Shown in pieces: positions 1 through 64,000 of a stretch of 64,000 nucleotides of DNA; the stretch's first letter is position 1; the number at the start of each line of letters is the position of its first letter. Location: NCBI GenBank assembly GCA_016285645.1, contig JAEERC010000064.1:1-64000 (forward strand). The letters run 5' to 3'. A program made the translations under genes and the position numbers. This DNA comes from Clostridiaceae bacterium (GTDB lineage: Bacteria; Bacillota; Clostridia; Oscillospirales; Acutalibacteraceae). Below the pieces are notes generated by a model. The model was not told the origin of the DNA, did no database searches, and worked only from the letters and a program-made list of their open reading frames with translations.

Positions 1-60
1 CGTCGTGGCCTCCTCCTCTGGGGGAGGTGGCACGGCGTAAGCCGTGACGGAAGGAGTCCG
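1..60. repeat. Left arm of inverted repeat flanking the DUF559 gene (may continue left of the window)
   Basis: cgtcgtggcctcctcctctgggggaggtgg...gacggaaggagtccg; its reverse complement matches 438-502 (outer 30 bp with 1 mismatch, inner 15 bp perfect, centres differ). Confidence 0.9.
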
Positions 61-61
61 T

Positions 62-430
62 ATGAATTTAAAATATAACGGAAGCCTGAATGAGAAAGCA
101 AAGGATCTCCGTAAAAACGCGACTCCGTGGGAAAACAAACTTTGGTATGAGTATCTGAACACCTGTGTACCACGGTTTCAGAGACAGAAGGCAATCGGTA
201 ATTACATAGTTGATTTTTATTGCGGCAAAGCAAAACTCGCCGTTGAACTTGACGGCGGCGGGCATTATGAAAAAGACAAACAGGCAAAAGATGAGTTAAG
301 AACGAAGCAACTTAACAGTCAGGGAATAACCGTAATCCGGTTTTCAAATTTTGAGGTTGACACAAATTTTTATGAAGTCTGCTCGGCAATTGACAATGCG
401 GTAAAAAGCAGGACCGGAAATGACAAATGA
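62..430 (+). CDS. DUF559 / Vsr-like PD-(D/E)XK endonuclease domain protein
   Basis: LRKNATPWENKLWYEYL...FQRQKAIGNYIVDFYCGKAKLAVELDGGGHY...VIRFSN is a typical DUF559 pattern; start chosen at MNLKYN with aaggag 5 nt upstream. Confidence 0.85.
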   Translation: MNLKYNGSLNEKAKDLRKNATPWENKLWYEYLNTCVPRFQRQKAIGNYIVDFYCGKAKLAVELDGGGHYEKDKQAKDELRTKQLNSQGITVIRFSNFEVDTNFYEVCSAIDNAVKSRTGNDK

Positions 431-437
431 TTTTGCG

Positions 438-502
438 CGGACTCCTTCCGTCTTGCTCACTTCGTTCGCAATCCACCTCCCCCATAGGAGGAGGCCACGA
501 CG
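438..502. repeat. Right arm of inverted repeat flanking the DUF559 gene
   Basis: cggactccttccgtc-ttgctcacttcgttcgcaat-ccacctcccccataggaggaggccacgacg, reverse complement of 1-60 except for the centre. Confidence 0.9.
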
Positions 503-641
503 GACGGAAGATTGTTCTTAAACAAGTACTGATATCGATGTTTATACTCGACAATTACTCATTACTCATTTCTCATTACTAATTAATTATTGCCTTCCGG
601 CTTTAATAAATATTGAAAATAATATGAGGGGGTTTTCCATT

Positions 642-1136
642 ATGCAAAAGATTCTCGCAAAACTGAATTCCTTAAAAAAGAACAGCAAAGGTTTTTCACT
701 CGTTGAGCTCATAATCGTCATAGCGATTATGGTTGCCCTTGTGGCAATGCTCGCCCCGCAGTTTGTAAAGTATGTTGCGAAATCACGCGACGCGGTTATC
801 ACCAGAGCTGCTGAGGACGTTCTTTCGGTTGCCAAATCGGAATATGCGCTCGGTCACCTTGTTGTTACCGGTTCATCCTCGGGTGAAATCCGTGTTCAGA
901 CCGATTCCAGAGGCAAACTGATAGTCAGAACAACCAATCTTGATTATGATGACGGAGAAGGTCACGGCAACACATTTGAAGACATGTGCGGCCTTGACGA
1001 AAACCAGGTTTCCAAGTCTGAAAAAGCTTATATAATAAGGATTGAAGCAGGCAATTTCACCTCAGGTGAAACTCAAGCTGTTTTCAGTGAAGAGGTTACC
1101 GACGGCGGTCACAGCGACCTTCCCGGCAATCCGTAA
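642..1136 (+). CDS. Type IV prepilin-like protein 1
   Basis: KGFSLVELIIVIAIMVALVAMLAPQFVKYV class III prepilin signal (G/F cleavage, E at +5); ATG 642 preferred over 624 because gaggggg lies upstream. Confidence 0.88.
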   Translation: MQKILAKLNSLKKNSKGFSLVELIIVIAIMVALVAMLAPQFVKYVAKSRDAVITRAAEDVLSVAKSEYALGHLVVTGSSSGEIRVQTDSRGKLIVRTTNLDYDDGEGHGNTFEDMCGLDENQVSKSEKAYIIRIEAGNFTSGETQAVFSEEVTDGGHSDLPGNP

Positions 1137-1170
1137 TTATAATTACGGCAGTTCCTTTCCACCCGCAAAC

Positions 1171-1198
1171 CCGTAGGGGCGGCAACCTGCCGCCCGCA
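1171..1198. repeat. Short palindromic intergenic repeat (taggggcggcaacctgccgcccgc)
   Basis: ggcggcaacctgccgcc palindrome; related copies near 2147-2175 and 31918-31940. Confidence 0.65.
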
Positions 1199-1208
1199 AA
1201 AACATAAA

Positions 1209-1310
1209 TGTCATTGCGAGGCAGTGCGCACACTGCCGCGGCAATCTCAAAAGGTAAATTCTCAAACGGGAGAATCCCGCGGCCGGCGAAACGCCTCCCT
1301 CGGAATGACA
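1209..1310. repeat. TGTCATTGCGAGG...CCTCGGAATGACA repeat element, copy 1
   Basis: tgtcattgcgaggcagtgcgcacactgccgcggcaatctcaaaagg...cggcgaaacgcctccctcggaatgaca, same family as copies at 7104-7886. Confidence 0.9.
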
Positions 1311-1489
1311 GCAAAAACACAGCAGTGAGAAAAACGGCAATCCGGGCGCGGAACAGGATAATAAACCGGCGAAGCCCCTTAATTGCTCATTGCTCACTTC
1401 TCATTGCTCATTAAATCGGATACACCCTTCCGCAACTAAGGGGGGAGCGGAGGGTTATCATAAAAAAATTTTATATGGAGGAAATCACA

Positions 1490-1966
1490 ATGTTATTCAT
1501 GAAAATGGCAAAAGCCCGCGAAGCTCGCAAAGATAACAAAGGTTTCTCACTTGTTGAGCTTATCATCGTTATCGCCATCATGGTTGCTCTTGTAGCAATG
1601 CTCGCACCTCAGTTCGTTAAATACGTTCAGAAGTCCCGCGACGCTGTTGTTTCATCAGCAGCAGAAGATGTTCTCGCAACAGCCAAATCCGAATTCGCGC
1701 TTACCCACCTGACATTCTCAGGCACTGGTGATGGTGTTATCACTATCAGCGTAGTTGACAAGCACCTCAATGTTGCTCTTACTTCAGGTCTTAATTTTGA
1801 CTCCTCGTCAACAACTGGCGCAGGTTGCACATTTGCTGAGCAGTGCGGTATTGACACTCAGAAGACCACACAGTCAACTCTCAAGTATGTCATCAACATC
1901 AAGAACAATGCGGGTTCACCCACATTCGAGATGGCTCTTGACAGCAGCGCAAGCACAGGTGGTTAA
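1490..1966 (+). CDS. Type IV prepilin-like protein 2, candidate major pilin
   Basis: N-terminal half nearly identical to prepilin 1; tatggaggaaatcaca SD before ATG 1490. Confidence 0.9.
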   Translation: MLFMKMAKAREARKDNKGFSLVELIIVIAIMVALVAMLAPQFVKYVQKSRDAVVSSAAEDVLATAKSEFALTHLTFSGTGDGVITISVVDKHLNVALTSGLNFDSSSTTGAGCTFAEQCGIDTQKTTQSTLKYVINIKNNAGSPTFEMALDSSASTGG

Positions 1967-2055
1967 TTTAACCATTAACATTTTTCTCTATTAAATCCAA
2001 TTAATCCCGAAAGGCGCGTGCCTTTCACAATTGATTGATCTAGATTAATATTTTT

Positions 2056-2084
2056 CGCCCCAACACACCCCCTTTGTTGGGGCG
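2056..2084. terminator. Strong GC stem-loop after prepilin 2 (partial terminator or mRNA stabiliser)
   Basis: cgccccaaca-caccccctt-tgttggggcg perfect 10-bp stem. Confidence 0.6.
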
Positions 2085-2200
2085 AGGATTAATCAATTAA
2101 TTCCGGATTCCAAATTCCGAATTCCAACGCAAAAACATTACCCCATCGCAGCGGCGACAACCTGTCGCCCGCAAAAGCAATCTCAAAGGAGAAAACGCCT

Positions 2201-2989
2201 TTGAAACAAGCACTTGACCTCATAATGGAAACGGCTCCATGGCTCGTTTACATAATAACTTTTCTTTTCGGCGTGGCGGTCGGCAGCTTTCTGAATGTCT
2301 GCATCTACCGTATTCCGAAACACGAATCCATCGTAACCGTGCCGTCGCACTGTATGAGTTGCGGCAAAAAACTGCACTGGTATGAACTTATTCCCCTTTT
2401 CAGCTGGCTTGCCCTCAGGGGTAAATGCCACGGCTGCAAAGCGAAAATCTCGGCGCAATATCCCGTAATCGAGGCGGCAAACGGTCTTCTGTGCGTGCTG
2501 ACCCTGTTTGTCAAGGGGCTGTCGGTCGATATGGTTCTCACGGCGGCGCTCGGCTCGGTTTTACTGGTTATTTCAATAATTGACGCGCGCACAAAAGAAA
2601 TTCCCTTCCCGCTTGTAATCGCGGTCGGAGTTCTCGGAGCGATAAGGCTGGTTTTTTACCACGAACACTGGCTGAATTCCATTCTCGGCGCGGTTGTAAT
2701 GGGCGCGCTGTTCCTCATAATCATCGTTGTCACGGGCGGGAAAGCCCTCGGCGGCGGCGATTTCAAACTTGTTATAGCGGCAGGGCTATTTGTCGGGCTT
2801 AAAAACTGCGTTATCGCGCTTTTCCTCGCGAGTTTTTTCGGCTCGGTAATCCACCTGACCCTTATGAAGGTAAAAAAGATGGGGCGCGAACTCGCCTTCG
2901 GTCCCTACCTCTCGTTCGGATTTTTCACTGTTGCCCTCTGGGGCGATAAACTGTTCGATTTCTACCTTAATATAATAGGTATTAAATAA
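2201..2989 (+). CDS. Prepilin peptidase (A24 family)
   Basis: FGVAVGSFLNVCIYRIPKHES, CxxCxxxLxWYELIPLFSW, GALGGGDFKL-like active-site regions; TTG start with aaaggag upstream. Confidence 0.92.
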   Translation: MKQALDLIMETAPWLVYIITFLFGVAVGSFLNVCIYRIPKHESIVTVPSHCMSCGKKLHWYELIPLFSWLALRGKCHGCKAKISAQYPVIEAANGLLCVLTLFVKGLSVDMVLTAALGSVLLVISIIDARTKEIPFPLVIAVGVLGAIRLVFYHEHWLNSILGAVVMGALFLIIIVVTGGKALGGGDFKLVIAAGLFVGLKNCVIALFLASFFGSVIHLTLMKVKKMGRELAFGPYLSFGFFTVALWGDKLFDFYLNIIGIK

Positions 2990-3068
2990 AGAAAACTATT
3001 AAGGTTATATAATACCTTTTTATATAAATATATCAGCGAACAAATAACTGGAAAAGGAATGATTAATT

Positions 3069-4664
3069 ATGGCGGCTAAGTTGTTAAACATCGAATGCGG
3101 AAAGCGTATATGTAAAGTTGCGGTTTCCGAAAAGAAAGGCAAAGCATATTCAATCAGCGATTGCTTTATGTTTGCCACACCCGAAGGCGCTGTAGTTGAC
3201 GGTCAGATCGTCAACCCGGTGGAACTCGGCGAAAAGCTCAAGCAGGAACTGAGCATGCACGTCATCACCTCGGGCAGCGTGATTTTCTCGGTAACATCAA
3301 CAAAGATTGCGACCCGTGAAGTCACCCTTCCGATTACGAAGGACGAGCAGTTCAAGAACGTCATCCGCACAAATATTTCGGACTATTTCCCGATTGACAC
3401 GTCCAAATATATTGTTGACACGATGATTCTTGAGAAATCCAAGAAGGAGACTCGCGCTCTCGTAGTAGCGATGCCCATGGCAATGAGCGACAGCTACACG
3501 ACTCTTGCCGACGCGGCGGGGCTCACTGTTGACTCAATCGACTTCAGCGGCAACTCACAGTTCCAGGTTCTCAAAGGATTCCAGGGCGACGGCGTCAATA
3601 TGTATATCTCAATTGACCCGGACTCCGCTTCCGTAATCTTTATGGAAAACGGCAGAATGCTTATGCAGCGCGCCCTTTCCGTAGGCGGCGACGAAATGAT
3701 CTGCCGCTATATGGCAACTCAGGAAATGATGGATGAGGACTATATCAAAGCCCTTCAGGAACTCAGCGTTTCCAAGGAGAATCCCGTTGCCATAGCGGAC
3801 ACGGAAGAATTCGGCGACTGCCTTTCAAGGCTTGTTACCGGCCTTTCGAGAAGCGTTGACTACCTGCATTCAAGCAGTGAGGAGAACGCCGAAAAGACTA
3901 TTGACAGAGTAGTTCTTATGGGCAGCTGCTGCCACCTTGCCGGCCTCAAGGAGCTTGTTGCGGATTCAATCGCCTCCTCAACCTACTGGCTTGAGGAAGT
4001 TCCCGAAATGCAGGGCCTTGCAAACAGCATCGAATCCATTTCGGTTTATATCAACTCGCTCGGCGCGCGTGTCGCTCCGCTCAACTTCCTTACCGATGAA
4101 TACCTCAAGAGAACCGGCAGAGCCGGCGGCAAGAAAAAGAGCAGTGCCGCTTCGCATTACGGTGTGCTTGTGTTTGTTGCGGGTCTGGTTATCGCGGGCG
4201 TTCTGTTCGGCATCAGCTATATGCAGAACAGAAGTCTCAACAACAACCTTACCGACATTGAAAAGAAAATCAACCGTCTTGAGTACGCTCAGGATACATA
4301 TAATTCCTACCTCGCCTATCAGAAGGGCGACAAAGAGCTGCAGGCATATGTTGACGGCAGCTTAAACAACAACGAAGGCCTTTACGCCTTCTTCACCGAG
4401 ATTGAAAGAAAGATGCCCACCGCCATCACAATGCTTTCGGCGGACTGCACAACAACGGGTGTTACAATGTCGGTTGAAGTTCCCACCTTTGATGAGGCGG
4501 AAGTTGTTATTTCCCAGTTCCGTTCGTTTGAATCAATAGATAACATCGTTGTCAGCTCAATATCCAAAACTGTTGACGACGCGGGTCTTGAAACTGTCGG
4601 CTTCTCAATTACCTGCACTTATGTAGTGCCCGAGGTTGAAGAGCAGGCAGCTGCGGAAGAATAA
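3069..4664 (+). CDS. PilM-like actin-fold protein fused to a PilN-like TM/periplasmic domain
   Basis: PilM-like N-terminal ~350 aa, then TM GVLVFVAGLVIAGVLFGISYM, coiled coil and PilN-like compact domain. Confidence 0.75.
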   Translation: MAAKLLNIECGKRICKVAVSEKKGKAYSISDCFMFATPEGAVVDGQIVNPVELGEKLKQELSMHVITSGSVIFSVTSTKIATREVTLPITKDEQFKNVIRTNISDYFPIDTSKYIVDTMILEKSKKETRALVVAMPMAMSDSYTTLADAAGLTVDSIDFSGNSQFQVLKGFQGDGVNMYISIDPDSASVIFMENGRMLMQRALSVGGDEMICRYMATQEMMDEDYIKALQELSVSKENPVAIADTEEFGDCLSRLVTGLSRSVDYLHSSSEENAEKTIDRVVLMGSCCHLAGLKELVADSIASSTYWLEEVPEMQGLANSIESISVYINSLGARVAPLNFLTDEYLKRTGRAGGKKKSSAASHYGVLVFVAGLVIAGVLFGISYMQNRSLNNNLTDIEKKINRLEYAQDTYNSYLAYQKGDKELQAYVDGSLNNNEGLYAFFTEIERKMPTAITMLSADCTTTGVTMSVEVPTFDEAEVVISQFRSFESIDNIVVSSISKTVDDAGLETVGFSITCTYVVPEVEEQAAAEE

Positions 4665-4682
4665 TAAAGGAGGTGTGCAGAA

Positions 4683-5507
4683 ATGGCAAAACAGGGTTCA
4701 AAGAAAAAACTTACATGGCGTGAGTATAACCTTATTCTCACGGTTTTAGGCATAGCGCTTGTTCTCGCCGCTTATTTCCTCGGCTATCAGAAATATTCCG
4801 AGCAGAACACCGCCCTTGAGACGGAAATCGGCACCCGCTCCTCATATCTCAATGAGCTGCAGGACTGCTTCAACAACGAGCCCACTTACAAAAAGGGCAT
4901 AGCGGAAGCAAAGGATAATATTCAGAAGAATATTGACAAGCTCCCCACCAAAGTCATCTATGATGAAGACTTCCTTCATTATCTCAGAGAGGCAAACAAA
5001 GCCGTCGGCGCAGACCTCCAGACGGTTGACTTCCAGTCCAGCGCGGTAGTAGCGGAATTCTCCTGCTTCGTTGACGGGCAGAACAAGAACATCAAGGGTT
5101 ACCGCACCGGCACAACCTCGGCGGGCACTCTCACCTACGCGCAGTTAAAAGAATATCTCAGATATGTTTATGAGAAAACCAGCCACACCACCTTTGTTGA
5201 TTCCATTTCCATCGTTTACGACCCCGAGGTGGCAAAGCTCAACTCAACAGTTTCCCTTTCCAAGTATTATGTAGATTACGAAGGCGCTGAATACAAGCCC
5301 GAGCAGAGACCCAATGTGGGTATCGGCACGAGAGATCCGTTCGGCACGGGCAGCACACCCGCACCCGCGGCTTCAACAACCGCTCCCGCCGCCTCCACAA
5401 CGGCTCCTGCCGCTTCAACAACCGCTCCCGCTTCAACCGCGGCTCCTGCCGCTTCAACAACCGCTCCCGCTTCAACCGCGGCTCCTTCATCCACGCAGGC
5501 AGCTTAA
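4683..5507 (+). CDS. PilO-like protein with Ala/Ser/Thr/Pro repeat tail
   Basis: Position after PilM/N, single N-terminal TM, coiled coil, PilO-like fold region, then (PAASTTA)n tail. Confidence 0.65.
   Translation: MAKQGSKKKLTWREYNLILTVLGIALVLAAYFLGYQKYSEQNTALETEIGTRSSYLNELQDCFNNEPTYKKGIAEAKDNIQKNIDKLPTKVIYDEDFLHYLREANKAVGADLQTVDFQSSAVVAEFSCFVDGQNKNIKGYRTGTTSAGTLTYAQLKEYLRYVYEKTSHTTFVDSISIVYDPEVAKLNSTVSLSKYYVDYEGAEYKPEQRPNVGIGTRDPFGTGSTPAPAASTTAPAASTTAPAASTTAPASTAAPAASTTAPASTAAPSSTQAA
5350..5505 (+). repeat. Low-complexity coding repeat (PAASTTAPAASTTAPASTA)
   Basis: Repeated gcttcaacaaccgctcccgcc units in the 3' end of the PilO-like gene. Confidence 0.9.
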
Positions 5508-5533
5508 ATCAACTGTTACAGGGGGAAAGCGCA

Positions 5534-7093
5534 ATGTTTAAAAAATTTCACAGCGGCAACAAGGGCTTTTCCCTTGTTGAACTGCTTGTGGCTATAGTTA
5601 TACTCGGCATTGCATCAAGCGCGGTTATTCACGCTTTTGTAACCGCTTCAAGAATCACCTCACAGGCGAAGGCCTTCGGCGAAGCGACCGGCGCCGCCGA
5701 CAATATCGCCGAGGCGGTTGACGCCTTCAGCAAGGACGGTTTCCTTTCGGGCGCGTTTGCCGATATGCTCGGCGTGTCTGTTGAAGAGGAATCCAACCAG
5801 GTGTTCAAGCAGGATGACTCCACGCTCGCAATCAAAAACTTAACCTCGGGTAACGCCGAATATGACGCGGTTGTCACCTATTCCGAGGGTGACCCCGATG
5901 CAGACCCGAATAATGAACTGGAAGCTGATGATTACGGTATTTATGAGATAAACAACTACGAGCTTGCTCAATATACCGCTATGGACGGCTCCTTCACCCA
6001 GTCTTATGTTGACGGTCAGAATCCCGATTATCTTTCCGATGTCGCTTTCTGGGACGAGGCGCTGAGCAACCACGCCTCTCAGATTCAGGATGACGGCACA
6101 CCCAAATATAAAGCCAAAAACCGCCTTATAAGCGTAAATGTCTATACCGATTCCACTGGTAAAATATATATGGATGTAGTCTATAACTATACCTACACCT
6201 ATTTTTACAAAGAATATGTCAATTCAATTGAAACCGGAAATGTTTTAACCGGCACTTATGTCTATACCTGGCAGAGCGCGGTCACCTTCAACCAGGGCGA
6301 TCCCTCCAAGTATGACCCGAGCGAGGGCAACGCGGAACCCACCGTATTCATAATGTATTATCCGGATTACGCCGCAAAATTATTTCCTGCGTATGAAAGA
6401 CGGCCTTACTATGAAATCGACGACGAAAGAACGAATATGACCGATTCATATTATGATCTCGCGGACTATTCCTATTCCGAAACCAACAAAATCAATTATA
6501 ACATTTCGTCTAATTACAGAGGCACGGACCTTATTGTAATCAACAACCTCGGCAATGTTCCCACCAAGTTCTTCATAGTCAAGCAGCGTATGGTTGATGA
6601 TGCTGGCATTCCCTGCTCAGATTCCGCAATCCAGATGGTTCCAAACCCTATAGCCAATGTCAATATGCCCGGCGAAGTCGCGGCTTCAAAGTCCTGTATT
6701 GTTGAAAGACTTACGGACACAGCCCTTTTAACCAACAAAAAAGCCAATATGGTTTATACCAACGCCGGTGTCAACCTTATTAACGATCAGACTTTTGCAA
6801 CGTTTAGGGGCTTTAAAATCGTAGGCGCGCAAGGTCCGGTGATTTCAGGTAATACAACTGCAAACGCTTATTTAAACAGTCAGGGTGAAGAGGATTATCT
6901 TAAAAACGACCTGGTTTCAACCGCCAAGGACCCAAGATATTTCAAAGTTACAATTGAAATTTATCCGGCAGGTTCGGTCGATACAGCCCAGGTTGCCGGC
7001 GGTCCCGAAAACCCGGATGAAGAGGTTCTTTATTCAATAAGCACCGTAGGTGCGTCACCGATTTATTCGTTCGTAGGTTCAAAACTTGAATAA
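5534..7093 (+). CDS. Large prepilin-like protein (type II/IV secretion N-methylation motif)
   Basis: NKGFSLVELLVAIVILGIASSAVIHAF N-terminus; 519 aa. Confidence 0.85.
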   Translation: MFKKFHSGNKGFSLVELLVAIVILGIASSAVIHAFVTASRITSQAKAFGEATGAADNIAEAVDAFSKDGFLSGAFADMLGVSVEEESNQVFKQDDSTLAIKNLTSGNAEYDAVVTYSEGDPDADPNNELEADDYGIYEINNYELAQYTAMDGSFTQSYVDGQNPDYLSDVAFWDEALSNHASQIQDDGTPKYKAKNRLISVNVYTDSTGKIYMDVVYNYTYTYFYKEYVNSIETGNVLTGTYVYTWQSAVTFNQGDPSKYDPSEGNAEPTVFIMYYPDYAAKLFPAYERRPYYEIDDERTNMTDSYYDLADYSYSETNKINYNISSNYRGTDLIVINNLGNVPTKFFIVKQRMVDDAGIPCSDSAIQMVPNPIANVNMPGEVAASKSCIVERLTDTALLTNKKANMVYTNAGVNLINDQTFATFRGFKIVGAQGPVISGNTTANAYLNSQGEEDYLKNDLVSTAKDPRYFKVTIEIYPAGSVDTAQVAGGPENPDEEVLYSISTVGASPIYSFVGSKLE

Positions 7094-7103
7094 AGCGCAG
7101 ATA

Positions 7104-7201
7104 TGTCATTGCGAGGAGCGAAGCTACGCGGCGATTTCGAAAAGCAAGCTCTAAAACAAGGAGATTCCCACGGTCGGCGAAACGCCTCCCTCGGAATGAC
7201 A
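7104..7201. repeat. TGTCATTGCGAGG...CGGAATGACA repeat, variant copy 2
   Basis: tgtcattgcgaggagcgaagctacgcggcgatttcga...cctccctcggaatgaca. Confidence 0.88.
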
Positions 7202-7228
7202 GAACAGAAATCAGTAATCATATTTATA

Positions 7229-7331
7229 TGTCATTGCGAGGCAGTGCGCACACTGCCGTGGCAATCTCAAAAGGTCAGAAGACAATTGTAGAGATTCCCG
7301 CGGTCAGCGAAACGCCTCCCTCGGAATGACA
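7229..7331. repeat. TGTCATTGCGAGG repeat copy 3
   Basis: Near-identical to copy 4, including flanking agaacagaaatcagtaatc. Confidence 0.93.
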
Positions 7332-7358
7332 GAACAGAAATCAGTAATCTTATTTATA

Positions 7359-7461
7359 TGTCATTGCGAGGCAGTGCGCACACTGCCGTGGCAATCTCAA
7401 AAGGTCAGAAGACAATTGTAGAGATTCCCGCGGTCAGCGAAACGTATTCCTCGGAATGACA
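7359..7461. repeat. TGTCATTGCGAGG repeat copy 4
   Basis: Tandem 130-bp-period copy of copy 3. Confidence 0.93.
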
Positions 7462-7471
7462 ATACAGAAAA

Positions 7472-7768
7472 ATGCAAAACAGTTATTATGTTTATATCCT
7501 TGCAAATGCAAACGGAACAGTTGTTTACACCGGAGTAACGAACGACCTTGTCAGAAGAGTTTATGAACACAAGTCGAATTTTGACAAAAAGAGTTTTACG
7601 GCAAGGTACAATGTTCATAATCTTGTTTATTATGAAGAAACATCCGATGCTTATGAAGCAATTACAAGGGAAAAACAAATAAAAAGTTGGAAAAGAAAAA
7701 AGAAAAATGAACTGATAAGCGAATTTAATCCGGAATGGAAAGATTTATACAGTTCTATTATTGATTAA
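7472..7768 (+). CDS. GIY-YIG nuclease family protein (YhbQ/YazA-like)
   Basis: YYVYILANANGTVVYTGVTNDLVRRVYEHK...FTARYNVHNLVYYE...REKQIKSWKRKKK. Confidence 0.93.
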   Translation: MQNSYYVYILANANGTVVYTGVTNDLVRRVYEHKSNFDKKSFTARYNVHNLVYYEETSDAYEAITREKQIKSWKRKKKNELISEFNPEWKDLYSSIID

Positions 7769-7783
7769 ATCATATTTTTTATA

Positions 7784-7886
7784 TGTCATTGCGAGGCAGT
7801 GCGCACACTGCCGTGGCAATCTCAAAAGGGCAGAAGATTATTAGAGAGATTCCCACGGTCGGCGAAACGCCTCCCTCGGAATGACA
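7784..7886. repeat. TGTCATTGCGAGG repeat copy 5
   Basis: tgtcattgcgaggcagtgcgcacactgccgtggcaatctc...cctccctcggaatgaca, 15 bp after the GIY-YIG stop. Confidence 0.93.
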
Positions 7887-7946
7887 GAACAGTTATTATC
7901 CTGACTTTATCCCCACAGTTCACGACGACAAACCCGGAGGTATAAA

Positions 7947-10553
7947 ATGAAAAGCTTGAAAGCGTTAAAACAGAATAACAAGGGTGCCGGTATTGTCACG
8001 GTTGTTGTAGTTTTATCCTTCCTGACAACCATCGGTCTGCTCATTATGGCTATTTCATACACCTCGTCCGAGATGCGTGCATCCGAACGCTGGGGCAGAG
8101 AAGTCGCCTACAACGCGAACGGCGTTGTTGAACAGATGCGTTCGGGCGCCGAGCTTGCGGTGTCGGATTCCATCAAGGCGTGCTACACCCATGTTATGGC
8201 CAATTACAGCGCCTACAGAGACACTATTGAGGATGAGTTTGACCGTCAGTTCTGTGAATCTCTTAATAAATGGGCGCCGTATATAATGAAACCTGATACA
8301 AACAATCCCGGTGCATTGGTTAAAGAGTATTATACAGGTAAAAACGAAACCACGGGAGAATGGGAAACAGAAGTTAAAAATGATGGACCGAAACCGGAAT
8401 GGATGCTTTTTAGAGGTCAACCCGATCGTTATGATCCTCATTATGATCCAGACGATCCTGACGACCGTTCTTATAAGCCAAAGTACTCTGTAAAAGCTCT
8501 CGAGGCATTTGTAAAAGCCGGATTCGGCGGCACAGCCACTGTCAACTGCCTTGTTGACGGCGTAACTGCAACCAGTGGCTTGGGTGTTGCTGAATGGAAA
8601 TGGAAAAGCGGCGGAGAATCACCTGCTCCCGGTGGTGATATGCCTATCGGAGTAGTTCTCAAGGATGTTGTGGTGGATTATACCCGCCTTATGAGAACAG
8701 TCAGAATTACCACCGATATAGTTATCGATTTCCCCGACTTGGGCTATGTTTACAACGAGGAAACCCCCAGCAGCAAATTCACCGAATTCGCGGTTGTCGC
8801 CCTTGACTCACTTAAGCAGGACTCGGGTTATGTTGATGTAAAAGGTAAGGCGTACGCTGGAGAGATTGATATAGCGGCTAAAACTACAAGCCATCAGTTC
8901 AACCTTCTTCCCGGCGGTCTGCTTATATGCAACGGTAATGTTACAGTCAACGGTAATAACAACAATCCTTCAAATGCAAGCGAAATCGATGCAACACTTG
9001 CGACAATTACCGACGAGGATCAGAGGCAGGCGGAATCACTCAAGGCACACAGCGGCTTTTTGGTTGATACCGGTTCGACAATCTGGACCAGGAACATTGA
9101 TATTATGCAGGACGGCATTGCCGCTCTCTGCTACAGGGCAAATGTTCTCAACGACCTGAACCTTGCCGCGTCCGGTGCTTCGGCTCTTGTTACGGGTGAG
9201 TATTATTACGGCTTTGGTTCGAGCGAAGATAACCCGAATGAAAGCTCGGCTATTATTTCAAAGGGCTTTAAATCCGACACAAATCCCAACAGCACTACAT
9301 TAAGTCTTTATGACCTCAATTCTATGACTCTTGCGGGCTACGCTTTTGTCAACACCGCTACAGGCTTAGGCGTCAGCACCGGTCAGTCAATGGCTGTTTC
9401 CGAGGACCAGGTTGCCTACCTTGTTCCGATTGAAATGCTCAACTACGCGATTGACGAAACATGGGTTCAAAAAATCAATACAAACCCAGAGATTATTTCA
9501 TGGGATGAATATAATGTAGTTGTTGCTCAGCTTAACAACAAAAACAACAAGCCGATTCAGAACACCCTCTGGACAATCGGCGGAACGGCGATGAAGCCCG
9601 ACGATTACGGCATTACCGTAAATCCCGTGCCAATTACATATCCTCACATTTCGGATCCGATAGTATATTACTTCATGGAATTTGGTGAGGCAAACGGCAG
9701 ATCAGCCATTGAAAACAGGAATCAGTTCTTCCGTGACTATTTTACAAACAACACCGACAGAGTTCAGAACTATCTTGATCAGTATCTTTCTTTTACTGAT
9801 ACAAATAAATATGTAGGCTCAGTAGGTAACACATTCGCAAAAGATTCTGTTGCGGATAAAACTATTCTTCGTACCCTTTCGTCCATTATTAATATTGACA
9901 GTATTCGCTCAACCGTTGAAAAAAAGTTCAACGCTTTCGCGAACCTCTGCATAACTCTCAACGAGGGCTTCGGTCCCGAGCACGCCCTTGAGGACGATCT
10001 CGGCACGGACGAGGAAAAAGAAGCGCGCTCACACGCGACAAACCCGTTCAACTATTATGTCAAGGAGGATGTTGTCAACGCGGCGCTTGACAAAATGCCT
10101 TCAGACAATAAAACTATTGAGTTCCACAACGCGCAGGGCGATCTTGTTGCCGTTGTAACAGGGGCTTCTAACTATATATATAACGGAACCGGTTCGCAAA
10201 TAAACCTCTGCTTGATTATTTCCACCGGAAATGTAAGCATTACATCCGACTTTACGGGCCTTATCATCTGCAAAGGTCAGGTTACCATTAATCCCGGTTC
10301 GGGCAAAGTAACCCTTACAGCCGACAGCGAAGCTGTCAACGAGGCGATGGGGGCCGGTACGAATATAGCCGATGGATATACAAGGTCTTTCTTCAATTTT
10401 GATCCTATTGAAGGCAACGATACTACTTCGATTATGCCCTACGAATTCCTTTACTACAAATACACTCCCAACCAGTCCGAGTTCGATATCGACGAGGGCT
10501 CATACTGGGATGTCGGCACACTTGTCTATTTCGACAGGTGGAAGAAGGGCTGA
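7947..10553 (+). CDS. Large pilus-locus membrane protein, PilX-like N-terminus
   Basis: NNKGAGIVTVVVVLSFLTTIGLLIM N-terminal hydrophobic segment; position between prepilins. Confidence 0.6.
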   Translation: MKSLKALKQNNKGAGIVTVVVVLSFLTTIGLLIMAISYTSSEMRASERWGREVAYNANGVVEQMRSGAELAVSDSIKACYTHVMANYSAYRDTIEDEFDRQFCESLNKWAPYIMKPDTNNPGALVKEYYTGKNETTGEWETEVKNDGPKPEWMLFRGQPDRYDPHYDPDDPDDRSYKPKYSVKALEAFVKAGFGGTATVNCLVDGVTATSGLGVAEWKWKSGGESPAPGGDMPIGVVLKDVVVDYTRLMRTVRITTDIVIDFPDLGYVYNEETPSSKFTEFAVVALDSLKQDSGYVDVKGKAYAGEIDIAAKTTSHQFNLLPGGLLICNGNVTVNGNNNNPSNASEIDATLATITDEDQRQAESLKAHSGFLVDTGSTIWTRNIDIMQDGIAALCYRANVLNDLNLAASGASALVTGEYYYGFGSSEDNPNESSAIISKGFKSDTNPNSTTLSLYDLNSMTLAGYAFVNTATGLGVSTGQSMAVSEDQVAYLVPIEMLNYAIDETWVQKINTNPEIISWDEYNVVVAQLNNKNNKPIQNTLWTIGGTAMKPDDYGITVNPVPITYPHISDPIVYYFMEFGEANGRSAIENRNQFFRDYFTNNTDRVQNYLDQYLSFTDTNKYVGSVGNTFAKDSVADKTILRTLSSIINIDSIRSTVEKKFNAFANLCITLNEGFGPEHALEDDLGTDEEKEARSHATNPFNYYVKEDVVNAALDKMPSDNKTIEFHNAQGDLVAVVTGASNYIYNGTGSQINLCLIISTGNVSITSDFTGLIICKGQVTINPGSGKVTLTADSEAVNEAMGAGTNIADGYTRSFFNFDPIEGNDTTSIMPYEFLYYKYTPNQSEFDIDEGSYWDVGTLVYFDRWKKG

Positions 10554-10591
10554 TAATTTAACACCGATTATTACCGAAAGGAGCGCGGAAG

Positions 10592-11113
10592 ATGACGCTG
10601 AAAAAGAATAACAAAGGTTTCTCGCTGGTCGAGATGATAGTGGTCATTACCATTATGGGCATCGCAGTGTCTCTTGTTGTCGGCTCAATGGTTTCGGTTT
10701 ACCGGGCAAGGTCGAAAAAGGCGGCTGAAACGCTCGACGCCGTCATCTCACAGTGCAAAATCGATTCAATGAGCGGCCTTGACTGTTATCTCACCGTCTC
10801 GCTTGAGGACGGCGACTACTACGCTAAGCTTCACAGAACGGGCGCCGAGGTTTACAAAACCGAAAAACTCGCGTCCGACAATATGACTATGTCGGCGGGA
10901 ACAAACTCCCTTGCCGAGGAAGGCAGCGAACTTTATCTCAAATTTGACCGCGCAACCGGTGCGGTGACAGACGCGCTTTACAAAGCGGGCGAAGGGGCGT
11001 CCGGCGCGGATCTCTACGACGGCACCTCGGTATTCGAAATCACAATGTCATCAACCGGCACACACACAATCACGATTTACAAGAATTCCGGCGAACACGT
11101 ACTTGACGCATAA
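10592..11113 (+). CDS. Prepilin-like protein
   Basis: NNKGFSLVEMIVVITIMGIAVSLVVGSMVSVYRARSKKAAETLDAVI. Confidence 0.87.
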   Translation: MTLKKNNKGFSLVEMIVVITIMGIAVSLVVGSMVSVYRARSKKAAETLDAVISQCKIDSMSGLDCYLTVSLEDGDYYAKLHRTGAEVYKTEKLASDNMTMSAGTNSLAEEGSELYLKFDRATGAVTDALYKAGEGASGADLYDGTSVFEITMSSTGTHTITIYKNSGEHVLDA

Positions 11114-11128
11114 GAGTGGAGGCAGACA

Positions 11129-11794
11129 ATGAAAGGTAATAACAAAGGCTTTTCGCTTGTTGAACTGCTTGTGAGTTTCGCGATACTCGGCCTTGTGAGC
11201 ACAATCATAATGGGCATCACGGTATCGGGCACAAACATGTTCAACCGAAACAAAAAAATACTTTCCCTGCAATACAAGTCTCAGCTTGCGTCAAACCAGC
11301 TTCACAACTATCTTCAGAACTGTGACGGCGCTCTTGCAGCAGGCACAGACGAGCTCTGGGTTGCGAGGAAGGGCGAAAGCGCTTCGCAGGGAACAATCTA
11401 CTATTTCAGCAAGCCCGATGATGAAAATGTCATTTATCTGCGCATTTTCGATGTTTCCGTCACCGAGGACGAAGGCGTAAAAACCACGAACATAAGCTAC
11501 ACAAAAAGCGGAGGAGGGCAAGGCAACTCCACTGCGATATCGACCGCGGTCATAACCGACTGCCTCGCGGAACCGCTTTGCTCCGGTGTTACAAGCTGGA
11601 GCGTGGATGTCGGCGCCACCGACACGGGGGTTGCGAAATACGCCTCAGTAATTCTCAACTTCGAGCTTACCGGCTCGGCTTATTCCAAAAACATAACCGA
11701 ATCATTCAGAAGTAAACCGATTTATGTATCCGCCGACGATGTAGCGCCCGGAAGCAGCTACCCCGGCACGATAATCAGCAGAATTTGGGGGTGA
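11129..11794 (+). CDS. Prepilin-like protein
   Basis: NNKGFSLVELLVSFAILGLVSTIIMGITVSG; 15 bp after the previous gene. Confidence 0.87.
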   Translation: MKGNNKGFSLVELLVSFAILGLVSTIIMGITVSGTNMFNRNKKILSLQYKSQLASNQLHNYLQNCDGALAAGTDELWVARKGESASQGTIYYFSKPDDENVIYLRIFDVSVTEDEGVKTTNISYTKSGGGQGNSTAISTAVITDCLAEPLCSGVTSWSVDVGATDTGVAKYASVILNFELTGSAYSKNITESFRSKPIYVSADDVAPGSSYPGTIISRIWG

Positions 11795-11801
11795 GTATTA
11801 A

Positions 11802-14800
11802 ATGAAAGAAAGAAGTAAGCTTTCCAAGATTACGGCTGTTGTGCTTGCGCTTTCAGTTGTTGCAGGCGCGGCAACAGGTATCATTTCCAACGCTCTCGCA
11901 AGCGGCGTTCCCTCACTGGACTACATTGAGGAAATCAAGAGCGTCAAAAACGCGGAGGGTTCGTCCTTCCGTATCCTCGAGGTTGCCCCCGAAGCGTCCC
12001 AGAGTTCAATGGGTTATTACGCAGAGGGGTATGAGCCCGTTTCCGGCTGGCTCTCAACCGTAGCGTCACTTACTCCGCAGAGCTCAAGAACAGGTTACGC
12101 AAACAACCTCTTCTCTTCATTGTCAGGCGCGGGTCTTCTCGGCACGGGCAACACAACTCCGCTTGAGAGCAACGGCGCTTATACCGAGTATTATCCCTGG
12201 CAGGTCACGGATTTTGATTCTGTAAACGAACTCACAATTGAAAACACCGAAGAAATCCCCAACATCAACGGCAGATTTGTTGAGGACAGCAACGGCGACT
12301 ATATGGTCGATACCGAATATTCTCTTCCGAGCTTGTTCAGCCCTGAGGAGTGGTTTGCCGACCTTTCCGCAAACCACTACGGCAACAGCGGTATGAACCG
12401 CGCGGGCACCTCCGTTGTTTATTCCGCGGGCGATATTGTCGTTAACACAACATCGGCCGCAAACGGCGCCGACTGTTACTCCAACCACAGCTGGGGCAAC
12501 GGCGACACGTCCTTCTATAAGATCCCCTGCGAGCCCAACACCAAATATAAAATGACCTACACCGTCAATATTGAGGGTGACGGCGGCGCGCAGATTTTCT
12601 TCTTTGAATACGGCGAAAACTACACCGAGACTATGCCCAACCCCGGCGGCGCGTCATGGGGTATCGCCACAAGCGACTATCAGACAAGGTCAGGTAACTA
12701 TGTAAAAACCTTCACAACCAGCGCCAACACGCACTATCTCGGCTTCCGCTGCGGCACATACAGCGTCGTTGACACAACGGCAACCTTCTCGGATATCATC
12801 CTTGTAAAGGATTCCGCTCCCTTTGAAGGCGCGGACGCTGTTCAGGATCCCGACTATTTCTACTACGGCGACGCGGCCGCGAGCAAAAACATATTCTCAC
12901 TTTACGATTATTATGAGAATTTCGACCTCTATCAGTCCGCCCCCTATTTTGAGAACGGCACCTACGGTCAGATAGAATTCGACTATCTCTCAAACACCCT
13001 TAAATTTGACGGTCAGGTTCAGATGCCCTTCCCGTCAAGCTGGAATCTGACGGACGCGCAGAACGACAAATGCTATCTTGTTGAGGTCAGTCCGAACGAG
13101 GGCTACACCTTTACCTACACGGTAAAGAACGAGGCAAAAACGGACGGTGCCTACACGCAGAGCATTGTAAGACTTGTAGGTTTTTCGCAAAACGGCAACG
13201 CGAGTTATGTTGAGGCGTTTGATTCCGACTCCGGTACATATTCGGTCGATTTCACCACCGGCTCGGATATAAAATATGTAATTGTTCTTCTCGGCTCCAA
13301 CAACGCCGACACCGTTTCGTCCTTCTCCAATGTTTTCCTTTACAGGAACACTGAGGCGGTCGATATTTCGGGCGAATTCTACTACTATGATGTTCTGTTC
13401 ACCGAGATCGAATCGACGGAAGGCCTTGCGGAAGGTCAGATTGTTTATGAAAAGGTCACCGAAGAGAATAAAGACTTCGGCGAGATTGTCGGCACCTACA
13501 AAGTAGCGGGTCCCTTCTATTCAAACGGTACCGGTGTTATTATTGATGAATATTCAACCTACTACACAGCCGCTCTCAACCCGGATGTAGGTCCGCAGAT
13601 ATATTTTGACGCGGCTCATCCCTACAGAACACCGAGAGTCTCTTCATATCATATTGCCGAGGATGATGAAATTCCTTATTTCGTAAGTGACTCCGGTATA
13701 GGAACATTTATGGGCAGAGGTAAGGGCAGCTACAAGCTTGATCAGACAAAAGTCGGCAATGTAACCGTAAGAACAGATACGGTTTATTACACCGGCGGCT
13801 TTACAAACAACAACTGGTTCAAATACCGCGTTCTTGACGCTCACCCCGGTGAGGACGACGGTTTCCCGGTAACCGTAACAACCGTCACGCCCGACAAGCT
13901 CGATGAATATATCGGCTTTATCAACTACTATGATCTGGTGGTATTCACCTCGGGCACAAAGGTTGACGGTTCTTCCTCAACATACACAAAGGATATTTCC
14001 GCCGCGTTTATGGCAAAATACGGAGCAAGCGGCGAGACGCCCTACTTTGACCTCCATGTTCCCACAATGTATGACAAGGCGATTACGGGCAACTCCTCAA
14101 CTCCCGCAAATCTCAAGACATTCCTGAATTACATTGCAACGGAATCGGGTCGTTCGGGCGCGTCCACCGGCTGGGTTTCACAGTATATCTACTGCTTCTC
14201 AGCTTCGGATATTTCGGCGTCCACCTCCAATATGGCAAATAAGAATTTCAGCGTAAATGTCACCGACTCGCTCTATATAAATGAGGGTTCGGCTTACAAC
14301 GATGTCTATGCCGAAATAGTTGACGAAAACTTCATAAGAAATTCCGTCGCTCCTCCGGTAGGCAATCTGCCGCTTGAGGCGAGTGAGGCGACATCAATAA
14401 GATACATACTCAACTTCAAGGGTCAGCGCGTGGTTATGAATAAGGATACGCTCAACATCCTTGACATAGAGCCCTACACCTCGGGCAAGGTTTACAAAAG
14501 CGGTGTTCTTAAAGCCATAAGCGAACTCGGTTACGCCTACAACTTCGGCCATAACCCCGATGTTTCGACGGTCAGCGCAGCCGAAAAAGAAAAGAGAAAG
14601 GTTCTCGATGAGCAGCAGTTCTACAGCTGGTTCCCGTCAACAAGTCTTACAAACGGCAAACTCTCCTACAGAGACCCGGACGGCAACATCCAGTACCTCA
14701 AAATAAACATTGTCACCATGGCGGTCAACGAGGTTATAGCAAGCGGCGAAGATATTGCCGAGGCATACGACCTTGTTTATATCGGCGACTCCACCTTCAA

Positions 14801-17800
14801 TATGCAGACCAAGCTTCAGGTCACGGGCAGAGCCGCGGGCACTCCCGGCAAGCAGCCCTATTACAACGACGAGTCGATGAACGGTATGTATTACACCTCC
14901 ACCGGCGACATCATGACCACCAACGCCAGAGATATCTGGGCTGAGGGCACCCTTGGCGGCATAGTTTATGACGATTACAACTGGTTCAGCATTTTCGGCT
15001 CAAAGCCCTATGCCTTCCTCAAAGGGTGGACTGAATTCACCAACAGGTCCTCCGGTAACGACCTTACGGCTGTAAAAGAGGAACAGCTTGAAAACCTTAT
15101 GGAAGCCGGTCTTCCCGTAGTCGTTGCGAACGACCTTGCATCCGGTTTCAATACTGCGCTTCAGGCAAAATGTGAAGTTAAATCAGAGTTTAAATTCCGA
15201 AAAGAAAGAAATACATGGTGGAATTTCCTGTTAAGGAAAAAACCGTTCTACCACATTAAAATTTATGCCTGGCTTGAAGGCCTTCCGGCAGAACTTCACG
15301 CAAACGAATGTGTTCAGGCAGAGTGGTACTTTGTGAAAAAAGGTACAACAACACCCATTCCGCTTGGTAATTCAAGTTCCTTTGAAGCGTATCAAAGCAC
15401 ACAAAGCGGTGCTGTTGTTGCAAACACCTATGAAATCGGTTCTACAACAGTAAATGGGAAAAAAGGTGTTCATGTTGATGATGTCGGCTGGTGCATTGAT
15501 ATTGATGATATCGCGGATTGGCAAGGTCAGTTTTATGCCAAACTTACAGTTGGCAACACCGATTATTCCGTTATTAACGGCACCTCCCTTAAAACAAATA
15601 AAGTTGACACGGCATTAACGACAAGAACAATATATGTCAGAGGCGAAAGAGTACAAGGCATTGAGCAGCGTAATGATGCCGGAGACAGAGAATTAAAAGA
15701 AGTCAGAAGATCCGGCGTTACTTCAGATCCGTTTGAGTTTTATCTTCCTTCCGGTCAGAGTGCAAGCACATGGTGGTATATTGTCGGCTATTACACGAAC
15801 AAAAATTATGATGTAAACAGCAGAACGACCATTCCCGTAGATAACCTTTGGCATTACAGAGGTGTCGGTGATGTCGCTTATGAAATCGAAGACAACAAAG
15901 GCGAAGGATACAGATACTCTGACTACCTGAAAGAAGGTAAGGGTAAAGGCGAACTGAATCCGGGAGGAACACCGGACGGCAGAGGCTATGACTATATCAC
16001 ATACACTGACCAGAACGGCGACAAGCAAAAAATCAGAGTCGGCACCCCGAACTGGGACTGCACCACCTGGGGCTTGAATCACAAAAACAAATGGACTATA
16101 CAAACGCGTTATTTGAATGTCACTCTTGTTTCAGCTGAGGGTCAGGTCGGCGGGTTCGGAGCACCTTCCGGAATGCTCTATGCCGATGCAAACGTTTCAT
16201 CCATTGCGGTTGACAACTCGTCATATATGTTCAAGTTCCTCAACTACGCTTTCAACGGCGATCCCGACAAAGGAATTCCCGCGTTCTACGGCAAGAACCT
16301 TTTCGCGGAGCGCGACTTTGAGGCAAAGCCCGAAAAGAAAGCCGACCTTGTAAATTACATCGGTCTTTCCTGCCCGAAGATAGTCGCCAATGAGGACAGC
16401 GTCAAGGCGTATCCCGAGCAGATAACCAACAACACAATCGAAATTCAGTTCGCAATTCAGAACTCCACCGACGTAAAGGTTGCCACAACCCGTTACCAGC
16501 TGAACTTCTATGTTGACCTCAACTCCGACGGTAAATTCAAGGAAGACGAGCTTACCGACTGCACGGTTGAGCAGGCATATAACGGCGGCTCCTTCTATCA
16601 GATAGCGAAGACTGCTCTGCGCGCTTCCACAAAGACCGGCACATATACATATAAGATGTACAGGCAGTTGCCCTCGGATTACACCGGTATTCTTCCGTGG
16701 AAGATTGAGATTATTAAGCTTGACGACAACGGCACAATCTACAATGCGGACGGCAGCATAAACTACGATAACCTCCACGACTCCTACCAGAACTACGCTT
16801 ATATAAGACCCGAATCCGCGTCTGTTATCAATGTTCTTCAGGTTCTCCCCTCAGACTGGGACTGGACCTACAGAGCATCCGGCAAAACGGACGGCAACCT
16901 GTATTACGGCACGGTATTCGCGAGCCCCGAATTCAAGAACCTTCTCGGCGTAGGTAAAAACTGGTTCGTCGAAGAGGGTACAGGCCCTGACTTCATCTTC
17001 CAGAACAACAATGTTATGGAAACAAGGGCGTCCGACACCTATTATATGATGTTCGGTCCCACAAACGAAAGCGGCGAAATGGAAGATTACAGCGCCTACT
17101 ATCAGTACTATAAAGAACACAACGGCAAGATGGCGGGCTACGGCGGACTTGTTCCCGACTTCTTCGTAATCCTCCAGTGTATCAATGTCAAAGACCTCAA
17201 CGCCAAATACGGCGGCATCGGCGACTGGGACGGCCACAACGGCTACCAGATAAGAAACTATACAGAGGACTTCATAGACCAGTACAACATGCTTATCCTC
17301 GGCTTCGCGGATAACTGGGGTAAAGCCGGACGTATCAACCTCGGCTCGCTCTCCACAAACGTCGGTCTTAACATGGGTTCCGCGTTCGCCATCCACGATT
17401 ACATCGACTCCGGTAAGGCGGTTCTTCTGACCCACGATACCACAACCGTTTACAACAACTTCCCGAACAACCTCATTCTTTCAACCGGCATCAACGCGGC
17501 CAACACCGTTGCTGACTGGCTCTCCAGCGGTCTTAACTGGCTCGGCAACCTCTTCGGCGGCGACAACTTCATCAACAAAGCCGCCAACTGGCTCGGAAGC
17601 CTTGACCTCACCGCTGATGAACGTGAAAGAAACGGTTACTGGATTAACCTTCTGCGCGATGTCTGCGGCCTTGACCGTTACGGCGTGACCTACTCCATCA
17701 AAGAGAAGGCAAAGAGCCACGCGGCGGACAAATGGGTATGCCAGGGCGTCAACTGCGGATTTGAATCTTACTCGCAGGTTACCACCTGCCCGAACTGCGG

Positions 17801-19076
17801 CAGCAACTGCGTAAAACAGAATGTCTATGCCGTTGCCGACTGGACGCTGCAGAACGGTTATTACAACGACGGTAACAAGGGTCACGGCGAGAATATCTAC
17901 ACCACCGCCACCGAAAACAGGCAGACCCTCGCGGGTGACGGCTACTACTATGACACATCCATTTCGAATATGCTCGCGAACGACTATTCAATCTCCTATG
18001 TTCCCGGCACGAACAGGACACAGACGGATAAATATGTCGGCGGCTACACCCGTCACACTCTTGCGCGCTACAATCAGAACACCAAACTTCTCCCGACTCT
18101 TACAATGTGGAGCTCCGAGGACGAAGTCTACAGATCAACGCGCATAACCCAGACAAACAAGGGTCAGATTACCTGCTATCCGTACGACATCAACATCTAT
18201 AAACTCGATGACAACGGCAACAAGATTATTGATGAAAACGGCGGTTACGAATTTGACGAAAACGGCACAATGACCGTCAAGGAAACTCACGACCAGGTCT
18301 ATCAGCTCAATATGAACGGCGACGACGTATCCTGCTGGTACTGCATGTCGGGCGACGAATATGCCGATATTCCCAACGACGCGCTTAACAACTACTTCAT
18401 CTACTCGCGCAAGAATATCACATACACCGGCGCCGGCCACACCAACCAGTTTACCGCAATGGAAGCGAAGCTCTTCGCCAACACCCTCATCGCGGCTTAC
18501 AGACCTTCGGCTGAGCCCGCCACGGCGGAATTCGTCAACAGCGACGACGAGTACAACGATTCCTACAGGTCAACGGGCTACATCCTTCTCACAAGCGCCA
18601 CACAGCAGGTCGGCGCGAACAACGCACAGACCGACCAGAAGATTATGAACGAAGAGGTTCACTTCAAACTCAACAACAAGAACCTTGCCAATGTAAGCAA
18701 CTCCAGAAACTTCGTTCAGGTTGACCTCTCCTACAGCTACGTGATTGAGGAAACGGATACCGAAGGCAACCTTGTGAAGCACGAATACAAGAGCGGCGAT
18801 ACCGGCGTTCCGTCAATCAACATGAGCAATGTTACTCTCTACTACGGCACAAATATCGCCACAGCCGAGGGCAACGCAAAGAACTGGACAAACCTGACCG
18901 AAAACGGCAAGTATGTGTTCGAAGTGCCCGAAGAAGTTATCAATGCCCTCAAGAAGGAAGGCGTAACGGAGGTTAAACTCTACATCACGCCGATTACCTT
19001 CTACGGCAGCGAGAAACTCATAGGCAGCACCGATGTCATCACAATCAGGCTTCTCGGCCTGCGCGGCATCAGCTAA
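11802..19076 (+). CDS. Giant secreted protein (2424 aa), DUF5057-like N-terminus
   Basis: Signal peptide KITAVVLALSVVAGAATGIISNALA, then SSFRILEVAPEASQSSMGYYAEGYEP resembling DUF5057; follows prepilins by 7 bp. Confidence 0.72.
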   Translation: MKERSKLSKITAVVLALSVVAGAATGIISNALASGVPSLDYIEEIKSVKNAEGSSFRILEVAPEASQSSMGYYAEGYEPVSGWLSTVASLTPQSSRTGYANNLFSSLSGAGLLGTGNTTPLESNGAYTEYYPWQVTDFDSVNELTIENTEEIPNINGRFVEDSNGDYMVDTEYSLPSLFSPEEWFADLSANHYGNSGMNRAGTSVVYSAGDIVVNTTSAANGADCYSNHSWGNGDTSFYKIPCEPNTKYKMTYTVNIEGDGGAQIFFFEYGENYTETMPNPGGASWGIATSDYQTRSGNYVKTFTTSANTHYLGFRCGTYSVVDTTATFSDIILVKDSAPFEGADAVQDPDYFYYGDAAASKNIFSLYDYYENFDLYQSAPYFENGTYGQIEFDYLSNTLKFDGQVQMPFPSSWNLTDAQNDKCYLVEVSPNEGYTFTYTVKNEAKTDGAYTQSIVRLVGFSQNGNASYVEAFDSDSGTYSVDFTTGSDIKYVIVLLGSNNADTVSSFSNVFLYRNTEAVDISGEFYYYDVLFTEIESTEGLAEGQIVYEKVTEENKDFGEIVGTYKVAGPFYSNGTGVIIDEYSTYYTAALNPDVGPQIYFDAAHPYRTPRVSSYHIAEDDEIPYFVSDSGIGTFMGRGKGSYKLDQTKVGNVTVRTDTVYYTGGFTNNNWFKYRVLDAHPGEDDGFPVTVTTVTPDKLDEYIGFINYYDLVVFTSGTKVDGSSSTYTKDISAAFMAKYGASGETPYFDLHVPTMYDKAITGNSSTPANLKTFLNYIATESGRSGASTGWVSQYIYCFSASDISASTSNMANKNFSVNVTDSLYINEGSAYNDVYAEIVDENFIRNSVAPPVGNLPLEASEATSIRYILNFKGQRVVMNKDTLNILDIEPYTSGKVYKSGVLKAISELGYAYNFGHNPDVSTVSAAEKEKRKVLDEQQFYSWFPSTSLTNGKLSYRDPDGNIQYLKINIVTMAVNEVIASGEDIAEAYDLVYIGDSTFNMQTKLQVTGRAAGTPGKQPYYNDESMNGMYYTSTGDIMTTNARDIWAEGTLGGIVYDDYNWFSIFGSKPYAFLKGWTEFTNRSSGNDLTAVKEEQLENLMEAGLPVVVANDLASGFNTALQAKCEVKSEFKFRKERNTWWNFLLRKKPFYHIKIYAWLEGLPAELHANECVQAEWYFVKKGTTTPIPLGNSSSFEAYQSTQSGAVVANTYEIGSTTVNGKKGVHVDDVGWCIDIDDIADWQGQFYAKLTVGNTDYSVINGTSLKTNKVDTALTTRTIYVRGERVQGIEQRNDAGDRELKEVRRSGVTSDPFEFYLPSGQSASTWWYIVGYYTNKNYDVNSRTTIPVDNLWHYRGVGDVAYEIEDNKGEGYRYSDYLKEGKGKGELNPGGTPDGRGYDYITYTDQNGDKQKIRVGTPNWDCTTWGLNHKNKWTIQTRYLNVTLVSAEGQVGGFGAPSGMLYADANVSSIAVDNSSYMFKFLNYAFNGDPDKGIPAFYGKNLFAERDFEAKPEKKADLVNYIGLSCPKIVANEDSVKAYPEQITNNTIEIQFAIQNSTDVKVATTRYQLNFYVDLNSDGKFKEDELTDCTVEQAYNGGSFYQIAKTALRASTKTGTYTYKMYRQLPSDYTGILPWKIEIIKLDDNGTIYNADGSINYDNLHDSYQNYAYIRPESASVINVLQVLPSDWDWTYRASGKTDGNLYYGTVFASPEFKNLLGVGKNWFVEEGTGPDFIFQNNNVMETRASDTYYMMFGPTNESGEMEDYSAYYQYYKEHNGKMAGYGGLVPDFFVILQCINVKDLNAKYGGIGDWDGHNGYQIRNYTEDFIDQYNMLILGFADNWGKAGRINLGSLSTNVGLNMGSAFAIHDYIDSGKAVLLTHDTTTVYNNFPNNLILSTGINAANTVADWLSSGLNWLGNLFGGDNFINKAANWLGSLDLTADERERNGYWINLLRDVCGLDRYGVTYSIKEKAKSHAADKWVCQGVNCGFESYSQVTTCPNCGSNCVKQNVYAVADWTLQNGYYNDGNKGHGENIYTTATENRQTLAGDGYYYDTSISNMLANDYSISYVPGTNRTQTDKYVGGYTRHTLARYNQNTKLLPTLTMWSSEDEVYRSTRITQTNKGQITCYPYDINIYKLDDNGNKIIDENGGYEFDENGTMTVKETHDQVYQLNMNGDDVSCWYCMSGDEYADIPNDALNNYFIYSRKNITYTGAGHTNQFTAMEAKLFANTLIAAYRPSAEPATAEFVNSDDEYNDSYRSTGYILLTSATQQVGANNAQTDQKIMNEEVHFKLNNKNLANVSNSRNFVQVDLSYSYVIEETDTEGNLVKHEYKSGDTGVPSINMSNVTLYYGTNIATAEGNAKNWTNLTENGKYVFEVPEEVINALKKEGVTEVKLYITPITFYGSEKLIGSTDVITIRLLGLRGIS

Positions 19077-19095
19077 AAACCCAAAACAGCATTTT

Positions 19096-19135
19096 CCCGC
19101 CCTTCACCCGAAGGGCGGGATTATTCTTTTTATAT
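19096..19135 (+). terminator. Rho-independent terminator of the pilus locus
   Basis: cccgcccttc-acccgaagggcggg stem followed by attattcttttt. Confidence 0.85.
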
Positions 19136-19203
19136 ATCTTTATTTTTATAAAATTATGTGATATAATAAACTTGTATAATTATGTCCGGGAGGTGATGGG
19201 GCA

Positions 19204-20628
19204 GTGAAAAGCACGGCGGCAAAGGACGGCTCGCGCCATATCGATTTTATGATAATCGACGTTGTTTCGCTGGTTGTCTCCTTCGCTCTTTCATACCTTA
19301 TCAAATTCCGCGACCTCGGCTTTGTTCGGAGCAGCTCGTGGATGGCGCTTTTCTATATCGCCATTCTCATTGATATTGTAATCTGCCTCGTCTCAAATTC
19401 GGACAGCAAAATCCTGCGCCGCCCGTATTATGAGGAGATTGTTCACGCTCTGCTACTCGCCTTCTATAACCTTCTCGCCGCGGGCGTGCTGTTCTATGTT
19501 TTAAAAATCGGCACGGTCTTTTCCCGCCAGATGATTCTCACAATGTACGGGCTGTATTTCCTCATCTCCCTCGCGCTCAAGTGCCTGTGGAAAAAGCTTA
19601 TTCTCTCAGGCAAGGTGAGAATCTACAACCCGAAAAAAACGGCGCTGTTCGTTGTGGGCAGCGGCGAGAGCATTGACGAAATAATTGAAAACGCCACAGG
19701 CGGCGACTTCGAAAAATATGAGGTTAAAGGCGCGTTCATCCCCGGCGCGGCAGCCGCTTCTGTCGAGGTCGAAACCGTTACGGATTCAGCGGACATAGTC
19801 CCTTTCATAAAAGCAAACGGAATTGAGGAAATCCTTGTTGCGGCAAGCCCGTCCGTTCTGGGCGACGACATCTACAAGGCGCTCATTTTAAACGGTATCG
19901 GCGTACACCTGAGCGTTGAGAATCTGCTCGGCTTTCAGACCGAGGATTACGGCGTTGACACGGTCGGCGTATATAACACGCTCTCGGCGGGGCTCTATTC
20001 CTTCACCGCGGGTCAGAATCTCTATTCGGTATTGAAAAGAGCCGTCGATATAATTTTCAGCGCAGTCGGGCTCGTTTTTCTCGCTCCGTTTACATTGCTT
20101 GTCAAACTTGTATATCTCATCACGGGCGATTCTTCCCCGATTATCTACCGCCAGGAAAGGGTAGGCAGAAACGGCAGAACAATCAACATTTACAAATACC
20201 GCACAATGGTTCCCGACGCGGATAAAATCCTGCGCGAACTGCTTGAGGATGAACAATACCGCGCCGAGTGGGAGGCAAATCAGAAGTTCTCCGACGACCC
20301 GCGCATAACAAAAATCGGCAGATTTTTGCGCAAAACCTCGCTCGACGAACTTCCGCAGCTGATAAATGTGTTCAGGGGCGAGATGTCGCTCGTCGGTCCG
20401 CGGCCGCTCGTGCCCGGTGAACTTGAGGCGCACGGCGGAATGAAACTCTATATGCAGGTAAAACCCGGCATCACGGGCTGGTGGGGCTGCAACGGACGCT
20501 CCAACATAAGCTACCGCGAGCGCCTTGAACTTGAATACTATTATGTCAAAAACTATTCGCTGTACCTTGATTTTTTATGCGTGCTGAGAACCGTGCTCTC
20601 GATTCTCACCCGCGACGGAGCGCAGTAA
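19204..20628 (+). CDS. Sugar transferase (undecaprenyl-phosphate hexose-1-P transferase, polyprenyl glycosylphosphotransferase family)
   Basis: N-terminal TMs; C-terminal KRAVDIIFSAVGLVFLAP...YRQERVGRNGRTINIYKYRTM...RFLRKTSLDELPQLINVFRGEMSLVGPRPLVPGE. Confidence 0.95.
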   Translation: MKSTAAKDGSRHIDFMIIDVVSLVVSFALSYLIKFRDLGFVRSSSWMALFYIAILIDIVICLVSNSDSKILRRPYYEEIVHALLLAFYNLLAAGVLFYVLKIGTVFSRQMILTMYGLYFLISLALKCLWKKLILSGKVRIYNPKKTALFVVGSGESIDEIIENATGGDFEKYEVKGAFIPGAAAASVEVETVTDSADIVPFIKANGIEEILVAASPSVLGDDIYKALILNGIGVHLSVENLLGFQTEDYGVDTVGVYNTLSAGLYSFTAGQNLYSVLKRAVDIIFSAVGLVFLAPFTLLVKLVYLITGDSSPIIYRQERVGRNGRTINIYKYRTMVPDADKILRELLEDEQYRAEWEANQKFSDDPRITKIGRFLRKTSLDELPQLINVFRGEMSLVGPRPLVPGELEAHGGMKLYMQVKPGITGWWGCNGRSNISYRERLELEYYYVKNYSLYLDFLCVLRTVLSILTRDGAQ

Positions 20629-20631
20629 ACT

Positions 20632-21432
20632 ATGAGTGACACAATAAAAATCATTGTCGCATCGCACAAGCAATACCGAATGCCCGAGGACGAAATGTAT
20701 CTTCCGGTTTTTGTGGGCGCGGCGGTCAACGGCGAAGCGCCCGGGGGCTTCGCTCCCGACAACTCGGGTGAGAACATTTCCGCCCTGAACGGTTATTACT
20801 CCGAACTTACTGGGCTTTACTGGGCGTGGAAAAACCTTGACGCCGGATACATAGGGCTTGCCCATTACAGGCGGCATTTCTCGTTTGCGCGAAAGGGCGG
20901 CTTTGATTACCTGCTTACAAAAGCGCAGATTGAGCCGTATCTCGGAAAAATAAAAATATTCACGCCGAAGAAGCGCCGCTACTATATTGAAACGCTTTAC
21001 AGCCACTACGCCCACACGCTTGACGGCTCGCATCTCGACACGGCGGAGAAGATAATCGCGCGCAAATATCCGGAGTATTCCGCAAGCTTCACACGGGCTG
21101 TCGGCAGACGCAGCGGATATATGTTCAATATGATGATTATGCGAAAGGACCTGCTTGACGATTACTGCCGCTGGCTTTTCGATATTCTCTTTGAGCTCAG
21201 GCGCGAAACGGACGAGAGTGAAATGACCGCTTTTCAGAGGCGCTACCCGGGCAGAGTGGCGGAAATCCTTTTCAATGTCTGGCTGGATTACCAGCTGACC
21301 TCGGGCAGAATTGACAAATCCTGGCTGAAAGAAATCCCCGTAGTCAGTATGGAAAAAGTCAATATGCTCAAAAAAGGCACCGCCTTTTTAAAAGCCAAAT
21401 TTCTCGGGCAGAAATATGATAAAAGTTTTTGA
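20632..21432 (+). CDS. DUF4422-type glycosyltransferase
   Basis: IKIIVASHKQYRMPEDEMYLPVFVGA...YYSELTGLYWAWKNLDAGYIGLAHYRRHF. Confidence 0.88.
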   Translation: MSDTIKIIVASHKQYRMPEDEMYLPVFVGAAVNGEAPGGFAPDNSGENISALNGYYSELTGLYWAWKNLDAGYIGLAHYRRHFSFARKGGFDYLLTKAQIEPYLGKIKIFTPKKRRYYIETLYSHYAHTLDGSHLDTAEKIIARKYPEYSASFTRAVGRRSGYMFNMMIMRKDLLDDYCRWLFDILFELRRETDESEMTAFQRRYPGRVAEILFNVWLDYQLTSGRIDKSWLKEIPVVSMEKVNMLKKGTAFLKAKFLGQKYDKSF

Positions 21433-21445
21433 ATGAGGATTACTT

Positions 21446-23365
21446 ATGCTTAACATTCAACAAGCGAAACACGCAGTTGAAAAATCGGATATAGTTTCTT
21501 TTGATGTTTTCGACACATTGATTACCCGCAAAGTGCTGCACCCGGTTGATGTGTTTTCTCTTGTTGATTTGCTTGCAAAAAAGGAGTCCCTGATAGATTT
21601 TGATTATCGGAAAGCGCGAATCCAAGCCGAGCAAAACCTTGTTGAAAGTGAATTGAATAACAGCTACACACTTAAAGATATTATCAATTCAATCGGAGAA
21701 TCAAACGGTTTAAGCGGTCAAACAATTGACAGATTATATGAACTTGAACTGTATGCCGAAGAACTGGTTGCATATCCGCGCAAAGATATCCGCGATTTTT
21801 ATATTGATTTATACAATTCCGGAAAAAAGATTGTCCTTGTCAGCGATATGTATTTGTCTTCGGAGATAATAAAACACCTTCTCGAAAAATGCGGTTATCC
21901 CGCTGATGTGGACATTTTTGCTTCTAATGAAATGGGAGCGACAAAGCACAGCGGAGAATTATGGCGCATGGTTTTTGAAAAGTTCCCCGGTAAAAAAATC
22001 GTTCATTTCGGCGATAACAGATATTCGGATTATGAAGTTTTAAAGAAAATCGGAGGCAATGCCTTCCTTGTTGATAATCCCGCTGAAAAGTTTTCATCGG
22101 TAAAAATGTATGAAAACCTTTTCGAGCACGATAACGGAGAATTCGGTAACTCTCTTCTGCTTGGAGAACTGTGCAACCGGATTTTGTTTAATAATGTTTT
22201 TTCGGAAAGTTATGATAAAAACGCGGTTTTGGGCTTATGGATGGGCTCGGTGCTTTCCTGTTTCATGCGGAGTCTGATAAACAATAAAGATGATTCGCTT
22301 TTGCTTTTTGTAACAAGAGAGGGCTACATCCTTCAGCCGATGTATTTGGAATACTGTAGGTCGTCGGGCGTTGAACCTCAGAAAAACTGCCTGTTCTATA
22401 CTTCCCGCAGGGCGTCTGCCGCGGCAAGTCTGAAAACTGTTGATGATATAGAAGAACTTCTTGATTCATCCTATGTTGACGGCAATATAAAAAAATTGCT
22501 CGAGCACAGATTCGGATATACTCTCAAAGATGACAAAATCGGTGATATTCAAGTTGATCTGCCTAAAAAAAAGAAACAGGTTTTAAAACAGATTGCTCCT
22601 TATGTTGAAGACATACTCACGAATTCCGAAAAACTCAGAAAAGTTTATATTGAATATATTGAAAAATGCAGAGCCGAAGCCGGGGAATCCGATCTGACAA
22701 TAGTGGATCTTGGCTACAGCGGCAGGGCGCAGTATTATTTAAGCAGGATGCTGGGCTGCAAAGTGTCGGGCAAATATCTGTTCCTTAATCCCAAGCCGTA
22801 TCCCGAACGAATCGGGTGCGAATGCGACTGCGTGGCATATACAACGGATTCTCTGCATCCCGTTTATGATAATCTGCTATTCCTGGAGGGGGCGCTGTCT
22901 GTGCCTTACGGACAGTTGCGGGAAATCAGGGCTGATGAAACCGGTGAAATCATTCCTGTCTGTAACGAGCCGAACAGAATACCTGCCGAAGTTACAGAGG
23001 CGCAAAAGGAGTTTATAAAATACGCGTCCGGTGACGCGAAGTGGTATAAATTGCTCGGCGATTTTTATAACTGCACTGTTACCGCAACGGAAGATGTCTG
23101 GGCGTGCTTGATAAACTATGACTATCTGCCGGAATCATATCTTAAATCATTTTGCTTGGATGATGATTATTTCGGCTATAATAACTGGAAGTATAATATT
23201 GAAAAGAAAATCTGGACATTCAACAAAGAAGTTACACCGTTTGTTTTTCATAAAAAAAAGAACTTGGGGTTAAACAAACAAAAGCTTAAGAATTTTGTTA
23301 AATATCATACACCAAGTTTCTTTTATGAACATTTAAGATTGCTTTGGGTGAAATATATTAAATAA
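21446..23365 (+). CDS. Large HAD-superfamily protein of a polysaccharide locus
   Basis: IVSFDVFDTLITRKVLHPVDVF N-terminal HAD motif, VLVSDMYLSSEII, HFGDNRYSDYE. Confidence 0.8.
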   Translation: MLNIQQAKHAVEKSDIVSFDVFDTLITRKVLHPVDVFSLVDLLAKKESLIDFDYRKARIQAEQNLVESELNNSYTLKDIINSIGESNGLSGQTIDRLYELELYAEELVAYPRKDIRDFYIDLYNSGKKIVLVSDMYLSSEIIKHLLEKCGYPADVDIFASNEMGATKHSGELWRMVFEKFPGKKIVHFGDNRYSDYEVLKKIGGNAFLVDNPAEKFSSVKMYENLFEHDNGEFGNSLLLGELCNRILFNNVFSESYDKNAVLGLWMGSVLSCFMRSLINNKDDSLLLFVTREGYILQPMYLEYCRSSGVEPQKNCLFYTSRRASAAASLKTVDDIEELLDSSYVDGNIKKLLEHRFGYTLKDDKIGDIQVDLPKKKKQVLKQIAPYVEDILTNSEKLRKVYIEYIEKCRAEAGESDLTIVDLGYSGRAQYYLSRMLGCKVSGKYLFLNPKPYPERIGCECDCVAYTTDSLHPVYDNLLFLEGALSVPYGQLREIRADETGEIIPVCNEPNRIPAEVTEAQKEFIKYASGDAKWYKLLGDFYNCTVTATEDVWACLINYDYLPESYLKSFCLDDDYFGYNNWKYNIEKKIWTFNKEVTPFVFHKKKNLGLNKQKLKNFVKYHTPSFFYEHLRLLWVKYIK

Positions 23366-23444
23366 TTTTGTATTAAGATAGACGAAAACTGTCACTCTTT
23401 TTAAGCCAGCAGACTTTATCAGAACTTTAGTATTTGGAGAAAAA

Positions 23445-24314
23445 ATGAACGATTTTCAAAATGCAGAGCAAGAAGTATTAAAAGAAGTACTCAAAATATT
23501 TAAGAAGAACAATTTAGAATACTATACAATAGGAGGAACATGTATAGGTGCAATAAGACATAAAGGGTTTATACCGTGGGACGATGATATTGATATTGCT
23601 ATGCCGCGAAAAGATTATGAATTATTCAGGACAAATCTTTATAAAGAATTACCGAATTATTTAGTAAAACTGGATTATGATAATTCGGTTCATAATTTTT
23701 TTCTTTCTATAAGGATTCATAATAAAAAAACTACAATGGTGGATTTGTATGCTAAGGGTCAACCCGATATGTTTGGCGGCGCATTTGTAGATATAATGCC
23801 TGTGGACGGATTGCCGGATGACCCAAAAGAGGAAAAACGCTTGATTAGAACTGCAACATTGTGTTCAAAACTGAATTCTATGGTGCGTCTTTACGATGTG
23901 TTTCCAAGAAAAAACATGGGACCGATTCAATTTGTTAAAGATGTTTTTAAAAAACCGGTGGGATTCATGTTTAGAAATAATTATGATTATTTTTCAAATC
24001 GTATAACAAAAATGTTTATGAAGTTTCCGTATGATAATAGCAAAAAAGTATGTTTTACATGGAGACTTGGCATTGAATATAGAAGACTTGTATTTGATAA
24101 GAAAATGTTTGACGAAACAATCCCTATGAAATTTGAAGATGTTTATATCAATGTACCAAATGGCTACGATTCATATTTGAGGCAGGATTTTGGCGATTAT
24201 ATGAAAATACCAAATGAAAACGAAAGATCATCCGGGCACACTGCGTACATATATGACTTAACAAAACCTTATGAATACTATGCACAATTAGAAAGAGAGA
24301 AGATGAAAAAATGA
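23445..24314 (+). CDS. LicD family phosphotransferase-like protein
   Basis: YYTIGGTCIGAIRHKGFIPWDDDIDIAMPRKDYE. Confidence 0.93.
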   Translation: MNDFQNAEQEVLKEVLKIFKKNNLEYYTIGGTCIGAIRHKGFIPWDDDIDIAMPRKDYELFRTNLYKELPNYLVKLDYDNSVHNFFLSIRIHNKKTTMVDLYAKGQPDMFGGAFVDIMPVDGLPDDPKEEKRLIRTATLCSKLNSMVRLYDVFPRKNMGPIQFVKDVFKKPVGFMFRNNYDYFSNRITKMFMKFPYDNSKKVCFTWRLGIEYRRLVFDKKMFDETIPMKFEDVYINVPNGYDSYLRQDFGDYMKIPNENERSSGHTAYIYDLTKPYEYYAQLEREKMKK

Positions 24315-24757
24315 TTATCGGTTACACGGCCGGAGTGTTTGACTTGTTTCATATAGGTCATTTGAATCTTTTAAAAAATGCAAAAGGAATGTGCGATAAA
24401 TTGGTTGTCGGAGTTACAACCGATAACCTTGTCACATATAAAGGTAAGAAAGCCATGATTCCTTTTGAAGACAGACTCGAAATAATCCGAAGCATTAAAT
24501 ATGTAGATGCAGTTGTTCCGCAAAGTGATATGGATAAAGTTAAAATGTGCAAAAAACTTGATGCCACCATTCTGTTTGTAGGAGATGACTGGTATGATAC
24601 AGATAAGTGGAAAGAATATGAGGAAGATTGCAGAAATAACGGAATAAAAGTAGTATATTTTCCATATACAAAGGGGATATCTTCAACGCTTATCAGCAAA
24701 GCCCTTACACAGGTCAGAGATAATCCGGAAACAGCTATTACTATTGAAAGGGATTAG
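24311..24757 (+). CDS. Cytidylyltransferase-like nucleotidyltransferase (TagD/CTP:phosphocholine-type)
   Basis: GYTAGVFDLFHIGHLNLLKNAK...ISSTLISK; GxFDxxHxGH and ISST motifs. Confidence 0.92.
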   Translation: MIIGYTAGVFDLFHIGHLNLLKNAKGMCDKLVVGVTTDNLVTYKGKKAMIPFEDRLEIIRSIKYVDAVVPQSDMDKVKMCKKLDATILFVGDDWYDTDKWKEYEEDCRNNGIKVVYFPYTKGISSTLISKALTQVRDNPETAITIERD

Positions 24758-24762
24758 TCTGT

Positions 24763-25815
24763 ATGGTTGATAAAAACTATTGCATGAGTTCATATCTTAC
24801 CTTGCGTTATATAGAAGATGACAACAAGGATTTTGCCGAAGGTGTTATTCACTCAAAAGATTCCCTGTTTAATTCGGGTGATAAAATTGAAGTCAGCACA
24901 GCGCAGGAAATTGCCGCTGCTTATCGAAGGCTGTTTGAAGAAAAAAGCGATATCAAACTAGGACTGCTTTTGTCCGGCGGAATGGATTCGGCATGTCTTG
25001 CTGCTTTTTTGAAACCGGGAACAGATGTTTATACTTTCCGTTTTCTCAACGGTGAATACGGTAAGGATGATATGATACGAGCGAAGCTTTATGCGGATAA
25101 ATATCATCTTAAACTGCATTATGTGGATATCGATTGGCGCGTTGTGGAAAAGAATCTTGATACACTTATGAAAAGAAAAGGTGCGCCTGTTCATTCTATA
25201 GAGCCTCAGATTATGGAAGCGGCGCTTCAGGCAAAAAGCGATGGCGTGGAAATGATGGTCGCCGCAGACGGAAGCGACCTTACTTTCGGCGGTATGAATA
25301 AAATGCTTGCCAAAGACTGGGGATTTGATGAATGGGTGGATTTTTATACTTTTTGTAAGCCGGACACAGTTCTTAATGAGCCGGTCGATATGCTTTATGT
25401 TTTTGAAAGATACCGCCTGCCCGGAAATAAGATAGATTATCTGAAATTTATAAATGATATATTCGGATATGAATCAAGCGGTTCATATTGTAATGCGTTT
25501 ATATGCGCAGAAATGAAATATCTGCCGTTCTATGATCCATCCGGTATGGTGAAGATGTCAACCCCCCTTGACTTGGAAAGGATAAGAAAAGGTGAGTCAA
25601 AATATCTGATTCGTGAACTGTTCAAAATGAAATATCCGGATATTCCCGTACCGGAAAAAATTCCAATGCCAAGACCGGTGGATTATTATTTTAAAGATTG
25701 GACCGGACCTATAAGGCCTGAGTTTAAATCTAATCTTGATATTTCGGGATTTACAGGCAATCAGAAGTGGCAGTTATGGTGCCTCGAAAGATTTTTAAAT
25801 ATAATTGATAGTTAG
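24763..25815 (+). CDS. Stand-alone asparagine-synthase C-domain-like (PP-loop) protein without glutaminase domain
   Basis: LGLLLSGGMDSACLAAFL PP-loop; no N-terminal Cys nucleophile domain. Confidence 0.8.
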   Translation: MVDKNYCMSSYLTLRYIEDDNKDFAEGVIHSKDSLFNSGDKIEVSTAQEIAAAYRRLFEEKSDIKLGLLLSGGMDSACLAAFLKPGTDVYTFRFLNGEYGKDDMIRAKLYADKYHLKLHYVDIDWRVVEKNLDTLMKRKGAPVHSIEPQIMEAALQAKSDGVEMMVAADGSDLTFGGMNKMLAKDWGFDEWVDFYTFCKPDTVLNEPVDMLYVFERYRLPGNKIDYLKFINDIFGYESSGSYCNAFICAEMKYLPFYDPSGMVKMSTPLDLERIRKGESKYLIRELFKMKYPDIPVPEKIPMPRPVDYYFKDWTGPIRPEFKSNLDISGFTGNQKWQLWCLERFLNIIDS

Positions 25816-25824
25816 TTTTAATAT

Positions 25825-27276
25825 ATGTGTTCCAAAATAAAGAATTGTTTTGTTAATCTGTCTGTTCAGGCGAAAGCATCTTTCTGGGCTCTTGTTTGCG
25901 GAATAATACAAAAAGGGGTTGCTGTCATAACAACTCCGATTTTTACGCGCCTTCTTTCAACATCTGAATACGGTCAATTTAATGTTTTTAATTCGTGGCT
26001 TCAGATTCTGACGATTGTAATTTCGCTTAATTTGTCCGCAGGGGTGTTCCAGCAGGGGCTTGTGAAATTCGAGGAAGACGCAAAGAAATATACATCTTCT
26101 ATGCAAGGACTGTCGTTGCTGCTTTCGTCTTTTTGGGCGCTCGTTTACTTTTTATTCCGCGGATTCTGGAATAATTTACTGTCGTTGACCACGGAACAGA
26201 TGATTCTGATGATTGCGCTTATCTGGCTTTCATCTGTTTTCGGATTCTGGCTTGCAGAACAGCGCAATGAATACAAGTATAAAGCACTGGTGGTTGTTAC
26301 ACTGACAGTCGCGGTGCTGAGTCCGGTTCTGTCGGTTGTTTTGATTATGTCTTCAGAGGATAAGGTTACTGCAAGGATACTCGGCAACTTTTTTGTGGCT
26401 TTGGCGGTTTATGTTCCGCTTTTTGTTATACAGATAAAAAAAGGCGGGCATTTTGCTTCGCTAAAATACTGGAAGTATGCGCTTGCTTTTAATCTGCCCT
26501 TGGTTCCGCATTATTTGTCCCAGGTAATTCTTAACAGCTCAGACCGAATTATGATAGGGCGCATTGCCGGAGACGGATTTGCCGGAATTTATGGGTTGGC
26601 GTATTCTCTTTCCATGATTATGACAATAATCAACAATGCTTTGTCACAAACACTGAGTCCATGGGTATACAAAAAGATAAAGGCTGAAAAAACAGAAGAC
26701 ATAAAAATTGTTGCATATCCTGCTATGATACTGGTTGCCTTTGCCAATATTGTCCTGATTCTCATAGCTCCCGAGGCCGTCAGGATATTTGCTCCGGCTG
26801 AATACTTTGATGCGGTGTGGATTATTCCGCCGGTAGTTCTGAGCGTTTATTATATGTTTATTTATGATTTTTTTGCAAAGTTCGCATTTTATTACGAAAA
26901 ACGGACTTTTATCACCATAGCGAGCGTTGCCGGAGCGGCGCTGAATATTGTATTAAACCTTATTTTTATCAAAAAATTCGGCTATATTGCTGCGGGGTAC
27001 ACAACGCTGTTCTGCTATATTGTTTATGCGTGCTGTCATTATCTGTTTATGAACAAAGTCTGCAGAGAAAACTGCGGAGGTATAAAGCCGTACAGCACAA
27101 AAATTATTTTGCTGATTTCCGCTGCTTTTACCGCTTTTGGTTTGCTGCTTCTTCTTACATACAAATATATTGTTATAAGATATTCTATAGTGGCGCTTGC
27201 TCTTGCGGCGGTGATAGTTTTCCGAAAAAAGATTATCGACAGCGTATGGAGCATATTCAGACTTAAAAACGATTAA
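25825..27276 (+). CDS. Oligosaccharide flippase family (Wzx-like)
   Basis: KASFWALVCGIIQKGVAVITTPIFTRLLSTSEYGQFNVFNSW; many TM segments. Confidence 0.92.
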   Translation: MCSKIKNCFVNLSVQAKASFWALVCGIIQKGVAVITTPIFTRLLSTSEYGQFNVFNSWLQILTIVISLNLSAGVFQQGLVKFEEDAKKYTSSMQGLSLLLSSFWALVYFLFRGFWNNLLSLTTEQMILMIALIWLSSVFGFWLAEQRNEYKYKALVVVTLTVAVLSPVLSVVLIMSSEDKVTARILGNFFVALAVYVPLFVIQIKKGGHFASLKYWKYALAFNLPLVPHYLSQVILNSSDRIMIGRIAGDGFAGIYGLAYSLSMIMTIINNALSQTLSPWVYKKIKAEKTEDIKIVAYPAMILVAFANIVLILIAPEAVRIFAPAEYFDAVWIIPPVVLSVYYMFIYDFFAKFAFYYEKRTFITIASVAGAALNIVLNLIFIKKFGYIAAGYTTLFCYIVYACCHYLFMNKVCRENCGGIKPYSTKIILLISAAFTAFGLLLLLTYKYIVIRYSIVALALAAVIVFRKKIIDSVWSIFRLKND

Positions 27277-27288
27277 CCCGGAGGTACT

Positions 27289-28824
27289 ATGTCAAAACTG
27301 AAATATTTAACCGAAAACCGATATACTCTCAGCGACATATTTCCGAAGAGTCACGAGGTGTGGCTGGCAACGCCGCTGTTCTGCTATCTGCTTACGCCGA
27401 TTGTGCACATGATAGTTTACGCGGTCAGGGTCAGGCCGCATACCCTTGATATAAGCACAAAGGATCTCGCGCATCTGCTTACAACGGGCGAGGGAATAGG
27501 CAACCTGCAGATTCCGATTGTTCAGGGCGCTTTCTGTCTTTCGCTGCTCCTCGCGATTGTCGCGTGGATTTCACACGCCGTTTACGCGCGGCAGACGCAT
27601 CTGAGACCGACAACCGACATAATACCGATGTTCTTCTTCACGGCGCTGTGCGCGATTGTCTCTGTTTCGGCAGCGGTTCAGCACACGCCGAAGGCGTATG
27701 TGCTCGGCTTTACCGTGCGCGCGGAGGGAACGGTGGTAATCCTTTTGTATTTTCTTGTTTATTATCTCTGCGGGTCGATGATAAGAAAAGAAAAAATCAA
27801 ATACGCGGTTATCGGCTTTTTTCTTTCCACCGCGTTTGTTATAGGCGTGATGTCGCTTATAGACTTTTTCATTGTGAAAATACCGATTTTCAGCCCCGAC
27901 TATTTCACGGTTATATTCCGCCACCGCAATTTCTATTCCTACTATCTCACAATGGTAATCGCGCTTTCGGCGGGGCTGTTCACGCTTGAAAAGAACAGAG
28001 CCGTAAAGGCGCTCTCGCTTGTTTCCTTCCTGCTCAACTGCGCGGTCCTCGCCTTCAACGACAGTTTCGGCGGCTTCCTCGCCTGCCTTGTGGCGCTCAC
28101 ATTCCTGATTGTCGCCGCGTCGATAAAGAAGCGTAAATTCAGCTTCGGCGCGCTTTCAATGCTGCTGATTTTCCTCGCGGTGTGCTTTGTTGTGGGACTG
28201 AAATATCAGAGCTTTTTCAGCGAAGTGATTAAACTCGGCAGCGATGTTGAGAAAATCGCCACCAACGCGGAGGACGCGGACAACGCGGGCACGGCTCGCT
28301 GGGGCTTGTGGAGAGCCACGGCGGGGTATATAAAAGAGAGACCGTTTTTCGGGCACGGGTTTGAAGGCACGGTGCAGCGCCTTCTCAACGACACGGCCCA
28401 GGAAAAGGTTCACAACGAATATCTCGACTATATGGTCGATTTCGGCATTCCCGCCGGGCTTATCTATATCGGCGGACTTGTGTCGATATTTATAAAAGCG
28501 CTTAAAAGAAGGGCGCATGTTGACAATGTCACACTCATCTGTTTGACCGCCTCGCTCGGCTATATAGCGTCGGCGTTCGTCGGCAACAGGATGGTTTATG
28601 TAATTCCTTTCTTCTTCATCTTCCTCGGGCTTGCGAACAACACGCACGGGCAATACGCGAAACTCGCTCCCGACGGCGAAACTCAAACAGAGGAAACAGC
28701 CGAAAATGAGGAAGCCGTTACTCCCGCGGCAGATGAACCCACTGAGAAAGCGGAAGAAGCCGAAGCGGAGATCGTTGCGGAAAGTATTGAAAACACCGGA
28801 ATCGGAGAGACTGACGATGTATGA
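27289..28824 (+). CDS. O-antigen ligase/polymerase-family membrane protein with acidic C-terminal tail
   Basis: Multi-TM; ERPFFGHGFEGT...AQEKVHNEYLDYMVDFGIPAGLIY typical Wzy_C pattern. Confidence 0.85.
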   Translation: MSKLKYLTENRYTLSDIFPKSHEVWLATPLFCYLLTPIVHMIVYAVRVRPHTLDISTKDLAHLLTTGEGIGNLQIPIVQGAFCLSLLLAIVAWISHAVYARQTHLRPTTDIIPMFFFTALCAIVSVSAAVQHTPKAYVLGFTVRAEGTVVILLYFLVYYLCGSMIRKEKIKYAVIGFFLSTAFVIGVMSLIDFFIVKIPIFSPDYFTVIFRHRNFYSYYLTMVIALSAGLFTLEKNRAVKALSLVSFLLNCAVLAFNDSFGGFLACLVALTFLIVAASIKKRKFSFGALSMLLIFLAVCFVVGLKYQSFFSEVIKLGSDVEKIATNAEDADNAGTARWGLWRATAGYIKERPFFGHGFEGTVQRLLNDTAQEKVHNEYLDYMVDFGIPAGLIYIGGLVSIFIKALKRRAHVDNVTLICLTASLGYIASAFVGNRMVYVIPFFFIFLGLANNTHGQYAKLAPDGETQTEETAENEEAVTPAADEPTEKAEEAEAEIVAESIENTGIGETDDV

Positions 28825-29929
28825 TTTTCTTGTTGTGGGCGCGGGGCTGTTCGGAGCGGCCTTTGCCCGCAAAGCGAAGGACGCCGGCAAAAGCGTGCTT
28901 GTTATAGACAGGCGCCCTCACATAGCCGGAAACGCGTTTACCGAAAGGATAAACGGCGTGAACGTTCACAGATACGGCGCGCACATCTTTCACACGAACG
29001 ATAAAGCTGTCTGGGATTTCGTAAACGAGTTCGCCTCCTTCAACCGCTACACAAACTCGCCCGTTGCAAATTACAAAGGCGAGCTCTATTCGCTCCCGTT
29101 CAATATGTACACTTTCAACGCCATGTGGGGCGTGAAAACCCCCGACGAGGCGAAGGCGGTGATTGAAAAGCAGCGCGGCGAAATCAAAGGTGAGCCGGCA
29201 AACCTCGAGGAGCAGGCAATCTGCCTTGTCGGCAGGGATATATATGAAAAGCTTGTCAGGGGCTACACCGAAAAGCAGTGGGGCAGAAAATGCGGCGACC
29301 TGCCCGCTTTTATAATAAAGCGGCTCCCCGTGCGCTTCACCTTTGACAACAACTATTTCAACGCCCTTTATCAGGGCATTCCCGTCGGGGGCTACACCTG
29401 CCTTGCCGAAAAAATGCTCGAGGGCATTGAGGTACGCCTCGGCACCGATTATCTCAAGGAAAAGGATGAATATGAGAATATCGCGAAAACGGTGATATAT
29501 TCGGGCGCGGTCGATGAATACTTCGATTATTGCTTCGGCGCCCTCGGATACAGGAGCCTCAGATTTGAAACCGAGGCTCTTGAAACCTCAAATTATCAGG
29601 GCAACGCCGTTGTCAACTACACCGATTCCGAAACGCCGTTTACAAGAATAATCGAACACAAGTGGTTTGAGTTCGGCAAAGATGAAAACGGAAACGACAT
29701 TCCCGGCACGGTCATCACGCGGGAATACAGCGCCCGTTGGGAAAGGGGCGATGAGCCGTACTATCCCGTAAACGATGAGAAAAACAGCGCCCTTTACGCC
29801 CGTTACAAAGCCCTTGCCGACAGTGAGAAAAATGTGTATTTCGGCGGCAGACTCGGGGAATACAGATATCTTGATATGGATCAGACGGTCGCCTGCGCGC
29901 TGAACCTTGCGCAAAGGTTGTTAAAATAA
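28817..29929 (+). CDS. glf: UDP-galactopyranose mutase
   Basis: MYDFLVVGAGLFGAAFARKAKDAGKSVLVIDRRPHIAGNAFTE; start at 28817, not the track start 28631; overlaps the preceding gene by 8 bp. Confidence 0.95.
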   Translation: MYDFLVVGAGLFGAAFARKAKDAGKSVLVIDRRPHIAGNAFTERINGVNVHRYGAHIFHTNDKAVWDFVNEFASFNRYTNSPVANYKGELYSLPFNMYTFNAMWGVKTPDEAKAVIEKQRGEIKGEPANLEEQAICLVGRDIYEKLVRGYTEKQWGRKCGDLPAFIIKRLPVRFTFDNNYFNALYQGIPVGGYTCLAEKMLEGIEVRLGTDYLKEKDEYENIAKTVIYSGAVDEYFDYCFGALGYRSLRFETEALETSNYQGNAVVNYTDSETPFTRIIEHKWFEFGKDENGNDIPGTVITREYSARWERGDEPYYPVNDEKNSALYARYKALADSEKNVYFGGRLGEYRYLDMDQTVACALNLAQRLLK

Positions 29930-29940
29930 TAAAAAAATAT

Positions 29941-29968
29941 TTGATTTTAATAAAGTATATGTTATAAT
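29941..29968 (+). promoter_or_regulatory. Putative sigma-A promoter (TTGATT-16-TATAAT)
   Basis: ttgattttaataaagtatatgttataat upstream of the vWA gene. Confidence 0.6.
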
Positions 29969-30000
29969 GAAATATACAAGACAAATCAGGAGATGAGTTT

Positions 30001-31575
30001 ATGAGAAAGAGCATTATTGCAATCGTTATGTGCGTTGTGATGGCGTTCTTCGCCGTTCTGCCCGCCTACGCGGCTGAAATAGCGGGAATTGACACAAGCG
30101 CGCTCCCCGAAATCAGCGTTGACGTATCCGGCGCGGGCAACCTTGACGCCGGCAAAATAACAGCTACCCTTGACGGCAAGCCCCTCACGGTGAGCGGTGT
30201 TGAAAACGCCGAAAAGGGCTCGACCGAATGGATTATCATGATTGACACCTCCGCTTCAAACACAAAGGCGGAGTTCAACTCGCAGAAAGCCGGCATCAAA
30301 GCGCTTATCGATTCGCTCGGCAAGGACGACACGCTCGTGCTTTACACCTTCGATGAGAAGGTTGAGCAGGTCCTCAAGGGCGGCGAAAGCAAGCAGGCGG
30401 CGAAAGCAGCGGTTGACAAAATCACATGCGACGGTCAATATACCTCTTTCTACGCGGCAACCTCAAAGCTCGTTGAGCTTGCGGACGCGAGCAAGGCGGA
30501 CAATGTAGTGCCCGTGATATATTCCGACGGCGCGTGCACCGGCAGCGATGCCACAGCGGCGAACAAGGCGGCCGCGGAAAAGAAGCTTTCCGCTTCAGAA
30601 GTTCCCGTTACCGGTTTTTATCCCGCGAACGCGAAGGTTTCCGAGAAGGAAAGCTTCAGCAACTTTATGAAACTCACAGGCGGTTCGGCGTCCGCGTTTA
30701 CCGCTAACGGCTCAGGCACTCAGCTTAAAAAAGCGGGTGAGGCGGCAGCGGGCAACAGCGCGAAATCAACCGTTAAACTCACAGCCGATGACGACATCGC
30801 GGCAAATGACAAAGCCGTTCTTTCAATAGATCTCGGCGACGGCAAGCCCATCACCAAGGAAGCGAGCGTTACCGCGTGGAGCAAAACCCCCGAAGTGACC
30901 GAGGCGCCCACAGAGATAACAACCGAAGCCCCCGCCGAAACGGATACTCAGGCAACCGAGCCCGCGGGCGAAACAGAAACCGCGGGGCAGACGGAACAGA
31001 CCGAAGCGCCCGTCACCGACGCGACCGAGGCGGAACCCGATACCACCGCGGCTGAACCCGCTGAAAAAGACGGCTCCCTCACAAAGATTCTCATAATCGC
31101 GGCGGCGGTTCTCGCCCTGCTGTTAATACTCCTTCTCGCTCTTTCAAAGAAGAAAAAGAAAGCCCCCGAAGAGGAGGGCGAAGAAGCTCCGGCTCCCGTT
31201 GAGGAAGCCCCCGCCGAACCCGCTCCCGTTGCGGCTCCCGTCGAAGAACCCGAAGAAGAGGAAGAGGACGAAGAGCCCGATGAGGACGAGGAAGAGGAAG
31301 AAGACGAGGAAGAAGAGGAGCCCGAAGAGGAAGAAGAACCCGAGGAGGAACCCGAGGACGAAGAAGAGGAAGAACTTCCTCCTCCGCCCGAACCGGAACC
31401 GGAACCCGAAGAGGAAGAGGATGAAGAGGACGAAGACGAGCTTCCTCCCGCTCCCGAACCGGAACCCGAGCCGGAACCCGAACCGGTCGCCCCCGTAAAA
31501 CCCGTAAAGGAAAAGAAGGATAAAAAGAAAAAGAGCAAGAACAAAGGTCAGTTCCAGTTCTATTTCGAAGAATAA
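30001..31575 (+). CDS. Secreted vWA-domain protein with TM and long acidic Pro/Glu cytoplasmic tail
   Basis: Signal peptide; MIDAS-like IIMIDTSAS; TM ILIIAAAVLALLLILLLALSKKKKK; tail EEEEDEEPDEDEEE...PPPPEPEPEPEE. Confidence 0.8.
   Translation: MRKSIIAIVMCVVMAFFAVLPAYAAEIAGIDTSALPEISVDVSGAGNLDAGKITATLDGKPLTVSGVENAEKGSTEWIIMIDTSASNTKAEFNSQKAGIKALIDSLGKDDTLVLYTFDEKVEQVLKGGESKQAAKAAVDKITCDGQYTSFYAATSKLVELADASKADNVVPVIYSDGACTGSDATAANKAAAEKKLSASEVPVTGFYPANAKVSEKESFSNFMKLTGGSASAFTANGSGTQLKKAGEAAAGNSAKSTVKLTADDDIAANDKAVLSIDLGDGKPITKEASVTAWSKTPEVTEAPTEITTEAPAETDTQATEPAGETETAGQTEQTEAPVTDATEAEPDTTAAEPAEKDGSLTKILIIAAAVLALLLILLLALSKKKKKAPEEEGEEAPAPVEEAPAEPAPVAAPVEEPEEEEEDEEPDEDEEEEEDEEEEEPEEEEEPEEEPEDEEEEELPPPPEPEPEPEEEEDEEDEDELPPAPEPEPEPEPEPVAPVKPVKEKKDKKKKSKNKGQFQFYFEE
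31219..31496 (+). repeat. Low-complexity acidic Glu/Asp/Pro coding tract
   Basis: Repeated gaagaggaagag / cccgaaccggaa units. Confidence 0.9.
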
Positions 31576-31586
31576 TAAATAATATT

Positions 31587-31616
31587 CACGGGTCTGCCCA
31601 CTTAGGCAGACCCGTG
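31587..31616. terminator. Stem-loop terminator
   Basis: cacgggtctgcc-cactta-ggcagacccgtg 12-bp stem. Confidence 0.8.
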
Positions 31617-31621
31617 GTGCT

Positions 31622-32030
31622 TTGTTTAATGAGCAATGAGAAGTGAGGAGTGAGCAGTTAAAGGAGGGCTTCGCCCTCACCCGATTATATTATATTTCCA
31701 GGTTCCGAATTCCATATTCCGAATTAATGGGCACTTAGTGCCGATTTACACCTCATCCGTCTTGCTCGCTACACATGCAATCCACCTTTTTTCTCCGAAA
31801 ACGGGCGCCCTTTTGTCGCTTACGCGACATTTCCCCTGTCAGGGGAATAACCTCGGAGGGGAAGGCTTAGTAGGGAACACTGTCCGGCGTTTCGGGCAAA
31901 ACGGAGTTTTGCGTCGTAGGGGCGGATATTATCCGCCCGCAACAGGAACGTCCGCGAGGACATACAATCGGCGAAGCCCCTCAATTCGAAATTCGGCATT
32001 CGCCATTAAGAAACCATATGAAAACGCAGT
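31622..32030. repeat. Intergenic repeat island
   Basis: aatgagcaatgagaagtgaggagtgagcagtta is the inverse of 1380-1415; ccgtcttgctc...caatccacct (31757-31787) as in the DUF559 right arm; taggggcggatattatccgcccgc as in 1171-1198. Confidence 0.8.
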
Positions 32031-32074
32031 ACCCTTTATATAAAAATATTTACAAATATATAATTATATTATTG

Positions 32075-32102
32075 TTGACAAAAGCATTATTATTGCTATA
32101 AT
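32075..32102 (+). promoter_or_regulatory. Putative sigma-A promoter (TTGACA-16-TATAAT)
   Basis: ttgacaaaagcattattattgctataat. Confidence 0.75.
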
Positions 32103-32170
32103 ATTAAAAAGTAAAATCGGGTATTTTTCGAAAAAGGCAAAATGAGTGAAACAAAAAAGGAGGCAGGACG

Positions 32171-33250
32171 ATGAACAAAACACTGACTGTGGCACTCACC
32201 TCGGTTCTCGCGGTTATAATCTGCGCGGTTATGTTTGTTGCGATCCGCTCAAGGGAAATGCCTGTTTCATCGGGTGAAGCGGGCACCGCAAAGCAGCACA
32301 TCTCCGCCGGAGAGGAACAGACCGAAGAGCAGGTCACAATATCCGCGACCGCCGCGGAGATAATCGAAAATGTTACCGAAACCGTATCTCAGGCGAACGC
32401 CACAAAAGCCCCGCCGGCGGCGACGAGGGCGGAGAACAGCACTCAGGCGGGCGGCAGCGGCGGAAGTGCGGGGGATACAACTGCAAAGCCCGGCGAAACA
32501 ACCGCTCCCGCGCAGAGTTCCGCAACGGCTCCCACGGAAAAACCGACCGAAACAACCACAAAAAAGAATGTGCAGACCTCGTCGGGCACTCTCGCCCAGG
32601 ATATGACCATTATGGGGCTGAGAAAACAGGGCTACGACGTTTACGGCACAAAGAAATATATTTATAACGACGACAAAAACGCGAGGCAGGCAAAATACGG
32701 TTACAACAGATTTTACGATTCAGCCGCATCGCTTATTGACTTCCACATTGAAACCTGCCGCATAGCGTTCAAGAACTACGCCGGCAAGGACTGGATGATT
32801 CAGCTCTGGAAGGGCACCTACATCTCCGATGACGAAATCGGCACCGTCGGCTGTGAAATCGGTCTTTACAACAGAACCGCGGGCAAATACGGCGGCATGT
32901 TCGACCACTACAACTGCGCCGAACAAGCCGACTGGCTCAATATGGAAATGACAATGCTCTGGGATGACGACTACGACGGCAACTATTCCGCCCAGTTCAC
33001 CAGAACTTACGACATCTACTGGTGGCCGACCGGCTTTGTTGACGGCCAACTCAGGAACAGGAACGACACCTCGAGCATCAGGGTCCTTGGCAGAATAACC
33101 TTTAAGGACAGCGAGATGGCGGAGAAGTTTGACGCGGCTCTCAGCAGCGTCGGGTTCAGAAAGGTAACGAACTTCGACCCCACCGTGAAGGACACTTACA
33201 AGCGCCAGATCTGCGATGTAATCTTCGTCTGGCAGGATGTGCGCAGTTAA
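32171..33250 (+). CDS. Secreted/anchored DUF4474-like protein 1
   Basis: N-terminal TM, Thr/Pro/Ala stalk, then YGYNRFYDSAASLIDFHIETCRIAFKNYAGKDWMIQLWKGTY...GCEIGLY; paralog of the next gene. Confidence 0.78.
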   Translation: MNKTLTVALTSVLAVIICAVMFVAIRSREMPVSSGEAGTAKQHISAGEEQTEEQVTISATAAEIIENVTETVSQANATKAPPAATRAENSTQAGGSGGSAGDTTAKPGETTAPAQSSATAPTEKPTETTTKKNVQTSSGTLAQDMTIMGLRKQGYDVYGTKKYIYNDDKNARQAKYGYNRFYDSAASLIDFHIETCRIAFKNYAGKDWMIQLWKGTYISDDEIGTVGCEIGLYNRTAGKYGGMFDHYNCAEQADWLNMEMTMLWDDDYDGNYSAQFTRTYDIYWWPTGFVDGQLRNRNDTSSIRVLGRITFKDSEMAEKFDAALSSVGFRKVTNFDPTVKDTYKRQICDVIFVWQDVRS

Positions 33251-33296
33251 ATTCTTAAAATTAAATTAATATTGAATTAATTTGATTTAGCATTTG

Positions 33297-33325
33297 TTGA
33301 CATATTATTTTTGTTTTGTTATACT
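33297..33325 (+). promoter_or_regulatory. Putative sigma-A promoter (TTGACA-17-TATACT)
   Basis: ttgacatattatttttgttttgttatact; supports start at 33363. Confidence 0.8.
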
Positions 33326-33362
33326 TTGCTATACATTGAAATATTATGAGGTGAACAATATT

Positions 33363-34559
33363 ATGAGCAAATCCAAGATTATGGCAATAGTCATCGCTGC
33401 TGTTGTGGTAATCGCGGGCGTAGGCGTCGCGGTTCCCATTCTCAGGAACAGAATAAAGCCTGAAAATGAAACAACAACGGTTATGGAAGCAAAAACAAGG
33501 GCAAGTCTTGAGGAGGAGAGCACCACTGTCGCTCCCGAATCCGAAAGCACTGCCGTTGAACAGCTTACAAACGAAAAGGGCGAGGTTGTAACCGATTCTC
33601 AGGGCAAACCCGTCACAACGGTAAAGGCGGTCAAAAACACCGTCAAGGGCGCCGCGACAACCAAGGCGAGCGGCAACAAGAACACAACCAAAAAGACAAC
33701 AACCAAAAAATCCACCGGCAGAAACACCGACACCGGCGTATGGTATGTTGATATGCTCGGCAGAGGCCTCAACGAGATGGAGCAGAAGGCGGTTCTCGGC
33801 TACAGCTATAACAGCGAAGGCGACTACTTCTACACCGACGACAAGGACTGCTGGCAGTCCGGCTTCGGCTACAACGAAATCTACGACCAGGCGGCGGGCT
33901 TCTCGGTTATGTATATCGACAAGCTCAGAATCCGTTTCGACTATGACGACCTCGCGTGGATGATTCAGCTCTGGAAGGGTCAGTACGGCTGGGTATTCGT
34001 AGGCAGCGAAATCGGCGTTTACACAAGCGACCAGTTCAAAACCTCCGAAATCAACGCCTCTCAGCTCAACCACTATGAGTGCGCCGACGAGTCCAACTGG
34101 CTCAATATGAAGATGGACCTCTACTGGGACAGCGACAGAAACGGCTCCTATGACAAGCTCTTCACAAGACCTTACACCAAATACTGGTGGGCAACCGGCT
34201 TCAAGTTCGGCACTCTCAACAGGTTCACATCCCCCATCACCGAGCTCATTATGCAGGCGCGCGTTACCTTCAAATCATCCGCTATGGCGAATCTCTTCAC
34301 AACAGGTATGAAGAAGGCGGGCTTCCATTCGGCGGCTTCCGCGAGCAACCTTTCCAAGGACAGCATCTACCAGAGCGGCTCGGATGTTTACTTCAGATGG
34401 TATTCGGTATATTCCAAGACCTTCACGGATGTAGGCAGCGGCACTGTTGACAACCCCGGCGGCAGCGACAAGCCCACAACCACCACAACCACAACCACTA
34501 CGACTACCACCACAACAACCGTTCAGAACACGGAAAACCCGAATCCCGTTCCCGACTGA
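33363..34559 (+). CDS. Secreted/anchored DUF4474-like protein 2 with poly-Thr tail
   Basis: FGYNEIYDQAAGFSVMYIDKLRIRFDYDDLAWMIQLWKGQYGWVFVGSEIGVY; Thr tract then VQNTENPNPVPD end; gaggtgaacaatatt SD region before MSKSK. Confidence 0.8.
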   Translation: MSKSKIMAIVIAAVVVIAGVGVAVPILRNRIKPENETTTVMEAKTRASLEEESTTVAPESESTAVEQLTNEKGEVVTDSQGKPVTTVKAVKNTVKGAATTKASGNKNTTKKTTTKKSTGRNTDTGVWYVDMLGRGLNEMEQKAVLGYSYNSEGDYFYTDDKDCWQSGFGYNEIYDQAAGFSVMYIDKLRIRFDYDDLAWMIQLWKGQYGWVFVGSEIGVYTSDQFKTSEINASQLNHYECADESNWLNMKMDLYWDSDRNGSYDKLFTRPYTKYWWATGFKFGTLNRFTSPITELIMQARVTFKSSAMANLFTTGMKKAGFHSAASASNLSKDSIYQSGSDVYFRWYSVYSKTFTDVGSGTVDNPGGSDKPTTTTTTTTTTTTTTTVQNTENPNPVPD

Positions 34560-34653
34560 TATAGGCAATATTATTAAATTTATTACCCCGGTTTTGATTA
34601 TTTTGTACAAATAGCGGTAATTGCGCAATATTCCTTTATATATCAAAAAAAGG

Positions 34654-34682
34654 TTGACAAACCCGCTGTTTCGTGCTATTAT
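34654..34682 (+). promoter_or_regulatory. Putative strong promoter (TTGACA-17-TATTAT)
   Basis: ttgacaaacccgctgtttcgtgctattat. Confidence 0.75.
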
Positions 34683-34732
34683 AAGTTAACAATTGTTGCT
34701 CTTGCAATAAATTATGAAAGGAATGGTTCATT

Positions 34733-35227
34733 ATGAAAAAGGCAATCGCTATCGTTCTTGCACTTGTATTTGCTCTTTCAATGAGCACTATCGCATTTGC
34801 GGACGATACACCCGATCTCTCCAGTGTCGGCGAGACAATCACAAACATCGTTGATTCCACCGGCCTCACAGCAGGCACAGACATCTTCGCATCAATCACC
34901 AACGCGGCTGCAGAAGCTTTCAACGCTATCTCCAAGTTCGACATTACAGCTGTTAATGACAACGCAGTTGCAAAAGTAATTGACAATTTCCGCGATGCTC
35001 TTGAAAACGTTGGTATCAGCACCTCGAGCGGCACAATCGCTTCTCTCTTCAGCAATCTCAAGCAGAAGATCAAGGACCTCTACACAGGTTCAGCAGCTCC
35101 TGCAATCAATGATGATTGCGACGATGTTCCCACCGGTTCATCGGCAACAGGCGCTATCGCAGCTTTCGCAGCTATCTCAGTAGCGGCTGCAGCAGCTTAT
35201 GTTTGCACAAAGAAAAAGGTTGCTTAA
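34733..35227 (+). CDS. Small secreted protein with C-terminal TM and basic tail
   Basis: MKKAIAIVLALVFALSMSTIAFA signal; GAIAAFAAISVAAAAAYVCTKKKVA C-terminus; gaaaggaatgg SD. Confidence 0.75.
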   Translation: MKKAIAIVLALVFALSMSTIAFADDTPDLSSVGETITNIVDSTGLTAGTDIFASITNAAAEAFNAISKFDITAVNDNAVAKVIDNFRDALENVGISTSSGTIASLFSNLKQKIKDLYTGSAAPAINDDCDDVPTGSSATGAIAAFAAISVAAAAAYVCTKKKVA

Positions 35228-35267
35228 GTTAAATTAACGCAAGAATTTGACTTCAAGTCAATTTTTC

Positions 35268-35310
35268 AGCGGTTTACCTTTTCGGTAAACCGCTTTTTTC
35301 TTTTCTTTTT
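35268..35310 (+). terminator. Rho-independent terminator
   Basis: agcggtttacc-ttttc-ggtaaaccgct followed by tttttcttttcttttt. Confidence 0.92.
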
Positions 35311-35377
35311 CCGTGCTTGACTATCAATAATATATTATGATAATATATTTTTATTAAATATATAAAAGAGCTTTGAA

Positions 35378-36211
35378 ATGAAAAACAGACAGTTCATTAA
35401 AAATCAGGTTTTCCTTGTCGCGGCGGGATGCGCGGTAAACCTAGTTTTATTTTTTGTAAAACTATATATAGGTCTGTCCTCAAACAGTATCTGCATTTAT
35501 GCGGACGCCGTGAACAACGGAGTTGACTGCGCGGGCTGTATTGTGGCTCTCATCGGGCTGACGGTGCTTATGCGTTTTGTCAGCGAAAAATATCCCTTCG
35601 GACCGGGCAGGCTTCAGAATGTGATTGATATCTTCATCTCGGTCTGCGTCGCGCTTACGGGGCTTTATTTCGGCTACAACTCGCTCGAGCGCCTTATGTA
35701 CCCGACCCCCGTTTTTTACACAGTTAAATACGCCGTGATTGTGGCGGCAACCGCGGGAGTGAAACTCCTGCTCGGCATATTTCTGAAAGTGATGTCGCGC
35801 AAAACGCCCGCATATACAATAAAGGCGATGGCGCTCGACAGTTTTCTCGATTTTTTCATCACCCTCACAACGCTCGTGTCCTTCACGCTCTGCCGGAAGG
35901 CGGGTTACAGTCTGGACGGGCTTATGGGCATAATCATAGCGGTTGTGCTCACTGTCAGGGGTGTGATAATGGTTATTGAAACCTGTGGAGCCGTGATGGG
36001 CAAAAAGGATAACGAAAAATGCGGGGAGGCAAGGCGGATAATCGAGGAGCACGGCCTTGAGTGCGCCGATGTCAACTGCCACCTCTACGGCGATTACGCC
36101 GTGTTCACCGCAACGGTCAAAGGCGACAGCGACTTTGTCAGCAAGTCGAAAGCAATAAAAGAATCTATAGGGAAGGAAATGCAGGCGGAAGTTTACTTCT
36201 GCCTCGAGTGA
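35378..36211 (+). CDS. Cation diffusion facilitator family transporter
   Basis: AVNLVLFFVKLYIGLSSNSICIYADAVNNGVDCAGCIVALIGL; CDF TM1-2 pattern. Confidence 0.88.
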   Translation: MKNRQFIKNQVFLVAAGCAVNLVLFFVKLYIGLSSNSICIYADAVNNGVDCAGCIVALIGLTVLMRFVSEKYPFGPGRLQNVIDIFISVCVALTGLYFGYNSLERLMYPTPVFYTVKYAVIVAATAGVKLLLGIFLKVMSRKTPAYTIKAMALDSFLDFFITLTTLVSFTLCRKAGYSLDGLMGIIIAVVLTVRGVIMVIETCGAVMGKKDNEKCGEARRIIEEHGLECADVNCHLYGDYAVFTATVKGDSDFVSKSKAIKESIGKEMQAEVYFCLE

Positions 36212-36217
36212 GAGATC

Positions 36218-37513
36218 ATGAGCAAGAAAAATAAAGAAGAAAAACCGAAGAAGAACCGCGGCAAGGTTGTAAAAAAGGTTCTGGCGATTATCCTTATCGT
36301 TATAATCGCTTTTGCGGCTGTTACAACCTGCATTACGGCTGTGGGTCTTGCCGCCAACGGCAAAAAGGTAAAATCCTTCCCCGCGGTTGGCTGCGACCTC
36401 AGATATGAAAATATGGGCGGCGGGCTCTGGAACATCTATTCCGACAAGGGCCTCAAGGTGCTTCAACTCACCGACATTCATATCGGCGGCGGCTGGATGA
36501 GCATTAAAAAGGATTCCATGGCGCTCAACGCCGTTGCGGCGATGATAAGCGCGGAAAAGCCCGATTTCGTCATTGTCACGGGCGATGTCGCCTATCCCGT
36601 TCCGTTCCAGTCGGGAACCTTCAACAACAAAACAAGCGCCAAGCTTTTCGCCTCCCTTATGGAGCAGCTCGGCGTTTACTGGACTCTCACCTTCGGCAAC
36701 CACGACACGGAGCTTTACTCCTATTTTTCGAGAGAGGATATTTCGGAGATGTACTCGTCCGACAAATATCCCCACTGCCTTTTCCAGGCGGGCCCCGAGG
36801 ATGTTGACGGCTGCGGCAACCAGGTTTTCAATGTTGTGAATTCCGACGGAATCATCACGCGTTCCCTTATTATGCTCGACTCCCATTCATATATTGACGG
36901 CGACTATTTCGGCATCTGGTGGAAGTACGACAACATCCATCAGAATCAGGTTGACTGGTATTCAAAGCAGATAAAGGCGGTTAAGGAGAAAAACGCGAAG
37001 ACCTTTGAAACTTCCCCCGAGCTTCTCGCAAAATATCCCGCTCTCAGGGAGAGCGTTCCCTCCTCGCTGTTCTTCCACATTCCGCTTACGGAATACAAGG
37101 ACGCCTGGACTCAGTATGTCGACAACGGTTATAAGGACACCGAAAATGTTAAATTCAATTTCGGCGCCGCGGGTGAGAGCGGCAAGGTGGTTTACAGCGG
37201 TATTCACGACGACGAGCTCTTTGAAACAATCCTTTCGCTCGGCTCAACGGATTCCGTCTTCTGCGGCCACGACCACCTCAACAACTTCTCCGTAAACTAT
37301 ATGGGCGTTGACCTGACCTACGGCTACAGCGTGGACTACCTCGCCTATATCGGCATTTACAAGCTCGGCTCGCAGCGCGGCTGCACGGTGCTTGAAATAT
37401 CCCCCGACGGCTCGCTCGACTTCAGCCAGGAGAACTATTATCAGGATAAATATGTTTCCCACTTCGAGAAGGAACCCGTTGAAATGCAGGTCCTCGGCGA
37501 GGAAAAGAAATAA
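36218..37513 (+). CDS. Membrane-anchored metallophosphoesterase
   Basis: LKVLQLTDIHIGG...DFVIVTGDVAYP...TFGNHDTE...FCGHDH. Confidence 0.93.
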   Translation: MSKKNKEEKPKKNRGKVVKKVLAIILIVIIAFAAVTTCITAVGLAANGKKVKSFPAVGCDLRYENMGGGLWNIYSDKGLKVLQLTDIHIGGGWMSIKKDSMALNAVAAMISAEKPDFVIVTGDVAYPVPFQSGTFNNKTSAKLFASLMEQLGVYWTLTFGNHDTELYSYFSREDISEMYSSDKYPHCLFQAGPEDVDGCGNQVFNVVNSDGIITRSLIMLDSHSYIDGDYFGIWWKYDNIHQNQVDWYSKQIKAVKEKNAKTFETSPELLAKYPALRESVPSSLFFHIPLTEYKDAWTQYVDNGYKDTENVKFNFGAAGESGKVVYSGIHDDELFETILSLGSTDSVFCGHDHLNNFSVNYMGVDLTYGYSVDYLAYIGIYKLGSQRGCTVLEISPDGSLDFSQENYYQDKYVSHFEKEPVEMQVLGEEKK

Positions 37514-37531
37514 TCACAATAAAGACAAAAC

Positions 37532-37560
37532 GCCCGCAGGAATTCTCCTGCGGGCTTCTT
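37532..37560. terminator. Bidirectional terminator between convergent genes
   Basis: gcccgcaggaattctcctgcgggc followed by ttctttt. Confidence 0.85.
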
Positions 37561-37570
37561 TTATGCCATT

Positions 37571-38320
37571 TTACTTTTTGGAAATCAGTTTTTCAATGCA
37601 GTATCTGTTGCGCTCCGCCGTCTTTTTGCCGAACTGTATGGCGTCAACGGGGCAGGAGTTTATGCAGGCGACGCAGTGCTGACACCTCGGTTTTGTCCAC
37701 TCGGGAATGCCGCCTTTGAGTTTGATTGCCGAGTCGGGGCACAGCGACTCGCACTTGCCGCAGCCAACGCATTTTTCATCCGCGAAGAAGGGGCGGGTGG
37801 TGCGGAAAACGCCGTAAAGCGGATAGACGAAAGCGGTGGAGAGCGAGCCCTTCAGACTGCTTTTCACAAGCGCCCTGCGGTTCAGGATATCGTTGCATAT
37901 TTTATCGATTTCCCCCTGAGCGGCGGCGAGAGTATCAAGCGCCTTTTCGCGCGTGGAGGGGTTGTATGCGACAATGTAGTTGTCGGGCATAACGAGGGAG
38001 GCGCTGTAATCAATGTTCACGCCGAGCGCTTTCGCGAGCTTCTTGTCAGCCGCCGCGGGTGACGCTCCGCAGGTGATTACGGAAAAAACATAGGTGCCGA
38101 GTACAGCGTGAACTTTTATGTCGGAGGCGAATCTTTTTACGATTTCGGGCAGACCCGAAAAATACACGGGAAAGATGAAACCGGTAACATCCGCGTTGCC
38201 GTCCCCGGGCAGATCTCCGCCGGTTATTTCGGCAATGTCATAGGCCCTGTCGCCCGTCATCGCGGCGATTTTCTGCGCGGCGTAGCGTGAATTGCCCGTG
38301 CCGGAAAAATAAAAAATCAT
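37571..38320 (-). CDS. Flavodoxin-like/4Fe-4S ferredoxin fusion (EFR1-type)
   Basis: MIFYFSGTGNSRYAAQKIA; CVGCGKCESLCPDSAIKL and CQHCVACINSCPVDAI. Confidence 0.93.
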   Translation of the reverse strand: MIFYFSGTGNSRYAAQKIAAMTGDRAYDIAEITGGDLPGDGNADVTGFIFPVYFSGLPEIVKRFASDIKVHAVLGTYVFSVITCGASPAAADKKLAKALGVNIDYSASLVMPDNYIVAYNPSTREKALDTLAAAQGEIDKICNDILNRRALVKSSLKGSLSTAFVYPLYGVFRTTRPFFADEKCVGCGKCESLCPDSAIKLKGGIPEWTKPRCQHCVACINSCPVDAIQFGKKTAERNRYCIEKLISKK

Positions 38321-38494
38321 AAAAACACCTCCGTTGTTTTAAGTATAGCATACAGGAAAAACACAGTCAATACAGGGAACTTAATGACTTGTTAATGTGA
38401 TCTTAAGCCGTTAAGACTTGCGATATTTCTTTTTTCTGTTATAATAAGACTATCCGAATGAGGGTAATAACGTGTGATTTTAAGGAGGTATTTT

Positions 38495-39817
38495 TTGAAA
38501 AAAATCTTTTCATTGTTTATTGCGGTGCTTATTTTATGTGTACCATTCACTGCGCAGGCATATTTTTATGATATGTCTTACGAATCCAGGGAATACTGCT
38601 CGTCTTACTATGATATTCCCGCTTCGGTAAAAAACGATGACGCGGCGTTTTATGTCAATCTCAATGAAACTATGGAGCTTGAGCTTGAGAAATCAGGTGT
38701 GATTCCCGCGGGAACGCAGATAACCGTTGACTGGCGCTCGGACAACCCCGACACCGGAACGGTGTATTACCACACCTACCGCGGTGACGAGGGCGGATAT
38801 GTAACGGCAGACAGCATTGAATTTGACCTGTCCGCAGTTAGACCGGTAGAAAAGAACAAACTCACTCAACCTATCAAATACTTTGTGCTCAACAAAGACG
38901 GCGTCCGGCTTCGTGAAGGCCCCAACGAACTTTATGCCGAGGTCGGCGAGGTTATCCCTTACGGCACCGTGCTGGAAGCCTCATATGGCGCAGAGGATTA
39001 TACGGGAACGCAGGACGATGGCTCCTACCCGAGCTGGTGCTGGTTTGAGTATAACGGCGTCAGCGGATGGGCATACACCTTCCAGTGGCTTGATTCGTTT
39101 GATTTTGCTTTCACGGCCGATACCTTCCGGGCAGGTACGGAGTTTCCCTACGACAAGGCAATGACCTTCGGCGAGATTCCGCTTTATGACGGTCCGGATA
39201 TCAGAAACGCGGATGTGATTGACACAATAGCGGCAGGCACGGAACTCGATTTTGATATTGTATATTACACCGGCGGATTATACGGCTATGTTGAATACAA
39301 CGGCAATAACGGCTGGGCTCAGGTTTATTGCGGCTTCCTTCCCGGTGATGATTATGACAAGGTCAACAACAGGATTGACTCCTACATTAAAATCGCAGCC
39401 GAAAGTGTTCCCGTTATCTCATCTCCTTTTGACGACTGTGAGGGAACCGGCGAAACAATAGAAAAAGACAGAGTTTTGCACTATGACTATGTAAGAGAGT
39501 TCGAAGGTGAGCCGGATTATTACAGAGTTGAATATCAGGGAGAATATGTGTGGATTTCGGCGGGCTTTGACGATGTTGAAAAATACACTCCCGAAGAGCT
39601 TGAAAAAATTATGACGGATGAAATCCGGAGCACCCTTGAGGAGGATGCCGTTGACAAAGAAACGGTAACCGAAATCGATTCCCCGGAGGAAGATATTGCC
39701 TCTCCTGTTGAAGAAAAATCAGGTGGCAAGGTTCTTATTACGGCGGTTTGCATTGCGGCAGCGGCGGTTGTTATTGCTGTTGCGGCGCTTATCATAAAAA
39801 AGAAAAAGAATAAATAA
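38495..39817 (+). CDS. Secreted SH3-like repeat protein with C-terminal TM anchor
   Basis: TTG start after aaggaggtatttt; DGVRLREGPNELYAEVGEVIPYGTVLEA...WCWFEYNGVSGWAYTFQWL; VLITAVCIAAAAVVIAVAALIIKKKKNK. Confidence 0.78.
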   Translation: MKKIFSLFIAVLILCVPFTAQAYFYDMSYESREYCSSYYDIPASVKNDDAAFYVNLNETMELELEKSGVIPAGTQITVDWRSDNPDTGTVYYHTYRGDEGGYVTADSIEFDLSAVRPVEKNKLTQPIKYFVLNKDGVRLREGPNELYAEVGEVIPYGTVLEASYGAEDYTGTQDDGSYPSWCWFEYNGVSGWAYTFQWLDSFDFAFTADTFRAGTEFPYDKAMTFGEIPLYDGPDIRNADVIDTIAAGTELDFDIVYYTGGLYGYVEYNGNNGWAQVYCGFLPGDDYDKVNNRIDSYIKIAAESVPVISSPFDDCEGTGETIEKDRVLHYDYVREFEGEPDYYRVEYQGEYVWISAGFDDVEKYTPEELEKIMTDEIRSTLEEDAVDKETVTEIDSPEEDIASPVEEKSGGKVLITAVCIAAAAVVIAVAALIIKKKKNK

Positions 39818-39832
39818 GTGAGGAGAAAAAAC

Positions 39833-40942
39833 ATGAAAAAAGTATTTGCGCTTCTGACCGCGCTCATTATTGCACTGATACCCATAACGGCTTTTGCCGC
39901 AGCAGATGTTCCGTTAGATTTAAAAGTGACAAACCCCGACGGGGCAACCATTTATACAGAACCCGATTTGAATTCTGAAAAAAGCCCTTACAAAGTGCCT
40001 GCCGGCACCGTTTGCACATGTTTGCGTTTTGTTTATAGCACAGCCGGAGACGGCAGTAAAGATTATGGATGGGCAAACTGCATCTATTTTGATGAATCGG
40101 GCGAAAGCTTTACCGGATGGGCAATTGCCGAGGCATTCGGCTCGGGAGACAAAAACCTTATAGATGTGGAACTGGAGATAGATGATTTTAATAAAAGAGT
40201 AGATGAAGCAAGAGAAGAGGGATATAACACACCTGACAAAGTATCATCTGTAGAAGCATTATTCATTCCTTATGAAGAATATAAGCTGAATATTGAAGTG
40301 GATATTATTGACACAATAAAAATGAACGCCAATAGTTATTTTGAAAAGCATACAGATAAAACAGATAAAACATATTATGAAGATTATATCGTTGTGAGCA
40401 AAGACGGCGTAAATATTTACAGCTACCCCAACATTGCAAACCTTAAAGAAACTCCGAAGATTCTCGGAACCATACCGTATGAAACCGTATTTCAGGTTAT
40501 TAATTGGGATGAAGCGCTTCCCAACGGCGAGGAATACATAGGCGAATACAGATTCTCCTATTACTCTCAGGAATTAGGAGATTGGGAAAAAGTAACGCCG
40601 ATTTACAAATTATGGTATTATGTGGATTACAACGGTATAAGAGGATGGGTTCCCAACAGCAGCCTTGATAATCCCACTGATGAAGAGATTGAGAATCATT
40701 GGGCAAATTGGGAAGAATTCGGCTTAAGTGATGAAACTTTGGTTGCATCATTGGATTTCTATAACAATGCGAAAGACATGGAAAAAGCAGAAAAAGCCGA
40801 AGCGCGCAACAAAGTCCTTATCCCCTGCGTTATCGGCGCGGTTATTATAGCCCTTGCCGTTGTAATCATCGTTCTCAAAAAGAAAAAGGCGAAGAAAACT
40901 GGCACAGTTCCCACGACGGATGTTGAAGACAGAATCGAATAA
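39833..40942 (+). CDS. Secreted SH3-like protein with C-terminal TM anchor, paralog of the previous gene
   Basis: MKKVFALLTALIIALIPITAFAA; DGVNIYSYPN...LGTIPYETVFQV...WYYVDYNGIRGWVPNSSL; VIGAVIIALAVVIIVLKKKKAKK. Confidence 0.78.
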   Translation: MKKVFALLTALIIALIPITAFAAADVPLDLKVTNPDGATIYTEPDLNSEKSPYKVPAGTVCTCLRFVYSTAGDGSKDYGWANCIYFDESGESFTGWAIAEAFGSGDKNLIDVELEIDDFNKRVDEAREEGYNTPDKVSSVEALFIPYEEYKLNIEVDIIDTIKMNANSYFEKHTDKTDKTYYEDYIVVSKDGVNIYSYPNIANLKETPKILGTIPYETVFQVINWDEALPNGEEYIGEYRFSYYSQELGDWEKVTPIYKLWYYVDYNGIRGWVPNSSLDNPTDEEIENHWANWEEFGLSDETLVASLDFYNNAKDMEKAEKAEARNKVLIPCVIGAVIIALAVVIIVLKKKKAKKTGTVPTTDVEDRIE

Positions 40943-41130
40943 AAAGCATTGAACCGGGGCGGCATTTGCCGCCCTTTTGTTTCGCCTCTGTACTGAAAAT
41001 ATTAATCCGACGGAGTAAAACAGCATCGAGACCCAACTCATCGAGACGGCGCAGGGATTGTTTTCCTGGTTTGCGAAACTATGTCAAAAACTCCCCAAAG
41101 CCCTTGAAAATAAAGGGTTCTACCGTAAAT

Positions 41131-41205
41131 TCTACCGACAGTAGAGCCGAAATCGGCGGATTATACTGACAGTAGGGTGACAAATCGGGGCCGGTCGTAT
41201 ATAAT
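41131..41205 (+). promoter_or_regulatory. Promoter region of yqeG-like gene with repeated GACAGTAG palindromes
   Basis: TCTACcgacaGTAGA (41131-41145), TACTGACAGTA (41164-41174), GTGACA-17-TATAAT (41177-41205). Confidence 0.6.
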
Positions 41206-41248
41206 CGTGGCAGAGAAAAGGCAAAGCCGGATAAAGGAGGAATGAAAA

Positions 41249-41782
41249 ATGAAACACTACAACGCTTGCCCCGATTACTCGTTCAGAAGAATAACCGACA
41301 TCACGGTTCAGGATCTCAGGGATATGGGCGCCGAAGCCGTGGCGATTGACCTCGACAACACGACAGTCAAAGATTCATCCTACTCACTTCCCGAATCGAC
41401 AAAAAAGTGGCTTGATAATTTAAAGGAAAACGGCATTTCGGTTGTTATAATATCAAACACAACTTTCATAAGAGCGTGGTATCTCAGTAAAAAAATGGGT
41501 TCGCTTCCGTTCTTCTCGCTCGCGGCGAAGCCCCACACAAGGGCGCTGCGCAAGGCGTCCGAAAAGCTCGGTGTAAATCTTGAGAATATCGCCATGATAG
41601 GTGACCGTTTATTTACCGATGTTATGGCGGCTAACAAGGCGGGAGCCATTTCCGTGCGCGTGGAGCCGATGGAAAAGGAAAAGCGCTTCAAAGCCCATTT
41701 CGAGCGCGCGAGAAAGCGCGAAGAGGAGTATATGAGGGCGCACGGAGTAAAAAAGCCAAAAAAAGAAACCTGCGCCGTTTGA
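41249..41782 (+). CDS. YqeG family HAD IIIA-type phosphatase
   Basis: AVAIDLDNTTVKDSSYSLPESTKKWLDNLKENGISVVIISNT...AMIGDRLFTDVMAAN. Confidence 0.92.
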   Translation: MKHYNACPDYSFRRITDITVQDLRDMGAEAVAIDLDNTTVKDSSYSLPESTKKWLDNLKENGISVVIISNTTFIRAWYLSKKMGSLPFFSLAAKPHTRALRKASEKLGVNLENIAMIGDRLFTDVMAANKAGAISVRVEPMEKEKRFKAHFERARKREEEYMRAHGVKKPKKETCAV

Positions 41783-41793
41783 GCGCAGAACAG

Positions 41794-41830
41794 TCCGCGG
41801 ATTCGGAGTAATCCGCGGAATATTTTTTTT
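41794..41830 (+). terminator. Rho-independent terminator
   Basis: tccgcgga-ttcggagtaa-tccgcgga then atatttttttt. Confidence 0.88.
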
Positions 41831-41849
41831 GCCGTTTTTCAAAAAACGC

Positions 41850-41877
41850 TTGACAAATTACAATGTTGTGATATACT
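41850..41877 (+). promoter_or_regulatory. cysK promoter (TTGACA-16-TATACT)
   Basis: ttgacaaattacaatgttgtgatatact. Confidence 0.82.
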
Positions 41878-41884
41878 GTACTCA

Positions 41885-41951
41885 TCAAAACACAGTAAAC
41901 ATATCAAAATAGTAGGTTTTAGAAAACGAAAGCAGTTTTCCCGTGTTTTGA
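41885..41951 (+). promoter_or_regulatory. Nested stem-loop in the 5' leader of cysK
   Basis: tcaaaacac (41885-41893) pairs with gtgttttga (41943-41951); inner gaaaac (41922-41927) pairs with gttttc (41935-41940). Confidence 0.6.
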
Positions 41952-41984
41952 AAAAAGCATCCCGAAGCGAAAAGGAGAAAAGAT

Positions 41985-42023
41985 ATGTTAAATCACAAGA
42001 CGGTGTTCCGATGTCGATGTTGA
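41985..42023 (+). CDS. Candidate cysteine leader peptide MLNHKTVFRCRC
   Basis: atgttaaatcacaagacggtgttccgatgtcgatgttga; aaaaggagaaaagat SD immediately upstream; 67 nt before cysK start. Confidence 0.7.
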   Translation: MLNHKTVFRCRC

Positions 42024-42090
42024 CCTTTAAACCGCATTGAACTGAATATAATTGAAAAACAACATAAAACATATAAAAGGAGAAATAAAA

Positions 42091-43026
42091 ATGTCAGAAC
42101 TCAAAAAAAGCGCGGCGGAGCTTATAGGTGAAACTCCCGTGCTCGAAATATCACGCTACTCAAAGGCGGCAGGCGCTCAGAACGCGACTCTCATCGCAAA
42201 ACTCGAATACCTCAATCCCGCGGGCTCGGTAAAGGACAGAATCGCCCTTTCAATGATAGAGGACGCCGAGGCGAAGGGAATACTCAAGCCCGGCTCAACA
42301 ATAATCGAGCCCACCAGCGGCAACACCGGCATAGGCCTCGCTTCCGTGGCGGCCGCGAAGGGCTACAAGGTTCTTCTCACAATGCCCGAAACAATGAGCG
42401 TTGAAAGACGCAATCTTTTAAAGGCGTACGGCGCTGAGATTGTTCTCACCGACGGCGCGAAGGGCATGAAGGGAGCTATAGAAAAAGCGGATGAACTCAA
42501 CAAAGAGATTGAAAATTCCGTTATTCTCGGTCAGTTCATAAACCCCGCTAACCCCGCCGTTCATTTCAGAACCACGGGCCCCGAAATCTACCGTCAGCTT
42601 GACGGCAAGGTGGATATCTTCGTCGCGGGCGTCGGCACGGGCGGCACGGTCACGGGCACGGGCGAATACCTCAAAAAGCAGAATCCCGATGTCAAAATAG
42701 TCGCGGTTGAGCCGGCGACCAGCCCCGTTCTTTCAAAGGGCACTCCCGGCGCCCACAAGATTCAGGGCATCGGCGCGGGCTTCGTTCCCGATGTGCTCAA
42801 CACAGCCGTTTACGATGAGGTAATCGCGATTGAAAACGACGACGCTTTCGAAGAGGGCAAACGCTTCGCGGTCTCCGAGGGAATACTTGTGGGCATCTCC
42901 TCGGGCGCGGCTCTCAAGGCGGGAGTCATACTCGCGAACAGACCCGAAAACGCGGGCAAAAACATAGTGGTTCTTCTCCCCGACTCGGGCGACAGATACC
43001 TCTCAACACCGCTTTTCGCGAACTGA
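42091..43026 (+). CDS. cysK: Cysteine synthase A (O-acetylserine sulfhydrylase)
   Basis: [13 protein letters not shown]...[22 protein letters not shown]...[21 protein letters not shown]; start moved to MSELKK after aaaaggagaaataaaa. Confidence 0.96.
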
Positions 43027-43038
43027 AAAAACAAAGAA

Positions 43039-43070
43039 AAAACCGCAGGTTTCAGCCTGCGGTTTTTATT
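43039..43070. terminator. Bidirectional terminator between cysK and rrf2-type gene
   Basis: aaaaaccgcagg-tttcag-cctgcggttttt. Confidence 0.92.
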
Positions 43071-43072
43071 TT

Positions 43073-43504
43073 TCATATATAATATTCGTACGATTCGGGG
43101 GCGTTGTCGAGGATTGACTGCAGGGTAATCGAGTCCAGATACTCGGAAACGACCTTGTAAAGCCCCTGATAAATCGGCAGCGTCATACATTCCGCGGCGC
43201 GCTCGCACTTGACCGTTCCGCTCTCCATACAGCTCACCGGGGCAAGGGAGCCCTCGGCGCTCAGCAGAATATCCTTTACCGTTATTTCGGATGGCTCCTT
43301 AGCGAGGGCGTAGCCGCCCGCCTGACCCTTTGCCGAAACAATCAGTTCGCTCCTTGTGAGAAACGGGGTTATCTGCTCAAGATATTTTTTTGAAATATCC
43401 TGCCGTTTGGCTATGTCATTGAGCGTAATATAGCCGTCGCTTCTGTGCTGGGCAAGGTCAATCATCATTCTCAGCGAATAGCGTCCGCGCGTTGAAATTT
43501 TCAT
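43073..43504 (-). CDS. Rrf2 family transcriptional regulator with Cys triad
   Basis: MKISTRGRYSLRMMIDLAQH...ISKKYLEQITPFLTRSELIVSAKGQAGGYALAK; C92, C100, C106. Confidence 0.93.
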   Translation of the reverse strand: MKISTRGRYSLRMMIDLAQHRSDGYITLNDIAKRQDISKKYLEQITPFLTRSELIVSAKGQAGGYALAKEPSEITVKDILLSAEGSLAPVSCMESGTVKCERAAECMTLPIYQGLYKVVSEYLDSITLQSILDNAPESYEYYI

Positions 43505-43693
43505 TTTGCGTCACCTCGGTTTTTCTTTAATGCCATTATACTACGGATTTAATAGGTATTCAAGAGTTTTGAAACAAACATACGGTAAAAAATGGATTTT
43601 TCGTTTTTATTATATAAAAATAAATAATAATTGACTAAACACATAAAAAATATTAAAATAAATATGTATACTCTTAAAAAGGAGGGTTCCGGT

Positions 43694-44683
43694 TTGAAAA
43701 AAGCTCTTGCGCTTATAATGTGTGTGCTTATGCTGCTTTCACTGTGCTCGTGCGCGGTCAAGCAGACAAACGGCTCGTTTGACCCCGCCGTGCTTTTTGA
43801 GAAGCCGGCGCCCGATATCACCGTAACCGCCCTGAAAAACGGCGCCTCCTGCGCGCTCGCGTATTTCTGCGAAGCCCTCAATGAAAAATACGGCGTGGAG
43901 TTTGCCGCCGATAAAAACACCGCGGGCGAGAGCTTACTGAACGGCAAAACCGAGTTTCTGCTCTGCGGCGTTCCCGAGGCGGCGCGCCTCTATAACGAAA
44001 CGGGCGGGGGAGTGCAGATTCTCTGCGCCTGTGCTTTTGACGGTTTTTATCTTGTTTCAAAAAACGACATTTCATCCGTGAACGATCTCGAGGGTGAAAA
44101 AATCGCCGTAAGCCCCGCGGGCGGTTTTGCCGAAAGCATTACAAAATACATTCTCTCGGCAAACGGTCTGACGGCTGACGGGGATTATGAGTTTTCATAT
44201 TACGCGAGCGAAAAGGATATCGCCGACGCGCTCAATAACGGCAGCGCTCAGACCGCGGTGCTCGCCGAGCCGTATCTTTCTTCGGCACTCGCAGCCGACG
44301 GCGTAACCGTCGCCCTGAACCTCGGAGAGGAGTTTGCCTCGACAAAGGATAACAGGGGCTCAAAAATCATCACGGGCTGCGTTGTTGCGAAAAGAGAATA
44401 TGTGCTCAACAACCCCGATATAATTTCGGATTTTCTTGAGGATATGAAAGCCGCCTGCGAATATATCGCAACAGACTCAAAAGCCCCGCAGGCGCTTGCC
44501 GACAGCGGCTTTTTCGCCGACAGAAGAAGCGCGGAAATCGCGATTCCCCACTGCGGAACAAGCTTTATGCGCGGCTACGATATGAGGGTTCAGGTGAGCA
44601 GAAATGTTGCCGCCGTATATGAAATAAACCCGGAATCCCTTGGCGGCGACCTTCCCGATGACGGTTTCTGCTATCTGCTGTGA
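43694..44683 (+). CDS. ABC transporter substrate-binding lipoprotein (SsuA/THI5-like)
   Basis: TTG start after aaggagggttccgg; lipobox LLSLCSC; DISSVNDLEGEKIAVSPAGGFAESITKYILSANGL. Confidence 0.78.
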   Translation: MKKALALIMCVLMLLSLCSCAVKQTNGSFDPAVLFEKPAPDITVTALKNGASCALAYFCEALNEKYGVEFAADKNTAGESLLNGKTEFLLCGVPEAARLYNETGGGVQILCACAFDGFYLVSKNDISSVNDLEGEKIAVSPAGGFAESITKYILSANGLTADGDYEFSYYASEKDIADALNNGSAQTAVLAEPYLSSALAADGVTVALNLGEEFASTKDNRGSKIITGCVVAKREYVLNNPDIISDFLEDMKAACEYIATDSKAPQALADSGFFADRRSAEIAIPHCGTSFMRGYDMRVQVSRNVAAVYEINPESLGGDLPDDGFCYLL

Positions 44684-44696
44684 GCGGGGTGAAGCG

Positions 44697-45806
44697 ATGA
44701 AAAAAACAGCGGCATTCCTGCTCGCGCTCGCGCTCGCGCTTATGTCCGCCTTTCCCGCTTTCGCGGTCAAACTCGACGGCAAAAAGAAGGACAAGGGCGT
44801 TGACGACGGCTACCTCGACGATTACAGAACAATCCTTTACCAGAGCGGCAACAGCGGCAACAATATCGATTCTGTAACCTGCTACACCCAGGCGGATGAA
44901 ACTACACTCTATGTGCTTTTCAATGTTGTCTATAAAGGTGTCGATCAGCCGGACAACAACACCTTCGGCGTTATAATCTTCGCCGACGGTCAGCGCCTCG
45001 AAGCGGACCTCTCAAACAGAAAATACGACAGTTACGACAAAAACGTTGTTTCATACAGATATTACGCTCTGCGCAGAACCTGCTCCTACAGCATTGAAGC
45101 GGAAATAATCTTCAAAAACGGCATACACGACCCGCAGGAGATTCAGGTGAAATTCGTTGACGGCGACGGCGTGGAATCGGCAATAAGAACGGTCGCCTAC
45201 TCGGGCAAGGTCTATGAGCGGAAATCCGAGGCGGCAACCACAACAAAACCGACTACAACGAAGGCGACAACAACCGCGAAGCCCACAACGACAAAGCAGA
45301 CCACAACCAAAGCGACCACTGCCGCGAAACCCACCACAACGAAGGCGACCACAACAAAACAGACTACGACCAAGCCGGCAAAAACAACAAAACCCGCAAC
45401 AACAAAGAAAACCACGGCTCCCTCAACCTCAGCCGCGCCCACAACAGGGCAGAGCACTCAGCGCCCGGCGCCGACGGTTATTGAGGGAAAAACCGCGGGC
45501 AAGGTCACAGCCACATATGTAGTGACGCGTGAGACACTGAAGGGCGAAACGCAGGAGGAAGTGCATTACGGCGCTTTCGTGCGCGATACCAGCACGGCAA
45601 CTCAGCGGTCGGGGGAGGAACCTGTCCTCTCAACAACCGTAAAAGCGGTGACCACCGACGAATACACCACGGCTGCCCGCGCAGGTTCAAACAAGAAAAC
45701 CAAGCGCATAGCCATAGCCGTTGTGTGCGCGCTTGCCACGGGCGGCGCCTGCGCCGGAGGATTCATAGCCGGCAGACGGAAGGATCCGAAAGAAGAACAA
45801 AAATAA
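44697..45806 (+). CDS. Secreted protein with Thr/Lys/Pro-rich stalk and C-terminal TM
   Basis: MKKTAAFLLALALALMSAFPAFA; (TTKPTTTKATTTAKP)n; IAIAVVCALATGGACAGGFIAGRRK. Confidence 0.75.
   Translation: MKKTAAFLLALALALMSAFPAFAVKLDGKKKDKGVDDGYLDDYRTILYQSGNSGNNIDSVTCYTQADETTLYVLFNVVYKGVDQPDNNTFGVIIFADGQRLEADLSNRKYDSYDKNVVSYRYYALRRTCSYSIEAEIIFKNGIHDPQEIQVKFVDGDGVESAIRTVAYSGKVYERKSEAATTTKPTTTKATTTAKPTTTKQTTTKATTAAKPTTTKATTTKQTTTKPAKTTKPATTKKTTAPSTSAAPTTGQSTQRPAPTVIEGKTAGKVTATYVVTRETLKGETQEEVHYGAFVRDTSTATQRSGEEPVLSTTVKAVTTDEYTTAARAGSNKKTKRIAIAVVCALATGGACAGGFIAGRRKDPKEEQK
45230..45450 (+). repeat. Thr/Lys/Pro low-complexity coding tract
   Basis: Repeated accacaacgaaggcgaccacaac units. Confidence 0.9.
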
Positions 45807-45834
45807 GCAAACTGTATCCGGAAGGAGAAAAAAT

Positions 45835-47370
45835 ATGAAACGTTCATTTGCAGCAAAATTACTCGGAATCGTGCTCGCCTTTGCCGTTGTTATTGTGCCC
45901 ATCCTCGGCACATTCGGCTACGCGAGAGAGACGGGCTACGAGATGGACTGCCCCAATATCTACATTCACGGCTTTATGGGCACGGATCTCTATGTGGACC
46001 CCGAGAATCCCGACCTCGGCAAGGTATGGCCGCCCGCCACAGACGATATTCTGGCGGCTGTCAAGGCAATACTGCCCGACCTCGGCAAACTGATTCTCAC
46101 CCACGACTGGCAGGCGTTCTCCGACGCGGCGATGCCTTATGTCTATGACCTTATGTCGCCCGCCTTCCTCAATCCCGACGCCACCGTCGCGGACAATTCG
46201 GGACCCAAAAGGAAGATTCCGCCCGCCTCGTCAATCAACAGCAAATCAAAGCTTGATTTCAGCTATGACTGGCGTCTTGACCCGATAGAGGTTGCGGATG
46301 AACTCAATGAATTCATAGATTATGTTATAGAAAGTTCGGGCTGTGACAAGGTTACAATCGAGTGCCACTCCTTCGGCGGCGTTATAGCGAACACCTACGC
46401 CACCCTCTACGGCAACGAAAAAATAAAGAGCATCTGCTACAACACAACAGCCATTTACGGCGAGACCTACACGGGCGAGCTGCTCACCGGTCAGATAAGA
46501 GTCAGCACCGACTCGCTCACGGAATACCTCAAAATGGCGGTTGACAAAAACGAATACAGAGAACTTATCAAGGGTATTTTCGATCTCCTCGACGCAGCCG
46601 GTCTCACGGACGCGGTTGTGGCTCTCGGCAACAAGCTGATTGAAAACCTCGCGGTGGATGCCAGCAGAGAGGTTCTCGCTCCCATGTTCGGCGGCTGGCC
46701 GAGCATCTGGGCAATGACCGAGGACGGCGACATCGACGCCGCCATGGACTATGTTTTCAACACCGTCTATAAGGACAGCGATGTTGACCGCTCCGCTCTC
46801 ATAGCGAAAATCGAGGATTACAACACCCGCATAAGACCTTACAAAGAGCAGACTCTGCGCGCGATGAACGAAAACGCGGGCGTATATGTAATTGCCCGTT
46901 ACGGCTACTCGGGGCTTTTCCTGACTCCCTCGTGGACGAGCGTTACGGACGGCGTTGTTGACACCAAGAACTCCTCCTTCGGCGCCACCGTAGCCCCCTA
47001 CGGCGAGACGCTTTCAGAGGATTATCTCGCGAAGGCGGACGCGAAATACATCTCACCCGACAAAACCGTTGACGCCTCAACCTGTCTGTTCCCCGATCAG
47101 ACCTGGATAATCAGGCGCTATCCCCACGCGGACAACTGCGGCAGCGTAACGGAGATGGTGTTCAATCTTCTCTACTCCGAGGAGCAGGCGACCGTGAACA
47201 CCTTTGAGGCGTATCCGCAGTTCCTCTACTATGACCTTGACACCGACAGCGTCTGTCCCGACACCCTTCAGGATGCCGAGCGCTTCACCTTCACGGGCAG
47301 GCTCAAGCTCATAATGCAGGATATTTTCAAGCTTATAAAAATGCTTTTCGGCAAAATCTTCAACAGATAA
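45835..47370 (+). CDS. Secreted alpha/beta-hydrolase (lipase/acyltransferase-like)
   Basis: Signal peptide; NIYIHGFMGTDLY; DKVTIECHSFGGVIANTYATLYG (GxSxG-like H-S-F-G-G). Confidence 0.8.
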   Translation: MKRSFAAKLLGIVLAFAVVIVPILGTFGYARETGYEMDCPNIYIHGFMGTDLYVDPENPDLGKVWPPATDDILAAVKAILPDLGKLILTHDWQAFSDAAMPYVYDLMSPAFLNPDATVADNSGPKRKIPPASSINSKSKLDFSYDWRLDPIEVADELNEFIDYVIESSGCDKVTIECHSFGGVIANTYATLYGNEKIKSICYNTTAIYGETYTGELLTGQIRVSTDSLTEYLKMAVDKNEYRELIKGIFDLLDAAGLTDAVVALGNKLIENLAVDASREVLAPMFGGWPSIWAMTEDGDIDAAMDYVFNTVYKDSDVDRSALIAKIEDYNTRIRPYKEQTLRAMNENAGVYVIARYGYSGLFLTPSWTSVTDGVVDTKNSSFGATVAPYGETLSEDYLAKADAKYISPDKTVDASTCLFPDQTWIIRRYPHADNCGSVTEMVFNLLYSEEQATVNTFEAYPQFLYYDLDTDSVCPDTLQDAERFTFTGRLKLIMQDIFKLIKMLFGKIFNR

Positions 47371-47390
47371 TCGGGAGGTAATGTAATAAA

Positions 47391-48728
47391 ATGAGTTCTT
47401 TCACAAAAGACGATATTCTGAAAATGGCGGACGAAAACAATGTAAGCATCATCCGCCTGCAGTTCACCGATATCCTCGGCGCGGTCAAGAACGTTGCCAT
47501 AACGAGGAGCCAGCTTGAGAAGGCGCTTGACAACAAGTGCATGTTCGACGGCTCGTCAATCGAGGGCTTTGTGCGCATTGAGGAGTCCGATATGTATCTC
47601 TACCCCGATTATTCCACCTTCACGGTTCTGCCCTGGCACGCGGACAAGGGCAACGGCAGAATCGCCCGCATAATCTGCGATGTTTACGGCTGCGACGGCA
47701 AGCCCTTCAGCGGCGACCCGCGCTATGTTCTCAAAAGAGCGGTTGCAGAGGCGGAGAAGATGGGCTATGTTTTCAATGTCGGTTCGGAATGCGAGTTTTT
47801 CCTGTTCAACCTTGATGAAAAGGGCAGACCCACTCTGGACACGGACGACCACGGCGGATATTTCGACCTCGGCCACCCCGACGAGGGCGAGGCGTGCCGC
47901 AGGGATATAGTCCACAATCTTGTGGCCATGGGCTTTGAGATTGAGGCGTCGCACCACGAATGCGCCCCCGCGCAGCACGAAATCGACTTCAAATATTCCG
48001 AGGCGCTCAGGGCAGCCGACGATGTTGTTACCTTCAAATATGTTGTAAAGAGCATTTCGCACCGCCACGGTCTTCACGCTACATTTATGCCCAAGCCCCT
48101 CTACGGCGTAGCGGGCAGCGGCATGCACTGCAACATGTCGCTTTTCAGAGACGGCAAAAATGTTTTCTATGACGAGAACGACCCGATAAATCTCAGCAAA
48201 GAGGCGTACAGCTTCATTGCCGGCATTATGAAATACATAAAGCCGATGACGGCAGTTCTCAACCCGCTTGTAAACTCCTACAAGCGCCTTGTGGCCGGTT
48301 ATGAGGCGCCCGTTTATATCGCGTGGTCCGCCAAAAACCGCAGCCCGCTTATCCGTGTTCCCTCCGCGAGAGGCAGCAGCACGAGAATTGAGCTGAGAAG
48401 CGCCGACCCCGCCTGCAACCCCTACCTCGAAATGGCGGTCTGCCTTATGGCGGGTCTTGAGGGCATCAAGCAGAACCTTGCCTGCCCGCCCTCAACGGAT
48501 TACAACATTTTCGATATGACCGATGAGGAGATAGCGAAGGCGGGTATCGAAATGCTCCCCTCGTCGCTCGAGGAGGCGACAGCCGAGTTTGAGGGCAACG
48601 AGTTTATAAAAGCCGTTCTCGGCGATCACGTCTATACCAAATATCTCGAAGCGAAAAAAGAGGAATGGCTCGCCTACCGCCGCCGTATATCGCAGTGGGA
48701 AATCGACCGTTACCTCGCGGTTTATTGA
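47391..48728 (+). CDS. glnA: Glutamine synthetase type I
   Basis: [13 protein letters not shown]...[22 protein letters not shown]...GSECEFFLF...[11 protein letters not shown]...[17 protein letters not shown]. Confidence 0.97.
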
Positions 48729-48820
48729 GTATTATATAAATATTTTATAATATTATAAAAAAATACTTGATTTCACAAAAAAAATGTGATATTATAACCG
48801 ACAGTAAGATAAGTATTGAC

Positions 48821-48847
48821 AAAAGAGTGGGTTGTTCCCGCTCTTTT
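48821..48847 (+). promoter_or_regulatory. Stem-loop in rimP leader
   Basis: aaaagagtggg-ttgtt-cccgctctttt upstream of rimP with poly-T run. Confidence 0.65.
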
Positions 48848-48871
48848 GTTTATGTAGAAGGAGGAACGGAA

Positions 48872-49351
48872 ATGTCCGGTAAAGGCAAGGGCGGCAACAC
48901 GGTTGAAACCGTCCGGCAGATAGCCGAGCCGATAGCCGAGTCACTCGGTCTCGAGCTCTGGGATGTGCGCTTCGTCAAGGAGGGCGTGTCGTGGTATCTG
49001 CGTATTTTCATTGACAAGGAGGGCGGCGTCGGCATAGAGGACTGCGAGAATATGTCACGCGCCATTGACGCTCCGCTCGACGAGGCGGACCCGATTGAGC
49101 AGAGCTACTGCCTTGAGGTGTCATCGCCCGGTCTTGAGCGCGAGCTTGTAAGGGACGCCCATTTTGAAAAATACAGGGGCGAAAAAATCAAGGTCAGATT
49201 CATCCGTCCGCAGAACGGCAAACGCGAGTACGGCGGAATACTTGAGGATTACGACGGCAGAAACATCACCCTGCGCCTCGAAAACGGCGAGGGGCTGTGC
49301 TTTGAGAAAAAAGAGGCGAGTTACATAAAACTCGACGATTTCGATATTTAA
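48872..49351 (+). CDS. rimP: Ribosome maturation factor RimP
   Basis: IAEPIAESLGLELWDVRFVKEGVSWYLRIFIDKEGGVGIEDCENMSRAI...YCLEVSSPGLERELVRDAHF. Confidence 0.96.
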   Translation: MSGKGKGGNTVETVRQIAEPIAESLGLELWDVRFVKEGVSWYLRIFIDKEGGVGIEDCENMSRAIDAPLDEADPIEQSYCLEVSSPGLERELVRDAHFEKYRGEKIKVRFIRPQNGKREYGGILEDYDGRNITLRLENGEGLCFEKKEASYIKLDDFDI

Positions 49352-49374
49352 AAAGAAAGGAACAAAACGGAAAA

Positions 49375-50445
49375 ATGGATAACAAGGAATTTTTTGCGGC
49401 ATTGAGAATGCTCGCCAAGGAAAAGAAACTCTCGCTTGAAAACCTCTGCGAAGGTATAGAGAGAGCCATAGTAACGGCAGTAAAAAGAGACTTCAACGGC
49501 AAGGATATAGTTTTCTGCGAAATAAACCCCGAAGAGGATAAAATCAGGGTTTTCGTTCGCAAGAATGTAGTTAACGAAATCGACGACCCCGACGAGGATA
49601 TCACCGTTGACGAGGCAAAGCGCTACAAGCCGACAGCCCTGCCCGGCGACATAATCGAGATTGACCTCGACACAAGGGAGGTCAGCCGTATAGCCGCCGA
49701 AAAAGGCAAGCACGTTCTGCGCCAGGGCATAAGAGAGGCGGAGCACGGTCAGATGAGAGAGGAGTTCCAGTCAAGGAACCAGGAAATCGTTACCGTCAAG
49801 GTTTCAAAGATAGACCCCGAAACTCTCGACGCCTATGTCGAAATCGGCAAAATCGAGGAGCGCCTTCTTCGCAGCGAACAACTCCCGAACGACAATTTCA
49901 GGGAGGGCGACCTTATCAAGGTGTTCATCGTCGATGTAAAGGACACTCCCAAGAATATCCCGAGAGCCACGATTTCAAGAACGCACCCCGGCCTTGTAAG
50001 AAGGCTGCTTGAGAGCGAAGTGCCCGAGATTTACGACGGCACGGTCGAAATCAAATCCGTTTCGAGAGAGGCGGGCTCAAGAAGCAAAATCGCGGTTTAT
50101 TCATCGGATGAAAACGTTGACCCCGTCGGCGCCTGCATAGGTCCGAGAGGCACGCGTGTAGGCAAGATAGTTGACCTGCTCAGCGGCGAAAAACTCGACA
50201 TCGTCCGCTACAGCGACAACCTCGCCGAATTCGTGGCGGCGGCTCTCGCCCCCGCCGATGTAATCAGCGTTGATGTTGAAGAGGGCGACGAAAAGATATG
50301 CAGGGTTGTTGTTCCCAACGATCAGCTCTCGCTCGCCATAGGCAACAAGGGTCAGAACGCCCGCCTTGCCGCGAAACTCACGGGCTGCAAAATCGACATA
50401 AACCCCGAGGATGACACCGAGGACGTAATAGACTACGGAATTTAA
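49375..50445 (+). CDS. nusA: Transcription termination/antitermination factor NusA
   Basis: FFAALRMLAKEKKLSLENLCEGIERAIVTAVKRDF; S1 and KH domains (DPVGACIGPRGTRVGKIVDLLSGEKLDIVRYSDN). Confidence 0.97.
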   Translation: MDNKEFFAALRMLAKEKKLSLENLCEGIERAIVTAVKRDFNGKDIVFCEINPEEDKIRVFVRKNVVNEIDDPDEDITVDEAKRYKPTALPGDIIEIDLDTREVSRIAAEKGKHVLRQGIREAEHGQMREEFQSRNQEIVTVKVSKIDPETLDAYVEIGKIEERLLRSEQLPNDNFREGDLIKVFIVDVKDTPKNIPRATISRTHPGLVRRLLESEVPEIYDGTVEIKSVSREAGSRSKIAVYSSDENVDPVGACIGPRGTRVGKIVDLLSGEKLDIVRYSDNLAEFVAAALAPADVISVDVEEGDEKICRVVVPNDQLSLAIGNKGQNARLAAKLTGCKIDINPEDDTEDVIDYGI

Positions 50446-50480
50446 AGGCGCGTAAAATTTCAGAAAAAGGAGGAATACCT

Positions 50481-50753
50481 ATGCCGGCAAACCGCAGAGT
50501 GCCGCTGAGAAAATGCACCGGCTGCAACGAGATGAAGCCGAAGCAGGAACTTGTAAGGGTGGTAAAAAGCCCCGAAGGCGAGGTCTCGCTCGACCTCACG
50601 GGCAAAAAGCCCGGGCGCGGCGCCTATGTGTGCAGAAACGCCGAATGTCTCGCGAAGGCGAGAAAGGCGAAAAGATTTGAAAAGGCGTTTGCCTGCGCAA
50701 TACCCGACGAGGTATTCGACCGAATGGAAGGGGAGCTTAAAAATGGCGGATAA
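50481..50753 (+). CDS. ylxR: YlxR family protein
   Basis: RRVPLRKCTGCNEMKPKQELVRVVKSPEGEVSLDLTGKKPGRGAYVC. Confidence 0.95.
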   Translation: MPANRRVPLRKCTGCNEMKPKQELVRVVKSPEGEVSLDLTGKKPGRGAYVCRNAECLAKARKAKRFEKAFACAIPDEVFDRMEGELKNGG

Positions 50754-51084
50754 CCCCGCATTGCTCTCACTTTTGGGAATGTGCCGCAAAGCGAACCGCC
50801 TGGGCTGCGGCCACGACGCCGCGGTGGAGGCGATAAGGCAGGGCAGGGCTTCAATGTGCCTGTTCAGCAGCGATTCGTCTGAAAGACTGAAAGCGGAAAT
50901 TCACAGAGAAATAAAAATGAATAACAGAGAAGTTGCGGTTTATGTGCTCGAAAGCACAATGCAGGAAATCGGGCACGCAACAGGGCTTCGCTCGGCAGTT
51001 CTTTCAATCAACGACGACGGCTTTGCAAAATCCGCAGACAGGTTAGTTAATACGAACGACGGGAGGAAAACGAATGTTAAATAA
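50743..51084 (+). CDS. L7Ae-family ribosomal protein (YlxQ-like)
   Basis: [39 protein letters not shown]; start inside ylxR 3' end. Confidence 0.9.
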
Positions 51085-53545
51085 ATACAAAGTTTCCGAA
51101 GTGGCAAAAGACTTCGGTCTGAAAAGCAAGGATGTAATAGACCTTCTTGCGAAATATTTTGAGGACCCCAAAAAGCATTCATCCGCGCTCAATGAGGATG
51201 AGCTTGACATAATCTTCGAAACCTTCACTCTCGAAAAGCAGGTTGACGAGGAGGGGTTAAACGCCTATTTCGAAACCGCCTCGGCACGCGAGGAAAAGCC
51301 GAAGGAAGAGGAGAAAAAGCCCGAAGAGGCAAAGGCGGAGGAAAAGCAGGAAGAGGCGAAACCCAAAGAGGTAAAGGCGGAGGAAAAGCCCGCCGAAAAG
51401 GAGAAATCGCCCGAACAGAAGAAGGAAGAAAAACCCGCTGAGAAGCCCTCAAAGCCCGAAAAGGCGAAGGAGGAAAAGGCAGGCAAATTCCGTATGCCCG
51501 AGCGTAAGGAAACCGTTCCCGAGAAGAAGAAGGAACAGAAGCCCGCTCAGGCGAGAACAAAGGGCGAAATCCGCACAATCGACACAAGAGCCAGCAATGT
51601 TGACCTTGAAAAATACAACGAGCGCTACGAGAATATCGCCCCCGGCACATCCTCGCGCCGCAACGACAATCAGGTCAACAAGCAGAAGATAAAGCAGAAA
51701 TCACAGCAGTACCGCAAGCAGGGCAACCGCCAGACAAAGCGCGAGACAGAGGCGGAGAGGTTAAAGAGAATCGCCGCCGAGCGCGCGAAGAAGCCCCAGC
51801 TTCAGTTAAAGCTTCCCGAGGAAATCACCGTGGGCGAGCTTGCGGCTATGCTCAAAAGAACGGCTGCCGAAGTCATCAAGCAGCTTTTCGGCCTCGGAGT
51901 TATGGCTACGGTCAACCAGACGCTCGACTATGACACCGCGGCCATAGTCGCCGAGGAAATGGGCGCGAAGGTTGAGAAACTCGTTGTTGTCACCATTGAG
52001 GACAGAATCATTGACGACAGTGAGGACGACGCCGCCGACCTCGAGCCGAGAGACCCTGTTGTTGTCGTTATGGGTCACGTTGACCACGGCAAAACCTCCA
52101 TTCTCGACGCGGTGCGCAACACAGCCGTCACAGCCACCGAAGCGGGCGGCATAACCCAGCACATCGGCGCTTACAGAGTTGACCTCAACGGTCAGAAAAT
52201 CACCTTCCTTGACACTCCCGGCCACGCGGCGTTTACATCAATGCGCGCGAGGGGCGCCATGGCTACCGATATAGCGATTCTTGTTGTTGCGGCGGACGAC
52301 GGCATTATGCCGCAGACCATCGAGGCCATAAACCACGCCAAAGCGGCGGACTGCCCGATTGTTGTCGCCATAAACAAGATGGACAAACCCGCTGCCCAGC
52401 CCGACAGAGTGCTCCAGCAGCTCACCGAATATGAACTTGTTCCCGAGGAATGGGGCGGCGACACAATCTGCGTGCCCGTTTCCGCTCTCACCCACGAGGG
52501 TATTGACAAACTCCTCGAATCCGTGCTTCTCGTAGCGGAGATGAAGGAACTCAAGGCGAACCCGAACCGTCCCGCCAAGGGCGTTGTAATTGAAGCGAAG
52601 CTCGACAAGGGACGCGGCGCGGTCGCAACCCTCCTTGTTCAGAACGGCACCCTTCACCCCGGCGACACCGTAGTCGCGGGCACGGCGGTCGGCAAAGTGC
52701 GCGTTATGCTTGACGACAAGGGCCGCAAGGTTAAGGCGGCAGGCCCCTCCGTTCCCGTTGAAATCACGGGTCTCGCGGAGGTTCCGCAGGCGGGCGACAT
52801 CTTCAACGCCGTAAACGACGAACGCCTTGCCAGGGAACTTGTTGAGCAGAGAAAGAACAAGGAAAAGGAAGAGCAGTTCAAGCAGTTCGAGAAAGTCACT
52901 CTCGACAACCTTTTCGATTCGCTCAAATCGGGCGAACTCAAGGATCTCAACATCGTTCTCAAAGCCGATGTTCAGGGCTCGGTTGAGGCGGTCAAGCAGA
53001 GTCTTGTCAAACTCTCCAACGACGAGGTAGTCGTCAAGGTCATCCACTCGGGCGTGGGCGCCATAAACGAGAGCGATATTATGCTCGCGAACGCCTCCAA
53101 CGCCATAGTCATCGGCTTCAATGTCCGCCCCGATCCCGTTGCCACGGAGCACGCGGAGCGCGACGGCGTTGACATAAGAACATACAGAATTATTTACGAC
53201 GCCATAGAAGAGATTCAGTCCGCAATCAAAGGTATGCTCGCGCCCAAGTTCCGCGATGTCGATATCGCGAGAATCGAAGTGCGTCAGGTTGTCAAAATCT
53301 CCTCGGTCGGCAATGTCGCGGGCTGTTACGTGCTTTCGGGCAAGGTCAACAGAAACGCGAAAATCCGCGTTGTGCGCGACGGCATAGTCGTAACGGAAGC
53401 GGAAATAGCCTCGCTGAGAAGGTTCAAGGACGATGTCAAGGAGGTCGCCTCCGGCTTTGAATGCGGCATAAGTCTTGAAAAATTCAACGACATCAAAGAG
53501 GGCGACATCTTCGAGGCGTATGTCACCGAAGAATACAGGGAGTAA
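51074..53545 (+). CDS. infB: Translation initiation factor IF-2
   Basis: [40 protein letters not shown]; Lys/Glu/Pro-rich N-terminal linker. Confidence 0.98.
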
Positions 53546-53548
53546 ACT

Positions 53549-53923
53549 ATGCCCGGTTATAAATCAGACAGAATATCAGAAGATATAAAGCGTGAGATTA
53601 TCGCCATCACCCGTGAACTCAAGGACCCGCGCGTGGCGGATAAAATGCTCACCATAGTTCGTGTGGATATTGCGAGCGATGCTTCCTTCGCGAAGGTCTA
53701 TGTGAGCGCGCTTGACGGTATTGAAACGGCTAAAACCGCCGTCAAGGGTCTTGTAAGCGCCACGGGATTTATCCGCAGGGAACTCGGAAACCGCCTGCAC
53801 CTGAGGAAAACGCCCGAGCTTAAATTCATCGCGGACGATTCCATTGAAAAAGGTATGGAAATCATAAAGAAGCTCGACAGTATTGCCGCGAAAGAGGACG
53901 GAGAAAACACAGATGCTGATTGA
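53549..53923 (+). CDS. rbfA: Ribosome-binding factor A
   Basis: RISEDIKREIIAITRELKDPRVADKMLTIVRVDIASDASFAKVYVSALDG. Confidence 0.95.
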   Translation: MPGYKSDRISEDIKREIIAITRELKDPRVADKMLTIVRVDIASDASFAKVYVSALDGIETAKTAVKGLVSATGFIRRELGNRLHLRKTPELKFIADDSIEKGMEIIKKLDSIAAKEDGENTDAD

Positions 53924-54866
53924 AATTGAAAACTGCGCCGATTCGCTCAGAGAGGTGCAGAAAATACTTCTGCTCTGCCACGCCCACCCGGACGGCGACA
54001 CGCTCGGCTCGGCAACGGCTCTCGCCCTCGCGCTCAAGGCGATGGGCAAGGAAATAGCCGTGCTGTGCGACGACGAAATCGCGCCGAAATACGATTTTAT
54101 GTTCACGGGCGTGCACAGAACAGTTGATTTTGAGCCGGAGCTCATTGTCGCCGTGGATGTAGCAGACCCCGAACTGCTCGGCAAAAACCTCAATCTCAAA
54201 TACGGCGAAAAGGTCGATATGTGCATCGACCACCACACTTCAAACAGAAGTTTCGCCCAGGCGACCTGGCTCGACGCCGATTCCGCGTCCGTTGCGGAAA
54301 TGGTCTATGAGCTTCTCAGACTGCTTGAGGCGGAGATTACGCCGCAGATGGCGTCCTGCCTTTTCACGGGTGTTTCCACCGACACGGGTTGCTTCCGTTT
54401 TTCGAACACCACCTCGCGTTCGCACCGCATAGCGGCTGAGCTTATTGACGCGGGCGCGGATTCGCAGATGATTATTCAGAACTTCTTTGAAATCAAAAGC
54501 AGATCCTACGCGATGCTCGAAAAAATGGCTATGGATGAACTTCAGCTCTACCTCGGCGGCAGATGCGCCATTATGCCCGTCACCCGCGCAATGCTCGGCA
54601 AAAGCGGCGCGTCCGACAGCGACACCGACCGCCTCGCGAACATTCCGCGCAGAATAGAGGGCGTTGTTGTTGCCGTAACTTTAAAGGAACAGCCGGGCGG
54701 CGAGTTCAAGGCGTCCGTGCGCACCCACGGCGATGTTGACGCCTCGGCAATCTGCGAGCGTATGGGCGGCGGCGGTCACGTAGGAGCCGCGGGCTGCACT
54801 TTACAGATGCCCCTTCCCGCCTGCGTCGCGCGCATTATAGAAGAGGTTGAAAAAGAAATCGGCTGA
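53913..54866 (+). CDS. nrnA: DHH/DHHA1 phosphoesterase, NrnA-like
   Basis: LLLCHAHPDGDTLGSATALALAL...CIDHHTSN...GGGGHVGAAGCTL; start at 53913 overlapping rbfA. Confidence 0.92.
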   Translation: MLIEIENCADSLREVQKILLLCHAHPDGDTLGSATALALALKAMGKEIAVLCDDEIAPKYDFMFTGVHRTVDFEPELIVAVDVADPELLGKNLNLKYGEKVDMCIDHHTSNRSFAQATWLDADSASVAEMVYELLRLLEAEITPQMASCLFTGVSTDTGCFRFSNTTSRSHRIAAELIDAGADSQMIIQNFFEIKSRSYAMLEKMAMDELQLYLGGRCAIMPVTRAMLGKSGASDSDTDRLANIPRRIEGVVVAVTLKEQPGGEFKASVRTHGDVDASAICERMGGGGHVGAAGCTLQMPLPACVARIIEEVEKEIG

Positions 54867-54886
54867 CAGCCGTAAAACGAAAAAAT

Positions 54887-54930
54887 ATCCGCTCAATGCT
54901 TTACGCGAAAGAGCGGATTTTTCTTTTTTG
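54887..54930 (+). terminator. Rho-independent terminator of the rimP-nrnA operon
   Basis: atccgctc-aatgctttacgcgaaa-gagcggat then ttttcttttttg. Confidence 0.85.
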
Positions 54931-54934
54931 ATAT

Positions 54935-55063
54935 TCAGTTTTTCTTTTCCGATTCTTCGGCGTTTTCCGATTCGGCGGCGAGCATCTCCTCGCTGACAAG
55001 CAGCCTGAAAGTGGTTACGGTGTTTTCGCCCTCAAGCCCCGAAATGTTTACGTAAATACCCAT
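54935..55063 (-). CDS. Small 42-aa protein MGIYVNISGLEGENTVTTFRLLVSEEMLAAESENAEESEKKN
   Basis: Not in the supplied track; ATG preceded by acggaggtaaaaatc. Confidence 0.6.
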   Translation of the reverse strand: MGIYVNISGLEGENTVTTFRLLVSEEMLAAESENAEESEKKN

Positions 55064-55153
55064 GATTTTTACCTCCGTTTTTTATGTCATTTGTTTGTTC
55101 CCTGACTTAATGATAACAGAGGTATTGTCCTATAAACGGGACTTTACAAATTT

Positions 55154-55729
55154 TTATAATTCAGATTCAAAAACGGTGGAACCGTACTTTTTTGCAAGCT
55201 TATCCAGCTCTTTATTAATGAATTCGGAAGAAACTGAAGTCAGTTTCATATGAATTTTTTGAGTATGTTTTCTTTTTATCTCTTCAAAACTGCAATTTTG
55301 ACCGAAAGATGATTCATAGGTGTCGGAACGGCAGTTTAAAAGAACTTTATCAAGTGACAGGCAGTTTTTGATGGGCGTGTCTATGCGTTCAAAATCTTTT
55401 ATAATTACATACCAGGGACGATACTCCATCCAGTTGTATTCTTTAATCCAACTTTCAAAAGAGATGTTATTATCGTTGAAACCGTAAAGATGTCCTCTGC
55501 CGGTTATAACCTGAATATTCTTTCCTCGCGAATCGGTTATTCCTTCCGCCAGAAAAAACTCGTCGCCGTCACTTACGGAAGAAGGTCTTTTTGTTTTTGT
55601 GTAATTCAAAATATACCAGGTTTTATTTCCGTTTTTTACTTTATGCAGATTTGCGAAACCGTTCTCGTTTTGAGGACCTTCAAATTTAATCCATATGGTA
55701 TTTGTGTTCGTATTTTTTATGTTTGCCAA
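55154..55729 (-). CDS. Hypothetical protein, AT-rich, possibly EVE/PUA-like
   Basis: ORF of 191 aa with preceding aaggagaatc SD; GDEFFLAEGITDSRGKNIQVITGRGHLYG...WYVIIKDFERID. Confidence 0.6.
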   Translation of the reverse strand: MANIKNTNTNTIWIKFEGPQNENGFANLHKVKNGNKTWYILNYTKTKRPSSVSDGDEFFLAEGITDSRGKNIQVITGRGHLYGFNDNNISFESWIKEYNWMEYRPWYVIIKDFERIDTPIKNCLSLDKVLLNCRSDTYESSFGQNCSFEEIKRKHTQKIHMKLTSVSSEFINKELDKLAKKYGSTVFESEL

Positions 55730-55744
55730 AACGATTCTCCTTTT

Positions 55745-56647
55745 TTACTCAAAGAAAAACGAGGGGTTGTTCGTGAACATAGCGGTTACCGCCTGAAGAT
55801 ACTGCGCATAAACAAACTGGGCGTAGTAGGTTCTGTCGCCCACGGTCTTCTGCGCGTCCATAACGCAGAAACTGCCGTTTTCGTTTGTGCCGTCGGTCTG
55901 CGTGAGTGTGAAGCCCGCTTCGGTCAGAGCGGTGAAATACGCGTCAAGCGTTTCGAATTTTACGCCCGCGAAGGCGTTCCCACTCGAGTAGATGCACTGC
56001 CAGTCGCACTCTTCCATCAGGGCGGGGTCGGTCACCTTTTCGCCGTCTGCGCCGATTATTTCGAGTTTCCCTTCGCCGAGAAGGGGGGCGTCGAGCGCGG
56101 GGAAGAACTTCGCGACATTCTCATCGAATTTGCAAACGCATTCGAACACATCGAACGACACGGTATATTCCGAGGTCTCAATGTTGAAATCGGTCTGAGA
56201 AATACTGCATATATATTTCCCGTTGCTCCAGTACCCTTCGACGGACGCCTTGTCGCCTGTTTCCTCCTCCGAGTGGAAGGCGATGCCGCCCGTCCAGCCG
56301 AAGGCGTTGAGCGATTCGGAGAACTGTGAAAGCACAGAGGAGTCGCCCGCGAGTCTCAGGCGGATGAAATCCGTTTTGTAGCCGTAGGTCTTCTCGTCGG
56401 CGAAATAGTGAGACTGCGTTTTGCAGGTAAGCCCCGGGGGAAGTTCATCCGGGAAACCCTCGGGAAGCAGGGACGGCATAAAGCCGTTCGCTTTTATTTT
56501 GTCGCTGAACTGTTCCGTTGTGGGCGCCTCGGTCACGGCTTGCGTGACGGTCGTCTTTGTTTCTACGCTCTTTTTGCAGGAGGCACACACAAGGAGCGCC
56601 GCGGGAAGAACAAGGCATATCGCTTTTTTGATAATACTTTTTTTCAT
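55745..56647 (-). CDS. Secreted lipoprotein of unknown function
   Basis: LVLPAALLVCASCKKS signal/lipobox; Thr-rich linker. Confidence 0.75.
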   Translation of the reverse strand: MKKSIIKKAICLVLPAALLVCASCKKSVETKTTVTQAVTEAPTTEQFSDKIKANGFMPSLLPEGFPDELPPGLTCKTQSHYFADEKTYGYKTDFIRLRLAGDSSVLSQFSESLNAFGWTGGIAFHSEEETGDKASVEGYWSNGKYICSISQTDFNIETSEYTVSFDVFECVCKFDENVAKFFPALDAPLLGEGKLEIIGADGEKVTDPALMEECDWQCIYSSGNAFAGVKFETLDAYFTALTEAGFTLTQTDGTNENGSFCVMDAQKTVGDRTYYAQFVYAQYLQAVTAMFTNNPSFFFE

Positions 56648-56783
56648 AATGCACTTCCGATAAAATTTATAAATCTATTTTAATATTCATTTAATCCGTT
56701 GTCAATTGCAATACTTTATTTGACATTATCCCCCGTAAATAGTAAAATAATATTTCAGTAATATTAAATAAAGAGAGGTTATT

Positions 56784-58115
56784 ATGTTTAACACGATATA
56801 TCTGCCGATAGGTGTCGGAACCTTCCACCTTGAAACGGCGCAGAGTGAATTTGAAAAGAGCGTGAAAATGCTTAAAGGCATTGACGGCGATATCATTGTG
56901 CCCGCCGAAATGCTGCTGAGCATCGACAAACTTGTTGATTTTATTGACGGCAAAACCGCGGATCTCGTGATTGTGCAGAACATCACCTTCGCGAACGCCG
57001 CCTACATAAGCGAGATTCTCCGCCGCTTTGACTGCCCCGCCGTGCTCTGGACTTTAAAGGAGCCGCAGGCGGACGGCACCCGGCTGCGCTTAAACTCGCT
57101 CACGGGCGCGTTCTCCGCCGCGAATGCCCTCACGGCTTTCGGCAGACCGTTTGAATATGTGCTCGGCTCGCCCGAAGACGAAAATGTAAAGAACACAATC
57201 GCCTCCGCCGTGTCGGCGGCAAAGGTTAAAAAGGCGATGCGCTCCTTGAACCTTCTGCAGGTCGGTCATACCCCGCAGGGCTTCGGCTTCGGCAGGGCGC
57301 TCGATTCCGAAATGCTCACGGTGTTCGGCGTGAACACCGTTTCAATCGAGGCGAGGGAACTTATTGACAAGGCAAAAGCCTTTACAGATGAGGATATCGC
57401 CTCCTATCTTGACGACGCGAAAAACAGAATCCGCTCGCTCGACAGCATAGACAATAAAAATGTCTCCGATTTCGCCCGCCTTTACAAAGCGTACGCCGAA
57501 TATGTAAAAGAGAACAACATAGGCGCACTCGCTTCACGCTGCTGGCCGGATTTCTTCACATCCTTCGGCACTCCTGTGTGCTCCGTACTCGGCATATTGA
57601 ATGACCTCGGAGTGGCAAGCGCCTGCGAGGCGGACTCCTACGGCGCCCTCTCAATGTATATCTGCTCATATCTCACGGGCAAGAGCGCCTTTTTCGGCGA
57701 CCCCGTTGCCGTTGACGAAAAGGAAAACACAATCACCTTCTGGCACTGCGGTATGGCTCCCTGCTCCCTTGCGCGCAAGGACACGGGCGCGTGCGCGGGT
57801 GTTCACTGCAACAGAAAGATAGGCCCCACCCTCGAGTTCGGCTGCGAGGCGCAGCCCGAGGTCACGGTTTTCCGCATAGGCAGAAAGCCCGACGGCAGCT
57901 TCCGCCTGTTCATCGCTTCGGGCAGCGCTCCCGACAAGCCGAAGCAGTATTACGGCACTTCGATTGTCGTAAAAACGCAAAACAGCGCCCCCGATATAAT
58001 AAATAACGCGGTCAAAGCGGGCTGGGAACCTCATTTCGCGGTCGCCGTCGGCAACATAGCCCCCGCTCTCGAGGCGCTCGGCAATATGCTCGGCATTGAG
58101 GTCTGCAGATTCTGA
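56784..58115 (+). CDS. L-fucose/L-arabinose isomerase-like fold protein
   Basis: DLVIVQNITFANAAYISEILRRFDCPAVLWTLKEP...ITFWHCGMAPCSLA; C-terminal pattern of the fucose-isomerase superfamily. Confidence 0.7.
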   Translation: MFNTIYLPIGVGTFHLETAQSEFEKSVKMLKGIDGDIIVPAEMLLSIDKLVDFIDGKTADLVIVQNITFANAAYISEILRRFDCPAVLWTLKEPQADGTRLRLNSLTGAFSAANALTAFGRPFEYVLGSPEDENVKNTIASAVSAAKVKKAMRSLNLLQVGHTPQGFGFGRALDSEMLTVFGVNTVSIEARELIDKAKAFTDEDIASYLDDAKNRIRSLDSIDNKNVSDFARLYKAYAEYVKENNIGALASRCWPDFFTSFGTPVCSVLGILNDLGVASACEADSYGALSMYICSYLTGKSAFFGDPVAVDEKENTITFWHCGMAPCSLARKDTGACAGVHCNRKIGPTLEFGCEAQPEVTVFRIGRKPDGSFRLFIASGSAPDKPKQYYGTSIVVKTQNSAPDIINNAVKAGWEPHFAVAVGNIAPALEALGNMLGIEVCRF

Positions 58116-58846
58116 TGCTGAAATACATTTTATTTGAAGTTGTAGTATTCCTGACGAACATTGTTCAGTGCATTACGGGCTTCGCGGGCACGGTGCTCGC
58201 AATGCCGTTTTCAATAATGCTCGTCGGCTACGATGTCGCGAGGCCCATACTCAATGTTCTCGGTGTGGGCGCGTCGCTCGTGATAGTGGCTAAGGAATAC
58301 AAACACATAAACACAAAAGAGTTTCTGAAAATGGCCGGGGTTATGCTCCTCGGCATAATCGGCGGGCTCTATCTCAAGGACCTGGTCGCCGAAAACGAGA
58401 AGGTTGTATATAAAACCCTCGGAATAATCGTTATTGTTTTCGCCGTTTTCAGCGCGATAAGGTTTTATTCCAAAAAGGATTCAAAGCCGATTCCCGCGGG
58501 TATATCCTTTGCCCTGCTCATAATATCCGGCGTGGTGCACGGAATGTTCGTGTGCGGCGGCCCCGTGCTTGTGACCTACGCCTCAACAAAACTCAAGGAC
58601 AACGACGAGTTCCGCGCCACCGTTTCCGCGGTTTGGCTCGTGCTCAACTCGATAATTATGATTCAGGACATTTTCGGCGGAGTGTTCGTGAAATCCACGC
58701 TTCTGCTGACTTTTGTGAGCCTCGCGGTGCTCGCGGCTGCCCTCGCGGTGGGCAATCTCATTTTCAAAAAGATGAGCCGCAATGTTTTCCTGCAGGTCAC
58801 ATATATTCTTATGTTCATAAGCGGCATAACCTTGCTTATAAAGTAA
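58115..58846 (+). CDS. TauE/SafE family sulfite/sulfonate exporter-like protein
   Basis: Multi-TM; ITGFAGTVLAMPFSIMLVGYDVARPILNVLGVGASL...HGMFVCGGPVLVTYASTKLKD. Confidence 0.85.
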   Translation: MLKYILFEVVVFLTNIVQCITGFAGTVLAMPFSIMLVGYDVARPILNVLGVGASLVIVAKEYKHINTKEFLKMAGVMLLGIIGGLYLKDLVAENEKVVYKTLGIIVIVFAVFSAIRFYSKKDSKPIPAGISFALLIISGVVHGMFVCGGPVLVTYASTKLKDNDEFRATVSAVWLVLNSIIMIQDIFGGVFVKSTLLLTFVSLAVLAAALAVGNLIFKKMSRNVFLQVTYILMFISGITLLIK

Positions 58847-58861
58847 CTGAGGAGGTCTATA

Positions 58862-60307
58862 ATGGAAGGAAAAGCACTCACCCACGGCATAAAATTCAAG
58901 GACAAGGTCGGCTACGCCCTCGGCGACACAGCAGGACTGCTCACCTTCGGATTGATAGGCGCGTTCCAGAATAAGTTTTACACGGACGCCCTCGGCATAA
59001 AGCCGGAAAAAATCATCATTCTCATTCTCGTGGCGAGAATCTGGGACGCGATAAACGACCCGCTCTGGGGTATGTTCATCCGCTCCCGCAAGCCGAGACC
59101 TTCGGGGCAGTTCAGGCCGTGGATTATCGGTTTTTCGATTCCACTCGCCGTCTCCGCGGCGCTTATGTTCTTCAAGGTGCCGGGTCTTGACGAAACGAAA
59201 TATCTCATTTACGCCTATATCACATATATCCTCTACGGTATGGTGTACACGGCGGTAAACATCCCCTACGGCTCGCTCGCCTCCGTTATCACCGACGATG
59301 AGTTTGAGCGTTCGTCGCTCTCGATGTGGCGCTCGATAGGCGCGGGCATAGGCGGTCTGCCGGGAACAATTCTTCTGCCTATGATAGTTTACAAGGTTGT
59401 CGGCAAATATCCCAACGGCACAAACATCCAGCAGCTTCAGGAGAGAAAACTTTTCTGGTGCGTGGTTGTGCTCGCGGCTGTATCCGTACTCATCTACTTC
59501 ATTCATTACAAGATGACAAAGGAGCGCATAGCTCCGCAGAAAAAGGATAAGGTAAAAGACGGGGCTGTTAAAACCGTCGCGGGGCTTTTTACGAACAGGT
59601 CCTTCCTTATGCTCTCGTTCGCGTCAATGCTTCTTATCGCCTTCCAGTTCTATTATCAGTCAACCTACAGCTACCTTTTCACAGATTATTTCGGCAAACC
59701 CGGGCTCTACGCCCTCGTCACCGTATGCACCTATGTTCCCATGGCGATATTCATCCCCATAATGAACAAACTTATAAAAAAATTCGGCAAAAAGGAGCTC
59801 TGCGCCGCCGGTATGCTCTTCGCCGCCGTGTCGTGCGCGGTGCTGTTCGCGTGCAGGGGAACGTCCGTAGCGTACAATCCCATGTTCTTCCTTGTGTTCA
59901 CATTCTTCTCGGGTCTCGGTCAGACCTTCTTCGTGCTTGAGGTCTGGGCGCTCGTAATGGATGTAATCGACGTTTACGAGTACAGAACGGGCAAGAGGGA
60001 AGAGGGCATAATCTACGCCGTTTTCTCATTCACGAGAAAACTCGGTCAGACCCTCGCGGGCGTGGGTCTCAACGCGCTCCTCGCCTATATCGGTTATGAC
60101 ACCAAACGCGCGCAGGACGGTCTGGGGCAGGCGGCGTCGGTAATTCCGAAGCTCTACGATATTTCAACCATCGTGCCCGCCGTTATGCTCGCGGTTATGG
60201 GCGTTGTTCTGCTTGTGGGCTACGACCTCTCAAAGAAGAAACTGCAGATTGTTCACAGTCAGCTCGATGCAATAAGGGAAAACGAGGAGACCGAAGAGAC
60301 GGTCTGA
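58862..60307 (+). CDS. GPH-family (MFS) sugar:cation symporter
   Basis: LTHGIKFKDKVGYALGDTAGLLTFGLIGAFQNKFYTDALGI...RIWDAINDPLWGMFI. Confidence 0.92.
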   Translation: MEGKALTHGIKFKDKVGYALGDTAGLLTFGLIGAFQNKFYTDALGIKPEKIIILILVARIWDAINDPLWGMFIRSRKPRPSGQFRPWIIGFSIPLAVSAALMFFKVPGLDETKYLIYAYITYILYGMVYTAVNIPYGSLASVITDDEFERSSLSMWRSIGAGIGGLPGTILLPMIVYKVVGKYPNGTNIQQLQERKLFWCVVVLAAVSVLIYFIHYKMTKERIAPQKKDKVKDGAVKTVAGLFTNRSFLMLSFASMLLIAFQFYYQSTYSYLFTDYFGKPGLYALVTVCTYVPMAIFIPIMNKLIKKFGKKELCAAGMLFAAVSCAVLFACRGTSVAYNPMFFLVFTFFSGLGQTFFVLEVWALVMDVIDVYEYRTGKREEGIIYAVFSFTRKLGQTLAGVGLNALLAYIGYDTKRAQDGLGQAASVIPKLYDISTIVPAVMLAVMGVVLLVGYDLSKKKLQIVHSQLDAIRENEETEETV

Positions 60308-60330
60308 CAAACGAATCAATAAAGCAAAAA

Positions 60331-60355
60331 GCCCGCGGACGAAAAGTCCGCGGGC
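60331..60355. terminator. Terminator (convergent)
   Basis: gcccgcggac-gaaaa-gtccgcgggc. Confidence 0.85.
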
Positions 60356-60371
60356 TTCCGTGTTTTTCTTG

Positions 60372-60473
60372 TCAGGTGAGAGTTGTAATCGCGCCTGCGA
60401 TAATGCCGATAACAAGCAGGGCAACAAGAACAATCGCCACAACCCTTACAACCATGGAGCGTCTGTCTTTCAT
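60372..60473 (-). CDS. Small 33-aa membrane peptide MKDRRSMVVRVVAIVLVALLVIGIIAGAITTLT
   Basis: Not in the supplied track; ggaggaagaaaa SD directly upstream of the ATG; single TM. Confidence 0.65.
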   Translation of the reverse strand: MKDRRSMVVRVVAIVLVALLVIGIIAGAITTLT

Positions 60474-60541
60474 TTTTCTTCCTCCGCTTAACGTAATTTA
60501 CCCTGCTATTTTACGCCGTATCGGCTGTAATGTCAAGATAA

Positions 60542-62914
60542 TTACGCGCTGCGCTTTTGGGCGCGTTCAAGGATTTTAACCTCGCCCGTGGTGCCGTTCA
60601 GACTCACAATATCGCCCGTGCGCACGGTGGAAAGCAGGTTTTCGACATTCACAACCGCGGGTATGCCGAGCTCGCGCGAGATTATGGCGGTGTGCGAGAG
60701 CAGCGAGCCCTTTTCGCTCACAACTCCCTTCGCCGCGGCAAGCAGGAAGACCCAGCCGGGGTCGGTCATTTTCGTAATCAGTATTTTGTCGTTTATATCT
60801 GTTACGGTTTTCGGGTCGCTTACCACATACGCCTCGCCCCTGACCTCGCCGCCGGAGCAGGGAATGCCGCTCATCTCGTCGTTGTCGGAGATGAATTCGG
60901 AGGTGTTGACGCTCCTGTGGTTCTTGTCAAACTCCGCGCCGCTGAAGATTATTCTCGAATAGGCGGGCAGCAGGGCGTACATGGAATAATGCTTTTTGCG
61001 GCGTATCACGGTCTCCCTCATATTGGCGGGCTTTTCCGCGAGAGCTCTGAGTTCGCTGAGAGTCAGCCAGAAAACATCCTTCTTTTCGTCTATCACATCT
61101 TCTTTTACATACACATCGCCGAGACGCAGCACCGCCTCGCGCACAAGGCCGAAAATCCTGCTTCTGTTGAGGCGGGATTTTTCTCTGTGGAGAATTCCCG
61201 TTGAAGCCCTGCGGCTCAAAAACGCCGTGAGCGGATCGCGGGCGATTTTACCCGGTTCGGTCTGCATACTGTCGCGCATGGAAAGCAGTTTTTTTCTGTC
61301 GCGGGTGTATTCATTCACCTTTTCGTCAAACATTTCCGGCTCGGTGCGGTAGGTGGGGCTTTCAAGCTTCAGCTCCTCGGGGCATCTGTCGCCGAAATCC
61401 GCGATGTATTCCGCCTTCTGTCTCTCGTATTCCTCATCTGAAAGTTCATCCTTTTCGCAGGCGATACGCACCATTTCCCTTATCGGGCGCATACTCTCAA
61501 TGTTCGTTATGCCCGAAATATAGTCGTTCGCCGCCGATTCGCTTCCGCCCGCCTTCTTCTTGAGGCGGTGCTTGAGAATGCCCGTGAACAGGAAGGTGTA
61601 TGTGTCGTTGAGAAGAGTCAGACCCCAGTCGGAGAGAATGCGCTTTTCGATTAAATCATAGAGTTCGAATATCTCTTTCGGGGATAAATCCTTTTTGAAC
61701 TGCTCCCTCGCGAAGGAGTTTATTTCAACGAATTTTTCGTGGAGCTTTTCCATATTTTTCGGGGCGGAGAATATCTCCTTTACCGTGTTGTAATAAATCG
61801 AAGCCCTGAAAAACGGCGAGATTTTTGTTGAGGACTTGAACGCCTCCTTATATTTCACGCCCACCAGTTCCTGCCATATCGGCATAAACTTTTTGTGGAA
61901 GGGCAGGTAGTTTATAATCTCATACCAGTTGCTGATTTTGTAGTAGATGCGCCCGTTCGCGCTGCCCACGGTGTTGGCGAAAACAGGTCGCAGTCTGTTC
62001 AGCTCCTCCGCGTTTTTGAGCAGGCGTCTGCCTGCGCTTTCGAACACTCCCTCATACACATCTTTTACAAATGAAACCGTCAGCGGAAGGCTCAGACCGG
62101 GGTAGCTTTCCACTATGTTGCTGTTGTCGAAAATAAGCGGATGCTCATCGGAAAGGGTGGTAATCGGCCTTGCCTGAAGGATGAAGCACTCCCCGTCCTT
62201 CACGGCGAACTCAATGTCGATATACTGCCCGAAAAGGGAGCATATCTTTTCCGAAAGGGAGATGAGTTCATTTACCGTGCCTCTGCCGAGCAGATCCTCC
62301 CTGCCCTCATAGTAATAGACCTTATCGGTAGTGTTGTAGTAATAGGCGGTCGTGTCGATTCTGTCGGCTACCACATTTTCACCGAGGCCTCTGCCCGCTA
62401 TGATAACGCTCTCGTTGAGTATTCCCTGCGGATTGGCCGTGAACAGAACGCCCGAAACATCGGCGTCAACCATTTTCTGAACAAGCACATTCATCTTCAG
62501 CGCGTGAAGGTCCATACCGTTTTCACACATATAGTCAATCACGTTTTCGTTGAAGAGCGAGCGCACGCAGTCCTTCACACGCCCGGGGATATCGCACACG
62601 CTGACATTGAGATAGGTGTCAAACTGCCCCGCGAAACTGTGGGCGGATGAGTCCTCAACGCTCGATGATGAACGCACGGCGTAAGCGCAGTTTTCATCGG
62701 GTACATTGACATCCGCCGAAACAAGTTCGCCCGCCTTTTCCCTCAGGCGGCGGCTCTGCTCCGCGGGTGTAAGCGCCGCAACGCGGTTTATTTCGCGGTG
62801 AAGTTCCTCGGGGGTTTTCACAAGCGAGTCAAAGGGCAGAACCCTGAAATCCGGCACGGGCAGCCCCGCGCTCTGCATTTTTATAAGGTTTTCGATTTTA
62901 CTTCCGAAATTCAT
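60542..62914 (-). CDS. PEP/pyruvate-binding dikinase-like protein (PEP synthase/rifampicin phosphotransferase superfamily)
   Basis: CAYAVRSSSSVEDSSAHSFAGQFDTYLNV ATP-binding half; C-terminal GVVSEKGSLLSHTAIISRELGIPAVV phosphohistidine domain. Confidence 0.88.
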   Translation of the reverse strand: MNFGSKIENLIKMQSAGLPVPDFRVLPFDSLVKTPEELHREINRVAALTPAEQSRRLREKAGELVSADVNVPDENCAYAVRSSSSVEDSSAHSFAGQFDTYLNVSVCDIPGRVKDCVRSLFNENVIDYMCENGMDLHALKMNVLVQKMVDADVSGVLFTANPQGILNESVIIAGRGLGENVVADRIDTTAYYYNTTDKVYYYEGREDLLGRGTVNELISLSEKICSLFGQYIDIEFAVKDGECFILQARPITTLSDEHPLIFDNSNIVESYPGLSLPLTVSFVKDVYEGVFESAGRRLLKNAEELNRLRPVFANTVGSANGRIYYKISNWYEIINYLPFHKKFMPIWQELVGVKYKEAFKSSTKISPFFRASIYYNTVKEIFSAPKNMEKLHEKFVEINSFAREQFKKDLSPKEIFELYDLIEKRILSDWGLTLLNDTYTFLFTGILKHRLKKKAGGSESAANDYISGITNIESMRPIREMVRIACEKDELSDEEYERQKAEYIADFGDRCPEELKLESPTYRTEPEMFDEKVNEYTRDRKKLLSMRDSMQTEPGKIARDPLTAFLSRRASTGILHREKSRLNRSRIFGLVREAVLRLGDVYVKEDVIDEKKDVFWLTLSELRALAEKPANMRETVIRRKKHYSMYALLPAYSRIIFSGAEFDKNHRSVNTSEFISDNDEMSGIPCSGGEVRGEAYVVSDPKTVTDINDKILITKMTDPGWVFLLAAAKGVVSEKGSLLSHTAIISRELGIPAVVNVENLLSTVRTGDIVSLNGTTGEVKILERAQKRSA

Positions 62915-63139
62915 AAACGCACCTCCTGTGTTTATGCGTCTATGATATCCGAAACCCGATTAAGATAAAACGGGTCAAAGCATTATTATTCGGTTAACCC
63001 GATTAACGCCGCATTAAAATTGCGTTAAGTCCGCATTAAGCCGCTCGTTTGACAAAAGGCGATTAACTGGTATAATTGTTTTAAATACAGGCGCGCGCCC
63101 GTGATTATATTAAAAAAGGCGCTGTTGCGCGGAGGAACT

Positions 63140-64000
63140 ATGCTCAGAAAAAACGATATAATAAAACTGAATATCGGTTCCGTCACCCTTCAGGGCAGCG
63201 GCGTGGGCAGGCACGAGGGACTTGCCGTGTTTGTGCCTATGACAGCGGCGGGCGATGAGATTGAGGCGCATATTCTCAAAGTCAAATCAAACTGCGCGTT
63301 CGCGAAGGTCCATAAGATTATAAACCCCTCACCCGACCGTACGGAGGCGGACTGCCCGGCGTACGCGAAATGCGGCGGCTGCGTTTTCCGCCACATAAGC
63401 TACGAAGCGGAACTTGAAATAAAAGAACAGTTCTGCAGGGATGTTATGAAAAGAATCGGCGGGCTCGACATTCCGTGCGAGAAAATCGTCGGCTCCGAAA
63501 GCCGCACGGAGTGCCGCAACAAGGCGCAGTTCCCGCTTGAAAAAACGGCGGACGGCGTAAAAATCGGCTTCTTCTCACCTCACAGCCACAGAGTCAACGA
63601 GGCAAGGTCCTGCCCTTTACAGCCGAAGGAATTCGCGGGCATTTTAAATGTTTTTGAGGATTATATAAAAAGATACAATGTCTCCGTCTATGACGAAACG
63701 GCGCATAAGGGGCTTTTGCGCCACATCTATCTGCGCAAGGCGGCGGCAACGGGCGAAATAATGGTCTGCCCCGTGATAAACGGCAAAGCCCTGCCCGAAG
63801 ACGAGCGGCTATGTTCAATGCTCCTCGGCGAAAACGGGAATATAAAAAGCATAATTATAAACGAAAACCGCGAAAAGACAAATGTGATTTTAGGCGGAAA
63901 ATGCCGCACTGTTTACGGCGCCGATTATATAACGGACGAACTCTGCTCGCTTGAATTCCGCATTTCGCCCCTCTCGTTTTATCAGGTGAACCCCGCGGGG
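63140..64000 (+). CDS. Class I SAM-dependent RNA methyltransferase, RlmD-like (truncated by window end)
   Basis: VTLQGSGVGRHEGLAVFVPMTAAGDEIEAHI...CPAYAKCGGCVFRHISYEAELEIKEQF; TRAM domain plus CxxxxCGGC cluster; ggaggaact SD; no stop before window end so absent from the ORF track. Confidence 0.9.
   Translation, partial: MLRKNDIIKLNIGSVTLQGSGVGRHEGLAVFVPMTAAGDEIEAHILKVKSNCAFAKVHKIINPSPDRTEADCPAYAKCGGCVFRHISYEAELEIKEQFCRDVMKRIGGLDIPCEKIVGSESRTECRNKAQFPLEKTADGVKIGFFSPHSHRVNEARSCPLQPKEFAGILNVFEDYIKRYNVSVYDETAHKGLLRHIYLRKAAATGEIMVCPVINGKALPEDERLCSMLLGENGNIKSIIINENREKTNVILGGKCRTVYGADYITDELCSLEFRISPLSFYQVNPAG

Follow-up and report, generated by a model that had tools for sequence, protein, structure and literature searches.

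Can a nuclease gene that is enclosed by inverted hairpin repeats, and accompanied by no transposase, form a mobile unit of its own? The question is raised by positions 1-502 of the window (the whole stretch of 64,000 nucleotides that was analysed, from a clostridial genome), where a DUF559 gene of the Vsr/YcjD type, PD-(D/E)XK, lies between inverted hairpin arms (Table 1). The outer parts of the arms (1-30 and 473-502) are 97% complementary over 30 nt and the inner parts (46-60 and 438-452) are 100% complementary over 15 nt. The outer motif has 2 matches in the window and 0 in 100 shuffles, and within the window the exact occurrences of the inner 13-mer are the two arms only. Arms of this family, here called family A, are not simple palindromes: a C-tract/G-tract hairpin (hairpin 1, CCTCCTCC..GGGGGAGG in the left arm) is followed by TGG, a second hairpin (hairpin 2, CACGGC-GTAA-GCCGTG in the left arm) and ACGGAAGGAGTC. 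When folded as single-stranded DNA, the left arm has a z score of -4.1 and the right arm a weaker one of -1.9; an Rfam search of the region gave no match. The left end of the unit on contigs C66 and C67 begins [C/T]CGTCGTGG, and the right arm extends to about 511. The listed open reading frame of 128 aa starts at a GTG upstream of the ATG at 62; the coding sequence taken here runs from that ATG, 1 bp past the left arm, to a TGA at 430, 7 bp short of the right arm. The first-pass annotation had described inverted arms, a Shine-Dalgarno sequence carried by the left one and a DUF559 gene in between, and the complementarity, the coding coordinates and the PF04480 match all agree with it.

Table 1. 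Coordinates of the features of the DUF559 unit in the window
Feature	Position	Strand	Remarks
Left arm, family-A repeat	1..60	+	Hairpin 1, TGG, hairpin 2, ACGGAAGGAGTC
Shine-Dalgarno AAGGAG	51..56	+	Inside left arm; solo copies have AAGGAG too
DUF559 nuclease CDS, 122 aa, YcjD/Vsr-like	62..430	+	
Right arm, inverted family-A repeat	438..502	-	Hairpin 2 differs from left arm: TTGC..GCAA
Right arm outer end (GACGGA)	503..511	-	Common to the C61 copy and solo copies; by sequence comparison

The encoded protein matches PF04480 (DUF559) with an E value of 5.8e-30 and 103.8 bits, against a gathering score of 20.6. Among 91 diverse sequences, D51, E62, D64, G65 and D77 are invariant or nearly so, and H68, R80 and R93 are conserved at 97-99% (a set of 48 sequences was also examined); by its score and its conserved catalytic D, E-x-D-G, H and D, the protein is thus a member of the PF04480/YcjD group. 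A structure model (pLDDT 90) matches the gonococcal protein NGO0050 (3HRL) and the catalytic domain of the homing endonuclease I-Bth0305I (3R3P, E 2.8e-5, TM 0.79-0.80 normalised by target), which is the nearest functionally characterised relative by fold. The similarity of the model to Vsr itself (1VSR) reaches TM 0.55-0.60, but with an E value of 0.39; by fold similarity, the protein belongs with the EDxHD/Vsr-like PD-(D/E)XK nucleases. The median dN/dS is about 0.10 over 59 close pairs, part of whose dS values are near saturation, and DUF559 is, judging from these alignments, under strong purifying selection. A role in defence was considered and rejected, the PADLOC matches being weak and to larger proteins, as was a phage origin, with just 2 phage records matching.

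The window starts at the first base of its contig (C6) because the assembly breaks in a multicopy unit. Contigs C66 and C67 also end in the arm and the start of the gene, and C61 opens with the 3' half of the unit. With flanking genes named from translated flanks, the copy in the window lies between pilC (end of C66) and a pilin gene (C6 continues with prepilin genes), and the other copy, by elimination, between an MFS-type transporter gene (C67) and a transglutaminase-like gene (C61). Downstream of the element, the window carries two prepilin genes, a prepilin peptidase and further type IV pilus-like genes at 624-7093. The two copies differ at 8 positions in 402 bp (98% identical), and their left halves are identical. 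The 8-bp sequence ATTTGTTT, a possible target-site duplication, flanks both sides at C67|C61 and nothing comparable is found at C66|C6; a consistent duplication is thus not seen. Orthologous loci lacking the unit were searched for, as the first-pass annotation had proposed, and in three sister species (G015, G039, G007) the pilC-pilin site is a short spacer with no arm and no DUF559 gene; likewise, a solo arm in the mreC-mreD region is missing in G007. The same annotation had seen in the locus a minimal unit of arms plus nuclease without a conventional transposase, and this description stands: two near-identical copies occupy unrelated sites, arms and gene are cognate, and the genome yielded no Y1 (RAYT-type) transposase. 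Terminal inverted repeats, as in insertion sequences and MITEs, are present, but transposase models in Pfam, NCBIfam and PHROGs have no match inside the unit, in which DUF559 is the sole gene. A search for the Y1 transposase (PF01797) gave no match in this genome (G000) or in the repeat-carrying genomes G040, G042, G043 and G044, and a RAYT is ruled out as mover for this genome.

Besides the complete units, solo family-A arms of about 85 bp, REP-like in appearance, are found on contigs C36, C41, C48, C55, C58, C63, C66 and C71. Family A has 15 matches in this genome, 5 in two congeners and none in 42 of 45 congeners, with 0 matches for the reversed pattern. About 12 of the 15 are solos, which thus outnumber complete units; as in REP/RAYT systems, the copies are mostly solo palindromic repeats cognate to the flanks of the gene. 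Such copies could also arise by a homing-type drive, in which cleavage of an unoccupied homologous locus, or of a solo repeat, by the nuclease would let homologous repair copy the unit in, the arms serving mainly as homology or target and not as transposon ends. The predicted relationship to I-Bth0305I and a weak match to the PADLOC homing-endonuclease model point in this direction, and the literature places one DUF559 gene in the EDxHD homing family (PMC9403480). The likeness to EDxHD homing endonucleases and Vsr, however, lies in fold and active-site layout; the genomic setting is another one, with no intron or intein and no fixed target site seen. The unit is intergenic at two sites that are unrelated, without an Rfam match, and both copies have different flanks; units elsewhere occupy many unrelated intergenic sites, and the empty sites of the sister species hold no recognisable solo arm. 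Homing of this kind is therefore considered unlikely.

The genome contains a second DUF559 gene (on C58), which is framed by a different repeat, GACGGGTGTGGCGA, that also occurs as solos. Of the 54 repeats of this second kind (family B) in the genus, 8 fall within 250 bp of a DUF559 gene, against an expectation of 0.03; the reversed pattern gives a single match. The concern that arms might almost never neighbour a DUF559 gene needs qualifying: most family-A copies are solo, yet adjacency between DUF559 and repeats is far above chance. In hairpin 2, pairing is kept while the sequence varies: 38 of 43 variants form a stem of 3 or more pairs, and the first 4 nt of the stem take 4 different forms in family A and 8 in family B. 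Since hairpin 2 varies in sequence yet pairs, its structure seems to be preserved.

The association was measured on DUF559 homologues of the genus and of 80 loci in public genomes, with controls from the same loci. Inverted repeats at a score of at least 35 frame 35 of 80 DUF559 genes, compared with 1 of 1844 control windows, and 51 of the 80 genes hold the best-scoring position of their locus (4.2 expected). A poly-pyrimidine/purine hairpin lies within 200 bp on either side of 93 of 106 DUF559 genes against 37 of 283 control ORFs, and hairpins lie on both sides of 49 of 106 against 3 of 283, the control ORFs not being matched for intergenic length and related loci not being independent. The two arms of a gene resemble each other more closely than they do the arms of other genes: in 48 of 108 cases (5.4 expected) the partner arm falls within the top 5%. 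Arm similarity follows protein similarity (Spearman 0.315, permutation maximum 0.094), to which shared descent contributes. A significant inverted repeat is missing in about half of the DUF559 homologues. No arms were found at divergent or fused PF04480 proteins in other Bacillota, which limits the claim to the compact YcjD-like group.

These controls bear on two further explanations. The arms are GC-rich and homopurine/homopyrimidine, as might be expected if a gene near low-complexity GC-rich sequence had simply been annotated into an element; given the locus-matched controls, the reversed-pattern controls of both families and the purifying selection on DUF559, such an artefact, or chance proximity, is hardly credible. 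Alternatively, DUF559 would be a passenger of repeats that another transposase moves or that act as hot-spots of insertion. This genome does hold many other short repeats, and another repeat breaks up one of the family-A solos. A passenger gene is nevertheless very unlikely, with hairpins on both sides so rare among the other ORFs of the same loci, with arm similarity following protein similarity, and with no Y1 match in any of the five genomes named above, the genome-wide search having covered Y1 alone.

By analogy, the arrangement is that of a REP/RAYT system (REPtrons, REPINs) with a non-homologous enzyme. Both have short palindromic intergenic repeats with many solos, a gene of low copy number between inverted repeats cognate to it, lineage-specific families and several gene/repeat pairs per genome. 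The gene between the repeats, however, is PF04480, encoding a predicted Vsr-like PD-(D/E)XK nuclease in place of an HUH Y1 transposase, and the repeats have two hairpins and no GTAG tag. The anatomy, multicopy state, empty sites, cognate pairing of arm and gene, wide association and conserved active site are direct observations, and the unit is probably a small REP-like mobile element in which a YcjD-type DUF559 nuclease between inverted hairpin repeats takes the place of a transposase and spreads the repeats. The nuclease would be expressed from the ribosome-binding site built into the upstream arm, would recognise the hairpin repeats cognate to it in cruciform, single-stranded or triplex form, and would nick or cut at them. 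Repair or replication could then copy the whole unit, rarely, into new intergenic sites; single arms and arm pairs would be copied often, leaving many solo repeats per genome. We infer that the nuclease recognises and cleaves the arms and that this activity causes the spread; if the nuclease does move the repeats, a Vsr/homing-type nuclease on its own would account for their mobility.

Read outward from the gene, the window arms show a CGTC tag, a stem-loop and a CCA tail (e.g., CGTC-ACGGCTTACGCCGT-GCCA), as do CGTC-tagged REPs (Di Nocera 2013, PMC3733652). The pattern occurs in 27 upstream and 15 downstream flanks of 104, versus 0-3 for five altered tags and 12 and 6 for the reversed orientation. 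The stems here are mostly 4-7 bp, in contrast to the 8-9 bp of CGTC-tagged REPs, and an outer poly-C/poly-G hairpin is added. The 2013 survey concluded that a transposase is lacking for CGTC REPs, and a search of its text found no clostridial or Firmicutes families (PMC3733652). Beyond Clostridia, with proteobacteria and cyanobacteria included, similar repeats with C-tract/G-tract hairpins stand beside DUF559 genes in Sinorhizobium, Azospirillum, Sphingomonas, Shinella, Methylobacterium, Novosphingobium, N. gonorrhoeae, Photobacterium, Picosynechococcus, Synechocystis, Pseudanabaena, Deinococcus, Bifidobacterium, Smithella and Gastranaerophilales. Outside the main set, 17 of 19 records have the hairpins, against 1 of only 11 control ORFs.

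In E. coli, knowledge of BoxC/PIT repeats goes back to the 1990s, and hundreds of genomes contain them. Like the intrastrand-triplex repeats of the BoxC/PIT/TMECO group (Holder 2015, PMC4666352), the arms have a pyrimidine block, a loop, a purine block, a linker and a second purine block. Unlike in that group, the second purine block in the window is imperfect and set off by a hairpin linker, so the arms depart from strict triplex geometry, and on inspection of the sequence the BoxC consensus CCCTCNCCC N3-6 GGGNGAGGG N3 GGGNGAGGG is absent from the window arms. The 2015 study tied BoxC/PIT repeats to genome instability and found no mobility gene nearby (PMC4666352). In S. meliloti, a DUF559 gene lies between inverted pairs of the BoxC/PIT-type triplex motif, with the loop widened to 8 nt for the match, and in E. 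coli K-12 a single intact BoxC, an exact consensus match, lies about 165 bp beyond the stop of ycjD. The whole record of E. coli H240 contains 27 BoxC motifs, and by simple density the chance of such proximity to ycjD is <1%. The initial reading was too narrow in scope: the arrangement recurs across phyla with repeats of the BoxC/PIT and CGTC-REP types. No published link between DUF559 and such repeats was found in the open-access literature, subscription papers being outside the search.

The repeats may also be sites that a Vsr-like repair nuclease binds or processes in order to keep hairpin or triplex DNA stable, a caretaker or autoregulatory pair in which the repeats spread by other means. 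Strong purifying selection and the predicted Vsr-like fold would be consistent with this, as would the link of Caulobacter VsrA, a DUF559 protein, with DNA damage (PMC12907096) and the presence of the ycjD region in about 3,300 of 5,426 E. coli genomes. Against it, the gene itself stands between the arms, in a unit that is multicopy and has empty sites, and a given DUF559 gene is usually paired with an arm family of its own; a caretaker role is thus distinctly unlikely. Returning to the mobile element, the wide association suggests that the DUF559 family spreads a very common class of bacterial repeats that has no known mover. The broader proposal, that compact YcjD-type DUF559 proteins are the missing mobilisers of CGTC-tagged REPs, BoxC/PIT repeats and their clostridial relatives, a phylum-spanning class relying on a single Vsr-like nuclease and no transposase, has somewhat less than an even chance of being right. 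Such a link would give a function to a large family of "unknown function" and name a candidate enzyme, and the origin of the repeats would be testable in E. coli K-12.

Several candidates for clean empty sites outside the genus were rejected. In Azospirillum only the left boundary is clean and the right side is rearranged; the S. meliloti strain comparison is confused by ISRm16 and rearrangement; and for the gcvP-ygfF BoxC pair, the pair is absent from O157 EDL933 along with ygfF. E. coli strains without ycjD also lack its BoxC and carry eefRABCD instead (PMC12817139), which is a replacement and not a simple insertion; ycjD and BoxC occupy the fabI-sapF site (L136, L202, L203), where other lineages have this efflux operon. 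In E. coli H240 (L196-L200), BoxC occurs in inverted pairs, some with a related short spacer (such as GAACAGGCCGGCACTGGCGCGAA), resembling REPIN-like composite units. The DUF559 gene of an N. gonorrhoeae chromosome filed as a plasmid (L123) appears to be NGO0050, the protein of the solved structure 3HRL, and its flanking repeats are in direct orientation. On a Sphingomonas plasmid (L182), a DUF559 gene with an upstream arm lies between sufB and sufC, within an operon. In the clostridial genome itself, contigs (e.g., L005-L013) and the window at 1160-1200 abound in further short palindromes between genes (GGCACGGAAGAATCCGTGCCCTACG, GGCGGGCGGATGATATCCGCCCCTACG and the like), which bear no relation to the DUF559 arms. 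The interrupted family-A solo (L013, on C71, around 1070-1180) is split within hairpin 1, where a copy of another repeat (GTCTCGCCTGCCGGCTCGGTCGG..CGCAC), about 65 bp long, intervenes.
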